From an uncultured Gammaproteobacteria bacterium (GTDB taxonomy: Bacteria > Pseudomonadota > Gammaproteobacteria > GCA-002705445 > GCA-002716945), in NCBI GenBank assembly GCA_902521725.1, contig CABYTF010000002.1, positions 1 through 56,170 on the forward strand: DNA of 56,170 nucleotides, in the 5' to 3' direction. The position numbers were made by a program, and so were the translations under genes. The first letter of the stretch is position 1; each line of letters starts with the position of its first letter. Positions 1 to 56,170 of the stretch are shown here, one piece after another. The notes below the pieces were generated by a model that was given only the letters and a program-made list of their open reading frames with translations, made no database searches and was not told the DNA's origin.

Positions 1-1
1 G

Positions 2-511
2 GTTGGAATTCTTATAGTTATCATAATGACTTTCAGGAGCATATCAGGAGCTCATTTTAATCCAGCTGTTTCACTTAGTTTTTACCTGCAGGGAACACTC
101 AATAAAACAGACTTTTTTAATTATGTTGTCACCCACATTATCGCTGGCATCACAGGCGTTATTTTCGTTCATACCATGTTTGATATGCCTCTCATTGAGA
201 TGAGTACAAAAAACAGGGCCGGTCTAAATATCATGTTCTCAGAAGTTATAGCATCTTTTCTGCTAGTATTTATAATCTGCATGTCTCAAAAAAGAGACGA
301 TGTTTCGATGGGAGTGTTGGTAGGAGTTTATATAGGTGCAGGCTACTTTTTTACATCATCAACATCATTCGCCAACCCAGCTATATCAATTGCAAGATCA
401 TTAAGTGACACTTATACAGGCATTTACTTTATGAATGTTCCTCAATTTATCATTTCTCAGTTGATAGGAGCTTTTATAGCTACAAAATTATACGAATACA
501 TCAGAAGTTAA
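2..511 (+). CDS. MIP-family aquaglyceroporin, arsenic-associated (AqpS-like), 5' end cut by window
   Basis: The frame is open from base 2, so the N-terminus lies outside the window and the ATG at 26 is internal. Both hemichannel motifs are present: an SGAHFNPAVS segment near base 50 and a second NPA near base 374, followed by an ARSLSDTYTGI stretch. That second stretch resembles the aquaglyceroporins found in arsenic operons, as I recall the family. About four membrane segments remain. Such channels let arsenite (as arsenous acid) leave the cell down its gradient. The neighbours support this: a phosphate transporter lies directly downstream and an arsenate reductase ends the same run of genes. 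Family membership is sure; arsenite as the substrate is inferred. Confidence 0.85.
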   Translation, partial: VGILIVIIMTFRSISGAHFNPAVSLSFYLQGTLNKTDFFNYVVTHIIAGITGVIFVHTMFDMPLIEMSTKNRAGLNIMFSEVIASFLLVFIICMSQKRDDVSMGVLVGVYIGAGYFFTSSTSFANPAISIARSLSDTYTGIYFMNVPQFIISQLIGAFIATKLYEYIRS

Positions 512-518
512 GACATTT

Positions 519-550
519 TTAACATAACTGTAACATTGACACCCTATGAT
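519..550 (+). promoter_or_regulatory. Pho box and -10 element of the pst operon
   Basis: Two 7-bp half-sites, ttaacat (519-525) and gtaacat (530-536), are separated by 4 bp. This is the 11-bp phasing of PhoB sites (consensus CTGTCAT-N4-CTGTCAT). A good -10 hexamer, TATGAT, sits at 545-550, so the Pho box takes the place of the -35 as in known PhoB promoters. The expected transcription start (near 557) is only about 10 bases before the pstC ATG, so the leader is very short and no Shine-Dalgarno is visible. Confidence 0.72.
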
Positions 551-566
551 TTAGTACAGTTAAATC

Positions 567-1934
567 ATGATCGAAATTCTATTAATAACTATTCTATCAC
601 TTGCACTATATGGCTTTGCTCTTAATAAGAAGAAAGCGAAGGTTTTATCAGAAATAAATATCTTGCATTCTCAACCCCATTATCATGGCCTTTACACAGC
701 TTTCCTAACGATTGTTCCAGCGATCATTTTACTGATTTCTTGGTCATTTATCATGAATATTATTATGGGTGCTAACCTTAAAGATTACTTTTCAGATATC
801 ACAGATGCAGGATTGGTTGAGTTTTACACAAACGGTGTAATTGATTATGTTGAAGGAACAACAGACGCAATAATCGACCATGTTGGCTTTATTCCAGCAG
901 TCGAGTACTATCAATCACTTCAAAAAACAAGCTCGATACTCCAGTTTATTGTCACCTTGACTTTAGCATTGATACTTTTTAGATATTCTATGAGGTTTGT
1001 TGAGGTTCAATTCAAAGCAAGAGATCACATTGAACGAGTAGTTGTAATTATTATGCGAGCTTCGGCAGTATTTGCAATTTTTGTAACGTTAGGAATTGTT
1101 CTATCACTGCTATTTGAAACTCTAAGATTTTTTGATTCCGTGAATGTGTTTGATTTTTTATTCGGGCTGCATTGGAGCCCCCAGATGGCGATAAGAGCTG
1201 ACCAAGTTGGTTCATCTGGAAGTTTTGGAGCCGTCCCTGTATTCACTGGAACACTCCTCATCTCATTTATTGCGATGGCAGTGGCAGGACCAATAGGAAT
1301 GTATTCTGCTATATATTTATCTCAATACGCTTCTGATAGAGTTAGAAGCTATGCAAAGCCAATCATTGAGATACTCGCTGGTATTCCAACAGTAGTCTAT
1401 GGTTTTTTTGCTGTTATAACAGTTGCTCCTTTTTTCCGTGATTTAGGAGCATTTTTAACTTTTACAAACATGAGTTCTGAAAGCGCGTTGATTGCAGGAT
1501 CGGTCCTTGGGATCATGATAATACCATTCGTAGCGTCACTGACAGATGACGCCCTGACTGCTGTTCCTAAGTCTCTTAAAGAAGGTTCACTTGCAATGGG
1601 AGCTACACTATCTGAGACAACTAAGAAAGTAATTATACCAGCGTCTTTTCATGGCATTGTTGGAAGTTTTCTTTTGGCATTCTCACGTGCGATAGGGGAA
1701 ACAATGATAGTGGTGATGGCTGCAGGATTTGCAGCAAATTTAACTTTTAATCCATTTGATAGTGTGAGCACGGTAACTGTTCAAATTGTTGGACTTCTTA
1801 CAGGTGACCAAGAGTTTGATAGTCCTAAGACACTTTCAGCATTCGCATTGGCGTTTGTACTATTCTTTATAACATTAATTTTGAACGTGATTTCTCTTAG
1901 TATAGTCAAGAGATACAGGGAGCAGTATGAATAA
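567..1934 (+). CDS. pstC: Phosphate ABC transporter permease PstC (long form)
   Basis: Inner-membrane permease subunit of the high-affinity phosphate importer PstSCAB. At 455 aa it is longer than the ~320-aa enterobacterial protein. The extra length is an N-terminal part with membrane segments and a non-membrane loop, as in other long PstC forms. The C-terminal half carries the ABC permease coupling region (EGSLAMGATLSETTKKVIIP, about residues 337-356). pstA starts 8 bp before its stop, so the two are translationally coupled. No pstS gene for the periplasmic binding protein is present in the window. The ATG is chosen because it follows the Pho-box promoter at a plausible distance; there is no clear ribosome-binding site. 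Confidence 0.95.
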   Translation: MIEILLITILSLALYGFALNKKKAKVLSEINILHSQPHYHGLYTAFLTIVPAIILLISWSFIMNIIMGANLKDYFSDITDAGLVEFYTNGVIDYVEGTTDAIIDHVGFIPAVEYYQSLQKTSSILQFIVTLTLALILFRYSMRFVEVQFKARDHIERVVVIIMRASAVFAIFVTLGIVLSLLFETLRFFDSVNVFDFLFGLHWSPQMAIRADQVGSSGSFGAVPVFTGTLLISFIAMAVAGPIGMYSAIYLSQYASDRVRSYAKPIIEILAGIPTVVYGFFAVITVAPFFRDLGAFLTFTNMSSESALIAGSVLGIMIIPFVASLTDDALTAVPKSLKEGSLAMGATLSETTKKVIIPASFHGIVGSFLLAFSRAIGETMIVVMAAGFAANLTFNPFDSVSTVTVQIVGLLTGDQEFDSPKTLSAFALAFVLFFITLILNVISLSIVKRYREQYE

Positions 1935-3147
1935 CATCTCTTCAAGAAATCAATCTGAGAAAAGATTTCAATTCTATGGGAAAGTTGCCGTTACACTAGC
2001 AATTAGTTTTCTAGTAATATTGTTATATAATATATTTTCCACTGGAATTTCAGCTTTTCAACAAACCTATGTGGCAGTCAAATTAGATATTCCTGCATCC
2101 GTTGATAAAAAATCAATAAACCCAAGATCTTATTTGAATAAAAGTTTCCTTGAAATGTTTCCTCCTGAGGTCAAATCAAGAAATGAAAGAAAGGCAGTGT
2201 TATCACTTTTGAGCAAAGGAGCAAAATATGAATTTCAAGAATTATTAGAGGATAATGAATCCTCCTCTCTACAAGGTTATTTTTGGTTCTTAGCCTCAGC
2301 AGACTTAGATATGTACATCAAAGGGACTGTAAAAAGACAAGGAGACACTGCTGGACGATTAGATGAAGTGCAAATGCAGTATGTAGATATTCTAGAATCG
2401 AAAAATTTAGTTGAATTACAAAGCAATAAATACCTATTTTCTGCTGCAGACAGTAGAGAACCCGAAATGGCTGGCATTAGAGGAGCAATAATAGGCTCAC
2501 TTTACGCAATTTTAATTGCATTTTTAGTATCATTTCCGATAGCTGTGTTGTCAGCAGTTTATCTCGAAAAACTTGCATCCAAAAATAAATTTTCTGATCT
2601 TATTGAGACAAACATTAATAACCTAGCGGCTGTGCCATCAATCGTTTTTGGCCTTTTAGGATTAGCGATATTTCTTAACTTTTTTAATCTTCCTAGGTCT
2701 GCCCCATTAGTTGGTGGACTCACCTTGGCGCTCATGACTTTGCCTACGATTGTAATTGCATCCAGAGCAGCTATCAAATCTGTACCTCCCTCTATAGAAG
2801 AGGCGGCTATAGGACTGGGTGCAAGTAAGGTTCAAACTATATTTGGATTCACTCTCCCACTTGCAATGCCAGGTATTTTGACCGGAACTATCATAGGAAT
2901 TGCACAGGCAATTGGTGAGACAGCGCCACTACTGATGATTGGAATGGTAGCATTCGTTGTCGATATACCGGGAGGACCAATGGAGCCATCTACGGCATTA
3001 CCAGTACAAATATTTTTATGGGCAGATAGTCCTGAAAGGGCATTTACGGAGAGGACATCCGCAGCCATAATGGTTTTATTAGTTTTTCTCGTCCTCCTCA
3101 ATTTGACAGCTATTTATTTAAGAAAAAAATTAGAAAAAAAATGGTGA
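1927..3147 (+). CDS. pstA: Phosphate ABC transporter permease PstA (long form)
   Basis: Second permease subunit of the Pst importer, 406 aa, again a long form. Residues about 18-40 form a first membrane segment, followed by a ~140-residue non-membrane region. From about residue 185 comes the six-segment permease core, with an [16 protein letters not shown] coupling motif near residue 290. Its start lies inside the end of pstC, with a Shine-Dalgarno-like agggag 5 bases upstream. It ends 7 bp before pstB. Assignment rests on the fold, the motif and the position between pstC and pstB. Confidence 0.95.
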
Positions 3148-3154
3148 AATATTT

Positions 3155-3919
3155 ATGACTGAACAATTAAAACTTTCAATCAAAAATCTTAACGTCTTCT
3201 ATGGCGATAAACAGGCTTTATACAATATAAATCTTAATATTATGGAAAAAGAAGTTACATCGCTAATTGGTCCATCTGGATGTGGAAAATCTACATTACT
3301 TAAATGTATTAATAGAATGAACGACCTAGTTGAAATATGTAAAACTGATGGTCAAGTGTTATTGGATTCTAAAGACATTAATGATGCATCACAAGATCCA
3401 GTTCTTTTGAGAATGAAAGTGGGAATGGTATTTCAAAAACCTAATCCTTTTCCAAAATCAATATATGATAATGTAGCTTTTGGACCAACGTTGCATGGAA
3501 TGACCAATTCAAAGGAGGAGCTTGATCATGTAGTGATAGAAAGTCTAAGTAAATCAGGATTGTATGATGAGGTAAAAGATCGGTTGTTTGATCCAGGCAC
3601 CGGTTTATCTGGAGGCCAACAACAAAGACTTTGTATTGCAAGAGCTCTCGCAGTTAATCCTGAGATTCTCTTGATGGATGAGCCATGCTCTGCTTTGGAT
3701 CCAATCGCGACTGCAAAGATTGAGGATTTGATTGCTGAGCTTAAAGAGCAATACACAATCGTAATTGTTACTCACTCTATGCAACAAGCAGCTAGAGTAT
3801 CTGATAGAACGGCTTACATGCATATGGGAGAACTGATTGAGTCAGGATTAACCAAGACAATTTTCTCTAATCCACAGCACCAGAAAACTCAAGACTATAT
3901 TACGGGAAGGATCGGATAA
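3155..3919 (+). CDS. pstB: Phosphate ABC transporter ATP-binding protein PstB
   Basis: ATPase that powers phosphate import, 254 aa, the normal family length. Walker A (GPSGCGKST, residues 39-47), the ABC signature LSGGQQQR (151-158) and Walker B (ILLMDEP, 171-177) are all intact, and the Q-loop region [10 protein letters not shown] is typical of PstB. It acts on the cytoplasmic face of PstC/PstA. It lies 7 bp after pstA and 29 bp before phoU, in one operon. Confidence 0.97.
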
Positions 3920-3948
3920 TTATTTACAGATAAGCTATAATAAAAAAT

Positions 3949-4677
3949 ATGACAGATTACAGAGAACATATTGTTAAATCCTTTGATGATGAAATAGCTA
4001 ATGTAATTCATTTAGTTACTCAAATGGCAACACTTGTTGAAGAGCAATATAAATTACTTTATCACGTGGTGGATACTGGATCTCCAGCGACCACAGAGGA
4101 TATTCTAGAAAATGAACCTAAACTTGATAATTATGATGCAGAGATAAGAGATGCTGTAATTACCCTTATTACACTTCGTTCACCTGTAGCAGTAGATCTT
4201 AGAGATATTTTAACATCTCTTAGGATTTCAACAGATCTTGAGAGGCTTGGTGATTACGCCAAAAACATAGCAATGAGAGTTGCAACCCTTGAGGAAATTC
4301 CTGAGACTAGCGTAAAAAATGACATACTTAGATTGCTCAATCTTGTTCAAGTACAGCTTAAAAAAGTAATTGATGCCTATGTATCAAAAGATCTTACAAA
4401 AGCAAAAGAGGTGATAAAAAATGATGTTGAGATTGATAAAACATACAATGCTATATACGAGAAAATTGTCGATCTAATTAAAGGTAAAGTTTCCAAACTG
4501 AGACTGCTGACATACACTAAATTGTTGTTTGCTATCAAAACTCTTGAGAGAGCAGGGGATCACATAGAAAACGTAGCAGAAGAAATACACTTTATAGTAA
4601 CCGGTGAACATGTAGATTTAAAGGATGAAAAAAAAGACAGTAAGCTTGAACATGCTATTGAGGAATCAAATAAATGA
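3949..4677 (+). CDS. phoU: Phosphate signalling protein PhoU
   Basis: Cytoplasmic helical-bundle protein of 242 aa with two PhoU repeats, each ending in a metal-binding E/DxxxD-type segment (DLERLGDYAKNIA near residue 95, LERAGDHIENVAEEI near 200). PhoU links the Pst transporter to the PhoR/PhoB switch and keeps the Pho response off when phosphate is plentiful. A perfect -10 hexamer TATAAT (3936-3941) sits just before the ATG, so a leaderless transcript from this point is possible in addition to read-through from pstB. The stop overlaps the phoB start by 4 bp. Confidence 0.96.
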   Translation: MTDYREHIVKSFDDEIANVIHLVTQMATLVEEQYKLLYHVVDTGSPATTEDILENEPKLDNYDAEIRDAVITLITLRSPVAVDLRDILTSLRISTDLERLGDYAKNIAMRVATLEEIPETSVKNDILRLLNLVQVQLKKVIDAYVSKDLTKAKEVIKNDVEIDKTYNAIYEKIVDLIKGKVSKLRLLTYTKLLFAIKTLERAGDHIENVAEEIHFIVTGEHVDLKDEKKDSKLEHAIEESNK

Positions 4678-5360
4678 CGACCATTTTTTCAATCGAAGAT
4701 GAAGAGGCGCTTGTATCGCTTCTGGAATATAATATAAAGGCATCAGGCTTTAAATTTGAACATTCCACTAATGGCTATGATGCCATGATGAAACTTCAAA
4801 AATCGAATCCAGACTTAATCTTACTTGATTGGATGTTGCCGGATATTGCAGGAACAGAAGTTTGTAAGTTTGTAAGAAGTAACAAAGACTTGAAAAATAC
4901 ACCCATAATAATGCTAACAGCAAAAGGGGAAGAGCAAGATCTATTGTCAGGGTTTGAAATGGGCTGTGATGACTATATTACCAAACCCTTTAGTCCAGCT
5001 GAACTTATCGCAAGAATCAAAGCGCTTCTGAGACGAAGTAGTGATGACAGTAGGGAAATGATTTTATCTTACGGAAATATTAAATTGGATACCGGTAGCC
5101 ACAGGGTTTACTGTTGTGATGAAGAGGCAAAATTAGGCCCGAGAGAGTACAGAATTTTGGAATTTTTGATGAAAAATCCAGGAAGGGTCTATTCTAGGCA
5201 ACAGATCTTAGATAATGTTTGGGGTACTAATGTATATGTTACCGATAGAACTATCGATGTTCACATACGTAGATTAAGAAAAGCTTTGAGTAATACGGAA
5301 GAGTGTAAAGTAATTAGGACAATACGATCTTCAGGATATAGTTTAGATACAAATTCATAA
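4674..5360 (+). CDS. phoB: Phosphate regulon response regulator PhoB
   Basis: OmpR/PhoB-type response regulator, 228 aa. The receiver domain (about 1-120) has the phospho-acceptor Asp at 52 and the conserved Lys at 104 (ITKPF). The C-terminal winged helix (about 130-228) binds Pho boxes. The start overlaps phoU by 4 bp (ATGA) with a gagga ribosome-binding site. The sensor kinase gene phoR, usually next to phoB, is not here; the next gene is ppk. Two Pho-box-like sites in this window (519-536 and 8791-8852) are likely targets. Confidence 0.95.
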   Translation: MTTIFSIEDEEALVSLLEYNIKASGFKFEHSTNGYDAMMKLQKSNPDLILLDWMLPDIAGTEVCKFVRSNKDLKNTPIIMLTAKGEEQDLLSGFEMGCDDYITKPFSPAELIARIKALLRRSSDDSREMILSYGNIKLDTGSHRVYCCDEEAKLGPREYRILEFLMKNPGRVYSRQQILDNVWGTNVYVTDRTIDVHIRRLRKALSNTEECKVIRTIRSSGYSLDTNS

Positions 5361-5377
5361 CTTGAGTCATATGCTGG

Positions 5378-7468
5378 ATGCACGATAACAACTTTTTCAC
5401 AAGAGAGTTGAGCTTACTGGAGTTCAACAAAAGAGTCATCGAACAAGCCTCAGATAAGTCCGTTCCAATTCTGGAGAGATTGAAGTACTTATGCATTGCA
5501 GATAGCAATCTAGATGAGTTCTTTGAAATTAAAGTCGCGTTTTTAAGAAAAAAAATAAAACTTTCAGATAAACGTTTCTTATCTGAGAGAGAGAATAATC
5601 TTCAGCTGTTGAAAGACATAAGAAGGAAAGTGAATGCAATTATTAAGCTTCAATACGATCTATTGCAAAAAAGTGTTTTCAGGGCTCTAAGAACCAAAAA
5701 TATAGTTTTTCTAAGAAGAAGGGAATTAAATAGCGCTCAAAGAGATTGGGCAAGTAAATATTTCGATACACATATTTTGCCAATTATTAACCCCATGATT
5801 CTAGAAGGGAATTCTCCAGATATAATTGGAAGTCACCCCTTTCCTAGAATTCAAAATAAAAGTTTGAATTTCATGGTAAAGTTAAAAGGGTCAGACGTAT
5901 TTGGCAATTCACCTAAGCTTGCCGTAGTGCCTGCACCGAGGATCTTACCGAGGTATATAAAACTTCCTAAAAAGATCTCTCAAGATAAGGATACCTATAT
6001 TTTCCTTTCTTCTCTAATACATGAAAATGTTGACAAGCTTTTCCCTGGGCTGAAAGTTTGGGGGTGTCATCAATTTAGGGTTACTATGAACAGTAATCTT
6101 GTTTTTGATGACGAGGACTTAAATGATATTAAAAAGTCTCTCACACGATTACTACCAGAGAGGAAATTTAACGAAGCAGTAAGACTCGAGGTTGTCAAAG
6201 ATTGCCCAAAAGATATTTTGAAATTTCTTAAAGCTCAATACAAATTGAATGATATTGATATCTATAAAATAAATGGTCCAGTAAATCTAAATAGATTTTA
6301 TTCTATTTATGATGACATAAAAAAGAAAGAACTTAAATTTTCAGTATATAAACCAAATAACAATAGTCTACAGAAGGCGAAGGGCAACAAGTTTTTTGAA
6401 GATTTAAAAGAAAGAGATGTACTTTTACATCACCCCTATAATGATTTCAAAATAGTCACCAATTTTCTTAAGTTAGCTGTTTTTGACAAGAATACGGTTG
6501 CCATTAAACAAACTATCTATAGGACATCTCTAGATTCTGAAATAATTAAATTACTTATCAAAGCTGCCAAGCGTAATATTGCCGTTACTGTAGTTATAGA
6601 ATTAAGGGCAAAGTTTGATGAGGAGAATAACATCAAGATCGCAAAAAAGCTTGAGGATGTTGGTGTTCAGGTGACCTATGGAATTAGAAAATATAAGACT
6701 CATGCTAAGGCTTTACTTATAGTCAGAAAAGAAAATAATCAATTAGTTAATTACTTCCATTTAGCAACAGGCAACTATAATTCGAAAACAGCCAGTCTAT
6801 ATACTGATTTTGGGCTTATCTCATCAAATAAACAGATTGGGCATGATATTCATAAATTCTTTTTACAACTTACTGGATCAAACAAAGATATGAAATACAA
6901 GCATCTATTCTTATCACCATTAAATAGTTATAAAAAAATTTTTAAGTTTATCTCAAACGAAATCAATAACAAAAAAAATGGCAAAGATGCTTTTATCAGA
7001 GCGAAAATGAATCAACTAACGGAGCGTAAAATTATTTCAAAGCTCTATGAGGCGTCTAAGGCAGGAGTCAAGATTGAACTTTTTGTCCGCGGTGAATGTA
7101 TACTGATGCCAGGCATAAAGGGTCTCTCGGAAAATATTAAAGTTTACTCAACAATCGGGAGATACTTGGAGCATTCTAGAGCGTTCTTTTTTTGTAATAA
7201 TAATAATCCAAAATTGTATTTATCCAGTGCAGATCTAATGACTAGAAACATTCATAACAGAGTGGAAATATTTTTCCCAATTATTAATAAAGAACATCGT
7301 GAAAGAATATGTTTTGAAGCATTTGATCTTCAAAAAACAGATAATTTCAAACTATGGAAATTAGATTCTACCGGAAAGTATTATAGAAAATCACCCTCAA
7401 AAGGACATAAAAGATTACATTCACAAGATGAATTATGCAAGATACACGGAGTTATGAATGCAAGTTAA
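5378..7468 (+). CDS. ppk1: Polyphosphate kinase 1
   Basis: Membrane-associated enzyme that makes inorganic polyphosphate from ATP, 696 aa, the usual length. The N-terminal head domain starts with an RELSLLEFNKRV segment. The two phospholipase-D-like C-terminal domains each keep the catalytic histidine region: KTHAKALLIV near residue 445, and LEHSRAFFF near 600. It sits 17 bp after phoB and overlaps ppx by 11 bp, so storage and breakdown of polyphosphate are encoded together inside the Pho operon. Confidence 0.95.
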   Translation: MHDNNFFTRELSLLEFNKRVIEQASDKSVPILERLKYLCIADSNLDEFFEIKVAFLRKKIKLSDKRFLSERENNLQLLKDIRRKVNAIIKLQYDLLQKSVFRALRTKNIVFLRRRELNSAQRDWASKYFDTHILPIINPMILEGNSPDIIGSHPFPRIQNKSLNFMVKLKGSDVFGNSPKLAVVPAPRILPRYIKLPKKISQDKDTYIFLSSLIHENVDKLFPGLKVWGCHQFRVTMNSNLVFDDEDLNDIKKSLTRLLPERKFNEAVRLEVVKDCPKDILKFLKAQYKLNDIDIYKINGPVNLNRFYSIYDDIKKKELKFSVYKPNNNSLQKAKGNKFFEDLKERDVLLHHPYNDFKIVTNFLKLAVFDKNTVAIKQTIYRTSLDSEIIKLLIKAAKRNIAVTVVIELRAKFDEENNIKIAKKLEDVGVQVTYGIRKYKTHAKALLIVRKENNQLVNYFHLATGNYNSKTASLYTDFGLISSNKQIGHDIHKFFLQLTGSNKDMKYKHLFLSPLNSYKKIFKFISNEINNKKNGKDAFIRAKMNQLTERKIISKLYEASKAGVKIELFVRGECILMPGIKGLSENIKVYSTIGRYLEHSRAFFFCNNNNPKLYLSSADLMTRNIHNRVEIFFPIINKEHRERICFEAFDLQKTDNFKLWKLDSTGKYYRKSPSKGHKRLHSQDELCKIHGVMNAS

Positions 7469-8369
7469 GATTGAGAGAAAAGTAGGTGTTTTAGACCTTG
7501 GGTCAAATACTTTCAATATTAAGTTTGTTACTTTTAAAAACCGAGAAGTTCGAAGCATTTTCAAGTATAAAAAATACATAAACATAATTGCATCAACTAA
7601 TTCTGATGGCAATATTCAAAAAAATAAAGAGAGAGAACTTTTTCAAACATTCGATGAATTCAAAAGTATCATTGATATTCAGAAACCGGATGCATTAAAA
7701 GTTATTGCTACTAACTCTTTTAGAAGAATCAAAGATAAAGCATTCGTAAGTAACGCCGAGTCCATCCTTGGGTATAAAATTAATATTATTTCTTCTGATC
7801 AAGAGGGTGAATTTGTTTTCAAAGGCGTGTCATCTAGCAATCAAATAGGTGAAAGAAAATACTTCATCCTCGACATTGGAGGATCAAGTACAGAAATTAT
7901 TAAAGTTAGTGAAGATAAAATTTCAAAAATTGTCAGTTTGCAGGTTGGGAGTGTATTTCTATCAAACAAATTTATCAAAGGCAAAAAGTTCCTATATGAA
8001 AAAGCTTCAGAGTATGTAGCTAAAGAACTTGAAAGAGAGGGTATATCAGAAATGTCATTTAAAAATAAAAAGCCTTTGTACGGTACATCTGGATCATTCA
8101 AAACAGCATATCGTGCTTGTCAAATTTTAATGAATGCGGAAAGCTCAAGTATAAAGGAGAATGTTGCAAATATTTTATCTAATACTGATAAACTTGATTC
8201 GAGTAAAAGTGAATTGAAAAATTATATCAATCCATATCGCATCAATATTTTGCCATCATGTCTTATAATACTCGATTGTATACTCCATAATCTTGGTGTG
8301 TCAGATGTTTATAAGTCTAGTGGAGGTTTGCGAGAAGGAGTTATTGATGAGCTCATCCAGCAAGATTAA
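7458..8369 (+). CDS. ppx: Exopolyphosphatase, Ppx/GppA family (short form)
   Basis: Releases phosphate from polyphosphate chains, or possibly acts on pppGpp, since Ppx and GppA share this fold. The protein has 303 aa. It shows the ASKHA-fold phosphate motifs GVLDLGSNTF (near residue 10), FILDIGGSSTEI (near 135) and a GTSGS segment (near 200). It lacks the C-terminal helical domain of the ~510-aa E. coli enzyme, so it is the short form. It overlaps ppk upstream by 11 bp and arsC downstream by 23 bp. Confidence 0.88.
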   Translation: MQVKIERKVGVLDLGSNTFNIKFVTFKNREVRSIFKYKKYINIIASTNSDGNIQKNKERELFQTFDEFKSIIDIQKPDALKVIATNSFRRIKDKAFVSNAESILGYKINIISSDQEGEFVFKGVSSSNQIGERKYFILDIGGSSTEIIKVSEDKISKIVSLQVGSVFLSNKFIKGKKFLYEKASEYVAKELEREGISEMSFKNKKPLYGTSGSFKTAYRACQILMNAESSSIKENVANILSNTDKLDSSKSELKNYINPYRINILPSCLIILDCILHNLGVSDVYKSSGGLREGVIDELIQQD

Positions 8370-8781
8370 AGTTTTATTCATCTGTACAGGAAATTCAGCT
8401 AGATCCATCATGGGCGAGATGGCAGCCAATATTTTGATGGGCGGTAAGTTCGTTGGATACTCAGCAGGCTCAAAGCCTACCGGTAGTGTCAACAGTGCTG
8501 CTTTGGATATAGCGAGAGAAATTGGCTATCCATTGAGTAAACTTCAATCAAAAAGCATCACACCATTTATGTCTTGCGAAAATCATAGTTTTGATTACGC
8601 CATCACAGTCTGTGATAATGCGAAAGACAGCTGTCCTATTTTTACGAATTGCTCCAAGATCCTTCACTGGGGGTACTCTGACCCCGCAGATATAGATGAT
8701 TTTGATGACAGAAAACAAGAGCTATTGAGAATCTATAACGATATTGGAAGAAAGCTCAATAATTTATTAAAGAAAAATTAA
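8347..8781 (+). CDS. arsC: Arsenate reductase, thioredoxin-coupled (low-molecular-weight phosphatase fold)
   Basis: Reduces arsenate to arsenite in the cytoplasm. I use the ATG at 8347, not the upstream in-frame 8293, because it follows a gaaggag ribosome-binding site and begins the family's N-terminus; this gives 144 aa. The P-loop CTGNSAR runs from Cys13 to Arg19, and the redox pair is Cys89 and Cys96 (TVCDNAKDSC). The catalytic Asp is in SDPAD (112). These three cysteines mark the thioredoxin-linked ArsC family rather than a plain tyrosine phosphatase. It is the last gene of the pst-pho-ppk operon, overlapping ppx. With the aquaglyceroporin at the other end it makes an arsenate-in, arsenite-out route. 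Confidence 0.9.
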   Translation: MSSSSKIKVLFICTGNSARSIMGEMAANILMGGKFVGYSAGSKPTGSVNSAALDIAREIGYPLSKLQSKSITPFMSCENHSFDYAITVCDNAKDSCPIFTNCSKILHWGYSDPADIDDFDDRKQELLRIYNDIGRKLNNLLKKN

Positions 8782-8790
8782 ATAAGTCTA

Positions 8791-8869
8791 CTTTCATAAA
8801 ACTGACATATTTCGTATATAAATCTTTCATATTTCTTTATCAAAACTTTGTACTTATGTTTTGTATCAT
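8791..8869 (+). promoter_or_regulatory. Tandem PhoB-site array (six 7-bp units, 11-bp period) and -10 of the porin gene
   Basis: Six 7-mers follow one another every 11 bp, with AT-rich 4-bp spacers: ctttcat (8791), ctgacat (8802), cgtatat (8813), ctttcat (8824), ctttatc (8835) and ctttgta (8846). Unit length, spacing and sequence match PhoB half-sites (CTGTCAT), with ctgacat the closest. A -10-like TATCAT at 8864-8869 lies 11 bp after the last unit. The phosphate genes directly upstream support Pho control of the porin that follows. Confidence 0.7.
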
Positions 8870-8924
8870 CAGCCTTATCCGTTTAAGGAAACATTAATTA
8901 ACGTTATTAAACAAAGAGGAAATA

Positions 8925-10019
8925 ATGAAACAATTACAAAAATATCTTGTACTTGCTTTACTGGCAGTTCCTTTAGTCGGTTTCACGGGTGGTGCTATGA
9001 CAAATTCTGTCATCAAACCAAACGAGGCAGTCGCATCTCCAGCTCTTAAAAAAGGCTCAAGTGCGAAACTTTATGGACGACTCTGGGCTCAGTACAGTAA
9101 TGAGAAGACTGATGGAAGTAATGCTCAAACTGCAATCTTTGATGATGAAGGTATGGGGCGTATCGGTTTTAAAGGCAAAAACGCTATTGGAAATGGCTAT
9201 GCTGTCAACTATAAAGTTGAATGGGCATTAGATCTTGGTGATGGCGATGCTTCCGGTTTAACAAAGAGCTCAAGTGAAAAATCAAATCCATTTAGTCTGA
9301 AACAAGGTTGGCTGGGAATGTTAACCCCTTATGGTCAATTTAAGTTTGGATCAATGGAGTCACCATATAAATATTTGGCTAAACATGACATTTTGCATGA
9401 TTCACTTGCACAAATGAGGGATACAAACGGTATCTCAGCAGGTACTATGTCTCACTCTAGTTACTGGAGAGGTTCTGGTTTCTACGAACTTAAATCAGGC
9501 AACTTACGATTTGCAGTCATTAAAGGCTTCACTGCTCATGATGGTGATGCAAAAGTTAATTCTAAAGGTGACATCGGGTATGGTATCGAATACAAAAACT
9601 TTTTAGTTAAAGGTTTAGAACTTGTTCATGCTTACAACCATGATGAATCAGCTGATGAAATGAATAGAAAATATACTGTTACTTATAAAACCAAAGTTGG
9701 TGATAACAAGGTAAAAGTATGGTACATGCATGAAGATGTTGAGCTTGATACAAGTATGTTCAAGACAACCGGTAATGGTGAAGTCGATTGGTATGGAATA
9801 ACCTATAAGACTGGACCAATGACCTTAATGTATACAATGTCTGAATCTGATCACGCGACAATTGCTAATGCAGGCGGTGATGCATACAGTTTAGGTATGC
9901 AGTACAAACTGTCTAAAACTAGTAGACTTTATGCGGGTCTTTCTGATTACGATGGAGAATCTGCAGCAGGTGATACAGATTACCGTACATATATACTTGG
10001 TCTAAGACATGACTTCTAA
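8925..10019 (+). CDS. Outer-membrane porin, probably phosphate-starvation induced
   Basis: Gram-negative porin-type beta barrel of 364 aa, with an N-terminal signal peptide (charged MKQLQK, hydrophobic 8-22, likely cleavage around residue 35-40). The mature protein starts with a strand-like KLYGRLWAQYS segment and ends in Phe (LGLRHDF), the outer-membrane assembly signal. It carries a strong ribosome-binding site (agagga, 6 bases before ATG). The Pho-site array upstream and the pst operon next door suggest phosphate or phosphate-ester passage, but the pore's selectivity cannot be read from sequence. It is followed by a long hairpin and a terminator. Confidence 0.88.
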   Translation: MKQLQKYLVLALLAVPLVGFTGGAMTNSVIKPNEAVASPALKKGSSAKLYGRLWAQYSNEKTDGSNAQTAIFDDEGMGRIGFKGKNAIGNGYAVNYKVEWALDLGDGDASGLTKSSSEKSNPFSLKQGWLGMLTPYGQFKFGSMESPYKYLAKHDILHDSLAQMRDTNGISAGTMSHSSYWRGSGFYELKSGNLRFAVIKGFTAHDGDAKVNSKGDIGYGIEYKNFLVKGLELVHAYNHDESADEMNRKYTVTYKTKVGDNKVKVWYMHEDVELDTSMFKTTGNGEVDWYGITYKTGPMTLMYTMSESDHATIANAGGDAYSLGMQYKLSKTSRLYAGLSDYDGESAAGDTDYRTYILGLRHDF

Positions 10020-10037
10020 TCCTTAACGGATGGATGT

Positions 10038-10100
10038 GGTAGCTAGCTCCCTTATTAATTTGACGTTAACAATCAATTAATTTCTCAGCTAGCTACTACC
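10038..10100 (+). other. Long two-part hairpin in the porin 3' UTR
   Basis: Outer arms tagctagct (10040-10048) and agctagcta (10087-10095) pair over 9 bp. Inside them attaatttga (10054-10063) pairs with tcaattaat (10073-10081), allowing one bulge. The structure begins 18 bases after the porin stop and has no T-run, so it is not a terminator by itself. It may protect the transcript's 3' end or be part of a small RNA made from the 3' UTR. Confidence 0.55.
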
Positions 10101-10130
10101 AGAATTGATTCTCATTATATATAACCCCGA

Positions 10131-10158
10131 GGGACAGGTTAACAACCTAGTCCCTTTT
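10131..10158 (+). terminator. Rho-independent terminator after the porin
   Basis: GGGAC a GGTT, loop aac, AACC ta GTCCC, then TTTT at 10155-10158. Nine base pairs are interrupted by one small internal loop. It separates the porin transcript from mgtE, which starts 60 bases further on. Confidence 0.75.
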
Positions 10159-10217
10159 GTGGTATCTTATAGGCAGGAATATGTAATAAATCAATTCAAC
10201 AAGAGAGGTCAGTTAAA

Positions 10218-11585
10218 ATGCCTGCAGAAAGCATTCATAAAGACAATACTGTCACTCTCGATCAACTCTCAGAAGTTCTTGATAGCGGTGCTGTCATCCA
10301 AGCTAAAAATTTATTAAATTCTCTCTATCCATCTGAGATTGCAGATGTAATTGAAAGTACGCCAAGAAATAGAAGAGATCTTCTATGGACATTAGTAAGT
10401 GATGAAAATAAAGGTGAGACTCTTGCTGAGCTCAATGATGAAGTAAGAGAGTATCTTATTGATGAACTTATCGATAGAGATGGAACAGAAGGGCTTGTCA
10501 AAATAGCTGAAAAATTAGATACCGATGATTTAGCAGATATCATTCAATCACTTCCTGATCACTTAACAAGAAAAGCATTAAAAAGTTTAACTAAGCAAAA
10601 TCAAGAAAGGCTTGAAAAAGTATTGTCCTTTGAAGATGGTACAGCAGGCGGGCTAATGAATACTGATACAATTACAATTAGAAGTAATGTCACAGTTGAT
10701 GTCCTTCTCCACTATCTAAGACGTATGAAAAGCCTGCCAGATCAAACTGATAAAATTTTTGTGACTGATAGAATTAATATGTATCATGGATTTGTGTCTC
10801 TAAAAGATGTTCTCGTTGCAGATCCATCAAAATACGTTTTTCAAATCATGCAAAAGGATGACGACCCAATAGATCCAGATCTTGGAGAACATGAAGTATC
10901 GAGAAGATTTGAAAATGCCGATCTTGTCTCAGCAGCCGTAGTAGATAGTCAAGGCTTCTTACTTGGTAGGATCACAGTCGATGATGTTGTTGATGTCATC
11001 AGAGAAGAGGTTGATGAAAGTGTATTAAATATGGCGGGTCTAAAAAAAGACGATGATATATTTGCACCAGTCATACAAAGTACTAAAAGGCGTACACTTT
11101 GGCTTGGTGCTAATTTTTTAACAGCACTACTTGCAGCTGCAGCGATTGGAATTTTTGAAGCAACGATTGAGAAAGTTGTAGCACTTGCGATATTGATGCC
11201 AATTGTAGCAAGCATGGGAGGTATAGCTGGAAGTCAAAGTCTAGCACTCGTTATTAGGGCACAAGCTCTTGATCAAATAGGTTCATCTAACTCAAAACTT
11301 TTAATCCTTAAAGAATCTGCAATCGGATTACTGAATGGAATAATTTGGTCAGGCGTTATTGCAGCCATTGTCTATTTTTGGTTTGACAGTGTTTTCCTTG
11401 GAGGTGTGATTGCAGCTGCTATTATGATCAATCTAATCATTGGCGCTATCAGCGGGGTCAGTCTTCCACTTATTTTAGAGAAACTAGATATCGATCCTGC
11501 CCTCGCCGGAGGTGTGATCTTGACAACTATTACAGATGTTGTCGGATTCGTATCTTTACTGGGAATTGCAACTTTTCTAATGTAA
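10218..11585 (+). CDS. mgtE: Magnesium transporter MgtE
   Basis: Gated Mg2+ channel of the inner membrane, 455 aa, the normal length. The MgtE N domain covers about 25-125, two CBS domains about 130-255, and the five-helix pore domain starts near residue 285 with the conserved ANFLTALLAAAAIG and PIVASMGGIAGSQ segments. The N and CBS domains sense cytoplasmic Mg2+ and close the channel. The ATG follows a gagagg ribosome-binding site. It appears to be a single-gene transcript; there is no sign of the M-box riboswitch known from Firmicutes mgtE. Confidence 0.95.
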   Translation: MPAESIHKDNTVTLDQLSEVLDSGAVIQAKNLLNSLYPSEIADVIESTPRNRRDLLWTLVSDENKGETLAELNDEVREYLIDELIDRDGTEGLVKIAEKLDTDDLADIIQSLPDHLTRKALKSLTKQNQERLEKVLSFEDGTAGGLMNTDTITIRSNVTVDVLLHYLRRMKSLPDQTDKIFVTDRINMYHGFVSLKDVLVADPSKYVFQIMQKDDDPIDPDLGEHEVSRRFENADLVSAAVVDSQGFLLGRITVDDVVDVIREEVDESVLNMAGLKKDDDIFAPVIQSTKRRTLWLGANFLTALLAAAAIGIFEATIEKVVALAILMPIVASMGGIAGSQSLALVIRAQALDQIGSSNSKLLILKESAIGLLNGIIWSGVIAAIVYFWFDSVFLGGVIAAAIMINLIIGAISGVSLPLILEKLDIDPALAGGVILTTITDVVGFVSLLGIATFLM

Positions 11586-11639
11586 GCATTAGTATATTTC
11601 AATAATCTTATATACAAGTGAATTCAACAAATTCACAAG

Positions 11640-11648
11640 TTATCCACA
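11640..11648 (+). promoter_or_regulatory. DnaA box upstream of nrdA
   Basis: Perfect match to the high-affinity DnaA box TTATCCACA, 27 bp upstream of the first NrdR box. DnaA is known to regulate nrdAB in E. coli. The position before nrdA fits that role, though a 9-mer can also occur by chance. Confidence 0.55.
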
Positions 11649-11666
11649 ACCAAATCACAGACTTAA

Positions 11667-11720
11667 ACACAACATATAGTGTTTTTATTGTTATTAAACC
11701 ACTACATTTGGTGATATAAT
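11667..11720 (+). promoter_or_regulatory. Two NrdR boxes overlapping the nrdA promoter
   Basis: Box 1, acacaacatatagtgt (11667-11682), matches the NrdR consensus aCaCwAtATaTwGtGt at 15 of 16 positions. Box 2, ccactacatttggtga (11699-11714), matches at 11 of 16. They are 32 bp apart, three helical turns, as usual for paired NrdR sites. A perfect -10 TATAAT follows at 11715-11720. NrdR bound here would block RNA polymerase when dATP is high. nrdR itself is not in the window. Confidence 0.85.
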
Positions 11721-11751
11721 TGTGTCATAGCTCTCACACCAGAGAAAAATT

Positions 11752-14604
11752 ATGTCAAAAAAAGTAGAAGAACTTAATATAGAAACGCCTTTAAACGCCA
11801 CAGTAGCTGATGAACCGTTGCATGTTGAGCCAGTGCCAGGCAGATATAGAGTGATGAGAAGAAATGGAAAGGTTACAGCTTACGATCCGCATAAGATTGT
11901 TGTAGCTATGACCAAGGCTTTCTTAAGTGTCGAAGGCAGCAGTGCTGCTGCATCATCCAGAATTCACAATGAAGTTGAAAATCTTACTGATAAAGTCGAT
12001 CAAACTATAAGAAGAAGATTTCCAAACGGAGGTGTTGTCCATATCGAAGATATACAAGATCAAGTTGAGTTGGCAATTATGCGCGCTGGCTACCAAGATG
12101 TTGCAAGGGCATACGTTATATATAGAGAAGACAGAGCAAAAGCAAGAAAGCTTGGCGTTGAACAAACAGATGACATGCCGATATCGAAAAATATGATACT
12201 CGATGATGGCTCATCAGCACCAATCGATTTTACCAAACTAAGAAATCTCATTTCTGAGAGCTGTTTAGATATTAAAGATGTCTCGGAGGAATTAATTTTT
12301 GAGACAATAGATAAAAATATTTATGATGGGATAAAAAAATCTGATCTCTCTGACTCTATTTTAATTTCTGTACGACCACTCATTGAAAAAGATCCTAACT
12401 ATTCTTATGTCCTCGCAAGATTATTATCCAATTCTATGGCGGAAGAGGCTTATGGATTTCTTGGGCTTGACATAAATGATCTAAGTATGAATGCAATGAA
12501 TAAATCATACTCTGAATATTTTACTAGTTATATTAAAAAAGGCGTTGAACTCAAGCATCTAGATCCTGAATTGCTCAATTATGATATTGAGTTACTGGCA
12601 AAGAATATTGACCTAACAAGAGATATGCAGTTTACCTATCTTGGGCTTCAAACACTTTATGACAGATACTTCATTCATCATAACGAAACAAGATTTGAAT
12701 TATCTCAGGCTTTCTTTATGAGAGTAGCAATGGGTCTAGCAATCAATGAAAATGACCGTGAAGCAAGAACAATCGAATTTTATAAATTATTGTCCTCGTT
12801 TGATTTTATGTCTAGTACTCCTACGTTGTTTAACTCAGCTACACTGAAACCTCAATTGTCATCATGCTATCTTTCTACTATCCCCGATGATCTACGAGGA
12901 ATATTTGAGGGAATAAGCGACGATGCTATGCTTTCAAAGTTTGCAGGCGGTTTAGGAAACGACTGGTCACAGGTGAGGGCTCTTGGTTCTTACATCGAAG
13001 GCACTAACGGAAAAAGTCAGGGAGTCATTCCATTTCTCAAAGTTGCTAATGACACTGCTGTAGCTGTCAATCAAGGCGGCAAAAGAAAAGGTGCGATGTG
13101 CGCTTATTTAGAAACTTGGCACTTAGACATAGAACAGTTTCTAGAGCTTAGAAAAAATACAGGTGATGAGAGAAGAAGAACTCATGACATGAACACTGCT
13201 AATTGGATTCCAGATCTATTTATGAAACGTGTTCACGCTAATGAAGAATGGACCCTGTTTTCACCTTCAGATACACCTGATTTACATGATTTGTACGGAC
13301 TAGAATTTGAGGAAAAATATACCGAATATGAAGATTTAGCTAAAACTGGTGGCATAAAAAACTTTAAAACTGTTAATGCAGTAGATATATGGAGAAAAAT
13401 CTTGAGCATGCTCTTTGAGACAGGGCACCCATGGATTACATTCAAAGACCCATGCAATATTAGATCGCCACAACAGCACAGAGGCGTAGTTCATTCCTCT
13501 AATCTGTGTACTGAGATAACACTCAATACATCTAAAGACGAAATAGCAGTATGCAATTTAGGCTCTGTTAATTTAGCCGCTCACATCACTAATGATGGAA
13601 AAATAAATACTGAAAAATTAAAGACAACAATCTCTACTGCAATGAGAATGCTTGATAATGTTATTGAATATAATTATTACAGTGTTGATAAAGCAAAAAA
13701 CTCAAACCTAAAGCATCGACCAGTTGGCATGGGCATTATGGGATTCCAGGATGCTCTATATAAAATTCGTGTTCCATATGAATCCGAAGAGGCAGTTGAT
13801 TTTGCTGATAAGAGCATGGAGTACGTTAGTTACTTTGCAATCGAAGCATCAATGGAACTTGCAAAAGAGCGAGGTGCATATGAATCATTTGATGGTTCAT
13901 TATGGAGCCAGGGAATACTGCCGATAGATAGTCTTAAGAAACTTAAGAAGATTCGTGGTAAATATTTAGATGTTAATCTAGATGAAAGTCTTAAATGGGA
14001 TGAACTAAGAGACAAAATAAAAGCCAATGGCATGAGAAATTCTAATACACTTGCTATAGCTCCTACTGCAACTATCTCAAATATTTGTGGTGTCTCACAA
14101 TCGATAGAGCCAACTTATCAAAACTTATATGTTAAATCTAATCTATCGGGAGAATTTACTGTGATCAATCCTTACTTAATTAATGATTTGAAATCACGTG
14201 ATTTATGGGATGAAGTTATGATAAAAGATCTGAAATATTTTGATGGACAACTACAGCCTATCAACCGAGTTCCAGACGATTTAAAAGCTATCTATTCAAC
14301 ATGCTTTGAGATAGATACTAGATGGTTGGTTGAAGCAGCCGCTCGAAGACAAAAGTGGATCGATCAATCACAATCACTAAATTTATATATACCTGATTCT
14401 GATGGTAAAAAACTTGAAAGCGCATATAAGCTTGCTTGGATAAGAGGGCTTAAAACTACATATTACCTACGCTCGTTGGGTGCGACTCATGTAGAGAAAA
14501 GCACGTCAGATACTAGCGGCTCAAACTTAAATGCTGTTAAGTCAAATGATGATGAAGTTAAACAGTGTCTAATAGATGATCCAGATTGTGAGGCATGTCA
14601 ATAA
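11752..14604 (+). CDS. nrdA: Class Ia ribonucleoside-diphosphate reductase, alpha subunit
   Basis: Makes deoxyribonucleotides from ribonucleoside diphosphates aerobically, together with NrdB. At 950 aa it is the long form. A first ATP-cone (about 30-130) senses ATP/dATP, and a second, degenerate cone-like region follows (about 160-245) before the catalytic barrel. Visible catalytic parts are the SSCYLST cysteine, NLCTEI (radical Cys and Glu), the CNLGSVNL partner cysteine, and a C-terminal CxxC (CEACQ) that passes electrons from thioredoxin or glutaredoxin. The stop codon overlaps the start of a 42-codon reading frame. Confidence 0.97.
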   Translation: MSKKVEELNIETPLNATVADEPLHVEPVPGRYRVMRRNGKVTAYDPHKIVVAMTKAFLSVEGSSAAASSRIHNEVENLTDKVDQTIRRRFPNGGVVHIEDIQDQVELAIMRAGYQDVARAYVIYREDRAKARKLGVEQTDDMPISKNMILDDGSSAPIDFTKLRNLISESCLDIKDVSEELIFETIDKNIYDGIKKSDLSDSILISVRPLIEKDPNYSYVLARLLSNSMAEEAYGFLGLDINDLSMNAMNKSYSEYFTSYIKKGVELKHLDPELLNYDIELLAKNIDLTRDMQFTYLGLQTLYDRYFIHHNETRFELSQAFFMRVAMGLAINENDREARTIEFYKLLSSFDFMSSTPTLFNSATLKPQLSSCYLSTIPDDLRGIFEGISDDAMLSKFAGGLGNDWSQVRALGSYIEGTNGKSQGVIPFLKVANDTAVAVNQGGKRKGAMCAYLETWHLDIEQFLELRKNTGDERRRTHDMNTANWIPDLFMKRVHANEEWTLFSPSDTPDLHDLYGLEFEEKYTEYEDLAKTGGIKNFKTVNAVDIWRKILSMLFETGHPWITFKDPCNIRSPQQHRGVVHSSNLCTEITLNTSKDEIAVCNLGSVNLAAHITNDGKINTEKLKTTISTAMRMLDNVIEYNYYSVDKAKNSNLKHRPVGMGIMGFQDALYKIRVPYESEEAVDFADKSMEYVSYFAIEASMELAKERGAYESFDGSLWSQGILPIDSLKKLKKIRGKYLDVNLDESLKWDELRDKIKANGMRNSNTLAIAPTATISNICGVSQSIEPTYQNLYVKSNLSGEFTVINPYLINDLKSRDLWDEVMIKDLKYFDGQLQPINRVPDDLKAIYSTCFEIDTRWLVEAAARRQKWIDQSQSLNLYIPDSDGKKLESAYKLAWIRGLKTTYYLRSLGATHVEKSTSDTSGSNLNAVKSNDDEVKQCLIDDPDCEACQ

Positions 14605-14732
14605 TGAATATATATATACCAGATTTTGTAATCTATTTAATTGCAGTTACTGCGACCATATTGGTGATTATGAAACTTAAACAATATGAAAACGAAAGAA
14701 TTGAAGCTTTAAGAGAAGCTGAGAAAAATTAA
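14604..14732 (+). CDS. 42-aa single-pass membrane microprotein between nrdA and nrdB
   Basis: The ATG at 14604 overlaps the nrdA stop by one base (taATG), which suggests translational coupling. The peptide begins MNIYIPD, has one hydrophobic helix (about 8-24, FVIYLIAVTATILVIMK) and ends in a charged helix rich in Glu, Lys and Arg. The stop is 12 bases before nrdB, and the nrdB ribosome-binding site (aaggag) starts right after it. I do not recognise the family. It could be a membrane tether or regulator for the reductase, or simply a spacer frame. The coupling and the clean membrane helix plus charged tail favour a real gene. Confidence 0.65.
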   Translation: MNIYIPDFVIYLIAVTATILVIMKLKQYENERIEALREAEKN

Positions 14733-14744
14733 AAGGAGATAATT

Positions 14745-15953
14745 ATGTATAACTGGGACGACCCAATAAATGACGCACTAAGTAAACCAGACATAGTGCC
14801 AGAGAAAAAAGTGCATGAAGCACAAAATATAGAATCAATCAGTAATGACCACATGGCTGATTCAAATGTTGATCATATGCCTGAGCCTAAACCAACTGGT
14901 GTTGGTTCAACAGGAATGGAAAACATCGAACATGGCGCTAAGCGAATACAAGTCGATGATAAGGCGATTATTAATTGTAGAGCTGATTTAAATCAACTCG
15001 TACCATTTAAGTACAAGTGGGCTTGGCAAAAATATTTAGACGGCTCAGCGAATCACTGGATGCCTGAAGAAATACCTATGCATGATGACATCAAATGCTG
15101 GAACGATCCTCAAGCACTTAGACCAGAAGAAAGAGAAATGGTTGAGAGAAACCTTGGATTCTTCTCAACAGCTGACTCTTTGGTTGCAAATAATCTAGTC
15201 TTGGCAGTTTACAAACATATAACCAATCCTGAGTGTAGACAATATTTATTGAGACAAGCATTCGAAGAGGCAATACATACACACGCCTATCAATACTGTG
15301 TTCAATCATTAGGATTAGATGAAGCAAGGATATTTAACATGTATCGAGAGCTTCCAGCAGTTGCAACTAAAGCAGAGTGGGCTCTTCCATTTACTCAGAG
15401 TCTTGGTGACCCTACATTTAAGACAGGGACACACAAAGATAATCAGAGACTCTTAAGAGACTTAATTGCTTTTTATGTCGTCTTCGAAGGCATCTTCTTC
15501 TATGTGGGATTCACACAGATCTTGTCACTTGGAAGGAGAAATAAATTAACAGGTGTGTCGCAACAGTTTCAATACATTTTAAGAGACGAGTCTATGCATA
15601 TGAACTTTGGAATTGATGTAATTAATCAGATCAAAAACGAAAATCCAACCTTATGGACTGAGGAGTTTCAACAAGAAATGATTAATCTGATCACCAAAGG
15701 AGTTGAGCTAGAGACTCAATACGGTCGTGATACTATGCCAAAACCTATGTTAGGGATGGACGCTCAAAAGTTTGAGGAATATATCAAGTTCATTGCAAAC
15801 AGAAGGTTTGAGAGTATTGGGCTGCCTCATCAATATCCAGGCGCAACAAATCCTTTCGAATGGATGTCTGAAATGATGGACTTAAATAAAGAGAAAAATT
15901 TCTTTGAGACACGTGTTACTGAATATAAAACCGGTGGTCAACTCAAGTTCTAG
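14745..15953 (+). CDS. nrdB: Class Ia ribonucleoside-diphosphate reductase, beta subunit
   Basis: Holds the di-iron tyrosyl radical that starts catalysis in NrdA. 402 aa, with a ~75-residue acidic extension before the ferritin-like core. The iron ligands are seen in [12 protein letters not shown] and in DESMHMNFG. The radical tyrosine is kept: Tyr182, four residues after the ligand His as in E. coli Y122. The C-terminal tail that docks on NrdA ends in GGQLKF. It has a strong aaggag ribosome-binding site. The 3' end overlaps the convergent DUF6580 gene by 11 bp. Confidence 0.96.
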
Positions 15954-16467
15954 GCTCTCCCCTCGTACTCCTTGACTTTACTAGCTGTTTTCTGCTGACA
16001 GCTAGTAAGGCATGGAAGATTGTGATAAAAACAATCGTTGAGAGTAGTAGATTAATACCGAACAATAATCCTCGACTGTAAGTCTCAGCTAAAAGAGTAG
16101 TGGTATACACACTATTATATGCTAAGTAGTGACCGAAGTTAGTGACAATAAAAAATATTATGTTAGCTTGCAGCCCATACAACATACTTTTGGTTAGTGA
16201 GTATATTACTTCGTTCCTATAGATAACTAAAACAATAATGAAGTAAGACAGATAGATTGATAAATTAGATACATGTAAGCCATAGAGTAAATCAGAGAAA
16301 AGTTGTGCGCCAAAGATCATCAACAATAATCTATACTTGTTATGAATAAAATACGATCCGATTATAATCACTGCTAAGAAAGGCGATATGTTTATGAAAG
16401 TACTTGATAATTTACTTACAATGAGAAGTAAGAATATCGATAATTCAGTAAAGATAGTTCTATTCAT
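15943..16467 (-). CDS. DUF6580 / ECF S-component-like membrane protein, B12-linked
   Basis: 174-aa integral membrane protein with about five to six hydrophobic segments. The order of motifs ([32 protein letters not shown], a [15 protein letters not shown] segment before the last helix pair) resembles DUF6580 proteins, which look like substrate-binding S components of ECF transporters. It starts 15 bp after the BtuB-like gene, in the same riboswitch-controlled transcript, so the likely cargo is cobalamin or a precursor crossing the inner membrane. No ECF ATPase or T component is nearby. The end overlaps nrdB by 11 bp. The family call is moderately sure; the transport role is inferred. Confidence 0.7.
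15978..16008. repeat. Perfect 11-bp inverted repeat at the nrdB / DUF6580 convergent end
   Basis: ttactagctgt (15978-15988) and acagctagtaa (15998-16008) flank a 9-bp loop. It lies 25 bp after the nrdB stop and inside the last codons of the minus-strand gene. No T-run follows on either strand, so it is not a classical terminator, but it may act as an mRNA 3'-end barrier for nrdB. Confidence 0.6.
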
Positions 16468-16482
16468 TTAGATGCCATTCTA

Positions 16483-18258
16483 TCAATAATCTAACGTATA
16501 TGTAACAAAGAGTGACCTATCTAGAGTATGATATCCGTGAGCTGTCCTGTAAGGTCTATCGAAGATATTCTTCATGCTTAAAGAGATTGTACCTGTATCA
16601 AGTCGTGTCCTATAGTTTACATTGGCTATATAATATGAGCCTAAATTTATATCTGCAAATGCTGACGCTTTTCTAGTACCTTCAGCTAAAATATTAAATC
16701 TTAGAGAACTATTTGGTTTAAAATTATAAATTACATCTGCATTCAGCTTATGTTTACTTCGTTTTGTTAAGGGTTGATTATTTTTTGTATCTTCTGGATT
16801 CATATATGTGTAACCAATATCATATATGAAAGGACGTATGTTTGATTGTACTCTCATTTCTAAACCCGTTATTAATGCATCAGATAGATATATCTGTGAA
16901 TTAATATCCGCCTCAATTAGGTTTTTCAATCTCGTTTTAAAAGCCGTTCCTCTGATAAATGTATTCTCATTTACATATCTTTTGACTCCAAATTCATAAG
17001 AAAACGACTCTTCAGGTTTATGTGTTGCATCACCAGATCCATCAGTCGCATAAAGGTCTGTTGCATCTGCTGGTCTATAGGATTTGGTAATATTAAATGA
17101 ATATACATTATTATCTGAAAGTAAAGATACTCCAAAGTTCCCAGAAGTAAAATGTCCAGCTTGTGAGTGATCTGTATGTCTTGCCCCGAAGTTCAATCGA
17201 TATGATGGGTATGACATTTCATTCTGGTAAAAATATTCTTTATTATTGTGTTGTGCAGTGAATCGACTTTCATAGGCTGTTCCACCATATACAAGTTCAC
17301 TCATATGCTCTTTTGTATAAATAAGTCCAATTTTTTGTACAACATTACTCCCTACATTCGTGTAGGAAAGATCATAAATATCCCTGAGAGTATCGGTGAA
17401 GTCGCTTGAACCTACTTTTTTTTGGATAATCCTATTTTGAGAACCTATAATTTTTATTTCAAAAATGTCTTCATTAATAAATTTCTTAAGGTCAAAGTTG
17501 TAAAAGTAATCATCATGATCCTGATTCTCATTAGTGCCAAAGCTGTCATATTGCGTATTACCATTCGAGTTGTATAGCTTAGTAGAAAAAACATAATCAT
17601 TTATCTCCTTGCTCAAACCGATACTTATGTTGTCTGTATTATATGCATGCCTTTTATTAGAATAACGACCCGCAGTCTTAGATTTCGATTCTTTTCTGTT
17701 AGCATTAATATTCATCTTGAATCCATTTAGACTATAATTTTGACTCAACGATGTAGTATTGGTCGACCATGATCCAGTCGATATTTTTATTGAATTTGAA
17801 TTCTCTTTAGTCTTTATGTTGATAATACCACCAATAGTTCTAGCTCCATGAAGCGATGATGATGACCCTTTTATAATTTCTATCCTGTCAATGGAGTCAA
17901 TTGAAATGTTTTGTATTGGTGCTAGAGCAAGTGTGCCTGGATTCAGCTCAACCCCATCAAGTATAATCTTTGTATGATTGCTCTCAGTACCTCTTGTAAA
18001 AATAGATGTTAATTGTCCAATTCCTCCGTTAGAGGTTATATTTATAGAGCTTATAGAGCTCAATAATTCTTGCATATCAGCGAAGCCTCTCATTTCTATA
18101 TCTGAACTAGTGAATACTTCCATAGATGCAGGCGAAGTATGGATATCTATTGGTGAGATTGAATTGCCTACTACAATTGGGTTTAATGTTTCACTTGCCT
18201 GTGTGAGACTGAAAAATGTAAATAAAGCGTTCAATAATATAATTTTTCTAAAGTTCAT
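16483..18258 (-). CDS. btuB: TonB-dependent cobalamin receptor, BtuB-like
   Basis: Outer-membrane receptor of 591 aa. It has a signal peptide (about 1-21), a plug domain with an IVVGNSISPI TonB-box-like start and the SMEVFTSSDIEMRG and IIKGSSSSLHGARTIGGIINI plug segments, then a 22-strand barrel ending in YTLDY with a terminal aromatic residue. The length is close to E. coli BtuB (~614). The cobalamin riboswitch in its leader is the strongest evidence for the substrate; barrel sequence alone would not show it. A clear ribosome-binding site (gagga) precedes the ATG. It lies 15 bp upstream of the DUF6580 gene. Confidence 0.88.
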   Translation of the reverse strand: MNFRKIILLNALFTFFSLTQASETLNPIVVGNSISPIDIHTSPASMEVFTSSDIEMRGFADMQELLSSISSINITSNGGIGQLTSIFTRGTESNHTKIILDGVELNPGTLALAPIQNISIDSIDRIEIIKGSSSSLHGARTIGGIINIKTKENSNSIKISTGSWSTNTTSLSQNYSLNGFKMNINANRKESKSKTAGRYSNKRHAYNTDNISIGLSKEINDYVFSTKLYNSNGNTQYDSFGTNENQDHDDYFYNFDLKKFINEDIFEIKIIGSQNRIIQKKVGSSDFTDTLRDIYDLSYTNVGSNVVQKIGLIYTKEHMSELVYGGTAYESRFTAQHNNKEYFYQNEMSYPSYRLNFGARHTDHSQAGHFTSGNFGVSLLSDNNVYSFNITKSYRPADATDLYATDGSGDATHKPEESFSYEFGVKRYVNENTFIRGTAFKTRLKNLIEADINSQIYLSDALITGLEMRVQSNIRPFIYDIGYTYMNPEDTKNNQPLTKRSKHKLNADVIYNFKPNSSLRFNILAEGTRKASAFADINLGSYYIANVNYRTRLDTGTISLSMKNIFDRPYRTAHGYHTLDRSLFVTYTLDY

Positions 18259-18477
18259 AATATCCTCATCTAGATTAATAAATTTAGGGCAACAGCCATC
18301 ATCCCAAAGCTATATATTGATTACCCAAAGCGCATAGACTGTAAATGCACAACGTACTTCACATTATGAATAGGTCTTAATTACTTAAATAAGATACGAC
18401 GATGTATCTGCTAAAAACAGTAAAGCGTTTAAGTAAAAGTTTATATGACTATATGATCAAGATTTCTTTCATAGCAC
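18259..18477 (-). other. 5' leader between the riboswitch aptamer and btuB
   Basis: About 220 bases with no reading frame of note. It holds the gagga ribosome-binding site just before the btuB ATG and a small hairpin (ggc-tgtt-gcc, around 18289-18298). I see no strong terminator with a T-run, so control is more likely at translation or by Rho than by an intrinsic terminator. Confidence 0.5.
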
Positions 18478-18579
18478 CACCGCTAAAGTAGGTCTCACCT
18501 CGTTGGCATTCGGACTGTTGTTCACCGTTGCGGGGGCAGTGTCAGATTATGTATTCACTGACTTTCCCAACCTCGTGAG
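18478..18579 (-). promoter_or_regulatory. Cobalamin (adenosylcobalamin-type) riboswitch
   Basis: Read on the minus strand, the conserved core is plain: gggaaagtcagtg (18555-18567), then cactgcccccgcaacggtga (18522-18541), then cagtccgaatgcc (18505-18517). These match the B12-box parts CACTGcCCCCGCAACGGT and AGTCCGAA. The outer stem is ctcac (18575-18579) with gtgag (18494-18498), and the next stem is gttgg with ccaac. A short downstream hairpin, acctactttagcggt (18479-18493), would supply the L13 kissing loop. It sits in the leader of the BtuB-like gene and begins only 2 bp after the stop of the upstream ABC permease gene. Confidence 0.95.
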
Positions 18580-18581
18580 AG

Positions 18582-19355
18582 TTAGTTTTTTACTCCAATA
18601 CCTCTATTTAAAAGGTATATAGCTAAAGAATACATGAAAAATATTAATATGAACATCATTACTATCGCATTAAATGTATTCATTTCTTCTATGCCAATAA
18701 ATGCATACCTAAATGCGCTTACCATATAAGCTATAGGATTAAACAACGATACTGTTTGCCAAGCTTCAGGAAGGTTATATATTGAATAAAAGGTTCCACC
18801 CAGATATGTAAGCGGAGTTAAAACAAATGTTGGAATAATATTTATATCATCAAAACTTTTTGCATAAACAGCATTAATAAATCCAAGGATGGAAAATAAA
18901 AAACTAACAAGAAGTGTTAGAAAAATAGCAAGATATACATTATGTATAGGTATACTTGTGAAACTTAGTGAGACTAGATATACCGCGAAGCCAACTACAA
19001 AAGCTCTTGATACACCACCCAATACATACCCGATTAAAATGACGTGACTTGAAAGTGGGGATACAAATAATTCCTCAACACTTTTTTGAAACCTACCACT
19101 ATAAAAAGAACCAACGACGTTCATGTATGAATTTGAAATGATAGGCATTATGATTAAACCTGGCAGTATGAATTGTATATAAGGCAACCCACTGATATCC
19201 CCCAAACGTGATCCAATGAAATTCCCAAAAATAGTTATGTATAAAAAAATTGTAATTACTGATGGTAAAATAGTCTGTATCCAAATACGTGACCATCGAA
19301 AGAATTCTTTTCTGAATATCGTTGTTAGTTGTGTTATGTATAGCTGTTTTATCAT
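18582..19355 (-). CDS. ABC-2 type transporter permease, YadH-like
   Basis: Inner-membrane half of an ABC exporter, 257 aa with six membrane segments. The ABC-2 family segment PLTYLGGTFYSIYNLPEAWQ lies near residue 185, followed by LFNPIAYMVSAFRYAF. It overlaps the ATPase gene by 4 bp. The pair matches YadH/YadG in length and layout. The cargo of that family is not established. Its stop is 2 bp from the riboswitch, so read-through into btuB is possible. Confidence 0.9.
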   Translation of the reverse strand: MIKQLYITQLTTIFRKEFFRWSRIWIQTILPSVITIFLYITIFGNFIGSRLGDISGLPYIQFILPGLIIMPIISNSYMNVVGSFYSGRFQKSVEELFVSPLSSHVILIGYVLGGVSRAFVVGFAVYLVSLSFTSIPIHNVYLAIFLTLLVSFLFSILGFINAVYAKSFDDINIIPTFVLTPLTYLGGTFYSIYNLPEAWQTVSLFNPIAYMVSAFRYAFIGIEEMNTFNAIVMMFILIFFMYSLAIYLLNRGIGVKN

Positions 19356-20263
19356 TCTTGAGTAAGCTCCATAAATAGTTCCTCTAGTTTATTTCGTTTA
19401 CTTAGTATTTCAATTACATTTATTTTGTTGTTATTAAATGAATTAATTATTTCCGAAATTGAAACTTTATTATCTACAGTCAATTCATATGAATTATTAT
19501 CTATACTTATAATGCTGTCACCGAATGCATTTATATCATTAATAGTTGAATCTGTTCGTATGATATAGGTATGCTTTCTCTTTGAAGCAATTATATCTTT
19601 CATTGGTGAATTTTGAACAATCTCTCCTTTATGAACAATTGATAAATTTTTACATAAACGCTCTGCCTCTTCTAGATAATGAGTTGTTAATATAATCGTG
19701 ACACCATCATTATTTATTTTTTTGAAAAAGTCCCACATTGTAAGTCTCAGTTCCGTATCAACTCCTGCAGTAGGCTCATCTAGAATTAGAAGTTTGGGAC
19801 TATGTATTAAAGCTCTGGCTATAAGAAGTCTTCTTTTCATTCCGCCAGACAATTCTCTCGGTGTACATTCTCTCTTATGCCATATACCAAGGTCTTCAAA
19901 AAGCTCTTGAGTTTTATTCATAGCTTGTTTTTTTGTTAAACCGAAATATCCACCAATATTAATCATTGTCTCTTGAATCGGAATAAACTGATTAAGATTA
20001 TACTCTTGTGGAACAACACCAATCATTTTTTTTGTTGCTTCAGGAAATTGACGAATGTCTTTTCCATATACTTTTACTGTACCGGATGTGATGTTGACAA
20101 GTGTTGTAATAATTCCGATAACTGTAGACTTACCAGCCCCATTTGGACCAAGGAATGCAAATAAATCTCCGTCCTCGACATTGAGATTTATGTCTTTTAG
20201 TGCCTTTACACCATTCCTATAAGTTTTATTAAGTTGTTGAATTTCTAGAGCATATTTGGTCAT
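19352..20263 (-). CDS. ABC transporter ATP-binding protein, YadG-like
   Basis: 303-aa ATPase partner of the ABC-2 permease. It shows Walker A (GPNGAGKST near residue 39), the signature LSGGMKRR (near 140) and Walker B (LLILDEPTAGVD near 160), then an H-loop TTHYLEEAERLC. The C-terminal ~80 residues are the accessory region found in this exporter subfamily. Divergent from the malyl-CoA lyase operon across a 112-bp gap. Confidence 0.92.
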   Translation of the reverse strand: MTKYALEIQQLNKTYRNGVKALKDINLNVEDGDLFAFLGPNGAGKSTVIGIITTLVNITSGTVKVYGKDIRQFPEATKKMIGVVPQEYNLNQFIPIQETMINIGGYFGLTKKQAMNKTQELFEDLGIWHKRECTPRELSGGMKRRLLIARALIHSPKLLILDEPTAGVDTELRLTMWDFFKKINNDGVTIILTTHYLEEAERLCKNLSIVHKGEIVQNSPMKDIIASKRKHTYIIRTDSTINDINAFGDSIISIDNNSYELTVDNKVSISEIINSFNNNKINVIEILSKRNKLEELFMELTQE

Positions 20264-20364
20264 TTCTTTACTTCCATGTATTTTGCATATTTTAAAATTA
20301 TCATATATACTTCCTCAAAACTTATCGAGTTATAGCGAATATATAGGGGTATATCAAGTCAAAT

Positions 20365-20370
20365 TATAAT
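20365..20370 (+). promoter_or_regulatory. -10 element just before the malyl-CoA lyase start
   Basis: A perfect TATAAT ends 5 bp before the ATG at 20376. Transcription would begin at or next to the start codon, giving a leaderless mRNA. No convincing -35 and no Shine-Dalgarno are visible, so this is tentative. Confidence 0.4.
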
Positions 20371-20375
20371 AGATT

Positions 20376-21317
20376 ATGAGTCACACATCATATAAAAGCG
20401 CAAAAACAAGATTACAAAGAAGCGAATTGGCCGTACCTGGTTCCTCACCAAAAATGTTTGAAAAAGCTTTGAATTCAGATGCTGATTATATTTTCCTAGA
20501 CTTGGAGGATGCTGTATCTCCTAACGATAAAGTAACTGCTAGGGAAAATGTGATAAATGCTCTCAAGGATTTAGATTGGCGAGGTCACGGTAAAACTATT
20601 TCTGTTCGCATTAATGGTTTGGATACACACTACATGTATCGAGATGTAGTTGAGTTGATGATCCAAGCAGGTGAATTTATTGATACACTTCTAATACCGA
20701 AGGTTGGAGTCAGAGATGATGTCTATATGGTTGATTGTATGGTCACCCAAATCGAACAAGAAAGAGAGTTAAATAATAGAGTTGGCCTTGAGTGTCTAAT
20801 AGAAAGTGCACTTGGTATGGTAAATATTGAAGATATTGCTCAATCATCTGATAGACTTGAGGCGCTCCACTTTGGTGTAGCCGATTATGCAGCTAGCCTG
20901 AGAGCGAGAACAGTTGTTATTGGTGGTTTGAATCCAGATTACCCAGGTGACCAATGGCATCATGGATTATCAAAGTTAGTTGCAACATGTCGAGCTTACG
21001 GTCTTAGACCAATAGATGGTCCATTCGGAGATATAAAAGACCCCGAAGGATATATCAAAGCTGCAAAACGAGGAGCTGCAATTGGAATAGAGGGCAAGTG
21101 GGCAATTCATCCATCACAAATCGAACATGCAAATGATGTATTCTCTCCACCTCAAGCTGAAGTTGATAAAGCAAAAAGAATTATTGAAGAACTGGCAAAA
21201 GCTGCTGCAGAGGGAAAAGGAGCAGCTCAATTGGATGGTAGAATGATCGATGCCGCATCTGAGCGTATGGCAGAAAATATTGTCAATATAAACAACCTTA
21301 TACAATCTAAAAAATAA
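20376..21317 (+). CDS. mcl: L-malyl-CoA lyase (serine-cycle type)
   Basis: Cleaves malyl-CoA to glyoxylate and acetyl-CoA. 313 aa, HpcH/HpaI-CitE fold. The conserved segments [47 protein letters not shown], the [11 protein letters not shown] stretch and [11 protein letters not shown] follow methylotroph MclA closely as I recall it, including the Glu/Asp metal ligands. It is first in an operon with malate thiokinase (1-bp overlap with mtkA), which fixes the substrate as malyl-CoA rather than citryl-CoA. Confidence 0.92.
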
Positions 21318-22489
21318 TGAATATTCACGAGTATCAAGCAAAAGAAATACTATCTAGATTTGGGGTATCAATACCTAAAGGTGGAGTTGCATATAGCCCA
21401 GAGAATGCAAAAGATAGGGCGACTGAACTCGGAGGAGATCTATGGGTAGTCAAAGCACAAATACACTCCGGAGCTAGAGGGAAAGCCGGCGGTATAATTG
21501 TTTGTAAATCAGAACAAGAAGTATCTGATGCAGCTAATAAACTACTTGGAAAGACTCTTGTAACCCACCAAACAGGTCCTGAAGGTAAAACAGTTCAAAG
21601 AATCTATGTTGAAGAAGGTACAGATATCAAAAAAGAATTTTATCTTGGATTGGTTTTTGACAGAAGCACAGAGAGCATTATGGTTGTAGCATCCTCTGAA
21701 GGTGGAATGAGCGTTGAAGAGATCGCAGAAGAAAAGCCTGAATCACTCATTAAGACAAGGATTGAAGCTGCAGTGGGAATGCAAGCTTATCAGGCAAGGG
21801 AGATTGCTTTTGCTCTTGGTTTGGAATCGAAAGCGATTAATAGATGTGCTCAAGCTATCTTGGGTGCGTATAAAGCTTTCAGCACATCTGACGCTACTAT
21901 GGTTGAGATAAATCCTTTAGTTTTAACTGGGGATGACCATGTACTCGCCCTGGACTGCAAGATGTCATTTGATGACAATGCATTATACAGAAATCCTGAA
22001 CTGGCTGAACTTAGAGATAAATCTCAAGAAGATCCAAAAGAAACTTATGCTGCAGATCGAGGTCTTAACTATATTCCACTTGATGGCGACATTGGCAACA
22101 TAATAAACGGGGCCGGTCTAGCTATGGCTTCGATGGATATGATTCAGCTAGCTGGCGGACAACCTGCAAACTTCCTTGATGTAGGCGGAGGTGCGACTCC
22201 TGAAAAGTTTGTTAAAGCCTTTAAGCTGATTTCAGGTGACCCCAAAGTAAAAGTAATTTTAATAAATATCTTTGCTGGAATAAATAGATGTGATTGGGTA
22301 GCTCAAGGAATTGTTGATGCACTTAATCAAATAACAATCAATCAACCATTAGTAATCAGGTTGGCTGGCACAAATGTTGATGAAGGTATAAAAATACTTA
22401 AAGACAGCAAAATTACCTATACAGAAGCCTTCACTCTGGAAGATGCAGCAAATAAAGCTGTAAAAGCACTAAAAGAGCTTGGAGCATAA
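21317..22489 (+). CDS. mtkA: Malate thiokinase (malate-CoA ligase), beta subunit
   Basis: Activates malate to malyl-CoA with ATP. 390 aa, an ATP-grasp subunit of the succinyl-CoA synthetase family. The N-terminus [12 protein letters not shown], the ELYLG-like [11 protein letters not shown] segment, EINPLVLT and [13 protein letters not shown] resemble MtkA rather than ordinary SucC. The partner genes mcl and mtkB settle the call. Its ATG overlaps the mcl stop by one base, and mtkB follows after 6 bp. Confidence 0.9.
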
Positions 22490-22495
22490 ATTTCC

Positions 22496-23389
22496 ATGGC
22501 AATACTAATCACTAAAGAATCTAAAATAATTATTCAAGGTTTTACCGGCAAGATAGGAACTTTTCATGCAGAGGAAATGATTGAGTACGGAACAAATGTC
22601 GTTGGTGGAGTCACACCTGGCAAAGGTGGCCAAACACATTTAGATCGTCCAGTTTTCAACACAGTAAAGGACGCTGTCAGAGAGACTGGAGCCGATGCAA
22701 GTATTCTATTTGTGCCGCCAGCATTTGCTGCTGATTCTGCAATGGAAGCTGCAGACGCTGGAATTAAAACTCTCGTTGCGATAACAGATGGGATCCCTGC
22801 TCATGACATGATTAAAGTAAAAAGATACATGAGAAGGTACAAAGCTGAAGATAGAATGACAATGGTCGGACCAAATTGTGCAGGTGTGATAAGTCCTGGC
22901 AAATGCATGCTAGGGATTATGCCAGGTCATATATATAAAGAGGGAAATGTTGGAGTAATAGGGCGCTCAGGTACACTTGGTTATGAAGCAGCTCAACAAA
23001 TGAAAGATTTAGGAATTGGAATATCTACAAGTGTAGGTATTGGTGGCGACCCAATCAACGGAAGCGCATTCAGAGATCATCTAGCTAAATTTGAAGATGA
23101 TGATGAGACTAGAGTTATACTGATGATCGGTGAGATAGGTGGTCCTCAAGAGGCAGAGGCAGCTGAATACGCTAAAAAGAATGTATCGAAACCTGTAATT
23201 GCTTACATAGCAGGTCTTACAGCACCCAAAGGTAAAAGGATGGGACATGCAGGCGCTATTGTAAGTGCCGGGGGTGAATCGGCGGCTGAGAAAGTAGAAA
23301 TTCTTAAAGCGGCAGGGATAACAATCGCTAAAAATCCTTCAGTGATTGGCGAAACAGTTGAATCAGTTCTAAAACAACTAGATGGCTAA
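22496..23389 (+). CDS. mtkB: Malate thiokinase (malate-CoA ligase), alpha subunit
   Basis: CoA-binding and phosphohistidine subunit, 297 aa, SucD fold. The CoA-binding GFTGKIGTFHAE segment is at the N-terminus, and the active-site histidine is in MGHAGAIVSAGG near residue 250. Together with MtkA and Mcl it turns malate into glyoxylate and acetyl-CoA, as in the serine cycle. A ttggagc ribosome-binding site precedes the ATG. The tatD start overlaps its end by 8 bp. Confidence 0.9.
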   Translation: MAILITKESKIIIQGFTGKIGTFHAEEMIEYGTNVVGGVTPGKGGQTHLDRPVFNTVKDAVRETGADASILFVPPAFAADSAMEAADAGIKTLVAITDGIPAHDMIKVKRYMRRYKAEDRMTMVGPNCAGVISPGKCMLGIMPGHIYKEGNVGVIGRSGTLGYEAAQQMKDLGIGISTSVGIGGDPINGSAFRDHLAKFEDDDETRVILMIGEIGGPQEAEAAEYAKKNVSKPVIAYIAGLTAPKGKRMGHAGAIVSAGGESAAEKVEILKAAGITIAKNPSVIGETVESVLKQLDG

Positions 23390-24179
23390 TTCTGTTACGC
23401 CTTTATTTGATATTGGCGCAAACCTTCTTGATAGCCAGCTTTCAAAAAATTTTAATGAAGTTATTACTAGATCGAAAGAAAATAATATTCGTAAAATAAT
23501 CATTACTTCATCGCATATTGACGACACTTATCAAGCAAAAGAACTGATTGATCGAGAGCCAGACCTTTTATATACAACAGTTGGTTTTCATCCACATAAT
23601 GCAAAGGATTTTAAAGACAGTCATATCGATAAAATGCTCGAATTATGCGAACACGACTATGTTAAAGCTATCGGAGAGTGTGGACTTGATTATAAAAGAA
23701 ATTATTCAAGTAAAAATGATCAAATAACTTGTTTTACAAAACATCTTGAACTTGCAACATCAATTGATCTACCAATGTTCCTTCATGAGAGGGATGCTCA
23801 TGAAGATTTTATTATACTCTTAAAAGAATACAGTCATCTAGTAGAGGATATTGTTGTCCACTGTTTTACTGGTGATAAAAAGAGTTTATCAAGTTATTTG
23901 GATCTAGGATGTTATATTGGAGTCACTGGCTGGATAACGGATCCAAATAGAGGGTACCATCTCCATGATTTAATAAGTTACGTGCCATCTGATAAGCTTA
24001 TGATAGAGACAGATTCTCCATACTTAATGCCATTCAATTACCCTATTAAAAATAAGAAGTATAATGAACCGAGCAACTTAATCTATGTACTAGATGCAGT
24101 AGCAAGTATTTTGCAAAAAGATAAAAATATTCTTGCTGAAGAGATATATAATAACAGCTGTAGATTTTTTAATATTTGA
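23382..24179 (+). CDS. tatD: TatD-family metal-dependent DNase
   Basis: TIM-barrel amidohydrolase-type nuclease, 265 aa, normal length. It has [12 protein letters not shown] at the N-terminus (in place of the usual HCH metal site of TatD relatives such as YcfH), [29 protein letters not shown] and the catalytic ETDSPYL. TatD proteins have 3'-5' exonuclease activity and are linked to DNA repair. Coupled to mtkB by an 8-bp overlap and followed at once by queH; the link to both is probably only co-transcription. Confidence 0.88.
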
Positions 24180-24180
24180 T

Positions 24181-24855
24181 ATGAATAAACTAGAATTACC
24201 CAAAGGTCATAAAAAACTACTATTACATAGCTGCTGTGCTCCATGCTCAGGAGACATTATGCTGCGCCTAAAAGAATCCAACATAGATTATACAATATAT
24301 TTTTATAATCCAAATATTCATCCAAGAGAAGAGTATCTTTTGAGGAAAAATGAGAATTTAGAGTTTGCGAGAAAACACAAAATACCATTTATTGATGATG
24401 ACTATGATACGAGGAATTGGTTTGACCAAACAAAGGGTCAGGAGTGGGAACCTGAGAGAGGTAAGAGATGCTCAACATGTTTTGATATGAGATTTCTTAA
24501 AACAGCACAATATGCTGAGCTACATGGCTTCTCAATCATATCAAGTACTTTGGGAATCTCAAGATGGAAGGATATGGATCAGATTAATGAATCTGGCGTT
24601 AAAGCAGCCATGCAATTCAGGAACATTGAATACTGGACATATAATTGGAGAAAAAATAATGGTTCCGAAAAAATGTTACTTGTGTCAAAGTCGGAGAATT
24701 TTTATATGCAGGAATATTGCGGCTGTGTCTATTCTTTAAGAGATACAAATATTTGGAGAAGTAAGAATAACAGACCTCATGTACAAATTGGTCTTAAATA
24801 TTATTCATTTTCAGATAAAAACACCAGTGATTCCAAGAAGAAAGATCACGCTTAA
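24181..24855 (+). CDS. queH: Epoxyqueuosine reductase QueH
   Basis: Last step of queuosine biosynthesis in tRNA: reduces epoxyqueuosine to queuosine, independently of cobalamin, unlike QueG. I start it at the ATG at 24181, one base after the tatD stop, not the longer in-frame 24133, because the family's N-terminus begins just before [13 protein letters not shown]. That gives 224 aa. The iron-sulfur and metal ligands are the CCAPC cysteines, [11 protein letters not shown] and EYCGCVYSL. Its 3' end overlaps the convergent ampE by 45 bp. Confidence 0.9.
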
Positions 24856-25665
24856 CCAAGCAATTAGTGTTCTTGCTAATATATTTTGAATCTGTATTAT
24901 TTGGTCTGATTCACTTCTTGATGCATCAAAAACTGATTCACCAGTTTGATTGACATATTCTACATTACTAAGGTAAGGATTATTCGACAGCTCAAGGTTA
25001 TTAATCCTATCTATAACTCGATCATAATTACTCACTATAGATAAGCAGTATGAAGTCAGTCTAACTGGAATAAAATCAATAAAATAAATATATTTTTTTA
25101 AACTATTCTTTGTCTGTGCATTTATTTTGAAGATATCAGAATAAATCATCAAATCTAGTAATTTATATGTCAACGCTGCAGGTGCACCTAAAAGCAAGAA
25201 TAGAAAGATAATGGCAAAAGTATTCCTTATTGAGTTAAAAAATAGATTTTTGATCACAAGGACACTCAAGTTGGATTTTGCACGTGTTTGTTTAAGATTA
25301 GGACATAATAAAAATAAATCGCTTTTGTCGATACTTTCTTTATTAAATTCTAATTTAATCTTAAGTTCTTCTATGTCTCTATTAAATTGATTTGTTCTCA
25401 AGCAAAAAAGCATAATTAGTAGACTTACAGTAAAGTAAATTATATGGGACAAGTAATCAGCAATCGATATCACAGCCATTGATAAAATTAACACAATCAA
25501 TGTATATAAGATACAAATAGAATTCTTAGAGTATTTTTCTTTATCTATTTTATTTTCAAAATAGTTAAACCCTTTTAATAGTAAACTATCTTTTCTATAT
25601 TCTTTCAAATCATCGAAAAAATATTCTATTATTAGTGCGAATATAATTATAGCAATTGTTGACAT
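24811..25665 (-). CDS. ampE: AmpE-like inner-membrane protein
   Basis: 284-aa protein with about four membrane segments (near 1-15, 50-90, 145-170 and 265-284). It matches AmpE in length and position, 1 bp downstream of ampD as in E. coli. AmpE is proposed to act as a membrane sensor linked to AmpD and cell-wall recycling; its mechanism is not settled. The last 45 bp overlap the end of queH on the other strand. Confidence 0.82.
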
Positions 25666-25666
25666 C

Positions 25667-26194
25667 TTATCTTATTTTTTCCCATTTAAAGTTTGGCCCA
25701 GGATCACTTTTCCTGTTTGGCGCAACCTCGCTATGTCCAAGTATATTACTATCTTTAATCGATGGAAATATCTGTTTGAGCTCACCTATTAGATTCTTTA
25801 ATGATGAGTACTGGTTATCAGTAAATTCATCAGACACCGAACCATGAAGCTCGATGCCTATTGAAAAATCATTAAAATTTTTTCTCGTAGCATATTCTGA
25901 CTTGCCTGCATGCCATGCACGCTTGTCAAACGGTACATATTGAATTATTTCACCTTTTCTTTTTATCAGTATATGCGACGAAACTCTGAGGCTTTCAAGT
26001 GATTCAAATGATGGATCAGCTGTGCGATTCAGATCATTCAAGAATAATAGATTTACATTATCGTTATCATACTGTCCCTCGGGGAGACTTATGCAATGAA
26101 TTATTATTGTATCAATGACGATATTCTTTGGTCTATCATCATAATTTGGAGATTGTATAAATTCACATTTTTTAAGGACAAATTTATTTTTCAT
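25667..26194 (-). CDS. ampD: 1,6-anhydro-N-acetylmuramoyl-L-alanine amidase AmpD
   Basis: Cytoplasmic zinc amidase that removes the peptide from anhydro-muropeptides during peptidoglycan recycling. 175 aa. The zinc ligands are His33 (IIHCIS), His154 (GHSEVAP) and Asp164 (SDPGP), and the catalytic Glu is in SIGIELHG (near 115). The lack of a signal peptide agrees with AmpD rather than a periplasmic AmiD. It is divergent from rnd with a 47-bp gap. Confidence 0.93.
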   Translation of the reverse strand: MKNKFVLKKCEFIQSPNYDDRPKNIVIDTIIIHCISLPEGQYDNDNVNLLFLNDLNRTADPSFESLESLRVSSHILIKRKGEIIQYVPFDKRAWHAGKSEYATRKNFNDFSIGIELHGSVSDEFTDNQYSSLKNLIGELKQIFPSIKDSNILGHSEVAPNRKSDPGPNFKWEKIR

Positions 26195-26241
26195 TACAGT
26201 ATCATTACAGAAGTTGTGTTATTATCAAATTTTTTATAATT

Positions 26242-27294
26242 ATGACAAATATCTTAATTGATTCTGACAAAAAACTGGATAATCTTCTATCAAAAATTGA
26301 AGATTGCACGGAAATTGGTTTAGATACTGAATTTATAAGAGAGTCTACATATAGACCAATACTTGCATTGATTCAAATTTCTTTAGCTGATGAGCAGATT
26401 TATCTTATTGATCCACAAAAAATAGAAGATATTAGTGGTATCGCTAAAGTAATTTCTGATCCCAATATAATAAAAATTATACATTCTGCTAAACAAGATC
26501 TTGAGGCGCTGTATTCTCATTTAGGATCATTTCCTGAAAATGTTTTTGATACACAGATCGCTTACAATTTTTTATCTGAAAAATCAAATATTGGATACTC
26601 AGCATTGGTAAAAAATATTTGTGATGTTGATATCAAGGAAGGGTCATGGAGAACTGATTGGTTAAAACGACCACTTAGTGAAGAAAAAAAAGAATATGCT
26701 GCAAATGATGTCAGATACTTGATCAAAATAAAAAATCAATTAGAAAAGAATTTAAAAATAATTGATAGATATTCTTGGTTCCAGGAAGAACAGAATAACG
26801 AGCTAAAGAAATCTAACATAATTATTGAACCTGAGAATGCATGGGAAAAAATAAATTATCCACTATATTTTGATTCTAGTGATCTTGATCTTTTAAAAAA
26901 ACTAGCATCTTGGAGAGAAAAATTATCAATTAAGTATGATATCCCTAAAAGGTGGATTCTGAGTGACTCTTTACTTATAAAGGTCATGATAACAAATCAG
27001 CACAAAGCACAACAGATTATTGAAAGTATAAAACAGACTATAACAAATTCAGAAAAGGACAATCTTCAGAAAATATTGAGCTCAAAAAGAAAAATAAAAA
27101 ATAAAAATTTATGCCCTAAGAAAGACATAGAGCAGCGGTGTAATGAGGTGCTTAGTTATGTCTCAGACGAGTTTAAGATAGATCCCACTATCATTGCCAA
27201 TAAGAGAGACATGGAAATGTTTATTATATCAAATCAAAAGGCTAGGTTTATGAAAGGCTGGAGATATCAAATATTTGGCAAACTGGTACAATAA
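26242..27294 (+). CDS. rnd: Ribonuclease D
   Basis: 3'-5' exoribonuclease that trims tRNA precursors, 350 aa. The DEDD exonuclease residues are in [20 protein letters not shown] and YAANDVRYL (Tyr present, DEDDy type). A single HRDC-like region follows (about 205-290), where the Asp-Leu-Leu-X-Leu-X-WRE pattern can be seen. The start ATG has no clear Shine-Dalgarno. ilvD begins 4 bases after its stop. Confidence 0.92.
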
Positions 27295-27298
27295 TATT

Positions 27299-28963
27299 AT
27301 GAGAAAGTATTCATCGAAATTAGTGGATGGAAGAGATCGAGCACCAAGTCGATCCATGTTAAGAGCAGTTGGATTCAAAGATAAGGACTTTACAAAGCCT
27401 CAAATAGGAATTGCCTCGACATGGAGCATGGTGACTCCATGTAATATGCATATTAATGATCTCGCAAAAGTTGCAACCAAAACTGTTGATTCAAATGGTG
27501 GTAAAGCAGTAAACTTTAATACTATTACCATATCTGATGGCATTTCAATGGGTTCAGATGGTATGAGATACTCGTTAGTCTCTAGAGAAATTATTGCAGA
27601 CTCAATTGAGGCAGTCGTAGCAGGAGAAGGTCTAGATGGGTTTATAAGTTTTGGTGGATGTGATAAGAATATGCCGGCATGTGTCATGGCCATGTTAAGA
27701 CTAAATAGACCGTCGGTTTTTGTATATGGAGGAACGATTCTTCCAGGTATTTACAAAAATAAAAACATAGACATCGTGTCTGTTTTCGAAGCTGTGGGAA
27801 AAAATGCTAATGGACTTATCGATGATAATGAGCTTTACAATATTGAAAAAAAAGCAATCCCAGGCCCTGGGTCTTGTGGCGGGATGTATACTGCAAATAC
27901 AATGGCATGTGCAATAGAAGCTATGGGTTTGTCGCTAACGAATAGTTCTGCACAAACTGCTATTTCAAAATCAAAACTTAATGATACAAAAGATGCGAGT
28001 AAGGCTTTGATGAGATGTGTAAAAAAAGATATTAAGCCCAGAGATATTGTTACTAAGAAATCCCTTGAGAATGCAATTACTATAGTAATGGCACTGGGAG
28101 GTTCAACTAATGCAGTCTTACACCTATTAGCTATTGCCAATGAAGCGAAAATAAAACTATCCCTTAAAGATTTCGAGAGAATAGGAAAAAAAACACCTGT
28201 CCTCGCAGATTTAAAACCTAGTGGAAAATATTCAATGGCTGAACTAGTTGAAATAGGTGGCGTAGCACCATTGATGAAAGTACTCATAAGTAAAGGTCTT
28301 ATGCATGGTGATTGTTTGACTGTCACTGGAAAAACTATTAAGAATAATTTAAATAAAATTAAACCGTACCCATTAGATCAAAAAATTATCAAGCCAATCA
28401 ATAATCCCATAAAAAAGGACGGACACTTAATTGTTTTGAGAGGAAACATTGCACCTGATGGTGCAATAGCAAAAATTTCAGGCAAAGAGGGCACTTATTT
28501 TAAAGGTAATGCTAAAGTTTTTGATTCTGAAGAAAAATGTCTACAGGCTATTTTGGCCGGTAAGATAACAAAAGGATCAGTCATTGTAATCAAAAATGAG
28601 GGACCCGTGGGAGGACCAGGAATGAGGGAAATGCTCTCACCAACATCTGCAATTATGGGTCAAGGCCTAGGTAATGATGTCGCTTTAATCACAGATGGAA
28701 GATTTTCTGGAGGTAGTCATGGTTTTGTAGTAGGGCATATTTCACCAGAGGCTGCGATAGGAGGACCTTTACAAGTTGTTAAAAATAATGATCCAATCGA
28801 GATATGTGCCATGAAGAGAGAAATTAATATCCTTATCTCAAAGAAAGAGATTAATAAAAGAATGAGAGAATTCCATAAACCAAGTTCAAAAAAGGAAAAT
28901 GGAGCTCTTACGAAATATGCAAGATTAGTAAGTCAAGCTAATACTGGCGCAACAACAAACTAG
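27299..28963 (+). CDS. ilvD: Dihydroxy-acid dehydratase
   Basis: Iron-sulfur enzyme of branched-chain amino-acid synthesis: dihydroxy-isovalerate and dihydroxy-methylvalerate to the keto acids. I start at the ATG at 27299, giving 554 aa. The earlier in-frame ATG (27275) overlaps rnd and adds residues not usual for the family. The cluster cysteines are in [18 protein letters not shown] and [12 protein letters not shown]. The stop TAG shares the palindrome CTAG with the stop of the convergent LON-domain gene. Confidence 0.96.
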
Positions 28964-29568
28964 TTTAAAATATTCAACTCGTCAGGATAAATTCTTTTAA
29001 CTATATGAAGAATCCTTTCAAGCCTATCCAGAGGTTCCTGCATTGAAATTAGATCAGCTTTGTCATTTAATTCAATCGGCAGACACTCAATCAGTCTAAA
29101 TCCTAGCCAGTTTGCATCATTGTACTTAGGTTTGATGTGAAAGATGTAAGCTTTAATTTCCGGATAAATTTTTTTATAAAACTTTGACAAAATTTGATAT
29201 TTCTGAGGAACCAAATAATCAACTCCATACTCTACCTCTTCGGCATCACCTTTTAGTAAATTACATTCGTCAAGATTACAATTACTTAGCTTGACTATTT
29301 GTTTACCTTCAACTGTAATGCCCAGTAAGCCACCATCAAGCTGAGACCAATCAACAATCTCTACATAGCTAGCATAATCATACACAGAGGAGATGTAATC
29401 AGAATCTCTTTTAGTTAAAGCTATTATAAAACCGTCATTGTTTTTCAGACAGTCTCTCGTCATGTCTAAATATCTTCTTTCAAATATGCGCAGCGGGAAT
29501 TGACCACCAGGAAGTATAATGCTCTTAAGAGGAAAAATTGGAATATCTTTATGTGCTTTCATTTTCAA
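28960..29568 (-). CDS. LON substrate-binding-domain protein
   Basis: 202-aa protein made only of the Lon N-terminal (PUA-like) domain: [25 protein letters not shown] at the start, [13 protein letters not shown] in the middle, and a helical end. There is no ATPase or protease domain. The stand-alone family is widespread in bacteria and of uncertain function; a substrate-recognition role is assumed by analogy. It overlaps msrB by 20 bp and ends 4 bp into ilvD. Confidence 0.85.
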
Positions 29569-29932
29569 ATTTTAAAGAGAGTGAGTTAATACAATATCTT
29601 AAGTTTGTTGGTCTAGGGCCATCATTGAACACATGTCCCAGATGTGCACCACAGTTAGCACAAGTTACCTCAGTTCTCATCATACCATGTGATGTGTCAT
29701 TAATTAATGAGAGATTATCTTGAGAAATAACATCATAGAAACTTGGCCATCCAGATCCAGAATCATATTTATGTTTTGAGGAGAAAAGTTCCGCATTACA
29801 GCAGACACATCTATAGAGACCTATTTCTTTATTATCTAGATATTTACCAGAGAAAGGGGCTTCTGTGCCTTTATTCTGGGTGATATCAAACTCGTCATTT
29901 GATAACTTATCTTTGAGCTTTTCTCTATCCAT
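29549..29932 (-). CDS. msrB: Peptide-methionine (R)-S-oxide reductase MsrB
   Basis: Repairs oxidised methionine in proteins. I start at the ATG at 29932 (127 aa), where the conserved domain begins; an upstream in-frame ATG (29986) would lie well inside mpl. Zinc ligands are Cys42/Cys45 and Cys91/Cys94. The substrate loop YDSGSGWPSF and the catalytic Cys114 (RYCINS) are intact. It overlaps the mpl stop by 8 bp, so it belongs to the mpl operon. Confidence 0.94.
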   Translation of the reverse strand: MDREKLKDKLSNDEFDITQNKGTEAPFSGKYLDNKEIGLYRCVCCNAELFSSKHKYDSGSGWPSFYDVISQDNLSLINDTSHGMMRTEVTCANCGAHLGHVFNDGPRPTNLRYCINSLSLKFENEST

Positions 29933-31244
29933 TTTTAATGTATCGCAATATATTCTCAGTATTTCTGTTTGAAAGCACGAGAACAATGTCGAATTTAATT
30001 TCCTTGTCGAGATATTCTCTTATTTGAGCTTCAGTTTCAATAACATTTATTTTAATGTTATTTCCAATTAATCTCTTTAATGGCTTGAATCTGGTTAAAA
30101 CTAGCACTCTATCTGATTTTTTCAGGGATGGTACAAGTTGATCATTATGCACCCCAAGTCTCATAGAATTTGAGCCAGGTACGAATATAGTTAAAACTCT
30201 TTTCCCTGTGAATGTATCCTTAATTGAGTTAATGGAAGATTTAATGGCAGTTGGATGATGAGCAAAATCATCAAAAACTTTAATGCCATTAATCTCACAA
30301 ACTAGATCTGTTCTTTTGCTGACGCCTTTAAAACTTGATAGAGCCTTAATTTGAGTATTTAGTGGAACCTTGAGTTGCCTGCATGCTGCAATTGCAGTTA
30401 TAGCGTTTATGTAGTTATGCTTTCCTATAATATTCACTGGCAATAAAAAGTTTTTATCATTGAATTTAAGCATATATTGTTTTTTCTTTATCAAATTAAA
30501 ATCACCTGACGCTTTCACGGAATCAACTGTCTTTAACTTTGACCAATATCCTTTTTGAAGTAATTTTTTAATATTATGATCATTTTTATTAATAATCATT
30601 GTACCGTTAGGTGGTATAAGTCTAATCATGTGACTAAAAGATTTTATTATTTCATCTATATTCTCAAAAATATCAGCATGATCATATTCAATATTATTTA
30701 TAACAGCTATAAAAGGGTTGTAATGTATAAATTTGGATCTCTTATCAAAAAATGCAGTATCATATTCATCCGCTTCAATAACAAAATATTTTGAACTTGT
30801 AAGCGCAACTGATTTGAAATTACCCTTTGGTGATCCGCCAATTAAATAACTCGGATTCATTTTATTTTTTTTCATAATATGAACAATCATAGCAGTGGTT
30901 GTAGTTTTCCCATGTGTTCCACTTACTGCTATAACTTTTTTATATTTTAGGATGTTGTCATATAACCATTGTGGTCCTGAGACATAGTTCATGTTATTTT
31001 TTAAAATATACTCTACTACTGGACTACCTCGTGACATCACGTTACCTATTATGATTAAATCTTTATCTTTTATATCTTTGATCTTATATCCTTTAATCAC
31101 AGGTATATTTTCTTTTTCTAAAATAGACTTAATTGGATCGTAACAAGAAGTATCAGAGCCTGTTATTTCATGTCCCTTTTTTCTAGCAAGGATAGCTATA
31201 CCGGACATAAAGGTTCCAGAAATACCTAGAATATGAATTTTCAT
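29925..31244 (-). CDS. mpl: Murein tripeptide ligase Mpl
   Basis: Joins recycled L-Ala-gamma-D-Glu-mDAP to UDP-MurNAc, so it works downstream of AmpD in peptidoglycan recycling. 439 aa, Mur ligase fold: N-terminal Rossmann part (KIHILGISGTFMSGIA), ATP loop SGTHGKTTTT near residue 110, EADEYDTAFFDKR near 178 and DDFAHHPTA near 325. The GSDTSCYDP and EADEYDTAF stretches mark Mpl as against MurC. It overlaps the next upstream gene by 4 bp. Confidence 0.93.
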   Translation of the reverse strand: MKIHILGISGTFMSGIAILARKKGHEITGSDTSCYDPIKSILEKENIPVIKGYKIKDIKDKDLIIIGNVMSRGSPVVEYILKNNMNYVSGPQWLYDNILKYKKVIAVSGTHGKTTTTAMIVHIMKKNKMNPSYLIGGSPKGNFKSVALTSSKYFVIEADEYDTAFFDKRSKFIHYNPFIAVINNIEYDHADIFENIDEIIKSFSHMIRLIPPNGTMIINKNDHNIKKLLQKGYWSKLKTVDSVKASGDFNLIKKKQYMLKFNDKNFLLPVNIIGKHNYINAITAIAACRQLKVPLNTQIKALSSFKGVSKRTDLVCEINGIKVFDDFAHHPTAIKSSINSIKDTFTGKRVLTIFVPGSNSMRLGVHNDQLVPSLKKSDRVLVLTRFKPLKRLIGNNIKINVIETEAQIREYLDKEIKFDIVLVLSNRNTENILRYIKNG

Positions 31245-31768
31245 ACAAGGAGAGAGAGAACGATTATCAACATAAAGCCGATTATCATGCTATAAAGGAA
31301 GGAAATTGATAAACCCATAAAAGTTGTACAATCGAGAGTTTGTTTAAAAATATATCCGTATATTAGCCACGAGTATAGTGTTGCGATAAGAATAACAATG
31401 ATTATTGAATCCGACGTACCACTCAAAAAAAATATTAAACTTGTTATTAAACCTATAAATGCATGAATACCAAGTATGGAGGTAGCAGACTGAACATACC
31501 GTATTCTATATCCAGTGGTTGATGACATGTTTTCTTTTACACTTAAAACCGTTTGAATGAAGAAAAGGCTGGCGCCCACATATATGAGCGATGTGATGAA
31601 GGAAATGCCCATATTATAGTTGACGTCATTTGGTATAAAGCTTATTAGTAGGTTAGCTACGATAAATACATTTAAGAGAGTCTTGCTGGATGGTAGATCC
31701 TGCGGACCTTTCTTAAATAGCATAATATCTGTGAAAGTTCTGATAATTCCATTCATAAAGTGGTACAA
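31241..31768 (-). CDS. Membrane protein of unknown function upstream of mpl
   Basis: 175 aa with four to five hydrophobic helices (about 33-48, 52-72, 95-115, 120-145 and 150-175) and a short polar N-terminus. I do not recognise a defined family; it looks like the Yip1-like small membrane proteins. The start could also be the ATG four codons further in (31756). It overlaps mpl by 4 bp, which ties it to the mpl-msrB-LON operon. Divergent from the methyltransferase gene with a 35-bp gap. Confidence 0.75.
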   Translation of the reverse strand: MYHFMNGIIRTFTDIMLFKKGPQDLPSSKTLLNVFIVANLLISFIPNDVNYNMGISFITSLIYVGASLFFIQTVLSVKENMSSTTGYRIRYVQSATSILGIHAFIGLITSLIFFLSGTSDSIIIVILIATLYSWLIYGYIFKQTLDCTTFMGLSISFLYSMIIGFMLIIVLSLLV

Positions 31769-31803
31769 TTATGCCTATTAATTCTATAGTTTAGGATAGC
31801 ATA

Positions 31804-32433
31804 TTGGATGATAAGTCTATAATAAAATCATATAAACGAGTCTCAGGATTTTATGATTACACATTTGGTCAAATCTTTAGACCAGGTCAAAAAAAGCTCG
31901 TTAGCATGATGGGGTGCACTCCAACCGACAAGGTTCTTGAAATAGGAATAGGAACAGGCACCTCCTACAAATATTATCCGATGGAAACAGAAGTAACCGG
32001 AATTGATATATCTCCTGATATGCTTGAAAAGGCAAAAAAAAACATAAGAAAACATAATCTTCAAAATAAGAATGTAATTATGATGAATGGCGAGCATCTT
32101 ACATTTGAGGATAATTCTTTTGATAAAGTTGTTGGAATGTATGTGGTTTCGGTAACACAGAATCCAAACCTATTAATCAAAGAAATGAAAAGAGTCTGTA
32201 AACCAAATGGTGACATTTATTTGGTAAATCATTTTAGTTTTGAGACTGATAGTAAATTTATGAAAGTTTTAGAAAAAGGACTCATGCCTGTAAGTAAATA
32301 TCTTGGCTGGAGACCATACTTTCCATTTTCGGAATTTAATGCCTACGCAAAACTGAATGTTCAGTCAATATCTAAGGTTAATATCTTCGATTATTGGGGT
32401 ATTATTCATGCAATTAATACACCAGCTGGTTAG
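31804..32433 (+). CDS. SAM-dependent methyltransferase, PmtA-like (phospholipid N-methyltransferase candidate)
   Basis: 209-aa class I methyltransferase. The SAM-binding motif is VLEIGIGTGTSYKYYP near residue 43, with GIDISPDMLEKA after it. The N-terminal YDYTFGQIFRPGQ stretch resembles the Rhodobacter-type phosphatidylethanolamine N-methyltransferase PmtA. Phosphatidylcholine or methylated PE synthesis is therefore possible, but a quinone or other methyltransferase cannot be excluded. The start is a TTG preceded by agga; an ATG 4 bases later is out of frame. Its stop overlaps the convergent grxD stop by 4 bp. Confidence 0.72.
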   Translation: MDDKSIIKSYKRVSGFYDYTFGQIFRPGQKKLVSMMGCTPTDKVLEIGIGTGTSYKYYPMETEVTGIDISPDMLEKAKKNIRKHNLQNKNVIMMNGEHLTFEDNSFDKVVGMYVVSVTQNPNLLIKEMKRVCKPNGDIYLVNHFSFETDSKFMKVLEKGLMPVSKYLGWRPYFPFSEFNAYAKLNVQSISKVNIFDYWGIIHAINTPAG

Positions 32434-32744
32434 CTAACTGCATCATCAATCATTTTTTGAAGTTCACCAGATTGATGGAGATCTAGGGTAATATCGCATC
32501 CCCCTATAAGTTCTCCTTTAATGTATAACTGAGGAAATGTTGGCCAGTCAGCAAAGTTTGGAAGTTCTTGCATTATCTCTGAATCTAAAATTACATTGAC
32601 GTAAGCAAATTCTTTGCCACAACTTTTTAAAGCCTCAACTGTTCTTGCGGAAAATCCACACATCGGCATCTGTGGTGTACCTTTCATATAAAGTATCACA
32701 GGGCTCTCCTCTACTTGTTTTTTTATTCTATCTAGTGCTGACAT
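32430..32744 (-). CDS. grxD: Monothiol glutaredoxin GrxD
   Basis: 104-aa CGFS-type glutaredoxin (CGFS at 29-32) that carries [2Fe-2S] clusters with glutathione. The TFPQLYIKGELIGGCDI segment supplies the glutathione and partner contacts. Length and motifs are standard. It has a good caggag ribosome-binding site and a -10-like tataat about 25 bases upstream on the minus strand, so it can be transcribed separately from asnB, which lies 41 bp upstream. Confidence 0.96.
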   Translation of the reverse strand: MSALDRIKKQVEESPVILYMKGTPQMPMCGFSARTVEALKSCGKEFAYVNVILDSEIMQELPNFADWPTFPQLYIKGELIGGCDITLDLHQSGELQKMIDDAVS

Positions 32745-32785
32745 AGTCTCTCCTGATTAATGTAAAAATTATATAACTTGTGTGA

Positions 32786-34552
32786 CTACTGATCAATGTT
32801 TAGTTGTAACCATCTTTCTAGTAAGGTAAAGTGCCACAACTCATTTCCATTAAGATTTGTAAAGTAATCATTAGGTTTTTCAAGTATTTTATTAATGTAT
32901 GTCGTATTGTATAAATTTCTCTCTAAAGCAGATTCTGATAACAGTGTTTTTCTGCAATACTCAAAGAATTTATCTTTAATTATTTTAAGTGGTGGGACAG
33001 GAAAGTAGAACTTCTCCCTGTTAATTATTTTATTGTTCAAATATTTTTTAGAGACTTCTTTTAATAAACATTTTTCACCATTTTCTATTTTCTTTTCACT
33101 TTTAACAGAGAGCATAAAACTAATGAGATCAATATCTAAAAACGGAACTCTAGCCTCTAGAGAATGAGACATAGTCATGTTATCTACTCTTTTTACTGGA
33201 TCATCAATAATAAACATGGAGAGCTCTAGGCGGAAAATCTTATCCAATATACTTAAACTAGGATCCATTTGTTCTAGTCTAGATCCTATTTCGTTTGAGG
33301 CGAAATTTTCACTGACAAAGTCACTATGTACAATTGTTTTAAAATTGTCGTATGATCTATCGAAATAGTATTTTGATAGCGTATCTATGCTATTAAGGTC
33401 TGTTTCATTCATAATTCTCTCATACCAGAAATAACCACCAAAGACTTCATCAGCGCCTTGACCACTCAGTACTACCTTGGCTGATTTAGAGACGTTTTTA
33501 GCTAATAAATAAAATGCTGAAGAGTCCTGACTAAACATGGGTTCACTCATACTCATGATGACATCGTCTAAACTATTCAATAAATCAAAGCTAGTCACAC
33601 TATACTTTTCATGTAATGTTTTTAAATCATTAGCGACCATATCAGAGTAATGAAATTCATTTCCCTCTTCACTATTTATTGTTTCAAAACCTATGGAGTA
33701 AGTATTCAAATTATTTTTATATTCTTTAGATATCGCGGTGATTAGGCTTGAGTCTAAACCACCTGATAACAAGACACCCACAGGAACGTCAGCAACACTA
33801 ATTCTTTTTTCAATTGCTGTAGTTAACAGTGAAGATATATTTTCGTATATTTCTTGAGTATTGTATTTTGACAGCTGAATTTCGTCGATATTAAAATATC
33901 TAGTCCTGTCTATTCTTCCTGATTTATGAACTGTAATTGTATGACCAGGTTCTAATTTTTGAATATTATCAATTATAGTATGCGGTGCTGGCACAACTGA
34001 ATGCAACGTAAATTGGTAATTGAGTGCAATTGGATTAATTTTCTTTTTAACCATATTTTTGATAATTCCTTTCATATGTGATGAGAAATACAATTGTCCA
34101 GATTCATGGAGAAAGTATAAGGGCTTAATACCAATACGATCTCTTGCTAGAAAAAGTTTTTTATTCTCTGTGTCATAAATAGAAAATGCAAATACTCCGT
34201 CTAGGTAATTTACACAACTAGAACCATATTCAATATAAGATCGAATAATTACCTCAGTATCACCTGATGATGAGAATGAATGCCCTTTTTTAAGAAGAGC
34301 ACTTCTTAACTCACGATAGTTGAATATTACTCCGTTAAAGACAATTACATATTTTCCAACTTGCATTGGCTGATTAGACTTATTACTAGTATCGATTATT
34401 GCAAGTCTGTGATGACCAAGAAAAACATCATCATCCATATATCTTCCTTGAGAATCAATTCCTCTTGTGGAGATAGAATCCATTAAATTATTGAGCTTTT
34501 CATTATCAAAACTCTTCGAGATAAATTTAAATTCTCCACAAATTCCACACAC
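32786..34552 (-). CDS. asnB: Asparagine synthase (glutamine-hydrolysing)
   Basis: Makes asparagine, or amidates another carboxylate, from glutamine and ATP. 588 aa. The N-terminal glutaminase starts MCGICGEF (Cys2 nucleophile after Met removal), with HHRLAIID and FNGVIFNYRELR. The synthetase half has the PP-loop LLSGGLDSS near residue 262 and GADEVFGGY. Several asnB homologues build surface sugars or peptides; the neighbours here (grxD, a PuuD-like protein) do not point that way. Confidence 0.9.
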   Translation of the reverse strand: MCGICGEFKFISKSFDNEKLNNLMDSISTRGIDSQGRYMDDDVFLGHHRLAIIDTSNKSNQPMQVGKYVIVFNGVIFNYRELRSALLKKGHSFSSSGDTEVIIRSYIEYGSSCVNYLDGVFAFSIYDTENKKLFLARDRIGIKPLYFLHESGQLYFSSHMKGIIKNMVKKKINPIALNYQFTLHSVVPAPHTIIDNIQKLEPGHTITVHKSGRIDRTRYFNIDEIQLSKYNTQEIYENISSLLTTAIEKRISVADVPVGVLLSGGLDSSLITAISKEYKNNLNTYSIGFETINSEEGNEFHYSDMVANDLKTLHEKYSVTSFDLLNSLDDVIMSMSEPMFSQDSSAFYLLAKNVSKSAKVVLSGQGADEVFGGYFWYERIMNETDLNSIDTLSKYYFDRSYDNFKTIVHSDFVSENFASNEIGSRLEQMDPSLSILDKIFRLELSMFIIDDPVKRVDNMTMSHSLEARVPFLDIDLISFMLSVKSEKKIENGEKCLLKEVSKKYLNNKIINREKFYFPVPPLKIIKDKFFEYCRKTLLSESALERNLYNTTYINKILEKPNDYFTNLNGNELWHFTLLERWLQLNIDQ

Positions 34553-34634
34553 TATTTTATTTATATCCCCTATAGATTAAATACCAATCTTCATTTATCA
34601 TTAAACATAATTTCAACCAACAAATGAGGTATAC

Positions 34635-35252
34635 ATGAATCCTTTATTATCAATAAAAGGTACTATAATTTCTGGTTTTGTACTAGCAATTGTATTCATA
34701 ATGATTTTAGCCGATGGCAGCATTCCTATTGAAGCCGAGGGGTACATAAGGTGGCTACATTACCTATCAGGTGTAACATGGATTGGACTGCTATACTATT
34801 TTAATTTTGTCCAAGTGCCTGCAATGGCAAAAGCAACTGCTGACAAGGAACCAGGTCCAGCTGCAATAGGGAAGTACGTTGCCCCCTTAGCTTTATTATG
34901 GTTTAGGTGGGGAGCAGTAGTCACATGGTTAACAGGTGCGGCATATTTAGGTCATCATGGCCAGTTTATAGATGCATTTACTTTTGCTGGAGGTTATAGC
35001 TCTGTTATAGGAGCCGGAGCATGGTTAGGAACAATTATGCTGTTTAATGTTTGGGTACTCATTTGGCCTAATCAACAGAAGGTATTAGGCATGGTCGAGG
35101 CATCAGCAGATGAGATAGCGAAAGCTAAGAAAACTGCACTGCTTGCATCGAGAACTAACACTGTTCTAAGTATCCCAATGCTTCTTTTTATGGGCGGAGC
35201 TCACCATCCAGGACTAGTCTCACTAGCGTCTATAACTACTTATATTGTATAA
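34635..35252 (+). CDS. PuuD-like membrane protein (Urate_ox_N family) without cytochrome c domain
   Basis: 205-aa protein with five to six membrane helices. It carries the family pattern YIRWLHYLSGVTWIGLLYYFNF (residues about 37-58), GHHGQF (near 107) and LFMGGAHHPG (near 190), with conserved histidines. Full PuuD urate hydroxylases have an extra C-terminal cytochrome c domain, which is absent here, and no other purine-catabolism gene is nearby. It may be a distinct membrane redox protein of the same fold. A gagg ribosome-binding site precedes the ATG. Confidence 0.78.
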   Translation: MNPLLSIKGTIISGFVLAIVFIMILADGSIPIEAEGYIRWLHYLSGVTWIGLLYYFNFVQVPAMAKATADKEPGPAAIGKYVAPLALLWFRWGAVVTWLTGAAYLGHHGQFIDAFTFAGGYSSVIGAGAWLGTIMLFNVWVLIWPNQQKVLGMVEASADEIAKAKKTALLASRTNTVLSIPMLLFMGGAHHPGLVSLASITTYIV

Positions 35253-35260
35253 ATATAAAA

Positions 35261-35289
35261 ACCTAGCCTGAAATCATTTCAGGCTAGGT
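35261..35289 (-). terminator. Strong terminator between the PuuD-like gene and the second porin
   Basis: acctagcctgaaa / tttcaggctaggt make a perfect 13-bp stem with a 3-base loop. On the minus strand it is followed by a T-run (tttttat), so it ends the porin transcript. On the plus strand it sits 9 bases after the PuuD-like stop with only a weak T-tract, so it may also act there. Confidence 0.88.
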
Positions 35290-35308
35290 CTTTACAATGT
35301 TTCTAAAA

Positions 35309-36370
35309 TTAGAATTTATGCGTAAGACCGATGCCGGAAGTACTAAAGTCTGAGCCATCTTGGTCGAAGTCTTGCTTAGTGTAGCCAAGTGTAATATCTG
35401 AATTCTTACTGAGATTAATCTTAGCCGAGATGCTGCGTGTTTGATAATCTTGATTAGCTGCACCATCAGAGTCTCCTTCAGCACTTACAAGCTGAATATC
35501 TGCTGTACCCAAAGAGTAATGAATGCCATAAGTATTAATCTTTCCATCGGTTCCACTGGAGCCAATAAAAGTATTTACCACGCTAAGATCCTCTAAAGAT
35601 AAGAATACACCCATGTTCGGCATAACTTGATAAGAGGCAAAAAATTTATCATTATTCTCGCCTTCTGCTCCAGATACTTCATCATCATGATATCTTGCGT
35701 ACCCAAAAGTTAAACCATTTATTAACATGTCTTTAACTGTCACACCAATTGAATAATCCCCACGGTCTGTATTGGTAACATCATTTGCTGTGTTGTCTGT
35801 TGCAGCATACATATAACCAATTTCAAGTGGACCCATCATGGCATGATATGCTATTGCACCTTCAAAGTTACCCGCGATACCACCTTGACCTTGACTAAGG
35901 CCGCCATGAGAATTCAGGGCTATAGCTGTATCCATATTGTCATCAAACATCCCCATAGTTTTGTAAGGAGCTTCATAAGTTCCTGCACCAATGTAACCAA
36001 TTGGTGTCATAAAACCTAAATTACCGACATGAAGGTCAAATGTTTGACATCCATTTGCTGATGCAGTTCCACAGTTGGCACCTGTACCACTTGTGCCATC
36101 ACCAATATCATATTTATATTCTAGGTTACCAACAATATTACCTGATTTGATCTTAAGACCAAGTCTGCTTTTATTGCCGCCATCATCTAACCTAGCAGTA
36201 TCACCAGTAGTACTATCATATCCAATATAAAGCCTTCCATAAAAATGTACCCCTGAAGATGCCTTAGCTGCTGACATACTGTTTCCTTGCGAATCACTCA
36301 TACCTTGTCCACCAGAAAATGCTGTACTGGAGACAAATAATAACGCAAGCGTGCTCAATAGATTCTTCAT
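35309..36370 (-). CDS. Outer-membrane porin (second porin)
   Basis: 353-aa porin-type beta barrel with a signal peptide (MKNLLSTLALLFVSSTAFSG). The early strand HFYGRLYIGYDS, the KSRLGLKIKSGNIVGNLEYK stretch and the C-terminal Phe (GLTHKF) are typical. Two cysteines (in NCGTASANGCQ) probably form a loop disulfide. It is related to, but clearly distinct from, the porin at 8925-10019, and unlike it has no Pho-site array. It is monocistronic, with its own terminator. The ribosome-binding site lies in a possible hairpin (36376-36412). Confidence 0.9.
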   Translation of the reverse strand: MKNLLSTLALLFVSSTAFSGGQGMSDSQGNSMSAAKASSGVHFYGRLYIGYDSTTGDTARLDDGGNKSRLGLKIKSGNIVGNLEYKYDIGDGTSGTGANCGTASANGCQTFDLHVGNLGFMTPIGYIGAGTYEAPYKTMGMFDDNMDTAIALNSHGGLSQGQGGIAGNFEGAIAYHAMMGPLEIGYMYAATDNTANDVTNTDRGDYSIGVTVKDMLINGLTFGYARYHDDEVSGAEGENNDKFFASYQVMPNMGVFLSLEDLSVVNTFIGSSGTDGKINTYGIHYSLGTADIQLVSAEGDSDGAANQDYQTRSISAKINLSKNSDITLGYTKQDFDQDGSDFSTSGIGLTHKF

Positions 36371-36375
36371 TTTTT

Positions 36376-36412
36376 CCCCTATAATTTAACGTTAACATCA
36401 CCATTTTAGGGG
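36376..36412 (-). promoter_or_regulatory. Possible ribosome-binding-site hairpin in the porin 5' UTR
   Basis: On the minus strand the sequence just before the ATG is taggggaaaaa, and 25 bases upstream there is cccctaaaa. The six bases CCCCTA and TAGGGG are perfectly complementary (36407-36412 with 36376-36381), so the mRNA can fold its Shine-Dalgarno into a stem. This would allow translational control by temperature, an sRNA or a protein. Confidence 0.4.
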
Positions 36413-36522
36413 ATATTGCACCAAAAATACACATAAATATGATCCAAATGCATTCTCTATTAACAGCTAGCTTTATTCACAATTTGATATAGAATTACCC
36501 TTTTCGTGCGAGAATGTAAATT

Positions 36523-37695
36523 ATGACCAGCAAAATCATGCCTACCTACAATAGGAAGCCAGTTACCTTTACAAGGGGCGAAGGTATTTATTTATATGAT
36601 TCTGAGGGAAAGCAGTATCTTGATGCACTCTGTGGTTTAGCAGTTACAAGCTTGGGTCATTCACACCCACTCATAGCAGAAACAGTCAGCAAACAGTCTG
36701 CGAAATTGATTCATACTTCAAATGCATTTCATATTGAGAGCCAAGAAAAATTGGCAAAAAGATTATGTCAACTAACTGGTATGGAGAATGTATTTTTCTG
36801 TAATTCGGGTGCAGAATCTGTAGAAGCAGCAATTAAAATTGCAAGAAAATATGGTCATGATAAGGATTATGAAAATCCAAAAATTATAGTTATGTCAAAT
36901 AGCTTTCATGGAAGAACTATGGGAGCAATGAGCGCAACATCTAGCACACTCTCTCATGACGCATTTGGACCTATCTTGGACGGTCTCATCAGAGTCGAAT
37001 TTAATAAAATTGAAGCCATAAAGAATGTTTTAAGCAATCATGATGACGTATCTGCAATCCTTTTAGAACCAGTTCAGGGCGAGGGCGGAATAGTTCCATG
37101 TGACAAAACATATCTTCAAGAAGTCAGAGATATCTGTAATAAGCAAAATATTTTGCTAATGATAGATGAGGTTCAGTCAGGTTTCTGTAGAACTGGTAGA
37201 TGGTTTGGTTATCAACATAGTGGGATCTCACCAGATGTTATTATGGTAGCAAAGGCTCTTGGTAATGGAGTTCCAATTGGAGCATGTCTTGCGAGAGGAA
37301 GTGCTGCAAATGTTCTTACAGCAGGAATGCATGGTTCAACATTCGGTGGTAATTTCTTATCTACATCTGTTGGATTAAAAGTCCTTGACATAATGAGAGA
37401 TAAACAGTTGTGTCAGCATGTAATTACTATCAGTAAAGCAATGCAGAAATGCATGGAAAAAAAGCTTAAAAATTTAAAAGCCGTCAAAGAAATTAGAGTT
37501 TGCGGACTTATGATAGGCATTGAGCTTAAAGAAAATTGTACTGAACTTGTTAAGAAAGCATTAGACAAGGGATTGGTAATTAATGTTACTAAACACAAAA
37601 CTATAAGATTACTACCGCCTTTGATATGTAAAGAAAAAGACCTTTTAAAGATTGTTGATATAATACAAGAGCTTATAATTGAAAATTATGAATAA
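36523..37695 (+). CDS. argD: Acetylornithine aminotransferase
   Basis: PLP enzyme of arginine synthesis, 390 aa. It has GLAVTSLGHSHP, the NSGAESVEAAIKIARKY phosphate-binding region, EPVQGEGGI, DEVQSGFCRTGRWF and the Schiff-base lysine in MVAKALGNG (near 240). ArgD may also serve lysine synthesis (N-succinyl-DAP aminotransferase). It overlaps argF by 8 bp. The 152-bp gap to the divergent porin shows no clear ArgR site to my eye. Confidence 0.95.
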   Translation: MTSKIMPTYNRKPVTFTRGEGIYLYDSEGKQYLDALCGLAVTSLGHSHPLIAETVSKQSAKLIHTSNAFHIESQEKLAKRLCQLTGMENVFFCNSGAESVEAAIKIARKYGHDKDYENPKIIVMSNSFHGRTMGAMSATSSTLSHDAFGPILDGLIRVEFNKIEAIKNVLSNHDDVSAILLEPVQGEGGIVPCDKTYLQEVRDICNKQNILLMIDEVQSGFCRTGRWFGYQHSGISPDVIMVAKALGNGVPIGACLARGSAANVLTAGMHGSTFGGNFLSTSVGLKVLDIMRDKQLCQHVITISKAMQKCMEKKLKNLKAVKEIRVCGLMIGIELKENCTELVKKALDKGLVINVTKHKTIRLLPPLICKEKDLLKIVDIIQELIIENYE

Positions 37696-38605
37696 GAGAG
37701 ATTTTAGGTCACTAATAGATATCAATTCTCAAGAGCTTAAGAGAATCATACAGCAGGCTATTGAGTATAAAGAATTAGATAAAAAACATTCTGTACCAAG
37801 GAAATATATAAATAGAACTTTGGCTATGATTTTTAAAAAGAACTCAACCAGAACTAGAGTCTCATTTGAGACGGCGATGTATAAGTTAGGGGGCCATGCA
37901 ATTTTTTTATCAGAGAGTTCTACTCAATTAAACAGAGGCGAAGATATATCTGATACAGCCAAAGTACTCTCCGGTATGGTTGATTTGATAATGATGAGAA
38001 CCAATACACATGATGAGATCAAAAGCTTAGCAGAGAATTCATCTGTTCCAGTTATAAATGGTTTATGCAACTTGTTTCATCCATGTCAATTGCTAGCAGA
38101 TATGCAGACCATAGTAGAGAAAAAAGGTAATGATTTTAGTAAATTAACGGTTGCTTGGATTGGTGATGGCAACAATATGTGCAACTCATATATAAATGCA
38201 TCAAAATTACTTAATTTCAAACTAAAAATATCTGTACCAAACGGATATGAACCAGATAAATATACACTAGACAAATTTGGTGAAAATGTTGAGTTATGTG
38301 AAATACCAGGGTCTGCAGTTGATGGAGCCGATGTTGTCACAACAGATGTTTGGGCTAGTATGGGCGATGAACATGAAAATGAAGATAGAAAAAAAGTATT
38401 TAAGAGCTTTCAGGTCAATATGAATTTAATGTCAAAAGCGAGAGAAAAGGCCATATTTCTTCATTGTTTGCCTGCTCACAGAGGAGAGGAAATTGATGAA
38501 ACAATAATAGATTCCTCTTACAGCGCAGTATGGCAGCAAGCTCACAATAGACTTTACAGCTCTATGGCACTCATAGATTTTTTATTGTCTTCATGTGAAA
38601 ACTAA
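37688..38605 (+). CDS. argF: Ornithine carbamoyltransferase
   Basis: Makes citrulline from ornithine and carbamoyl phosphate. I use the ATG at 37688 (305 aa) rather than an in-frame TTG three codons upstream. Carbamoyl-phosphate motif STRTR at 53-57, LFHPCQLLADM near 135 and HCLPAHRGEE near 265 are intact. It is translationally coupled to argD. Its TAA overlaps the TAG of the convergent ptsI by 4 bp (CTAA). Confidence 0.95.
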   Translation: MNKRDFRSLIDINSQELKRIIQQAIEYKELDKKHSVPRKYINRTLAMIFKKNSTRTRVSFETAMYKLGGHAIFLSESSTQLNRGEDISDTAKVLSGMVDLIMMRTNTHDEIKSLAENSSVPVINGLCNLFHPCQLLADMQTIVEKKGNDFSKLTVAWIGDGNNMCNSYINASKLLNFKLKISVPNGYEPDKYTLDKFGENVELCEIPGSAVDGADVVTTDVWASMGDEHENEDRKKVFKSFQVNMNLMSKAREKAIFLHCLPAHRGEEIDETIIDSSYSAVWQQAHNRLYSSMALIDFLLSSCEN

Positions 38606-40320
38606 AGAGTTTCAATTAACTGTAATCTCTTCTGATAGTCATTACATTTTAGGATAGCGTTAATTTTTGTTCTAAGTGCTTTGGCATGAGTCTGCCTTAT
38701 AAGACTCTTAATCTCAGGTATTGCTTGCGGATGCATACTAAAAGAAGTCAGACCAAGACCAAGGAGAAGTTTAGTATAAATCTTTTCACCGGCCATCTCT
38801 CCACACACAGTGACATCAGTTTTTGTCTTTTTGCATGTCTCGATAACTTGTTTTATCAGTTGCAGCACAGCTGGATTTGTCGGATCATATAAACTTGCCA
38901 CTTCATCATCAATTCTGTCAATCGCAAGTATATACTGAACGAGATCATTAGTGCCAATCGACATAAAATCAACGTATTTGGAAAGTATGTCTGACTGAAT
39001 TGCACTTGCAGGCACCTCGATCATAATACCAAGTTCATATTTATTAATGAAAGATTTTTTCTCTTTTATAAGCTCATCTTTTGCTTCATCTATGAGTTCT
39101 TTAGCTTTATTGATTTCATCGAGTGTTGTGATCATGGGTATCAAAATTCTTAGCTTTCCATTTTTTGCAGCTCTCAACATAGCCTTGATTTGAACTTTGA
39201 ATAGATTTTTTTCATACAAGCTGTATCTGATACCTCTTAAGCCAAGCGCTGGATTTTTTGCGATTTGTCCAACTTTTATATTTTCAGATACTTCTTTATC
39301 AGAGCCAATATCTAGCGTTCTAAGTGTTACAGGTTTATTATTTACTTTTTTAAAGACTTTACTGTAAGCTTGGTATTGTTCTTGTTCTGTAGGTAAATCA
39401 TCTCTGTTCATATATAGATACTCTGTTCGAAATAGACCTACTCCATCAGAACTGTCATTTAGAAGCTTTACTTCTTCTGAAAGCTCAAGATTACACATCA
39501 CGTCGATTTTTATTCGATCCTTAGTAACCGCTTTCTTATTAGTTGTTTTATTAAAAGATTTTATTAATAAGTTTTTTTCCGACTGAATTTTTTTGAAATG
39601 CTTAAGTTCAATTTCATCAGGATTGACTATGATTATTTGATTCTCTGGATCCATAATCAGTTTGTCGCCATTTTTAATGATATTGATAGAAGATTCTACT
39701 TTTACTAGCATAGGAAGAGCCAAACTTTTACTTAAGATTGCGCTATGAGAAGAACGACTTCCATGAGATGTTATTACGCCCAGTCCTTTGCTGTGATGGA
39801 TATCAATAATATCCTTGGGAGTAATCTCATCAGTTATAATAATCTTATTTTCAACGATATCAGTACTGAAAATATCTAATTTTTTTCTAGACTGAAGAAG
39901 TTCCAATAGACTAATAATCATTTGTTTTATATCAATTAACCTCTCTTTGATGTATTTGTCTTGTATATCTTCGAAGGACTTTTTCATACTATAGTATTCA
40001 GAGGATATAGCCCAACTCGCGCTAAATTGATGATTATTGATTTTGTTTAAAACATTCTCTCTAAAACTTTTATCATCAACAAAACTTAATTGCATGTTCA
40101 TTAGTTTTGTTATAGCAGGATTATTTTTGATTTTTGAAGATGATTTTTTATATTCTGTTTTAAGTTTATTTATAACGTCTAAACATTTTTTTGATTCTTT
40201 TTTAACTTGATTCTTACTTACAAAAGATGGCGCATGATCAATATTATCCTTATAGACGACGATTGCTTGACCAATACATATGCCCCGTGATACACCATCA
40301 CCTGTGATAATAATACTCAT
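38602..40320 (-). CDS. ptsI: PTS enzyme I
   Basis: Takes phosphate from phosphoenolpyruvate and passes it to HPr. 572 aa, the usual length, with no N-terminal GAF domain, so it is PtsI-type rather than the nitrogen-PTS PtsP. The active His192 lies in SRSSHSAI. The PEP-binding barrel shows GLFRTEYLYMNR near 295, PALGLRGIRYSL and CGEMAGE near 510. It is last in the operon with HPr and two EIIA proteins and no sugar permease, so the chain is probably regulatory. It overlaps ptsH by 4 bp. Confidence 0.95.
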   Translation of the reverse strand: MSIIITGDGVSRGICIGQAIVVYKDNIDHAPSFVSKNQVKKESKKCLDVINKLKTEYKKSSSKIKNNPAITKLMNMQLSFVDDKSFRENVLNKINNHQFSASWAISSEYYSMKKSFEDIQDKYIKERLIDIKQMIISLLELLQSRKKLDIFSTDIVENKIIITDEITPKDIIDIHHSKGLGVITSHGSRSSHSAILSKSLALPMLVKVESSINIIKNGDKLIMDPENQIIIVNPDEIELKHFKKIQSEKNLLIKSFNKTTNKKAVTKDRIKIDVMCNLELSEEVKLLNDSSDGVGLFRTEYLYMNRDDLPTEQEQYQAYSKVFKKVNNKPVTLRTLDIGSDKEVSENIKVGQIAKNPALGLRGIRYSLYEKNLFKVQIKAMLRAAKNGKLRILIPMITTLDEINKAKELIDEAKDELIKEKKSFINKYELGIMIEVPASAIQSDILSKYVDFMSIGTNDLVQYILAIDRIDDEVASLYDPTNPAVLQLIKQVIETCKKTKTDVTVCGEMAGEKIYTKLLLGLGLTSFSMHPQAIPEIKSLIRQTHAKALRTKINAILKCNDYQKRLQLIETL

Positions 40321-40586
40321 TCTTGTTCATCAAATTTATTGTTAAAAAGTTTCTCAATTGATTGCATTGCATCCCTCTGATCTGTACCGTCAACTTCAAC
40401 ACTTATATTTGAGCCCTTAGAAGCTGATAACATAAGTAACTTCATTATACTTCTTGCATCAGCATTTTTTCCATCCTTAGTGATCGTGATTGTCGATTTA
40501 AAGTCATTTGCTGTTGATACAACTTTGGCTGCAGCTCTAGCATGAAGTCCTAATTTATTTAGAATCGTAAGTTTTTTTTTGATCAT
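40317..40586 (-). CDS. ptsH: PTS phosphocarrier protein HPr
   Basis: 89-aa HPr. The EI-accepting His15 is in LGLHARAA, and Ser46 (DARSIMKLL) is also kept. Ser46 is the site used by HPr kinase in species that have HprK; no hprK is present in this window. It starts directly after the mannose-type EIIA gene. Confidence 0.96.
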   Translation of the reverse strand: MIKKKLTILNKLGLHARAAAKVVSTANDFKSTITITKDGKNADARSIMKLLMLSASKGSNISVEVDGTDQRDAMQSIEKLFNNKFDEQE

Positions 40587-40967
40587 TTATACTTTTGAAA
40601 CTCCTTGAATACCGCCCTCTAGAGCCTTGATTGATAGTTGATCAAGTGAATCGTCAGGATAGTTAAATACATTGAGTATCATAGATAGGTTCAATCCTGC
40701 TACAACTTTTATTCTTTCATGATTTATACAGGATGCGATATTCGATGGCGTGGTTCCAATAATGTCTGTCAATACTAGAACGCCTGATCCATTATCAAGG
40801 AATTTCACATATTTTTCTGCGAGCTCTTTTACATCATTGGGCTGATCAAAATTATCAACAGATAATAATTCAACTTGAAATGGATTTTTCCCAAAGACAG
40901 AGGTAGCAGTCAACAACAATTGTCTACCAATATCACTGTGGGTCACTAACAAAATACCAACTTTCAT
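40587..40967 (-). CDS. PTS EIIA component, mannose family
   Basis: 126-aa EIIA-Man domain protein with the phospho-accepting His10 in LLVTHSDIG and a DIIGTTPSNIA motif near residue 67. Stand-alone forms like this occur with rpoN/ptsN loci of proteobacteria that lack sugar permeases, where they are thought to be signalling end points. It lies 1 bp after ptsN and directly before ptsH. Confidence 0.92.
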   Translation of the reverse strand: MKVGILLVTHSDIGRQLLLTATSVFGKNPFQVELLSVDNFDQPNDVKELAEKYVKFLDNGSGVLVLTDIIGTTPSNIASCINHERIKVVAGLNLSMILNVFNYPDDSLDQLSIKALEGGIQGVSKV

Positions 40968-40968
40968 A

Positions 40969-41427
40969 TTAGATAAACTCCAAGTCGTCCGAGTGAAAAC
41001 TTTTTATAATTTCAGAGCTATTTCGTGCTCGTCTTAGTTCTTTTCTTACAAGTGGATCATCAAGCTTGCTGCTCAAATGTGCTAGTAATTCTAAATGATT
41101 ACTGTAATTTTTTTCAGGTACAATGATAGAGACTATTATGTCTACATCTAGGTTATCTATGTTATCAAACTCCACTGGCTCATCTAATATTATAATTGAT
41201 AGGAATGGATACTCGATGTCATCAATTCGTGCATGAGGTATTGCAACCCCTTTCCCAATAGATGTTGAGCCCAGCTTTTCTCGCTCATAAAGCCTTTTAA
41301 AAATATCATTTCTATTGACACCTGATGGTCTACTCAGAAGATCGGAGATCTTTTCTAGGATACTTTTTTTTGTCTTACAAATATCGTTTACAGATACGTG
41401 TGAGTCCTCTAATTTAATTTTAATCAT
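40969..41427 (-). CDS. ptsN: PTS nitrogen regulatory EIIA protein
   Basis: 152-aa EIIA-Ntr. The phosphorylated His65 lies in GVAIPHARID. PtsN controls potassium transport and other targets according to its phosphorylation. In E. coli an hpf gene separates rpoN and ptsN; here they overlap by 8 bp and hpf is missing. Confidence 0.94.
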   Translation of the reverse strand: MIKIKLEDSHVSVNDICKTKKSILEKISDLLSRPSGVNRNDIFKRLYEREKLGSTSIGKGVAIPHARIDDIEYPFLSIIILDEPVEFDNIDNLDVDIIVSIIVPEKNYSNHLELLAHLSSKLDDPLVRKELRRARNSSEIIKSFHSDDLEFI

Positions 41428-42760
41428 CAGTATTTCTTTTTCTTTGTGTCGAGTTTGGTATATTTATTCTCTCTCTATATTTTGTGATTGTACGCCTCGC
41501 TACAGATACGCCTTTTGCTATAAAATATTTTGAAATCTCATTATCGCTCAAAGGCTTGTTTATATTTTCTTCTTTAATACAATCTTCGATCATTTTCATA
41601 ATTACTTTTGATGAAATCATTTTTCCAGTGTCGGTAAAAAGTTCGGAGGAGAAAAAATATTTTAATTCGTATACGCCTCTCGGAGTCTGGACAAACTTAT
41701 TACTTGTAGCCCTAGATACAGTTGATTCATGAATACCTAGGGAATCAGCAATATCCTTTAAAGTCATTGGTTTCATACCAATATCGCCATTGTTTAAGAA
41801 ATCTATTTGTCTTGTAAAAATTTCTTTACAGACACTTAGTATTGTTAAGCTTCTATTCTTTATAGATTTAATGATGAATTTCGCTTCATTATAGTTTTTA
41901 CGAAGATAATTTAAGTCGGTCTTTATCTTACTTTCTCTCATTAATGAAACATATTCTGAATTTAACTTTAATAGTGGTTTATTTTTGGTGAGTTCGGTTA
42001 TCCATTTACCATCTCTCTTGAAAATAATTATTTCAGGAGAGATGTGATAGGAGTCTAATTTTTTTGAAACCTCTAGACCAGGTTTAGGATTGAGCTTTTT
42101 AATAAGCTTGAGTGCATTCTGATCAAAATGAGTATTTTTATTTAGCTCTGAAAGAATATTATTGAATTTAGAGCTGTTGGAACTATCTATTTCTTTTAAA
42201 TATTGGATTATATCTGTTGCCTTTTCATACAAGGGTGATTCTCTATATGAGTTATCTAATTGTATGGATAATGTGTCACATAAATCTATTGCGCATGTTC
42301 CAATAGGATCAAATCTCTGAAGTGTATGTAATACATAAAATATTTCTTGAAAAGAGACTTCAATTTCTCTATTGGCTTGTATAAAGATATCCTTTAGATC
42401 TTCTGTTAAATACCCATTATCATTTACACAATCGATCAGTATAGAAGCAATTATTTTTTCATTTACTGAGAATGAAGACATCTCTACTTGTCGATTTAGA
42501 GACTCCTGTAAGCTCTCAGTCTTCTTATGGTACTTTAGAATATCATCTGCATCTGCATTAAACTCGTTGATTGTTGATCCTACGTCATAATTAGATTCGA
42601 TCTCGTCATCTTTTTCTAGTAGCGGATTTTCTAAAATTAAATTATCTAATTCTTTTTCTAAATCATAAACATTTAGCTGAAGAAGCCTAATAGCTTGTCT
42701 TGTTTGTTGAGATAAGACCTTTCTCTGTGTTAATGTGGTTGTCTGCTTTAATTTATTCAC
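41420..42760 (-). CDS. rpoN: RNA polymerase sigma-54 factor RpoN
   Basis: 446 aa. Region I at the N-terminus is Gln/Leu-rich (RQAIRLLQLNVYDLEKEL), followed by the core-binding region and the C-terminal RpoN box ARRTITKYRERINIP near residues 420-435, which reads the -24 element. Sigma-54 needs an AAA+ activator; none is encoded in this window. It overlaps lptB by 4 bp and ptsN by 8 bp. Confidence 0.96.
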   Translation of the reverse strand: MNKLKQTTTLTQRKVLSQQTRQAIRLLQLNVYDLEKELDNLILENPLLEKDDEIESNYDVGSTINEFNADADDILKYHKKTESLQESLNRQVEMSSFSVNEKIIASILIDCVNDNGYLTEDLKDIFIQANREIEVSFQEIFYVLHTLQRFDPIGTCAIDLCDTLSIQLDNSYRESPLYEKATDIIQYLKEIDSSNSSKFNNILSELNKNTHFDQNALKLIKKLNPKPGLEVSKKLDSYHISPEIIIFKRDGKWITELTKNKPLLKLNSEYVSLMRESKIKTDLNYLRKNYNEAKFIIKSIKNRSLTILSVCKEIFTRQIDFLNNGDIGMKPMTLKDIADSLGIHESTVSRATSNKFVQTPRGVYELKYFFSSELFTDTGKMISSKVIMKMIEDCIKEENINKPLSDNEISKYFIAKGVSVARRTITKYRERINIPNSTQRKRNTDD

Positions 42761-43482
42761 AATTTAAAAGATTCTCCTAAATAAACTTTTTTGACAATAT
42801 CATTTTTAACGAGATCTCTAGATTTCCCAGATGCTAGAACTTTACCCGAATTGATGACGTATGATTTATCGCATATTTTTAATGTCTCTCTGACGTTATG
42901 ATCAGTAATTAATATTCCTATATCCTCTTTTGCTAACACTTTGATAATTTTCTGTATATCAATCACAGATATTGGATCAATCCCAGCAAATGGCTCATCA
43001 AGTAAGAGAAATTTAGGTTTTAGAGCCAATGCTCGTGCGATTTCAACCCTTCTTCTCTCTCCTCCCGATAATTGTATACCTTTAGTATCAATAAATTTAC
43101 TTAAATCAAATTTGTCAATTAGGTGTTCAAGAATATCTGATTTTTGAGTTTTGCTGAGATTTTTATCAACCTCAAGAATTGCTTCAATATTATCTTTTGC
43201 TGTCATATCTCTGAATACAGAGGGCTCCTGCGGTAGATAGCTTATACCTTGCTCAAATCTTTTATGAATCGGATCATGAGTGATATTATGATCATTAACC
43301 AGGATGCTGCCTTCATCTACTTTTACTAAGCCAACTATCATATAGAAAGTTGTAGTTTTGCCAGCACCATTTGGACCTAAAAGACCCACGATCTCACCAG
43401 AATTAACTTCAAGTGAAATATTATGAATAACCGTTTTACTTTCAAAAGATTTTTTTAGACCAGCTGATATAAGAGTTGACAT
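42757..43482 (-). CDS. lptB: LPS export ABC transporter ATP-binding protein LptB
   Basis: 241-aa ATPase that drives LPS extraction from the inner membrane through LptFG. Walker A GPNGAGKTT (36-44), signature LSGGERRRVEIARAL (near 138) and Walker B FLLLDEPFAGIDP (near 160) are intact. The neighbours (the LptC/A-like gene, kdsC, rpoN) are the standard ones and separate it from the similar amino-acid transporter ATPases. Confidence 0.96.
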   Translation of the reverse strand: MSTLISAGLKKSFESKTVIHNISLEVNSGEIVGLLGPNGAGKTTTFYMIVGLVKVDEGSILVNDHNITHDPIHKRFEQGISYLPQEPSVFRDMTAKDNIEAILEVDKNLSKTQKSDILEHLIDKFDLSKFIDTKGIQLSGGERRRVEIARALALKPKFLLLDEPFAGIDPISVIDIQKIIKVLAKEDIGILITDHNVRETLKICDKSYVINSGKVLASGKSRDLVKNDIVKKVYLGESFKL

Positions 43483-43483
43483 A

Positions 43484-44152
43484 TTAATTTAAATCGAACG
43501 TCGTTGTTACTTTATCTCTTATACTTTTTTTTAGATTACTTGCAGGCTTCTTTTTAACTACCCACTCATCAGTTTTAGTATTATAAATCATCTGATTTCC
43601 CTTTATTTTTTGTAACTGATCACCCTCTTTGATAGTGCGCTCTGCATCACTCAATATAGTAATTAAACCTGTATCAAGATTTGCAGATAACCCACTGCCT
43701 GTCGTAGTTGAATCAGATGTTATTATTGTTACATCTCTATCTGTTTCAATAAGGTCCTTTGATAAATAGAATATAGCATATGAAGTATACAATTTGATGT
43801 TATTTGCATTAGAAGAATCATTTCTATTTACTAGTACATTGTTTTTTAGATAAATCTCACTCATTTCACCAGTAGGATCAACAGCTGTATCAGAGCTTAT
43901 GTTAGTTATTAGGTTGGAATTAAACATTTTTAACTTTGGATTTTTTATAAAGGTATAGTTATCATCATACTTCTCTAAATATAATCCCAATAAACTCCAT
44001 TTAGTTGACATATCAATATCTATATTTTTTGATGAGAAGTTGTGTATCTTATTTTTCAATTTTCTCTGTTCTGTTGATTCACTCGCTAGCACATTTAAAT
44101 GTAGAACTAACAATAAAAGGGAAAAATAAGGAATAAAATTAGACTTTTTCAT
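43484..44152 (-). CDS. LptC/LptA-like periplasmic LPS transport protein (single gene in place of two)
   Basis: 222 aa with an N-terminal hydrophobic segment (about 8-24, ending LNVLASE) that looks like a cleavable signal peptide. Residues about 45-180 resemble LptC: beta-strand pattern, then TSYAIFYLSKDLIETDRDVTI and GSGLSANLDTG. The last ~40 residues (KIKGNQMIYNTKTDEW) resemble the end of LptA/OstA repeats. E. coli has separate lptC (191 aa) and lptA (185 aa) here, between kdsC and lptB; this window has only this one. It overlaps kdsC by 14 bp. The domain split is inferred by eye. Confidence 0.72.
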   Translation of the reverse strand: MKKSNFIPYFSLLLLVLHLNVLASESTEQRKLKNKIHNFSSKNIDIDMSTKWSLLGLYLEKYDDNYTFIKNPKLKMFNSNLITNISSDTAVDPTGEMSEIYLKNNVLVNRNDSSNANNIKLYTSYAIFYLSKDLIETDRDVTIITSDSTTTGSGLSANLDTGLITILSDAERTIKEGDQLQKIKGNQMIYNTKTDEWVVKKKPASNLKKSIRDKVTTTFDLN

Positions 44153-44678
44153 TTAGTATTCTTGAAAAATAGATGAGATCACACACATCTCTTATTGCAC
44201 CATAACCACCACGCCTATTAGTTACCCAATCAAATTGTTTAATGTCAATTGTGGGATTAGTATTAGGGACTACAACTGACATCCCAACACTGTGAAGAAT
44301 TTCAACATCCACTGTATCATCACCAACAAAACACACTTTTTCAGGAGGAATAGGTATATTCTGATCATTAAATGACTTGAGTTTGTTCCTACTGCCCTGA
44401 ATGACGTATTTAATACCTAATTCTTTTGCACGATGATTCACGCACTCTGATCGTCTTCCTGAGATGATCATTATCTCTATTCCTATAGACTGGACTATCT
44501 TTATGCCATGGCCATCTTGAGCAAAGAATTTCTTGAATTCATTTCCTTTGTGATCATAGTAAAGTCCACCATCTGTTAGCACTCCATCTACATCAAAAGC
44601 TAATAATTCGATTTGTCTGGCTTTTTTTATTACAGAATCAGGATAATATGATTTTAAAAAATTTTGATCTTTGGTCAT
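44139..44678 (-). CDS. kdsC: 3-deoxy-D-manno-octulosonate 8-phosphate phosphatase KdsC
   Basis: HAD phosphatase of KDO synthesis for the LPS core, 179 aa. Catalytic Asp29 and Asp31 are in AFDVDGVLTDGG, followed by SGRRSE, and KVCFVGDDTVDVEIL near 125. The enzyme is soluble in the cytoplasm. It lies 1 bp after kdsD and overlaps the lpt gene by 14 bp. Confidence 0.95.
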   Translation of the reverse strand: MTKDQNFLKSYYPDSVIKKARQIELLAFDVDGVLTDGGLYYDHKGNEFKKFFAQDGHGIKIVQSIGIEIMIISGRRSECVNHRAKELGIKYVIQGSRNKLKSFNDQNIPIPPEKVCFVGDDTVDVEILHSVGMSVVVPNTNPTIDIKQFDWVTNRRGGYGAIRDVCDLIYFSRILNEKV

Positions 44679-44679
44679 G

Positions 44680-45642
44680 TTAGTTGATTGACTTGATTAT
44701 ATCTTTGAGCGTTAGTATTCCTATCACTTTATTTTTATCTATAACAGGTAAAACAGTTATATTATTATCCTCAAGTACTGAGAGAGCCTCAGCAGCTAAC
44801 ATAGTAGGACTTACTATAACAGGTGTTTTAGTCATTACTGTTTTAATCTGGATAGACTCAAAATCCTTATTTTCTCTCATGATTCTCTTAATATCACCAT
44901 CCGAAATAACACCGATCAATTCCTTTTGATTATCTGTTATTATCGCTAGTCCAAGATTAGATTTTGTAGTTTTTTCTAATAATTTTGAAAACTTGGAGTT
45001 TCCAGTTATAAGTGGTAAGTTTTTTTTAATCATAATGCTTGAAACAGTCACCATTAACCTTCTTCCTATAGCACCACCTGGGTGAGTTTTCGCGAAATCT
45101 TTTACTGTAAAGTTATTCTGCGAGGAAATTGCTAATGCTAAAGCATCTGACATAGCCAAGGCACAAATGATACTTGATGTAGGCGCTAGATTATGCGGAC
45201 ATGCTTCCCTTGTAACTGATGCATTCAGAGAAATTTCAGAGTACCTAGCAAGAGACGAGGATAAGTTGCCTGTTATTGATATTATGCGGCACTTTAATAA
45301 TTTCAGCAGTGGCAAAAGTTTGATAACCTCCTGAGTCTCACCTGAATTAGAGTAGATTATAACCACGTCATTTTTTTTTATCACACCAACATCTCCATGT
45401 AGCGCATCTAGTGGATGAAGAAATAATGCCGCAGTACCTGTACTACTTAGTGTAGCTGCCATTTTCATAGCAATAAAACTTGATTTTCCGACACCCAATG
45501 TTATTACTTTACCCTTATTTGATATTATAGCTTCGCATGCTTTATCAAACTCATTATCTAATAATTTAGTTGTTCTCTTAAGTGCGGCAATTTCTCTATT
45601 TAGGATTTCTCTAGCGAGCTGTTTATTCGATTTTTTATTCAT
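44680..45642 (-). CDS. kdsD: D-arabinose 5-phosphate isomerase KdsD
   Basis: First step of KDO synthesis: ribulose 5-phosphate to arabinose 5-phosphate. 320 aa. The SIS sugar-isomerase domain (about 40-175) has TLGVGKSSFIAMKMAATLSSTG and YSNSGETQEV; two CBS domains follow (about 205-320). It lies 2 bp after the CaCA exchanger gene, in the conserved yrbG-kdsD-kdsC order. Confidence 0.96.
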   Translation of the reverse strand: MNKKSNKQLAREILNREIAALKRTTKLLDNEFDKACEAIISNKGKVITLGVGKSSFIAMKMAATLSSTGTAALFLHPLDALHGDVGVIKKNDVVIIYSNSGETQEVIKLLPLLKLLKCRIISITGNLSSSLARYSEISLNASVTREACPHNLAPTSSIICALAMSDALALAISSQNNFTVKDFAKTHPGGAIGRRLMVTVSSIMIKKNLPLITGNSKFSKLLEKTTKSNLGLAIITDNQKELIGVISDGDIKRIMRENKDFESIQIKTVMTKTPVIVSPTMLAAEALSVLEDNNITVLPVIDKNKVIGILTLKDIIKSIN

Positions 45643-45644
45643 AT

Positions 45645-46580
45645 TTATCCAAATATAAAATATATATATACGAAGTATGTTATTACTAATACGCTTGAGT
45701 ATAAAGTTTTTATGAGACTTTTGTCAGATTTAATTATCATATAGAAAAAAGTAGATACAGTGAGTAAAACTAAAATGTCTCTGATAAATTCTGTTTCGTT
45801 TACAATAGTCGAATTAATAAGCCCAGCCGCACTTACTGCAATTGCTATATTGAAAATATTTGAACCTATTATGTTACCTATAATGAAGTCTGTTCTGTCT
45901 TTTCTTGCAGACTGAATACTAGTAGCAAGCTCAGGCAGACTAGTTCCTAATGCAGTGAGCGTTAATCCAATTGTATAGCTACTTATCCCAAATAGAATTG
46001 CTATTTGAGTTGCTCCATCAATAAAATAATCTGATCCATAAATCAACATCAAAACCCCAACTATAAATAGAAGACTAATTTTTAGTGAACTATAACTTTC
46101 AGAATTCTCCTCAAAATAAGGATCCACTTTTTTTTCTTCACTTCTTAAGAAATATAATATAACTAAAAATACTAGAAATAAGATTATTGAATCAATAGCA
46201 TCGAATGAATAATCAGAAAAAATAAGTGCAAACAGACATAACGTTAAGACAACCATACCAGCATACATATTTGTAGGCAAAGTCATTACTTTATCTTTTT
46301 GTTTAATAAAAAAAACAGACAAACAGAAAACCAAGGCAATATTAGATATATTTGAACCAATCGAATTACCTACAGCAAGGATAGTGTCATTTTGAAGTGC
46401 AGACTTAATGGATATCGATATCTCAGGGGCAGAGGTTGCGATCCCAATCATAAAAAAACTAGCAGTAAATCCAGAAATTGAGTATGAAGACGAGAATTGT
46501 TCGGTCGATGTGACAAGAAGATTAGATCCTAGCAATAAAAGTGCTAATCCAAGGACTAAAATTGTTATAGATTCCATCAT
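45645..46580 (-). CDS. yrbG: Calcium/sodium antiporter, CaCA family (YrbG-like)
   Basis: 311-aa inner-membrane exchanger with ten predicted helices in two inverted halves. The alpha repeats are GIATSAPEISISIKSAL-QNDTILAVGNSIGSNI (near 47-80) and LGTSLPELATSIQS-RKDRTDFIIGNIIGSNIFN (near 215-250), with the ion-binding Glu and Asn residues in place. The exact ions are not established for YrbG. It starts the kds-lpt-rpoN run. Confidence 0.92.
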   Translation of the reverse strand: MMESITILVLGLALLLLGSNLLVTSTEQFSSSYSISGFTASFFMIGIATSAPEISISIKSALQNDTILAVGNSIGSNISNIALVFCLSVFFIKQKDKVMTLPTNMYAGMVVLTLCLFALIFSDYSFDAIDSIILFLVFLVILYFLRSEEKKVDPYFEENSESYSSLKISLLFIVGVLMLIYGSDYFIDGATQIAILFGISSYTIGLTLTALGTSLPELATSIQSARKDRTDFIIGNIIGSNIFNIAIAVSAAGLINSTIVNETEFIRDILVLLTVSTFFYMIIKSDKSLIKTLYSSVLVITYFVYIYFIFG

Positions 46581-46613
46581 GACAGATGAATATTATATAA
46601 AATATCTCTTAAT

Positions 46614-47372
46614 TTAATAATTGATTTCAAGAACGTCAATTTCAAAGTCTTGCACGTCTTTACCATCAGTGACGAGTTTTGCTCTTCTCTGTAGATATGA
46701 TTCTCTTAGAAAAATGTATTTATCTTTAGCTGCTGTATCTAGAATTTTTGTGGCTTTAAGAAGATTCGCCCTAGTGTCGATTACGTTGGTAGCTTGAATA
46801 GCTTGTCTCTCCTCGTGATGTAACTCTGTATGAATAGGAGAAATATCTTTTTCTATCATGACATCAACATAGAAGCTAGGAGCATCTCTAAAAGAGCTTG
46901 GTCCAAAAAATGGTAATACTAGATATGGTCCGGGCGAGATTCCATAAAATCCTAATGTTTGACCGAAATCCTCACGATGTCTTTGTATACCGAGAGAGGT
47001 TGCCACATCAAATAAGCCTAAAATCCCAACAGATGAATTAATAACAAATCTACTAGTTGATGATATGGTTTTATCTAGTTTCATTTGTAGTGCGCTGTTT
47101 ACAATTGTATTAATTTCTCCAAGATTGTTAAAAAAATTACTTACACTATTCTCAACAGGATCAGGTGTAATAAACCTATAACCTTCAGCTACTGGTTCTA
47201 AAATGGTATCGTCTACCACCTCATTGAAGCCAAAAATAACTCTATTCATAGGCTCTAGCGGATCGTCTTCTGATGCATTCGTAAAGCTCATACTCAATAA
47301 TATTACTACAGTGACTAAAATAGCTTGCAGGATTATTGAATATATAGAAAAATTTGATTTACCCTGTAACAT
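46614..47372 (-). CDS. mlaA: Outer-membrane lipid-asymmetry protein MlaA (VacJ)
   Basis: Outer-membrane partner that removes misplaced phospholipids from the outer leaflet. 252 aa, with a hydrophobic signal (about 12-32) but no lipobox cysteine that I can see, although many MlaA proteins are lipoproteins. The family core is clear: DPLEPMNRVIFGFNE, INTIVNSALQMK, RFVINSSVGILGLFDVA, REDFGQTLGFYGISPGPYLVLPFFGPSS and RD. It is divergent from mlaC with only 21 bp between the starts, and 33 bp upstream of yrbG. Confidence 0.94.
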   Translation of the reverse strand: MLQGKSNFSIYSIILQAILVTVVILLSMSFTNASEDDPLEPMNRVIFGFNEVVDDTILEPVAEGYRFITPDPVENSVSNFFNNLGEINTIVNSALQMKLDKTISSTSRFVINSSVGILGLFDVATSLGIQRHREDFGQTLGFYGISPGPYLVLPFFGPSSFRDAPSFYVDVMIEKDISPIHTELHHEERQAIQATNVIDTRANLLKATKILDTAAKDKYIFLRESYLQRRAKLVTDGKDVQDFEIDVLEINY

Positions 47373-47393
47373 AATCTCTGATTATATACTAAA

Positions 47394-47984
47394 ATGAAGT
47401 CCATGATTAAAAAAACATCACTTTTGCTGGCATTATTATTGACTACAAACATTGCGTTTACAAGTGAAACGCCTGATGGTTTTTTGAAAGACTCTGTCGA
47501 AGAGATCACTGTTCTAGTCAGCAAATATAAAGATAGATTTGAGACTGATGAGGAATTTCTTAGAGATAAAATGAATTCTACAGTGATGCCAAAACTTGAT
47601 ATTAAACTTATGTCAAAAATTATTCTGGGTAAAAATATATGGACAAACTTATCAACAACCCAAAAAGATGACTTCGTTGAAGCATTTAAATACAGGATGA
47701 CTAGTACATATATGAAATCTATCACAGCATTTGATGGAGAAAAGGTGGTCTTCTTGCCCTATGAGCCAGGTAAAAGAGAAAATATCGCATACGTAAAATC
47801 AAAATATTTGATTCCTGGAGGTGACATTGCTGTTGATTATAGATTGATTAAAAAATCAGATGAATGGAAAGTCTATGATATTATTTTTGATGGTATAAGT
47901 CTGATGAAAAATTACAGAGCAGATTTCCGTGAACATGTATCTGAAAGCGGTATTGACTCATTAATAACCTCGCTAAGGGAATAG
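47394..47984 (+). CDS. mlaC: Periplasmic phospholipid-binding protein MlaC (Ttg2D/HpnM family)
   Basis: 196-aa secreted shuttle that carries lipids across the periplasm. Signal peptide about 1-23 (cleavage after AFTSE or near it). The core shows MPKLDIKLMSKIILGKNIW, LSTTQKDDFVEAFKYRM and VDYRLIKKSDEWKVYDIIFDGISLMKNYR. The start may also be the ATG at 47403. Divergent from mlaA and convergent with the RND gene (9-bp gap). The mlaF, mlaE, mlaD and mlaB genes that usually flank it are not here. Confidence 0.93.
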   Translation: MKSMIKKTSLLLALLLTTNIAFTSETPDGFLKDSVEEITVLVSKYKDRFETDEEFLRDKMNSTVMPKLDIKLMSKIILGKNIWTNLSTTQKDDFVEAFKYRMTSTYMKSITAFDGEKVVFLPYEPGKRENIAYVKSKYLIPGGDIAVDYRLIKKSDEWKVYDIIFDGISLMKNYRADFREHVSESGIDSLITSLRE

Positions 47985-47993
47985 CAAGTTTCT

Positions 47994-50447
47994 TTAAAGT
48001 GGTTTCATAGAAATTAGTAATCTCGGAAGCAACGTTAGCACAAGTATTAATGCTACAAGCATCGCGAACCCTGTTAAAGTACCAAATATTATTGTTGGTA
48101 TGAAATTTGATAGGATCAGAATAGAGAACCCAAATATGACTGTAATTCCTGTAAAGAATATGGCTCTTCCAATGCTTGAATGACAGATTTTTACAGTGTC
48201 TTCATAAGTTTCAACACTCTGAAATTCCTCCTTAAATCGATATATATAGTGAATGCTATTATCTACCGCAATTCCAACCGTAATTGCAGCGATCGTAATT
48301 GTCATCATATCCAGTGGTAAATTTATAATGCCCATTATCCCGAGCACTAGAAGCGCAGATAGAAGATTTGGAATTATACCAATAATCATTAGTTTGAAAG
48401 ATCTGAATAATATTAAAAACATTGATGCGATAATTAGCATCACGAAACCGAGAGATTTTATTTGAGAATCAAACAGGCTTTGAAGCATATTGTTGTAAAG
48501 TAAAAGTATTCCAGTGATCGTTATAACTTCTGATTTAAGGTAAGCGTCATTATTAAGATCAGTTTTAATCTTCTCAATAAGATCCGCTCGCCTCAGATTT
48601 TGGTTTGAATCAAGTATTCTAACGTTGATTCTTGCTTCATTATCTTTTATAGACAGGTATGGATTGACTGCAATATCTTTTACTTCCGGGGGGAGTTGTC
48701 TGTAAAGAAGGGACATCTCTAGACTGTTAAGTTCTTTGTCATCATTGACAATTTCAGCGACTCGTATCGATGACGCGAGGGATAATACTTTGCCTATATA
48801 CTCATTATTATTTAAATAATCATGTACGTACTTAATCTTATTAATTTTTTCAGTTGTAAACCAATTTGAGTCATTAGACTCCTCAGCATCTCCTAATAAT
48901 TCATCAAACTCCTCATCATAATCATCACTTTGGGAGTCAGGAAATTTTATAATAATATCCATTGGTGTAGTCCCACCCAGTTGATTATCAATGAGCTTCA
49001 TGCCTTTGTGTATTTCAGTATCTGCTCTGAAATAATTTATAAAGCTGTTCTCAACTTTAAGTTGAGTTAAGCCATATAGAGTGATGACCGATATCACCGC
49101 AACAATAGTATAAATATGTTTTCCAAACTTAAGTGCTACATTTGATAATGAGTTAACAATGTAACTTTTTGTTTGTTCATTGCTAACAATAGAATTATCT
49201 TTATTTGAGAAAACTAGTATAAAACAGGGCAACAACGTGAATGATGTTAGAAATAACGATGTAAGACCTATGACCATCATATAGCCAAAATCTATAACAG
49301 GTTTGATGTCACTAAATACCAGTGATGCAAAGGCCACTATAGTTGTAAGTGCTGTATACAAGCATGGCCATATCATTTTCTTTGTTGTTTGATGGATCGA
49401 ATAAAACTTATTACCATCTCCCGAAGAGAAAATCTGTCTATACCTAACAATTATGTGAATGTTCATGGATAAGGTAAGGATTAACATTAGTGAGATAAAA
49501 TTAGACGATATAACTGTTACTTTCCAGTCCAGATACCCAAGTAATCCAATCATGAACAATACTGCATATAGGCAATTAACTATCGGTGCTGCAACCCATA
49601 TGAATTTTCTAAAGATTATAATTAAAGTAACAAGAATGAATAGTAGAACCCCAAATCCAAAGTTAATAAGATCATTTTTTATGAAAGTTATCATATCGTC
49701 AGTGATCATAGGTATTCCGCCTAATCTTATTTCATATCTATCATTAGAATAAGAGCTTTGAACTTTTCTTATTTCTTCAATTAGAAGCTTTATTCTTTGT
49801 TTTTCTTTCTCTGCTAAATTTTGGTATTTGGTTTTTGCCAGTAAATATTGATTTTCAACACTTTCATTTTCTTTATATTTTTCAAAAAGTAAATTCCTTT
49901 GCTTTAGAGCACTTAATAAGTTTTCATTTTTTTTGATTACGAGCTGCATAGCAGTAGTTTTAGCATCAGAACTGATGACCAGATCTTTATAGATGGGACT
50001 CGTAAGTATTTCCTCTTTAGCAAGATTTCTATCTATGTCATCACTTAGAATATTTGGGATATCATTTATTAATTCAGTAAGCGGCTTTTTCGAACTTGTA
50101 ACTAAAGGTATATTTGTTATTGATGTAACTGAATCTATATTCTCAAACGTTTTTATTTCTTGCGATAGAGTATCTATCAATCGAAGGGTGTCAGAAGAAA
50201 AAATACTTTCTTTTTTATCCGTAACAGTCAAGATCATAAAATCTGACGACTGATATCTTTCACTAACATTACGAAAAATTTTCAAATCTTTATCATCTTC
50301 AAGAATAAGTGTGTCTGCGGATGCATCCAATGTAAAATTCTTAATATGAGTTGCGGATATTGTGAGAATAATGGCTAAAAAAAATAGCACTAAAACTGGA
50401 TGACTAAGTAAGAATTGCTTATAAATAAATGATATTTTTTTAATCAT
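47994..50447 (-). CDS. RND-superfamily lipid transporter candidate (MMPL/HpnN-like)
   Basis: 817-aa inner-membrane protein with the RND layout: one N-terminal helix (about 13-33), a ~200-residue periplasmic domain, five helices (about 255-415), a helix near 440, a second large periplasmic domain and five C-terminal helices. The second half has the VGIAVDNSIHYIYRFKEE motif with the Asp thought to carry protons. The matching place in the first half (LTLSMNIHIIVRYRQ) lacks the Asp, as in COG1033-type proteins. Relatives include HpnN, which moves hopanoids. Placed between mlaC and murA, where E. coli has mlaFED, it may do the Mla pump's work. Cargo is inferred. Confidence 0.85.
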   Translation of the reverse strand: MIKKISFIYKQFLLSHPVLVLFFLAIILTISATHIKNFTLDASADTLILEDDKDLKIFRNVSERYQSSDFMILTVTDKKESIFSSDTLRLIDTLSQEIKTFENIDSVTSITNIPLVTSSKKPLTELINDIPNILSDDIDRNLAKEEILTSPIYKDLVISSDAKTTAMQLVIKKNENLLSALKQRNLLFEKYKENESVENQYLLAKTKYQNLAEKEKQRIKLLIEEIRKVQSSYSNDRYEIRLGGIPMITDDMITFIKNDLINFGFGVLLFILVTLIIIFRKFIWVAAPIVNCLYAVLFMIGLLGYLDWKVTVISSNFISLMLILTLSMNIHIIVRYRQIFSSGDGNKFYSIHQTTKKMIWPCLYTALTTIVAFASLVFSDIKPVIDFGYMMVIGLTSLFLTSFTLLPCFILVFSNKDNSIVSNEQTKSYIVNSLSNVALKFGKHIYTIVAVISVITLYGLTQLKVENSFINYFRADTEIHKGMKLIDNQLGGTTPMDIIIKFPDSQSDDYDEEFDELLGDAEESNDSNWFTTEKINKIKYVHDYLNNNEYIGKVLSLASSIRVAEIVNDDKELNSLEMSLLYRQLPPEVKDIAVNPYLSIKDNEARINVRILDSNQNLRRADLIEKIKTDLNNDAYLKSEVITITGILLLYNNMLQSLFDSQIKSLGFVMLIIASMFLILFRSFKLMIIGIIPNLLSALLVLGIMGIINLPLDMMTITIAAITVGIAVDNSIHYIYRFKEEFQSVETYEDTVKICHSSIGRAIFFTGITVIFGFSILILSNFIPTIIFGTLTGFAMLVALILVLTLLPRLLISMKPL

Positions 50448-50500
50448 AGCTTTCTTGAGTATAAACTTTTAGAATACCGAAACAAACTTAAAAAATATCT

Positions 50501-51760
50501 ATGGATAAATTATTAATAGATGGGCAACAATCATTGTCAGGTTCAGTCAGGATCTCCGGGGCAAAAAATTCTGTTTTGCCTATGTTATGTGCCTCAGTAA
50601 TGGTATCTGATGGTCAAGTAGAGCTTGAAAACGTTCCTCATCTTCAAGATGTAACTACTACAACTAGACTACTAACTCAAATGGGCATCAGCGTCACTAT
50701 GGATGAATTTATGGATATTAGTTTGGATCCATCAACTATTCATAATCTATATGCGCCTTATGATCTTGTTAAAACAATGCGATCCTCAATTCTCGTCCTG
50801 GGCCCATTGTTGGCTAAGTATGGCGAGGCAAAAGTTTCTCTACCTGGTGGATGTGCGATTGGAATGAGACCAGTCGACATGCACTTAGATGCCCTCAAAA
50901 AAATGGGAGCAAGTATCTCTGTTGAAAATGGTTACATATCAGCCAAGGTGAAAAAATTAAAAGGTGCTGAGATTATTTTTCCACGTAAGTCTGTAACCGG
51001 CACTGAAAACATTATTATGGCTGCAACTCTGGCAAAAGGTACAACCACAATTAAAAATGCTGCAAGTGAACCTGAGATCTCAGATTTATGTCTCTTCCTT
51101 AATAAAATGGGCGCTAAAGTCAGTGGCTTTGGTACTGATAGAGTCACAATTAATGGGGTGAATTCTCTTAAGGGGACCAAGCATAAACCACTACCTGACA
51201 GGATTGAAGCAGGAACATTTATGGTAGCGGCAGCTATAACACAAGGCGACATCGAAATAAACAATATTGTCCCAGAGCACTGCCGTGCTGTAATAGATAA
51301 ACTAATCCAATCAGGAGCTGACATAAAAATCCTCAAAGATTCTGTTAGGGTAAAAATGAAAAAGCGACCAAGGGCAATAAATATTGAGACCAACGCATAT
51401 CCTTTTTTTCCCACAGATATGCAAGCTCAAATGACTGCATTAAATTGTATTGCAGATGGTGATAGCTCTGTGAAAGAAAATATTTTTGAAAATAGATTCA
51501 TGCACGCACAAGAACTGATAAGAATGGGAGCAAAGATAAGAGTTCATGACAACATTGCAGAAATATCTGGTAGAGAAGAGTTGCTCGGTGCTCCTGTAAT
51601 GGCTACCGATCTGAGGGCTTCTGCGAGTTTAATTTTAGCTGGTCTTGCTGCAAAAGGAACTACCGAGATTGGTCGGGTTTATCATATCGATAGAGGATAT
51701 GACTGTATTGAAGAAAAACTTCAGTTAATTGGTGCTAGGATTTCAAGAAAACCTATGTAA
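50501..51760 (+). CDS. murA: UDP-N-acetylglucosamine 1-carboxyvinyltransferase MurA
   Basis: First committed step of peptidoglycan synthesis, 419 aa. The fosfomycin-binding Cys118 is present in LPGGCAIGMRPVD, and the N-terminal ISGAKNSVLPMLCAS (with the catalytic Lys) and C-terminal DLRASASLILAGLAA are standard. The small ibaG gene usually just upstream is missing; the RND gene lies there on the other strand, 53 bp away. It starts the murA-hisG-aro-hisD run. Confidence 0.97.
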   Translation: MDKLLIDGQQSLSGSVRISGAKNSVLPMLCASVMVSDGQVELENVPHLQDVTTTTRLLTQMGISVTMDEFMDISLDPSTIHNLYAPYDLVKTMRSSILVLGPLLAKYGEAKVSLPGGCAIGMRPVDMHLDALKKMGASISVENGYISAKVKKLKGAEIIFPRKSVTGTENIIMAATLAKGTTTIKNAASEPEISDLCLFLNKMGAKVSGFGTDRVTINGVNSLKGTKHKPLPDRIEAGTFMVAAAITQGDIEINNIVPEHCRAVIDKLIQSGADIKILKDSVRVKMKKRPRAINIETNAYPFFPTDMQAQMTALNCIADGDSSVKENIFENRFMHAQELIRMGAKIRVHDNIAEISGREELLGAPVMATDLRASASLILAGLAAKGTTEIGRVYHIDRGYDCIEEKLQLIGARISRKPM

Positions 51761-51771
51761 AATGCATATCC

Positions 51772-52380
51772 ATGATTAGATTAGCTATATCCAAAGGAAG
51801 AATTTTAGAGCAGGCATTAAAGACACTCAAAAAAGTGAATATATCATGCCAAGTTGATCCCTTGAATTCTCGTAAGTTAATCATTCCAACGAATTTACAA
51901 AATTTAGAGATAATTATTATCAAGGCTTCTGACGTACCACTATATATTGATTCTGGGAAAATAGATCTCGGGATTGTTGGTGTAGATACCCTAATGGAAG
52001 ATGATAAGAACAATCATTTCCGCTTGCGTGATATGACAATCTCGAAATGTAAACTAGTTGTAGCAGGCAAGGCTAAAACAAAATATTTCAATAATATGAA
52101 AGTTGCTACGAAATACCCAAAAGTTGCAAAAAAATATTTCGAGAATATTGGTTTTCAATGTTCAATTTTAGAACTATACGGCTCAATTGAATTAGCTCCT
52201 GTTTTGGGTTTATCTGATTTTATCGTTGATATAGTAGAGACTGGTAAAACGTTAGAAGAAAATGGACTGAGAGAGCATGATATAATAGCTAATGTTTCAT
52301 CTTTATTAATAGCAAATAAGGTTTCCTATAAGCTTAAAAGAAAAGAAATTGACTCAATCATAGGCAAAATAAAATTATGA
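51772..52380 (+). CDS. hisG: ATP phosphoribosyltransferase HisG (short form)
   Basis: First step of histidine synthesis. At 202 aa it is the short form, without the C-terminal regulatory domain, and should need the regulatory partner HisZ, which is not in the window. It has LAISKGRILEQAL at the N-terminus, the SDVPLYIDSGKIDLGIVGVDTL stretch and the phosphoribosyl-binding ADFIVDIVETGKTL-type segment near 150. It lies 11 bp after murA and overlaps the DAHP synthase gene by 4 bp. Confidence 0.95.
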   Translation: MIRLAISKGRILEQALKTLKKVNISCQVDPLNSRKLIIPTNLQNLEIIIIKASDVPLYIDSGKIDLGIVGVDTLMEDDKNNHFRLRDMTISKCKLVVAGKAKTKYFNNMKVATKYPKVAKKYFENIGFQCSILELYGSIELAPVLGLSDFIVDIVETGKTLEENGLREHDIIANVSSLLIANKVSYKLKRKEIDSIIGKIKL

Positions 52381-53435
52381 AAAGTAAAACTGATGATCTT
52401 CGCATAATTAACACCCAAGAGCTCGTGAGCCCTCAAGAAATAATAGACTCTATTTCACCATCGGAAAGAGGCTTTTCAACTATCATCAATGCCCGTAATC
52501 AGATTAAAAATATTCTCAATAAATCAAATAACAAGTTTATGATCGTTGTTGGTCCGTGTTCAATCCATGATGTGGAGGCTGCCAAAGAGTATGCAACTAA
52601 ATTAAAAAAACTCACATCTTCACTCTCGAACAATTGTCTAGTCGTTATGAGGGTTTATTTTGAAAAACCAAGAACAGTGATAGGTTGGAAGGGTCTAATA
52701 AACGATCCTGATCTAGATGGATCTTTTCAAATTAATAAGGGAATAAGAATAGCAAGGAAGCTGTTGATAGATTTAGCGGAAATGGAAATACCATGTGGAC
52801 ATGAATTTTTAGACTTAGTGAGCCCACAGTATGTATCTGATCTAATTAGTTGGGGCGCAATAGGAGCTAGAACAACAGAAAGTCAGAGCCACAGAGAGTT
52901 AGCCTCAGGCTTATCATGCCCAGTAGGTTTTAAAAATGGTACAGATGGAAGCTTGCAAATAGCAATAGATGCAATGAATGCTGCTAGACACTCACATAGT
53001 TTTTTATCAGTCACAAAGGAAGGAAAATCAGCAATATTTAATACTGCAGGAAATGATGATTGCCACATAATACACAGAGGGGGCAACAATAAATCTAATT
53101 TTGGAGCAGAAGATGTAAGAAGTTCTACTAGCATATTAGAGCAAAATGGTATGAGACCAAACATAATGATTGATGCAAGCCATGCCAACAGTAATAAAGA
53201 TTTCAAAATGCAATCTAAAGTTGTTGATAATGTTAAAAATCAACTACTCGCAGGAGAAAAAAATATAATCGGCATTATGCTTGAGAGTAATCTAGTAGAG
53301 GGGAATCAAAAAATTAATAGCAGAGATAAGCTTAAATATGGTCAGAGCATAACTGATTCATGCATTGGATGGGAAGAAACAGAGAACATTATTTTGGATT
53401 TGGATGACACACTGAAAAAAGCTTATGAAAATTAA
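52377..53435 (+). CDS. 3-deoxy-7-phosphoheptulonate (DAHP) synthase, class I AroFGH type
   Basis: First step of the shikimate pathway: phosphoenolpyruvate plus erythrose 4-phosphate. 352 aa. It shows VVGPCSIHDVEAAKEYA, MRVYFEKPRTVIGWKGL, GARTTESQSHRELASGLS, GFKNGTDG and the metal-binding DASHANSNKD. The N-terminal extension is that of feedback-controlled AroF/G/H, but which amino acid inhibits it cannot be told. It sits between hisG and hisD with overlaps of 4 and 11 bp, an unusual place for an aromatic pathway gene. Confidence 0.94.
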   Translation: MKSKTDDLRIINTQELVSPQEIIDSISPSERGFSTIINARNQIKNILNKSNNKFMIVVGPCSIHDVEAAKEYATKLKKLTSSLSNNCLVVMRVYFEKPRTVIGWKGLINDPDLDGSFQINKGIRIARKLLIDLAEMEIPCGHEFLDLVSPQYVSDLISWGAIGARTTESQSHRELASGLSCPVGFKNGTDGSLQIAIDAMNAARHSHSFLSVTKEGKSAIFNTAGNDDCHIIHRGGNNKSNFGAEDVRSSTSILEQNGMRPNIMIDASHANSNKDFKMQSKVVDNVKNQLLAGEKNIIGIMLESNLVEGNQKINSRDKLKYGQSITDSCIGWEETENIILDLDDTLKKAYEN

Positions 53436-54714
53436 ATTATTAAATACATCTCAAGCTAACTTCAACAAGAGGCTAAGTGATCATATATCTTTTAAGCAGA
53501 GAAGTTACGAGTCTGTAGAGAAAACAGTAGATAAGATCCTAAAAAAAATCGCAGAAAATGGAGACAGCGGCTTGAGACAACTTATAAAGAGATATGATAA
53601 AACATCATACAAAAAAATTTCTGATTCAGTGGTAACTCAAAAAGAAATCAGTGAAGCATACTTAGAAACATCAAAAAAGATCGTATCAAATCTAAGAAAA
53701 GCTATGCGAAATATAAAAACTTTTTCAAGGCATCAAAAACTTGAAAGTTGGTCTATTAATGTTAAAGGATCAAAGTTGGGAGAAAAAGTTACACCGATCA
53801 ATAGTGTGGGGATTTATGTTCCTGGAGGCAAGGCAAGCTATCCGTCGACCGTTTTAATGAATGCTATACCTGCAAAAGTTGCGGGAGTAAGGAATATTAC
53901 AATGGTTTGCCCTCCCATGTTAGGAAAACTAAATCCACTTGTATTAATAGCTGCCGATTTATGTGGTGTAAATAAAATTTATAAGTTCGGGGGTGCACAT
54001 GCGATTGGTGCTCTTGCACTTGGTACTGAAACTATCAAATCGGTTGATAAAATTGTTGGTCCAGGAAACATTTATGTTGCGACCGCAAAAAAGAAGGTTT
54101 ACGGGAATGTTGGTATAGATAGTTTTGCAGGGCCATCAGAGGTTTTGATTATTGCGGATCAGAATGCAAACCCTGAACTAGTCGCAATTGATATGTTTGC
54201 GCAAGCCGAACATGACGAGTTAGCACAAGCAATTCTTATGACGTCAAGTAAGAAACTCATAAATGCTGTCCGCCTTAAAATTAATAGTTTAATAAGAAAT
54301 CAGTCCAGAAAAGGGATCATTGAAAAATCTCTTAGTACGAGAGGTTTATTTATAAAAGTCCGTAACCCAGAGGAAATAATAGGAATTGCAAATGAAATTG
54401 CCCCTGAGCATCTAGAGATATTTGGTTATGAAGGTGCAAAACTAGAAACAAAAATTGATAATGCTGGTGCTATATTCATAGGTAAAAATAGCCCGGAAGT
54501 TTTTGGTGACTATTGTGCCGGCCCTAATCATGTTTTACCTACTGGCGGGTCAGCTAAGTATGCTTCACCCCTTGGCGTTTATGATTTTTTAAAAAGAACC
54601 AGTTTAATGAAGATATCCCCATCACACTCTAAAGAATTATCAAGCACAGCCTCATTACTTGCAGACTGTGAGGGACTAACTGCTCATTCTCAGTCAGCTA
54701 AGCTCAGGGAATAG
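53425..54714 (+). CDS. hisD: Histidinol dehydrogenase
   Basis: Last two steps of histidine synthesis, 429 aa. It has YVPGGKASYPSTVLMNAIPA, the zinc ligands Gln and His in FAQAEHDELAQA, the catalytic Glu-His in IAPEHLEI, and CAGPNHVLPTGGSA near the C-terminus. hisC, which commonly follows, is not here. Its stop TAG directly abuts the stop of degS on the other strand, with no base between. Confidence 0.96.
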   Translation: MKIKLLNTSQANFNKRLSDHISFKQRSYESVEKTVDKILKKIAENGDSGLRQLIKRYDKTSYKKISDSVVTQKEISEAYLETSKKIVSNLRKAMRNIKTFSRHQKLESWSINVKGSKLGEKVTPINSVGIYVPGGKASYPSTVLMNAIPAKVAGVRNITMVCPPMLGKLNPLVLIAADLCGVNKIYKFGGAHAIGALALGTETIKSVDKIVGPGNIYVATAKKKVYGNVGIDSFAGPSEVLIIADQNANPELVAIDMFAQAEHDELAQAILMTSSKKLINAVRLKINSLIRNQSRKGIIEKSLSTRGLFIKVRNPEEIIGIANEIAPEHLEIFGYEGAKLETKIDNAGAIFIGKNSPEVFGDYCAGPNHVLPTGGSAKYASPLGVYDFLKRTSLMKISPSHSKELSSTASLLADCEGLTAHSQSAKLRE

Positions 54715-55710
54715 TTACCTCTTAATTGTTTTGTGTGTTTCTGGCATGGCTGCAACCTTAATCGTAGATTTTATAAGCTCTCCATCTCTTCTAAAAGTTA
54801 CACTTATCTCTTCTCCAACTTCCAAAGAAGCGACAATTTTAACAACTTGTTTAATGTTATTAATCTCTCTGTTATTTATGCTTATTATTATGTCATTATT
54901 TTTCAAACCAGATAAATATGCTGGACCGCCTTTGACAACATTTGTAATGAGCACCCCATCAGAAGCATCAAATGCTGATAAACCAACATAACCCCTTACT
55001 GCTCTTCCGTATTTTATTATTTGTTCTGTGATCTTTCTAACTAGATTTGATGGCACTGCTAGACCTATACCATCACTTCCACCACCAATGGATAGATTCA
55101 TTGTATTTATACCGATTAAATTCCCTGACAAATTTACCATAGCACCACCAGAGTTACCCGGATTTATCGCAGCATCTGATTGGAGAAACTCATCTAAAGG
55201 ATTTGCGGTAATGTGTCCACTATTTGTTCTTGATATGATGCCCTGTGTTAACGTTTGACCCACACCAAAAGGATTTCCTATTGCTAGAACTATATCTCCT
55301 ATCTTAACTTTCGATGAATCTGAAAACGTAAGTGGTCTACCAATATAACTACTTTTCAGCAGTGCTATATCAGTTATTGTGTCAACTCCAACTATACTCG
55401 CAGGATAAGATGTATTATCCGATGTGATAATTTTAATTTTTTTAGCACCATCTATTACATGTTCGTTTGTGACAATGTGACCTTGATCTGTAATAATCAC
55501 ACCAGAGCCTCTTCCCCTGTTTGTGTTTATGGTCACAACAGAATCTTTAACAGATCTATAAATCTCGTTGTATGAATTATTAACCGTTATGACTTCTCTT
55601 TGATTATCATTACTTAAATTTATTGATACGGATTCTTTGGATGTGAAAAGGTATGCAATTATTCCAGCAGCGATTCCAATTACCACATATTTTGAGAGTT
55701 CTTTCAGCAT
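54715..55710 (-). CDS. degS: Periplasmic serine protease DegS (trypsin + one PDZ domain)
   Basis: Membrane-anchored protease that starts the sigma-E envelope stress response by cutting RseA. 331 aa. The N-terminal helix (about 8-22) is an anchor, not a cleaved signal. The protease domain has the triad His84 (TNEHV), Asp114 (ITDIALL) and Ser187 (GNSGG). One PDZ domain follows (about 240-325). The single PDZ and the anchor favour DegS over DegP or DegQ. Next to petA as in other gammaproteobacteria. Confidence 0.92.
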   Translation of the reverse strand: MLKELSKYVVIGIAAGIIAYLFTSKESVSINLSNDNQREVITVNNSYNEIYRSVKDSVVTINTNRGRGSGVIITDQGHIVTNEHVIDGAKKIKIITSDNTSYPASIVGVDTITDIALLKSSYIGRPLTFSDSSKVKIGDIVLAIGNPFGVGQTLTQGIISRTNSGHITANPLDEFLQSDAAINPGNSGGAMVNLSGNLIGINTMNLSIGGGSDGIGLAVPSNLVRKITEQIIKYGRAVRGYVGLSAFDASDGVLITNVVKGGPAYLSGLKNNDIIISINNREINNIKQVVKIVASLEVGEEISVTFRRDGELIKSTIKVAAMPETHKTIKR

Positions 55711-55795
55711 ATTTTTAATAAGTATGTCTAAAAGTATATATTAGAGAATGATTATATGATATATTACGCACAGAATTAAAATATGGTTAGCAGGG

Positions 55796-56170
55796 ATGAA
55801 AAACGATAACAATTCACTAAAAAGAAGAAATTTTCTTACAAATCTAACTAAGGTAGTTGGCGGTATCGGAGCTGTTTTTGCACTAATACCTTTTCTCTCC
55901 ACCATGTCACCCAGCGAGAAAACTAAAATGGCTGGCGCACCTATAGAAATTGACATATCCGCTATCACACCGGGAACATTTAAGATAGTCGAATGGAGAG
56001 GAAAGCCTGTTTGGGTAGTTCACAGGACTCCTGAGATGCTGAACATTATTGATAGCAAAGTTGATTATTTAGCTGATCCAGAATCTAGTAGTGAAATGCA
56101 GCCTGTGTATGCCCAAAACAAGTACAGGTCTGTGAAACCAGAATTTTTAGTATTACTTGGTGTATGCACT
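55796..56170 (+). CDS. petA: Ubiquinol-cytochrome c reductase Rieske iron-sulfur subunit, 3' end cut by window
   Basis: First 125 codons of the bc1-complex iron-sulfur protein. The N-terminus has a twin-arginine signal (LKRRNFLTNLTK) and one hydrophobic helix (about 20-40), as Rieske proteins do. Then come the IDISAITPGTF and EWRGKPVWVVHRTPE segments of the family. The window ends at ...LLGVCT, inside the first cluster-binding motif (CTHxGC), so the [2Fe-2S] site itself cannot be checked. Cytochrome b and c1 genes (petB, petC) are expected beyond the window. Confidence 0.92.
   Translation, partial: MKNDNNSLKRRNFLTNLTKVVGGIGAVFALIPFLSTMSPSEKTKMAGAPIEIDISAITPGTFKIVEWRGKPVWVVHRTPEMLNIIDSKVDYLADPESSSEMQPVYAQNKYRSVKPEFLVLLGVCT

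Follow-up and report, generated by a model that had tools for sequence, protein, structure and literature searches.

The window analysed here, a stretch of 56,170 nucleotides (contig CABYTF010000002.1 of assembly GCA_902521725.1) from an uncultured marine Gammaproteobacteria bacterium, has between murA and yrbG the genes mlaA and mlaC and a gene for an RND/MMPL protein, arranged on alternating strands. The features that concern us are:

43484..44152, minus strand: lptC, conserved flank alongside kdsC and kdsD (TIGR04409, above cut-off)
45645..46580, minus strand: yrbG-like Na+/Ca2+ exchanger gene, conserved flank (PF01699)
46614..47372, minus strand: mlaA, outer-membrane lipid channel protein, 252 aa (PF04333, E=8.8e-74)
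46617..46682, minus strand: C-terminal tail of MlaA, AKLVTDGKDVQDFEIDVLEINY, corresponding to the E. coli tail that docks in the MlaC cleft
47394..47984, plus strand: mlaC, periplasmic phospholipid carrier, 196 aa (PF05494, E=4.9e-41)
47994..50447, minus strand: RND/MMPL inner-membrane protein, 817 aa, proposed partner of MlaC (PF03176, E=4e-32)
48864..48941, minus strand: acidic periplasmic loop of the RND protein, residues 503-528, PDSQSDDYDEEFDELLGDAEESNDSN, a candidate MlaC-docking motif conserved in relatives
50501..51760, plus strand: murA, conserved flank (PF00275; synteny with E. coli)

The profile matches bear out the coordinates and identities that a first-pass annotation had assigned to MlaA, MlaC and the RND/MMPL protein. 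The three genes do not form an operon: mlaC and the RND gene are transcribed towards each other, mlaC and mlaA away from each other, and the layout murA>, <RND, mlaC>, <mlaA, <yrbG is kept throughout the family in the neighbourhoods examined. In E. coli K-12 the gene order is murA-ibaG-mlaBCDEF-yrbG-kdsD-kdsC-lptC, so that the same interval there holds ibaG and mlaBCDEF, as had been claimed. The open reading frames and a profile search of the murA-yrbG interval agree with the earlier statement that MlaF, MlaE, MlaD and MlaB are missing from it, there being neither an ABC ATPase gene nor a STAS gene between the flanks. ABC genes elsewhere in the window do not conceal an MlaFE pair: those at 18582-20263 are of the ABC-2 type and that at 3155-3919 is a lone ABC ATPase gene, with no match to MlaE in either case. 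The absence extends to the genome as a whole (G000, 971 kb), where profile searches found neither the MCE domain of MlaD (PF02470) nor MlaE (PF02405), and MCE was found in none of the 25 genomes of the family, this one included.

The RND protein has two PF03176 stretches, corresponding to two MMPL repeats, and an RND fold, which place it in the MMPL/HAE3-type RND superfamily. Its AlphaFold model (mean pLDDT 86, pTM 0.82) resembled MmpL, HpnN, NPC1 and Patched in a structure search, with TM-scores of 0.65-0.71 to MmpL3, MmpL4 and MmpL5 and VIA Z values of 41-44 against MmpL4 and MmpL5 over some 680-690 residues. It shares this fold with those lipid and siderophore exporters, but its identity to them is only about 14%, its context has nothing to do with mycolates or siderophores, a soluble MlaC carrier is encoded beside it and TM4 has no acidic residue. 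An acidic pair in TM4 and TM10, forming a proton relay, is common in the superfamily without strictly defining it. Here the TM10 acid alone is found: D729 is conserved in 117 of 118 relatives, the exception being a gap, while the TM4 position is M, L, I or V in all 118 and D or E in four outgroup MMPL proteins. Because the TM4 acid is replaced throughout, proton coupling can be called only putative, and the description of the protein as proton-driven in the first-pass annotation has to be softened to match, one of the two typical membrane acids being kept.

That annotation had also pointed to the pairing of HpnM with HpnN. The analogy stands, in that both sets pair a carrier of the MlaC family with RND transporters from one superfamily; membership of HpnN does not. 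The protein scores 110 bits against a cut-off of 752 (TIGR03480) and 80 against 1100 (NF052374), squalene-hopene cyclase (PF13243) is absent from its own genome and from 27 of 29 genomes tested, and the set differs further from HpnM/HpnN in including MlaA and in the RND protein having an acidic loop of its own. On sequence criteria it is a family in its own right, distinct from HpnN. The MlaC protein lies below both NCBIfam equivalog cut-offs, that for MlaC and that for HpnM, and the MlaA of this genus is without a lipobox cysteine (its N-terminus, MLQGK...MSFTNAS-EDDPLEP, contains no Cys).

The acidic loop is present in all 118 main-clade relatives, with a median length of 27 aa and a net charge of -10; the equivalent loop measures 5-11 aa in outgroup RND proteins, and in the subclade adjacent to MlaA it has 6-7 aa. 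It is the sole region of the model with pLDDT below 50 and is probably disordered, with a short helix predicted at residues 512-517. The loop resembles the tail of MlaA from the same genome (permutation p=1e-4 for 27 pairs; p=0.0025 for 17 pairs, one per clade), a resemblance attained by none of 500 letter-shuffled loops and newly observed in this analysis. The match is weak for the pair in the window's own genome (score 18), and MlaA lacks an acidic tail at the loci from Nitrospirota and the Deltaproteobacterium, where the RND protein does have an acidic loop. The tail of E. coli MlaA, whose binding has been measured by biolayer interferometry, docks in the cleft of MlaC (PMC10245069), and the acidic-hydrophobic segment of the RND protein, being similar to MlaA tails, is thus a candidate binder of that cleft. 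At the MlaC interface itself (E. coli Y72, L76, Y82, I130, R134, R147, R153, N179 and R186) we saw no clear difference between RND-only genomes and those with the ABC system, the alignment being too divergent there.

Relatives of the RND protein occur in SAR11, in other Alpha- and Gammaproteobacteria, in Nitrospirota and in Deltaproteobacteria, and their genes repeatedly adjoin mlaC, mlaA or both. The RND gene lies next to mlaC in eight further gamma- or other proteobacterial loci, and the order is mlaA-mlaC-RND in Nitrospirota, RND-mlaC..mlaA in a Deltaproteobacterium and mlaC-RND-mlaA in a 'Planctomycetes' metagenome-assembled genome. A survey of relatives, of the kind by which the substitution reading could be judged, showed the RND protein together with MlaA and MlaC where MCE is missing, both within the family and in outgroups: taking one outgroup genome per family, and only those with MlaA and MlaC, it was present in 4 of 4 MCE-less and 1 of 20 MCE-bearing genomes (Fisher p=0.0005). 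MCE was missing from 30 of 42 genomes with the RND protein versus 11 of 398 in the phylum sample; 24 of those 30, a closed 5.7-Mb genome among them, carry both MlaA and MlaC, and the RND gene tree requires at least ten changes of MCE state. The first-pass claim that the RND protein substitutes for MlaFEDB is supported in part, for its own genome and for many MCE-less lineages, but it does not hold generally, as RND and MCE coexist in 18 of the 20 RND-bearing genomes of the Pseudomonadota sample.

Our interpretation is based on gene content, on a conserved neighbourhood, on the finding of neither MCE nor MlaE anywhere in the genome, and on repeated linkage and co-occurrence. It is also favoured by three genomes that have both systems and a distinct MlaC for each. 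We consider it probable that MlaA, MlaC and the RND/MMPL protein constitute a lipid-trafficking line that does the job of MlaFEDB, with MlaA in the outer membrane, MlaC as the periplasmic shuttle and a dedicated transporter in the inner membrane. MlaC would bind its two partners in turn and hand lipid between them. The MlaD beta6-beta7 loop is acidic, and the RND loop may recruit MlaC by imitating both this and the MlaA tail. The cargo would most likely be glycerophospholipid. Retrograde movement, from the outer to the inner membrane, seems somewhat likelier than anterograde because MlaA of E. coli takes up outer-leaflet phospholipid and NPC1 receives sterol from a soluble carrier. Since the loop is similar to the tail of MlaA, which in E. 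coli docks in MlaC, we propose that the RND protein serves MlaC as an alternative partner in the inner membrane, and in some lineages as the sole one, and is not the product of a simple swap at this locus; many genomes carry both systems, so it is not always a replacement and need not do the work of MlaFEDB. We lean, with less assurance, towards the wider reading that a loop mimicking the tail provides a second widespread link between MlaC and the inner membrane, and that lineages including SAR11 have lost all MCE proteins and rely on MlaA, MlaC and the RND protein alone for lipid traffic to or from the outer membrane.

It is also conceivable, though unlikely, that the RND protein is an exporter for some particular lipid other than a phospholipid, such as a glycolipid or a carotenoid, with MlaC as carrier, moving its own cargo in the anterograde direction, and that retrograde phospholipid clearance is simply absent. 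HpnN, which is thought to export hopanoids to the outer membrane, and MmpL are the closest annotated lipid exporters; the many genomes with both RND and MCE suggest a job of its own for the former, and in three genomes with both systems there are separate MlaC copies, one adjoining the RND gene and one adjoining MlaD, that belong to different MlaC clades. Against such a role stand the low HpnN scores and the general lack of the cyclase, together with the neighbourhoods examined, in which no conserved lipid-synthesis gene lies beside the RND gene (the flanks are murA, yrbG or dnaB/cvpA/purF). Moreover, MlaA is kept alongside the other two proteins in streamlined genomes, and its E. coli counterpart acts on phospholipid of the outer leaflet.

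We give still less credence to the idea that MlaA and MlaC work alone, by passive or diffusive exchange or by hand-off to, for example, AsmA-like proteins, the RND protein being an unrelated efflux pump that lies nearby by chance. One 1.2-Mb genome (G400) does keep mlaA-mlaC without MCE and without the RND protein, and the RND gene of SAR11 is not found beside mlaA-mlaC. Both points also weigh against our main reading, as do five incomplete SAR11 genomes in which the RND gene occurs and MlaA and MlaC are both missing. Chance proximity is difficult to reconcile with linkage to mlaC or mlaA that arose in several phyla in differing gene orders, with the outgroup co-occurrence or with the likeness of loop to tail. 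That the missing mlaFED genes merely reflect incomplete metagenome-assembled genomes is highly improbable: the window's own genome is 92% complete, but the MCE-less family set includes two assemblies of 3-6 contigs with 99-100% completeness, and MCE is also missing from G049 (100% complete), G026 (99%) and the closed 5.7-Mb chromosome, against its presence in 97% of the Pseudomonadota sample. We therefore reject incomplete assembly as the cause.

The MlaA-MlaC-RND line proposed here shares with the E. coli Mla system its MlaA and MlaC family members and the syntenic murA...yrbG-kdsD-kdsC-lptC locus, and differs from it in that the RND/MMPL protein stands in place of the ABC complex of MlaF, MlaE and MlaD. 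MlaZ/MlaY of Pseudomonas aeruginosa likewise involves a second MlaA-family protein with a partner other than MlaFEDB, although there MlaY is a lipase and not an RND transporter. The gene beside mlaA and mlaC of Campylobacter jejuni may encode an RND-like protein. In that species the two (Cj1371, Cj1372) are separated from MlaEFD (PMC6549495). The trans-envelope system of Veillonella is also a reduced Mla variant but a mirror image of this one, for it keeps MlaEFD in the absence of MlaA and MlaC (PMC10665443). We found no earlier description of an MlaA-MlaC-RND set in the open-access full-text literature, a scope outside which subscription journals and bioRxiv mostly lie. Some phyla with LPS have no Mla according to a published survey, which supposed that a different retrograde transporter, as yet unknown, does the work (PMC10665443); the RND protein is a concrete candidate for that part where lineages have kept MlaA and MlaC. 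If our reading is correct, an RND protein can take over lipid clearance from an ABC-driven system, and MlaC is a modular carrier with more than one inner-membrane partner, each engaged via a short acidic motif. SAR11 would run on the RND version, and the most abundant bacteria of the ocean would maintain their outer membrane in a manner unlike that of the textbook case. The direction of Mla transport is disputed, and RND-only genomes, in which the MlaA-MlaC half of the pathway is separated from MlaFEDB, offer a new setting in which to test it.

Three genes lie between yrbG-kdsD-kdsC-lptC and murA:

46614-47372, minus strand, mlaA
47394-47984, plus strand, mlaC
47994-50447, minus strand, the gene of an 817-aa RND/MMPL protein

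This gene content and order are as the first-pass annotation had them, and the synteny with E. coli K-12 holds: the equivalent interval there is murA-ibaG-mlaBCDEF-yrbG-kdsD-kdsC-lptC, with mlaA located elsewhere. The RND gene and mlaC are convergent and mlaC and mlaA divergent; because the strands alternate, the trio forms a conserved cluster rather than an operon, and its layout was identical in the neighbourhoods examined across the window's family (GCA-002716945). MlaA has no lipobox cysteine in the window's genus or in the SAR11 sequences seen, and may be a soluble or signal-peptidase-I-cleaved form; the cysteine (...SSCSTT...) is present in MlaA of several sister genera of the family. 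Next to the interval (42757-44152), lptB directly follows lptC with no intervening lptA, unlike in E. coli. Elsewhere in the window, a TonB-dependent receptor plug domain is the only part recognised in a 591-aa protein at 16483-18258.

The first-pass annotation inferred that the RND transporter replaces the Mla ABC transporter, and suggested seeking mlaD and mlaE elsewhere in the genome. PF02470 (MCE, the MlaD domain) and PF02405 (MlaE) both gave zero matches across the assembly (970,813 bases in 11 contigs, 92.2% complete). MCE was found in 0 of 25 genomes of the family, including G009 (99% complete, 3 contigs) and G010 (100%, 6 contigs), and the RND gene in 22. Of the three that lack the RND gene, G006 is 69% complete, and G013 and G017, at 86-87%, are also missing mlaA and mlaC.

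The survey that the annotation had proposed, of this RND family with mlaA and mlaC where the ABC genes are missing, pointed the same way. In a class sample of one genome per family, 24 genomes had both MlaA and MlaC, and the RND protein occurred in all four that lack MCE (G026, G027, G049, G055) vs 1 of the 20 that possess it (Fisher p=0.0005). MCE is present in 387/398 Pseudomonadota genomes and in 12/42 RND-bearing genomes reached by locus; MlaA and MlaC are both found in 24 of the 30 without it. SAR11 had MCE in 0/19 genomes tested and MlaA with MlaC in 14/19, and MCE is also missing from some larger genomes, among them the closed chromosome of a gammaproteobacterium (G463, 5.7 Mb) and the genomes of a Nitrospirota (3.6 Mb) and a Deltaproteobacterium (4.1 Mb). 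MCE state changes at least 10 times on the RND tree. On the other hand, in the phylum sample 18 of 20 RND-bearing genomes keep MCE; we therefore propose the RND protein as an alternative partner, which some lineages have retained as their sole one. In three genomes with both systems (G454, G458, G471), the RND gene and mlaD each have their own mlaC as neighbour, and the MlaC tree places the two kinds of copy in separate clades, with modest support in parts. An unexplained third arrangement is seen in G400, a 1.2-Mb alphaproteobacterial-looking genome with adjacent mlaA and mlaC (L166, 7650-9139) and neither MCE nor the RND family.

Pfam assigns the RND protein to MMPL, and it scores far under the HpnN cut-offs. 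HpnN and MmpL3 are its closest solved structures by sequence (E 1e-13 to 3e-18). The AlphaFold model is a confident RND fold (mean pLDDT 86, pTM 0.82), for which Foldseek ranks MmpL4/5/3, NPC1-like proteins and HpnN highest; VIA-align Z values are similar (41-45) for many RND proteins, including multidrug pumps, so the cargo cannot be named from the fold alone. A sharp gap sets the family apart in profile searches (at least 560 bits vs at most 254 for other RND proteins). Relatives at 44-51% identity come from many SAR11 genomes, other marine Alphaproteobacteria, several Gammaproteobacteria, Nitrospirota, Deltaproteobacteria and a MAG labelled "Planctomycetes", and SAR11 lies near the window's family inside one well-supported clade of the RND tree. 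Asp729 of TM10 is kept in 117/118 relatives (one gap) and His331 of TM4 in 118/118; residue 328 of TM4 is M/L/I/V throughout the family and D/E in four outgroup MMPL proteins. Judged from these residues, proton coupling is possible, though no safe assumption.

In each of the 118 main-clade relatives the second periplasmic domain has an acidic loop as an insertion, with a median length of 27 aa and a net charge of -10; outgroup RND proteins have 5-11 aa at this position, and an MlaA-adjacent subclade has 6-7 aa. The loop is the sole location of residues with pLDDT below 50 in the model, and a short helix is modelled in it (512-517). A single cleft of E. coli MlaC receives both the acidic tail of MlaA and the beta6-beta7 loop of MlaD (PMC10245069, PMC11289387). 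MlaA tail and RND loop of the same genome resemble each other, for example in G191 (DPFASDDD/DPFASDCD), G055 (ELDFFDEDS/EFDFFYSEDS), SAR11 G472 (DDSDWEEIDN/DDDWGDED) and the window (QDFEIDVL/EEFDEL). Summed similarity exceeded that of re-paired genomes, with p=1e-4 over 27 pairs and p=0.0025 when each clade contributed a single pair (17 pairs), and 0/500 letter-shuffled loops reached it; shared composition alone is therefore an insufficient reason. Individual pairs are weak, however, and the test was designed post hoc, with the sequences already in view. The loop is a possible MlaC docking motif.

Outside the window's family, mlaC adjoins the RND gene in eight proteobacterial loci (L058, L062, L070, L071, L072, L076, L101, L116). 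All three genes stand together as mlaA-mlaC-RND in Nitrospirota, as mlaC-RND-mlaA at L114, and in a Deltaproteobacterium as RND-mlaC followed by mlaA on the opposite strand; some of these loci were also checked with Pfam. In SAR11 mlaA and mlaC are adjacent and the RND gene is at another locus, beside what we take, from reading the sequence, to be dnaB, cvpA and purF. A separate RND subclade, made up of f34 genomes plus single copies in G049 and G239, directly adjoins a second mlaA; it is without the acidic loop (L036, L144-L147), MCE is also present in four of the subclade's five genomes here (f34), and it is possibly a separate MlaA-RND system. At L160 (G098) an mlaFEDC operon is only about 1.5 kb away from the RND gene, which is on the opposite strand.

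MlaA-MlaC-RND probably serves glycerophospholipid traffic between the outer and inner membranes, in which MlaC would alternate between the MlaA tail and the loop of the RND protein; we lean weakly towards retrograde flow. A phylogenomic survey described MlaEFD without MlaA/MlaC and left an alternative retrograde transporter open for LPS phyla without Mla (PMC10665443). Our full-text search of an incomplete library found no description of the MlaA-MlaC-RND combination. The main rival is that the RND protein exports a special lipid: HpnN carries hopanoids, and HpnM may participate (PMC12583986). Squalene-hopene cyclase, which the first-pass annotation had marked for a search, was absent from the window's genome and from 27/29 genomes tested. 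A strong match to this cyclase is present in G453 (C18:27532-28476), the genome of locus L057, a 1.1-Mb streamlined marine alphaproteobacterium of the RND-only type.
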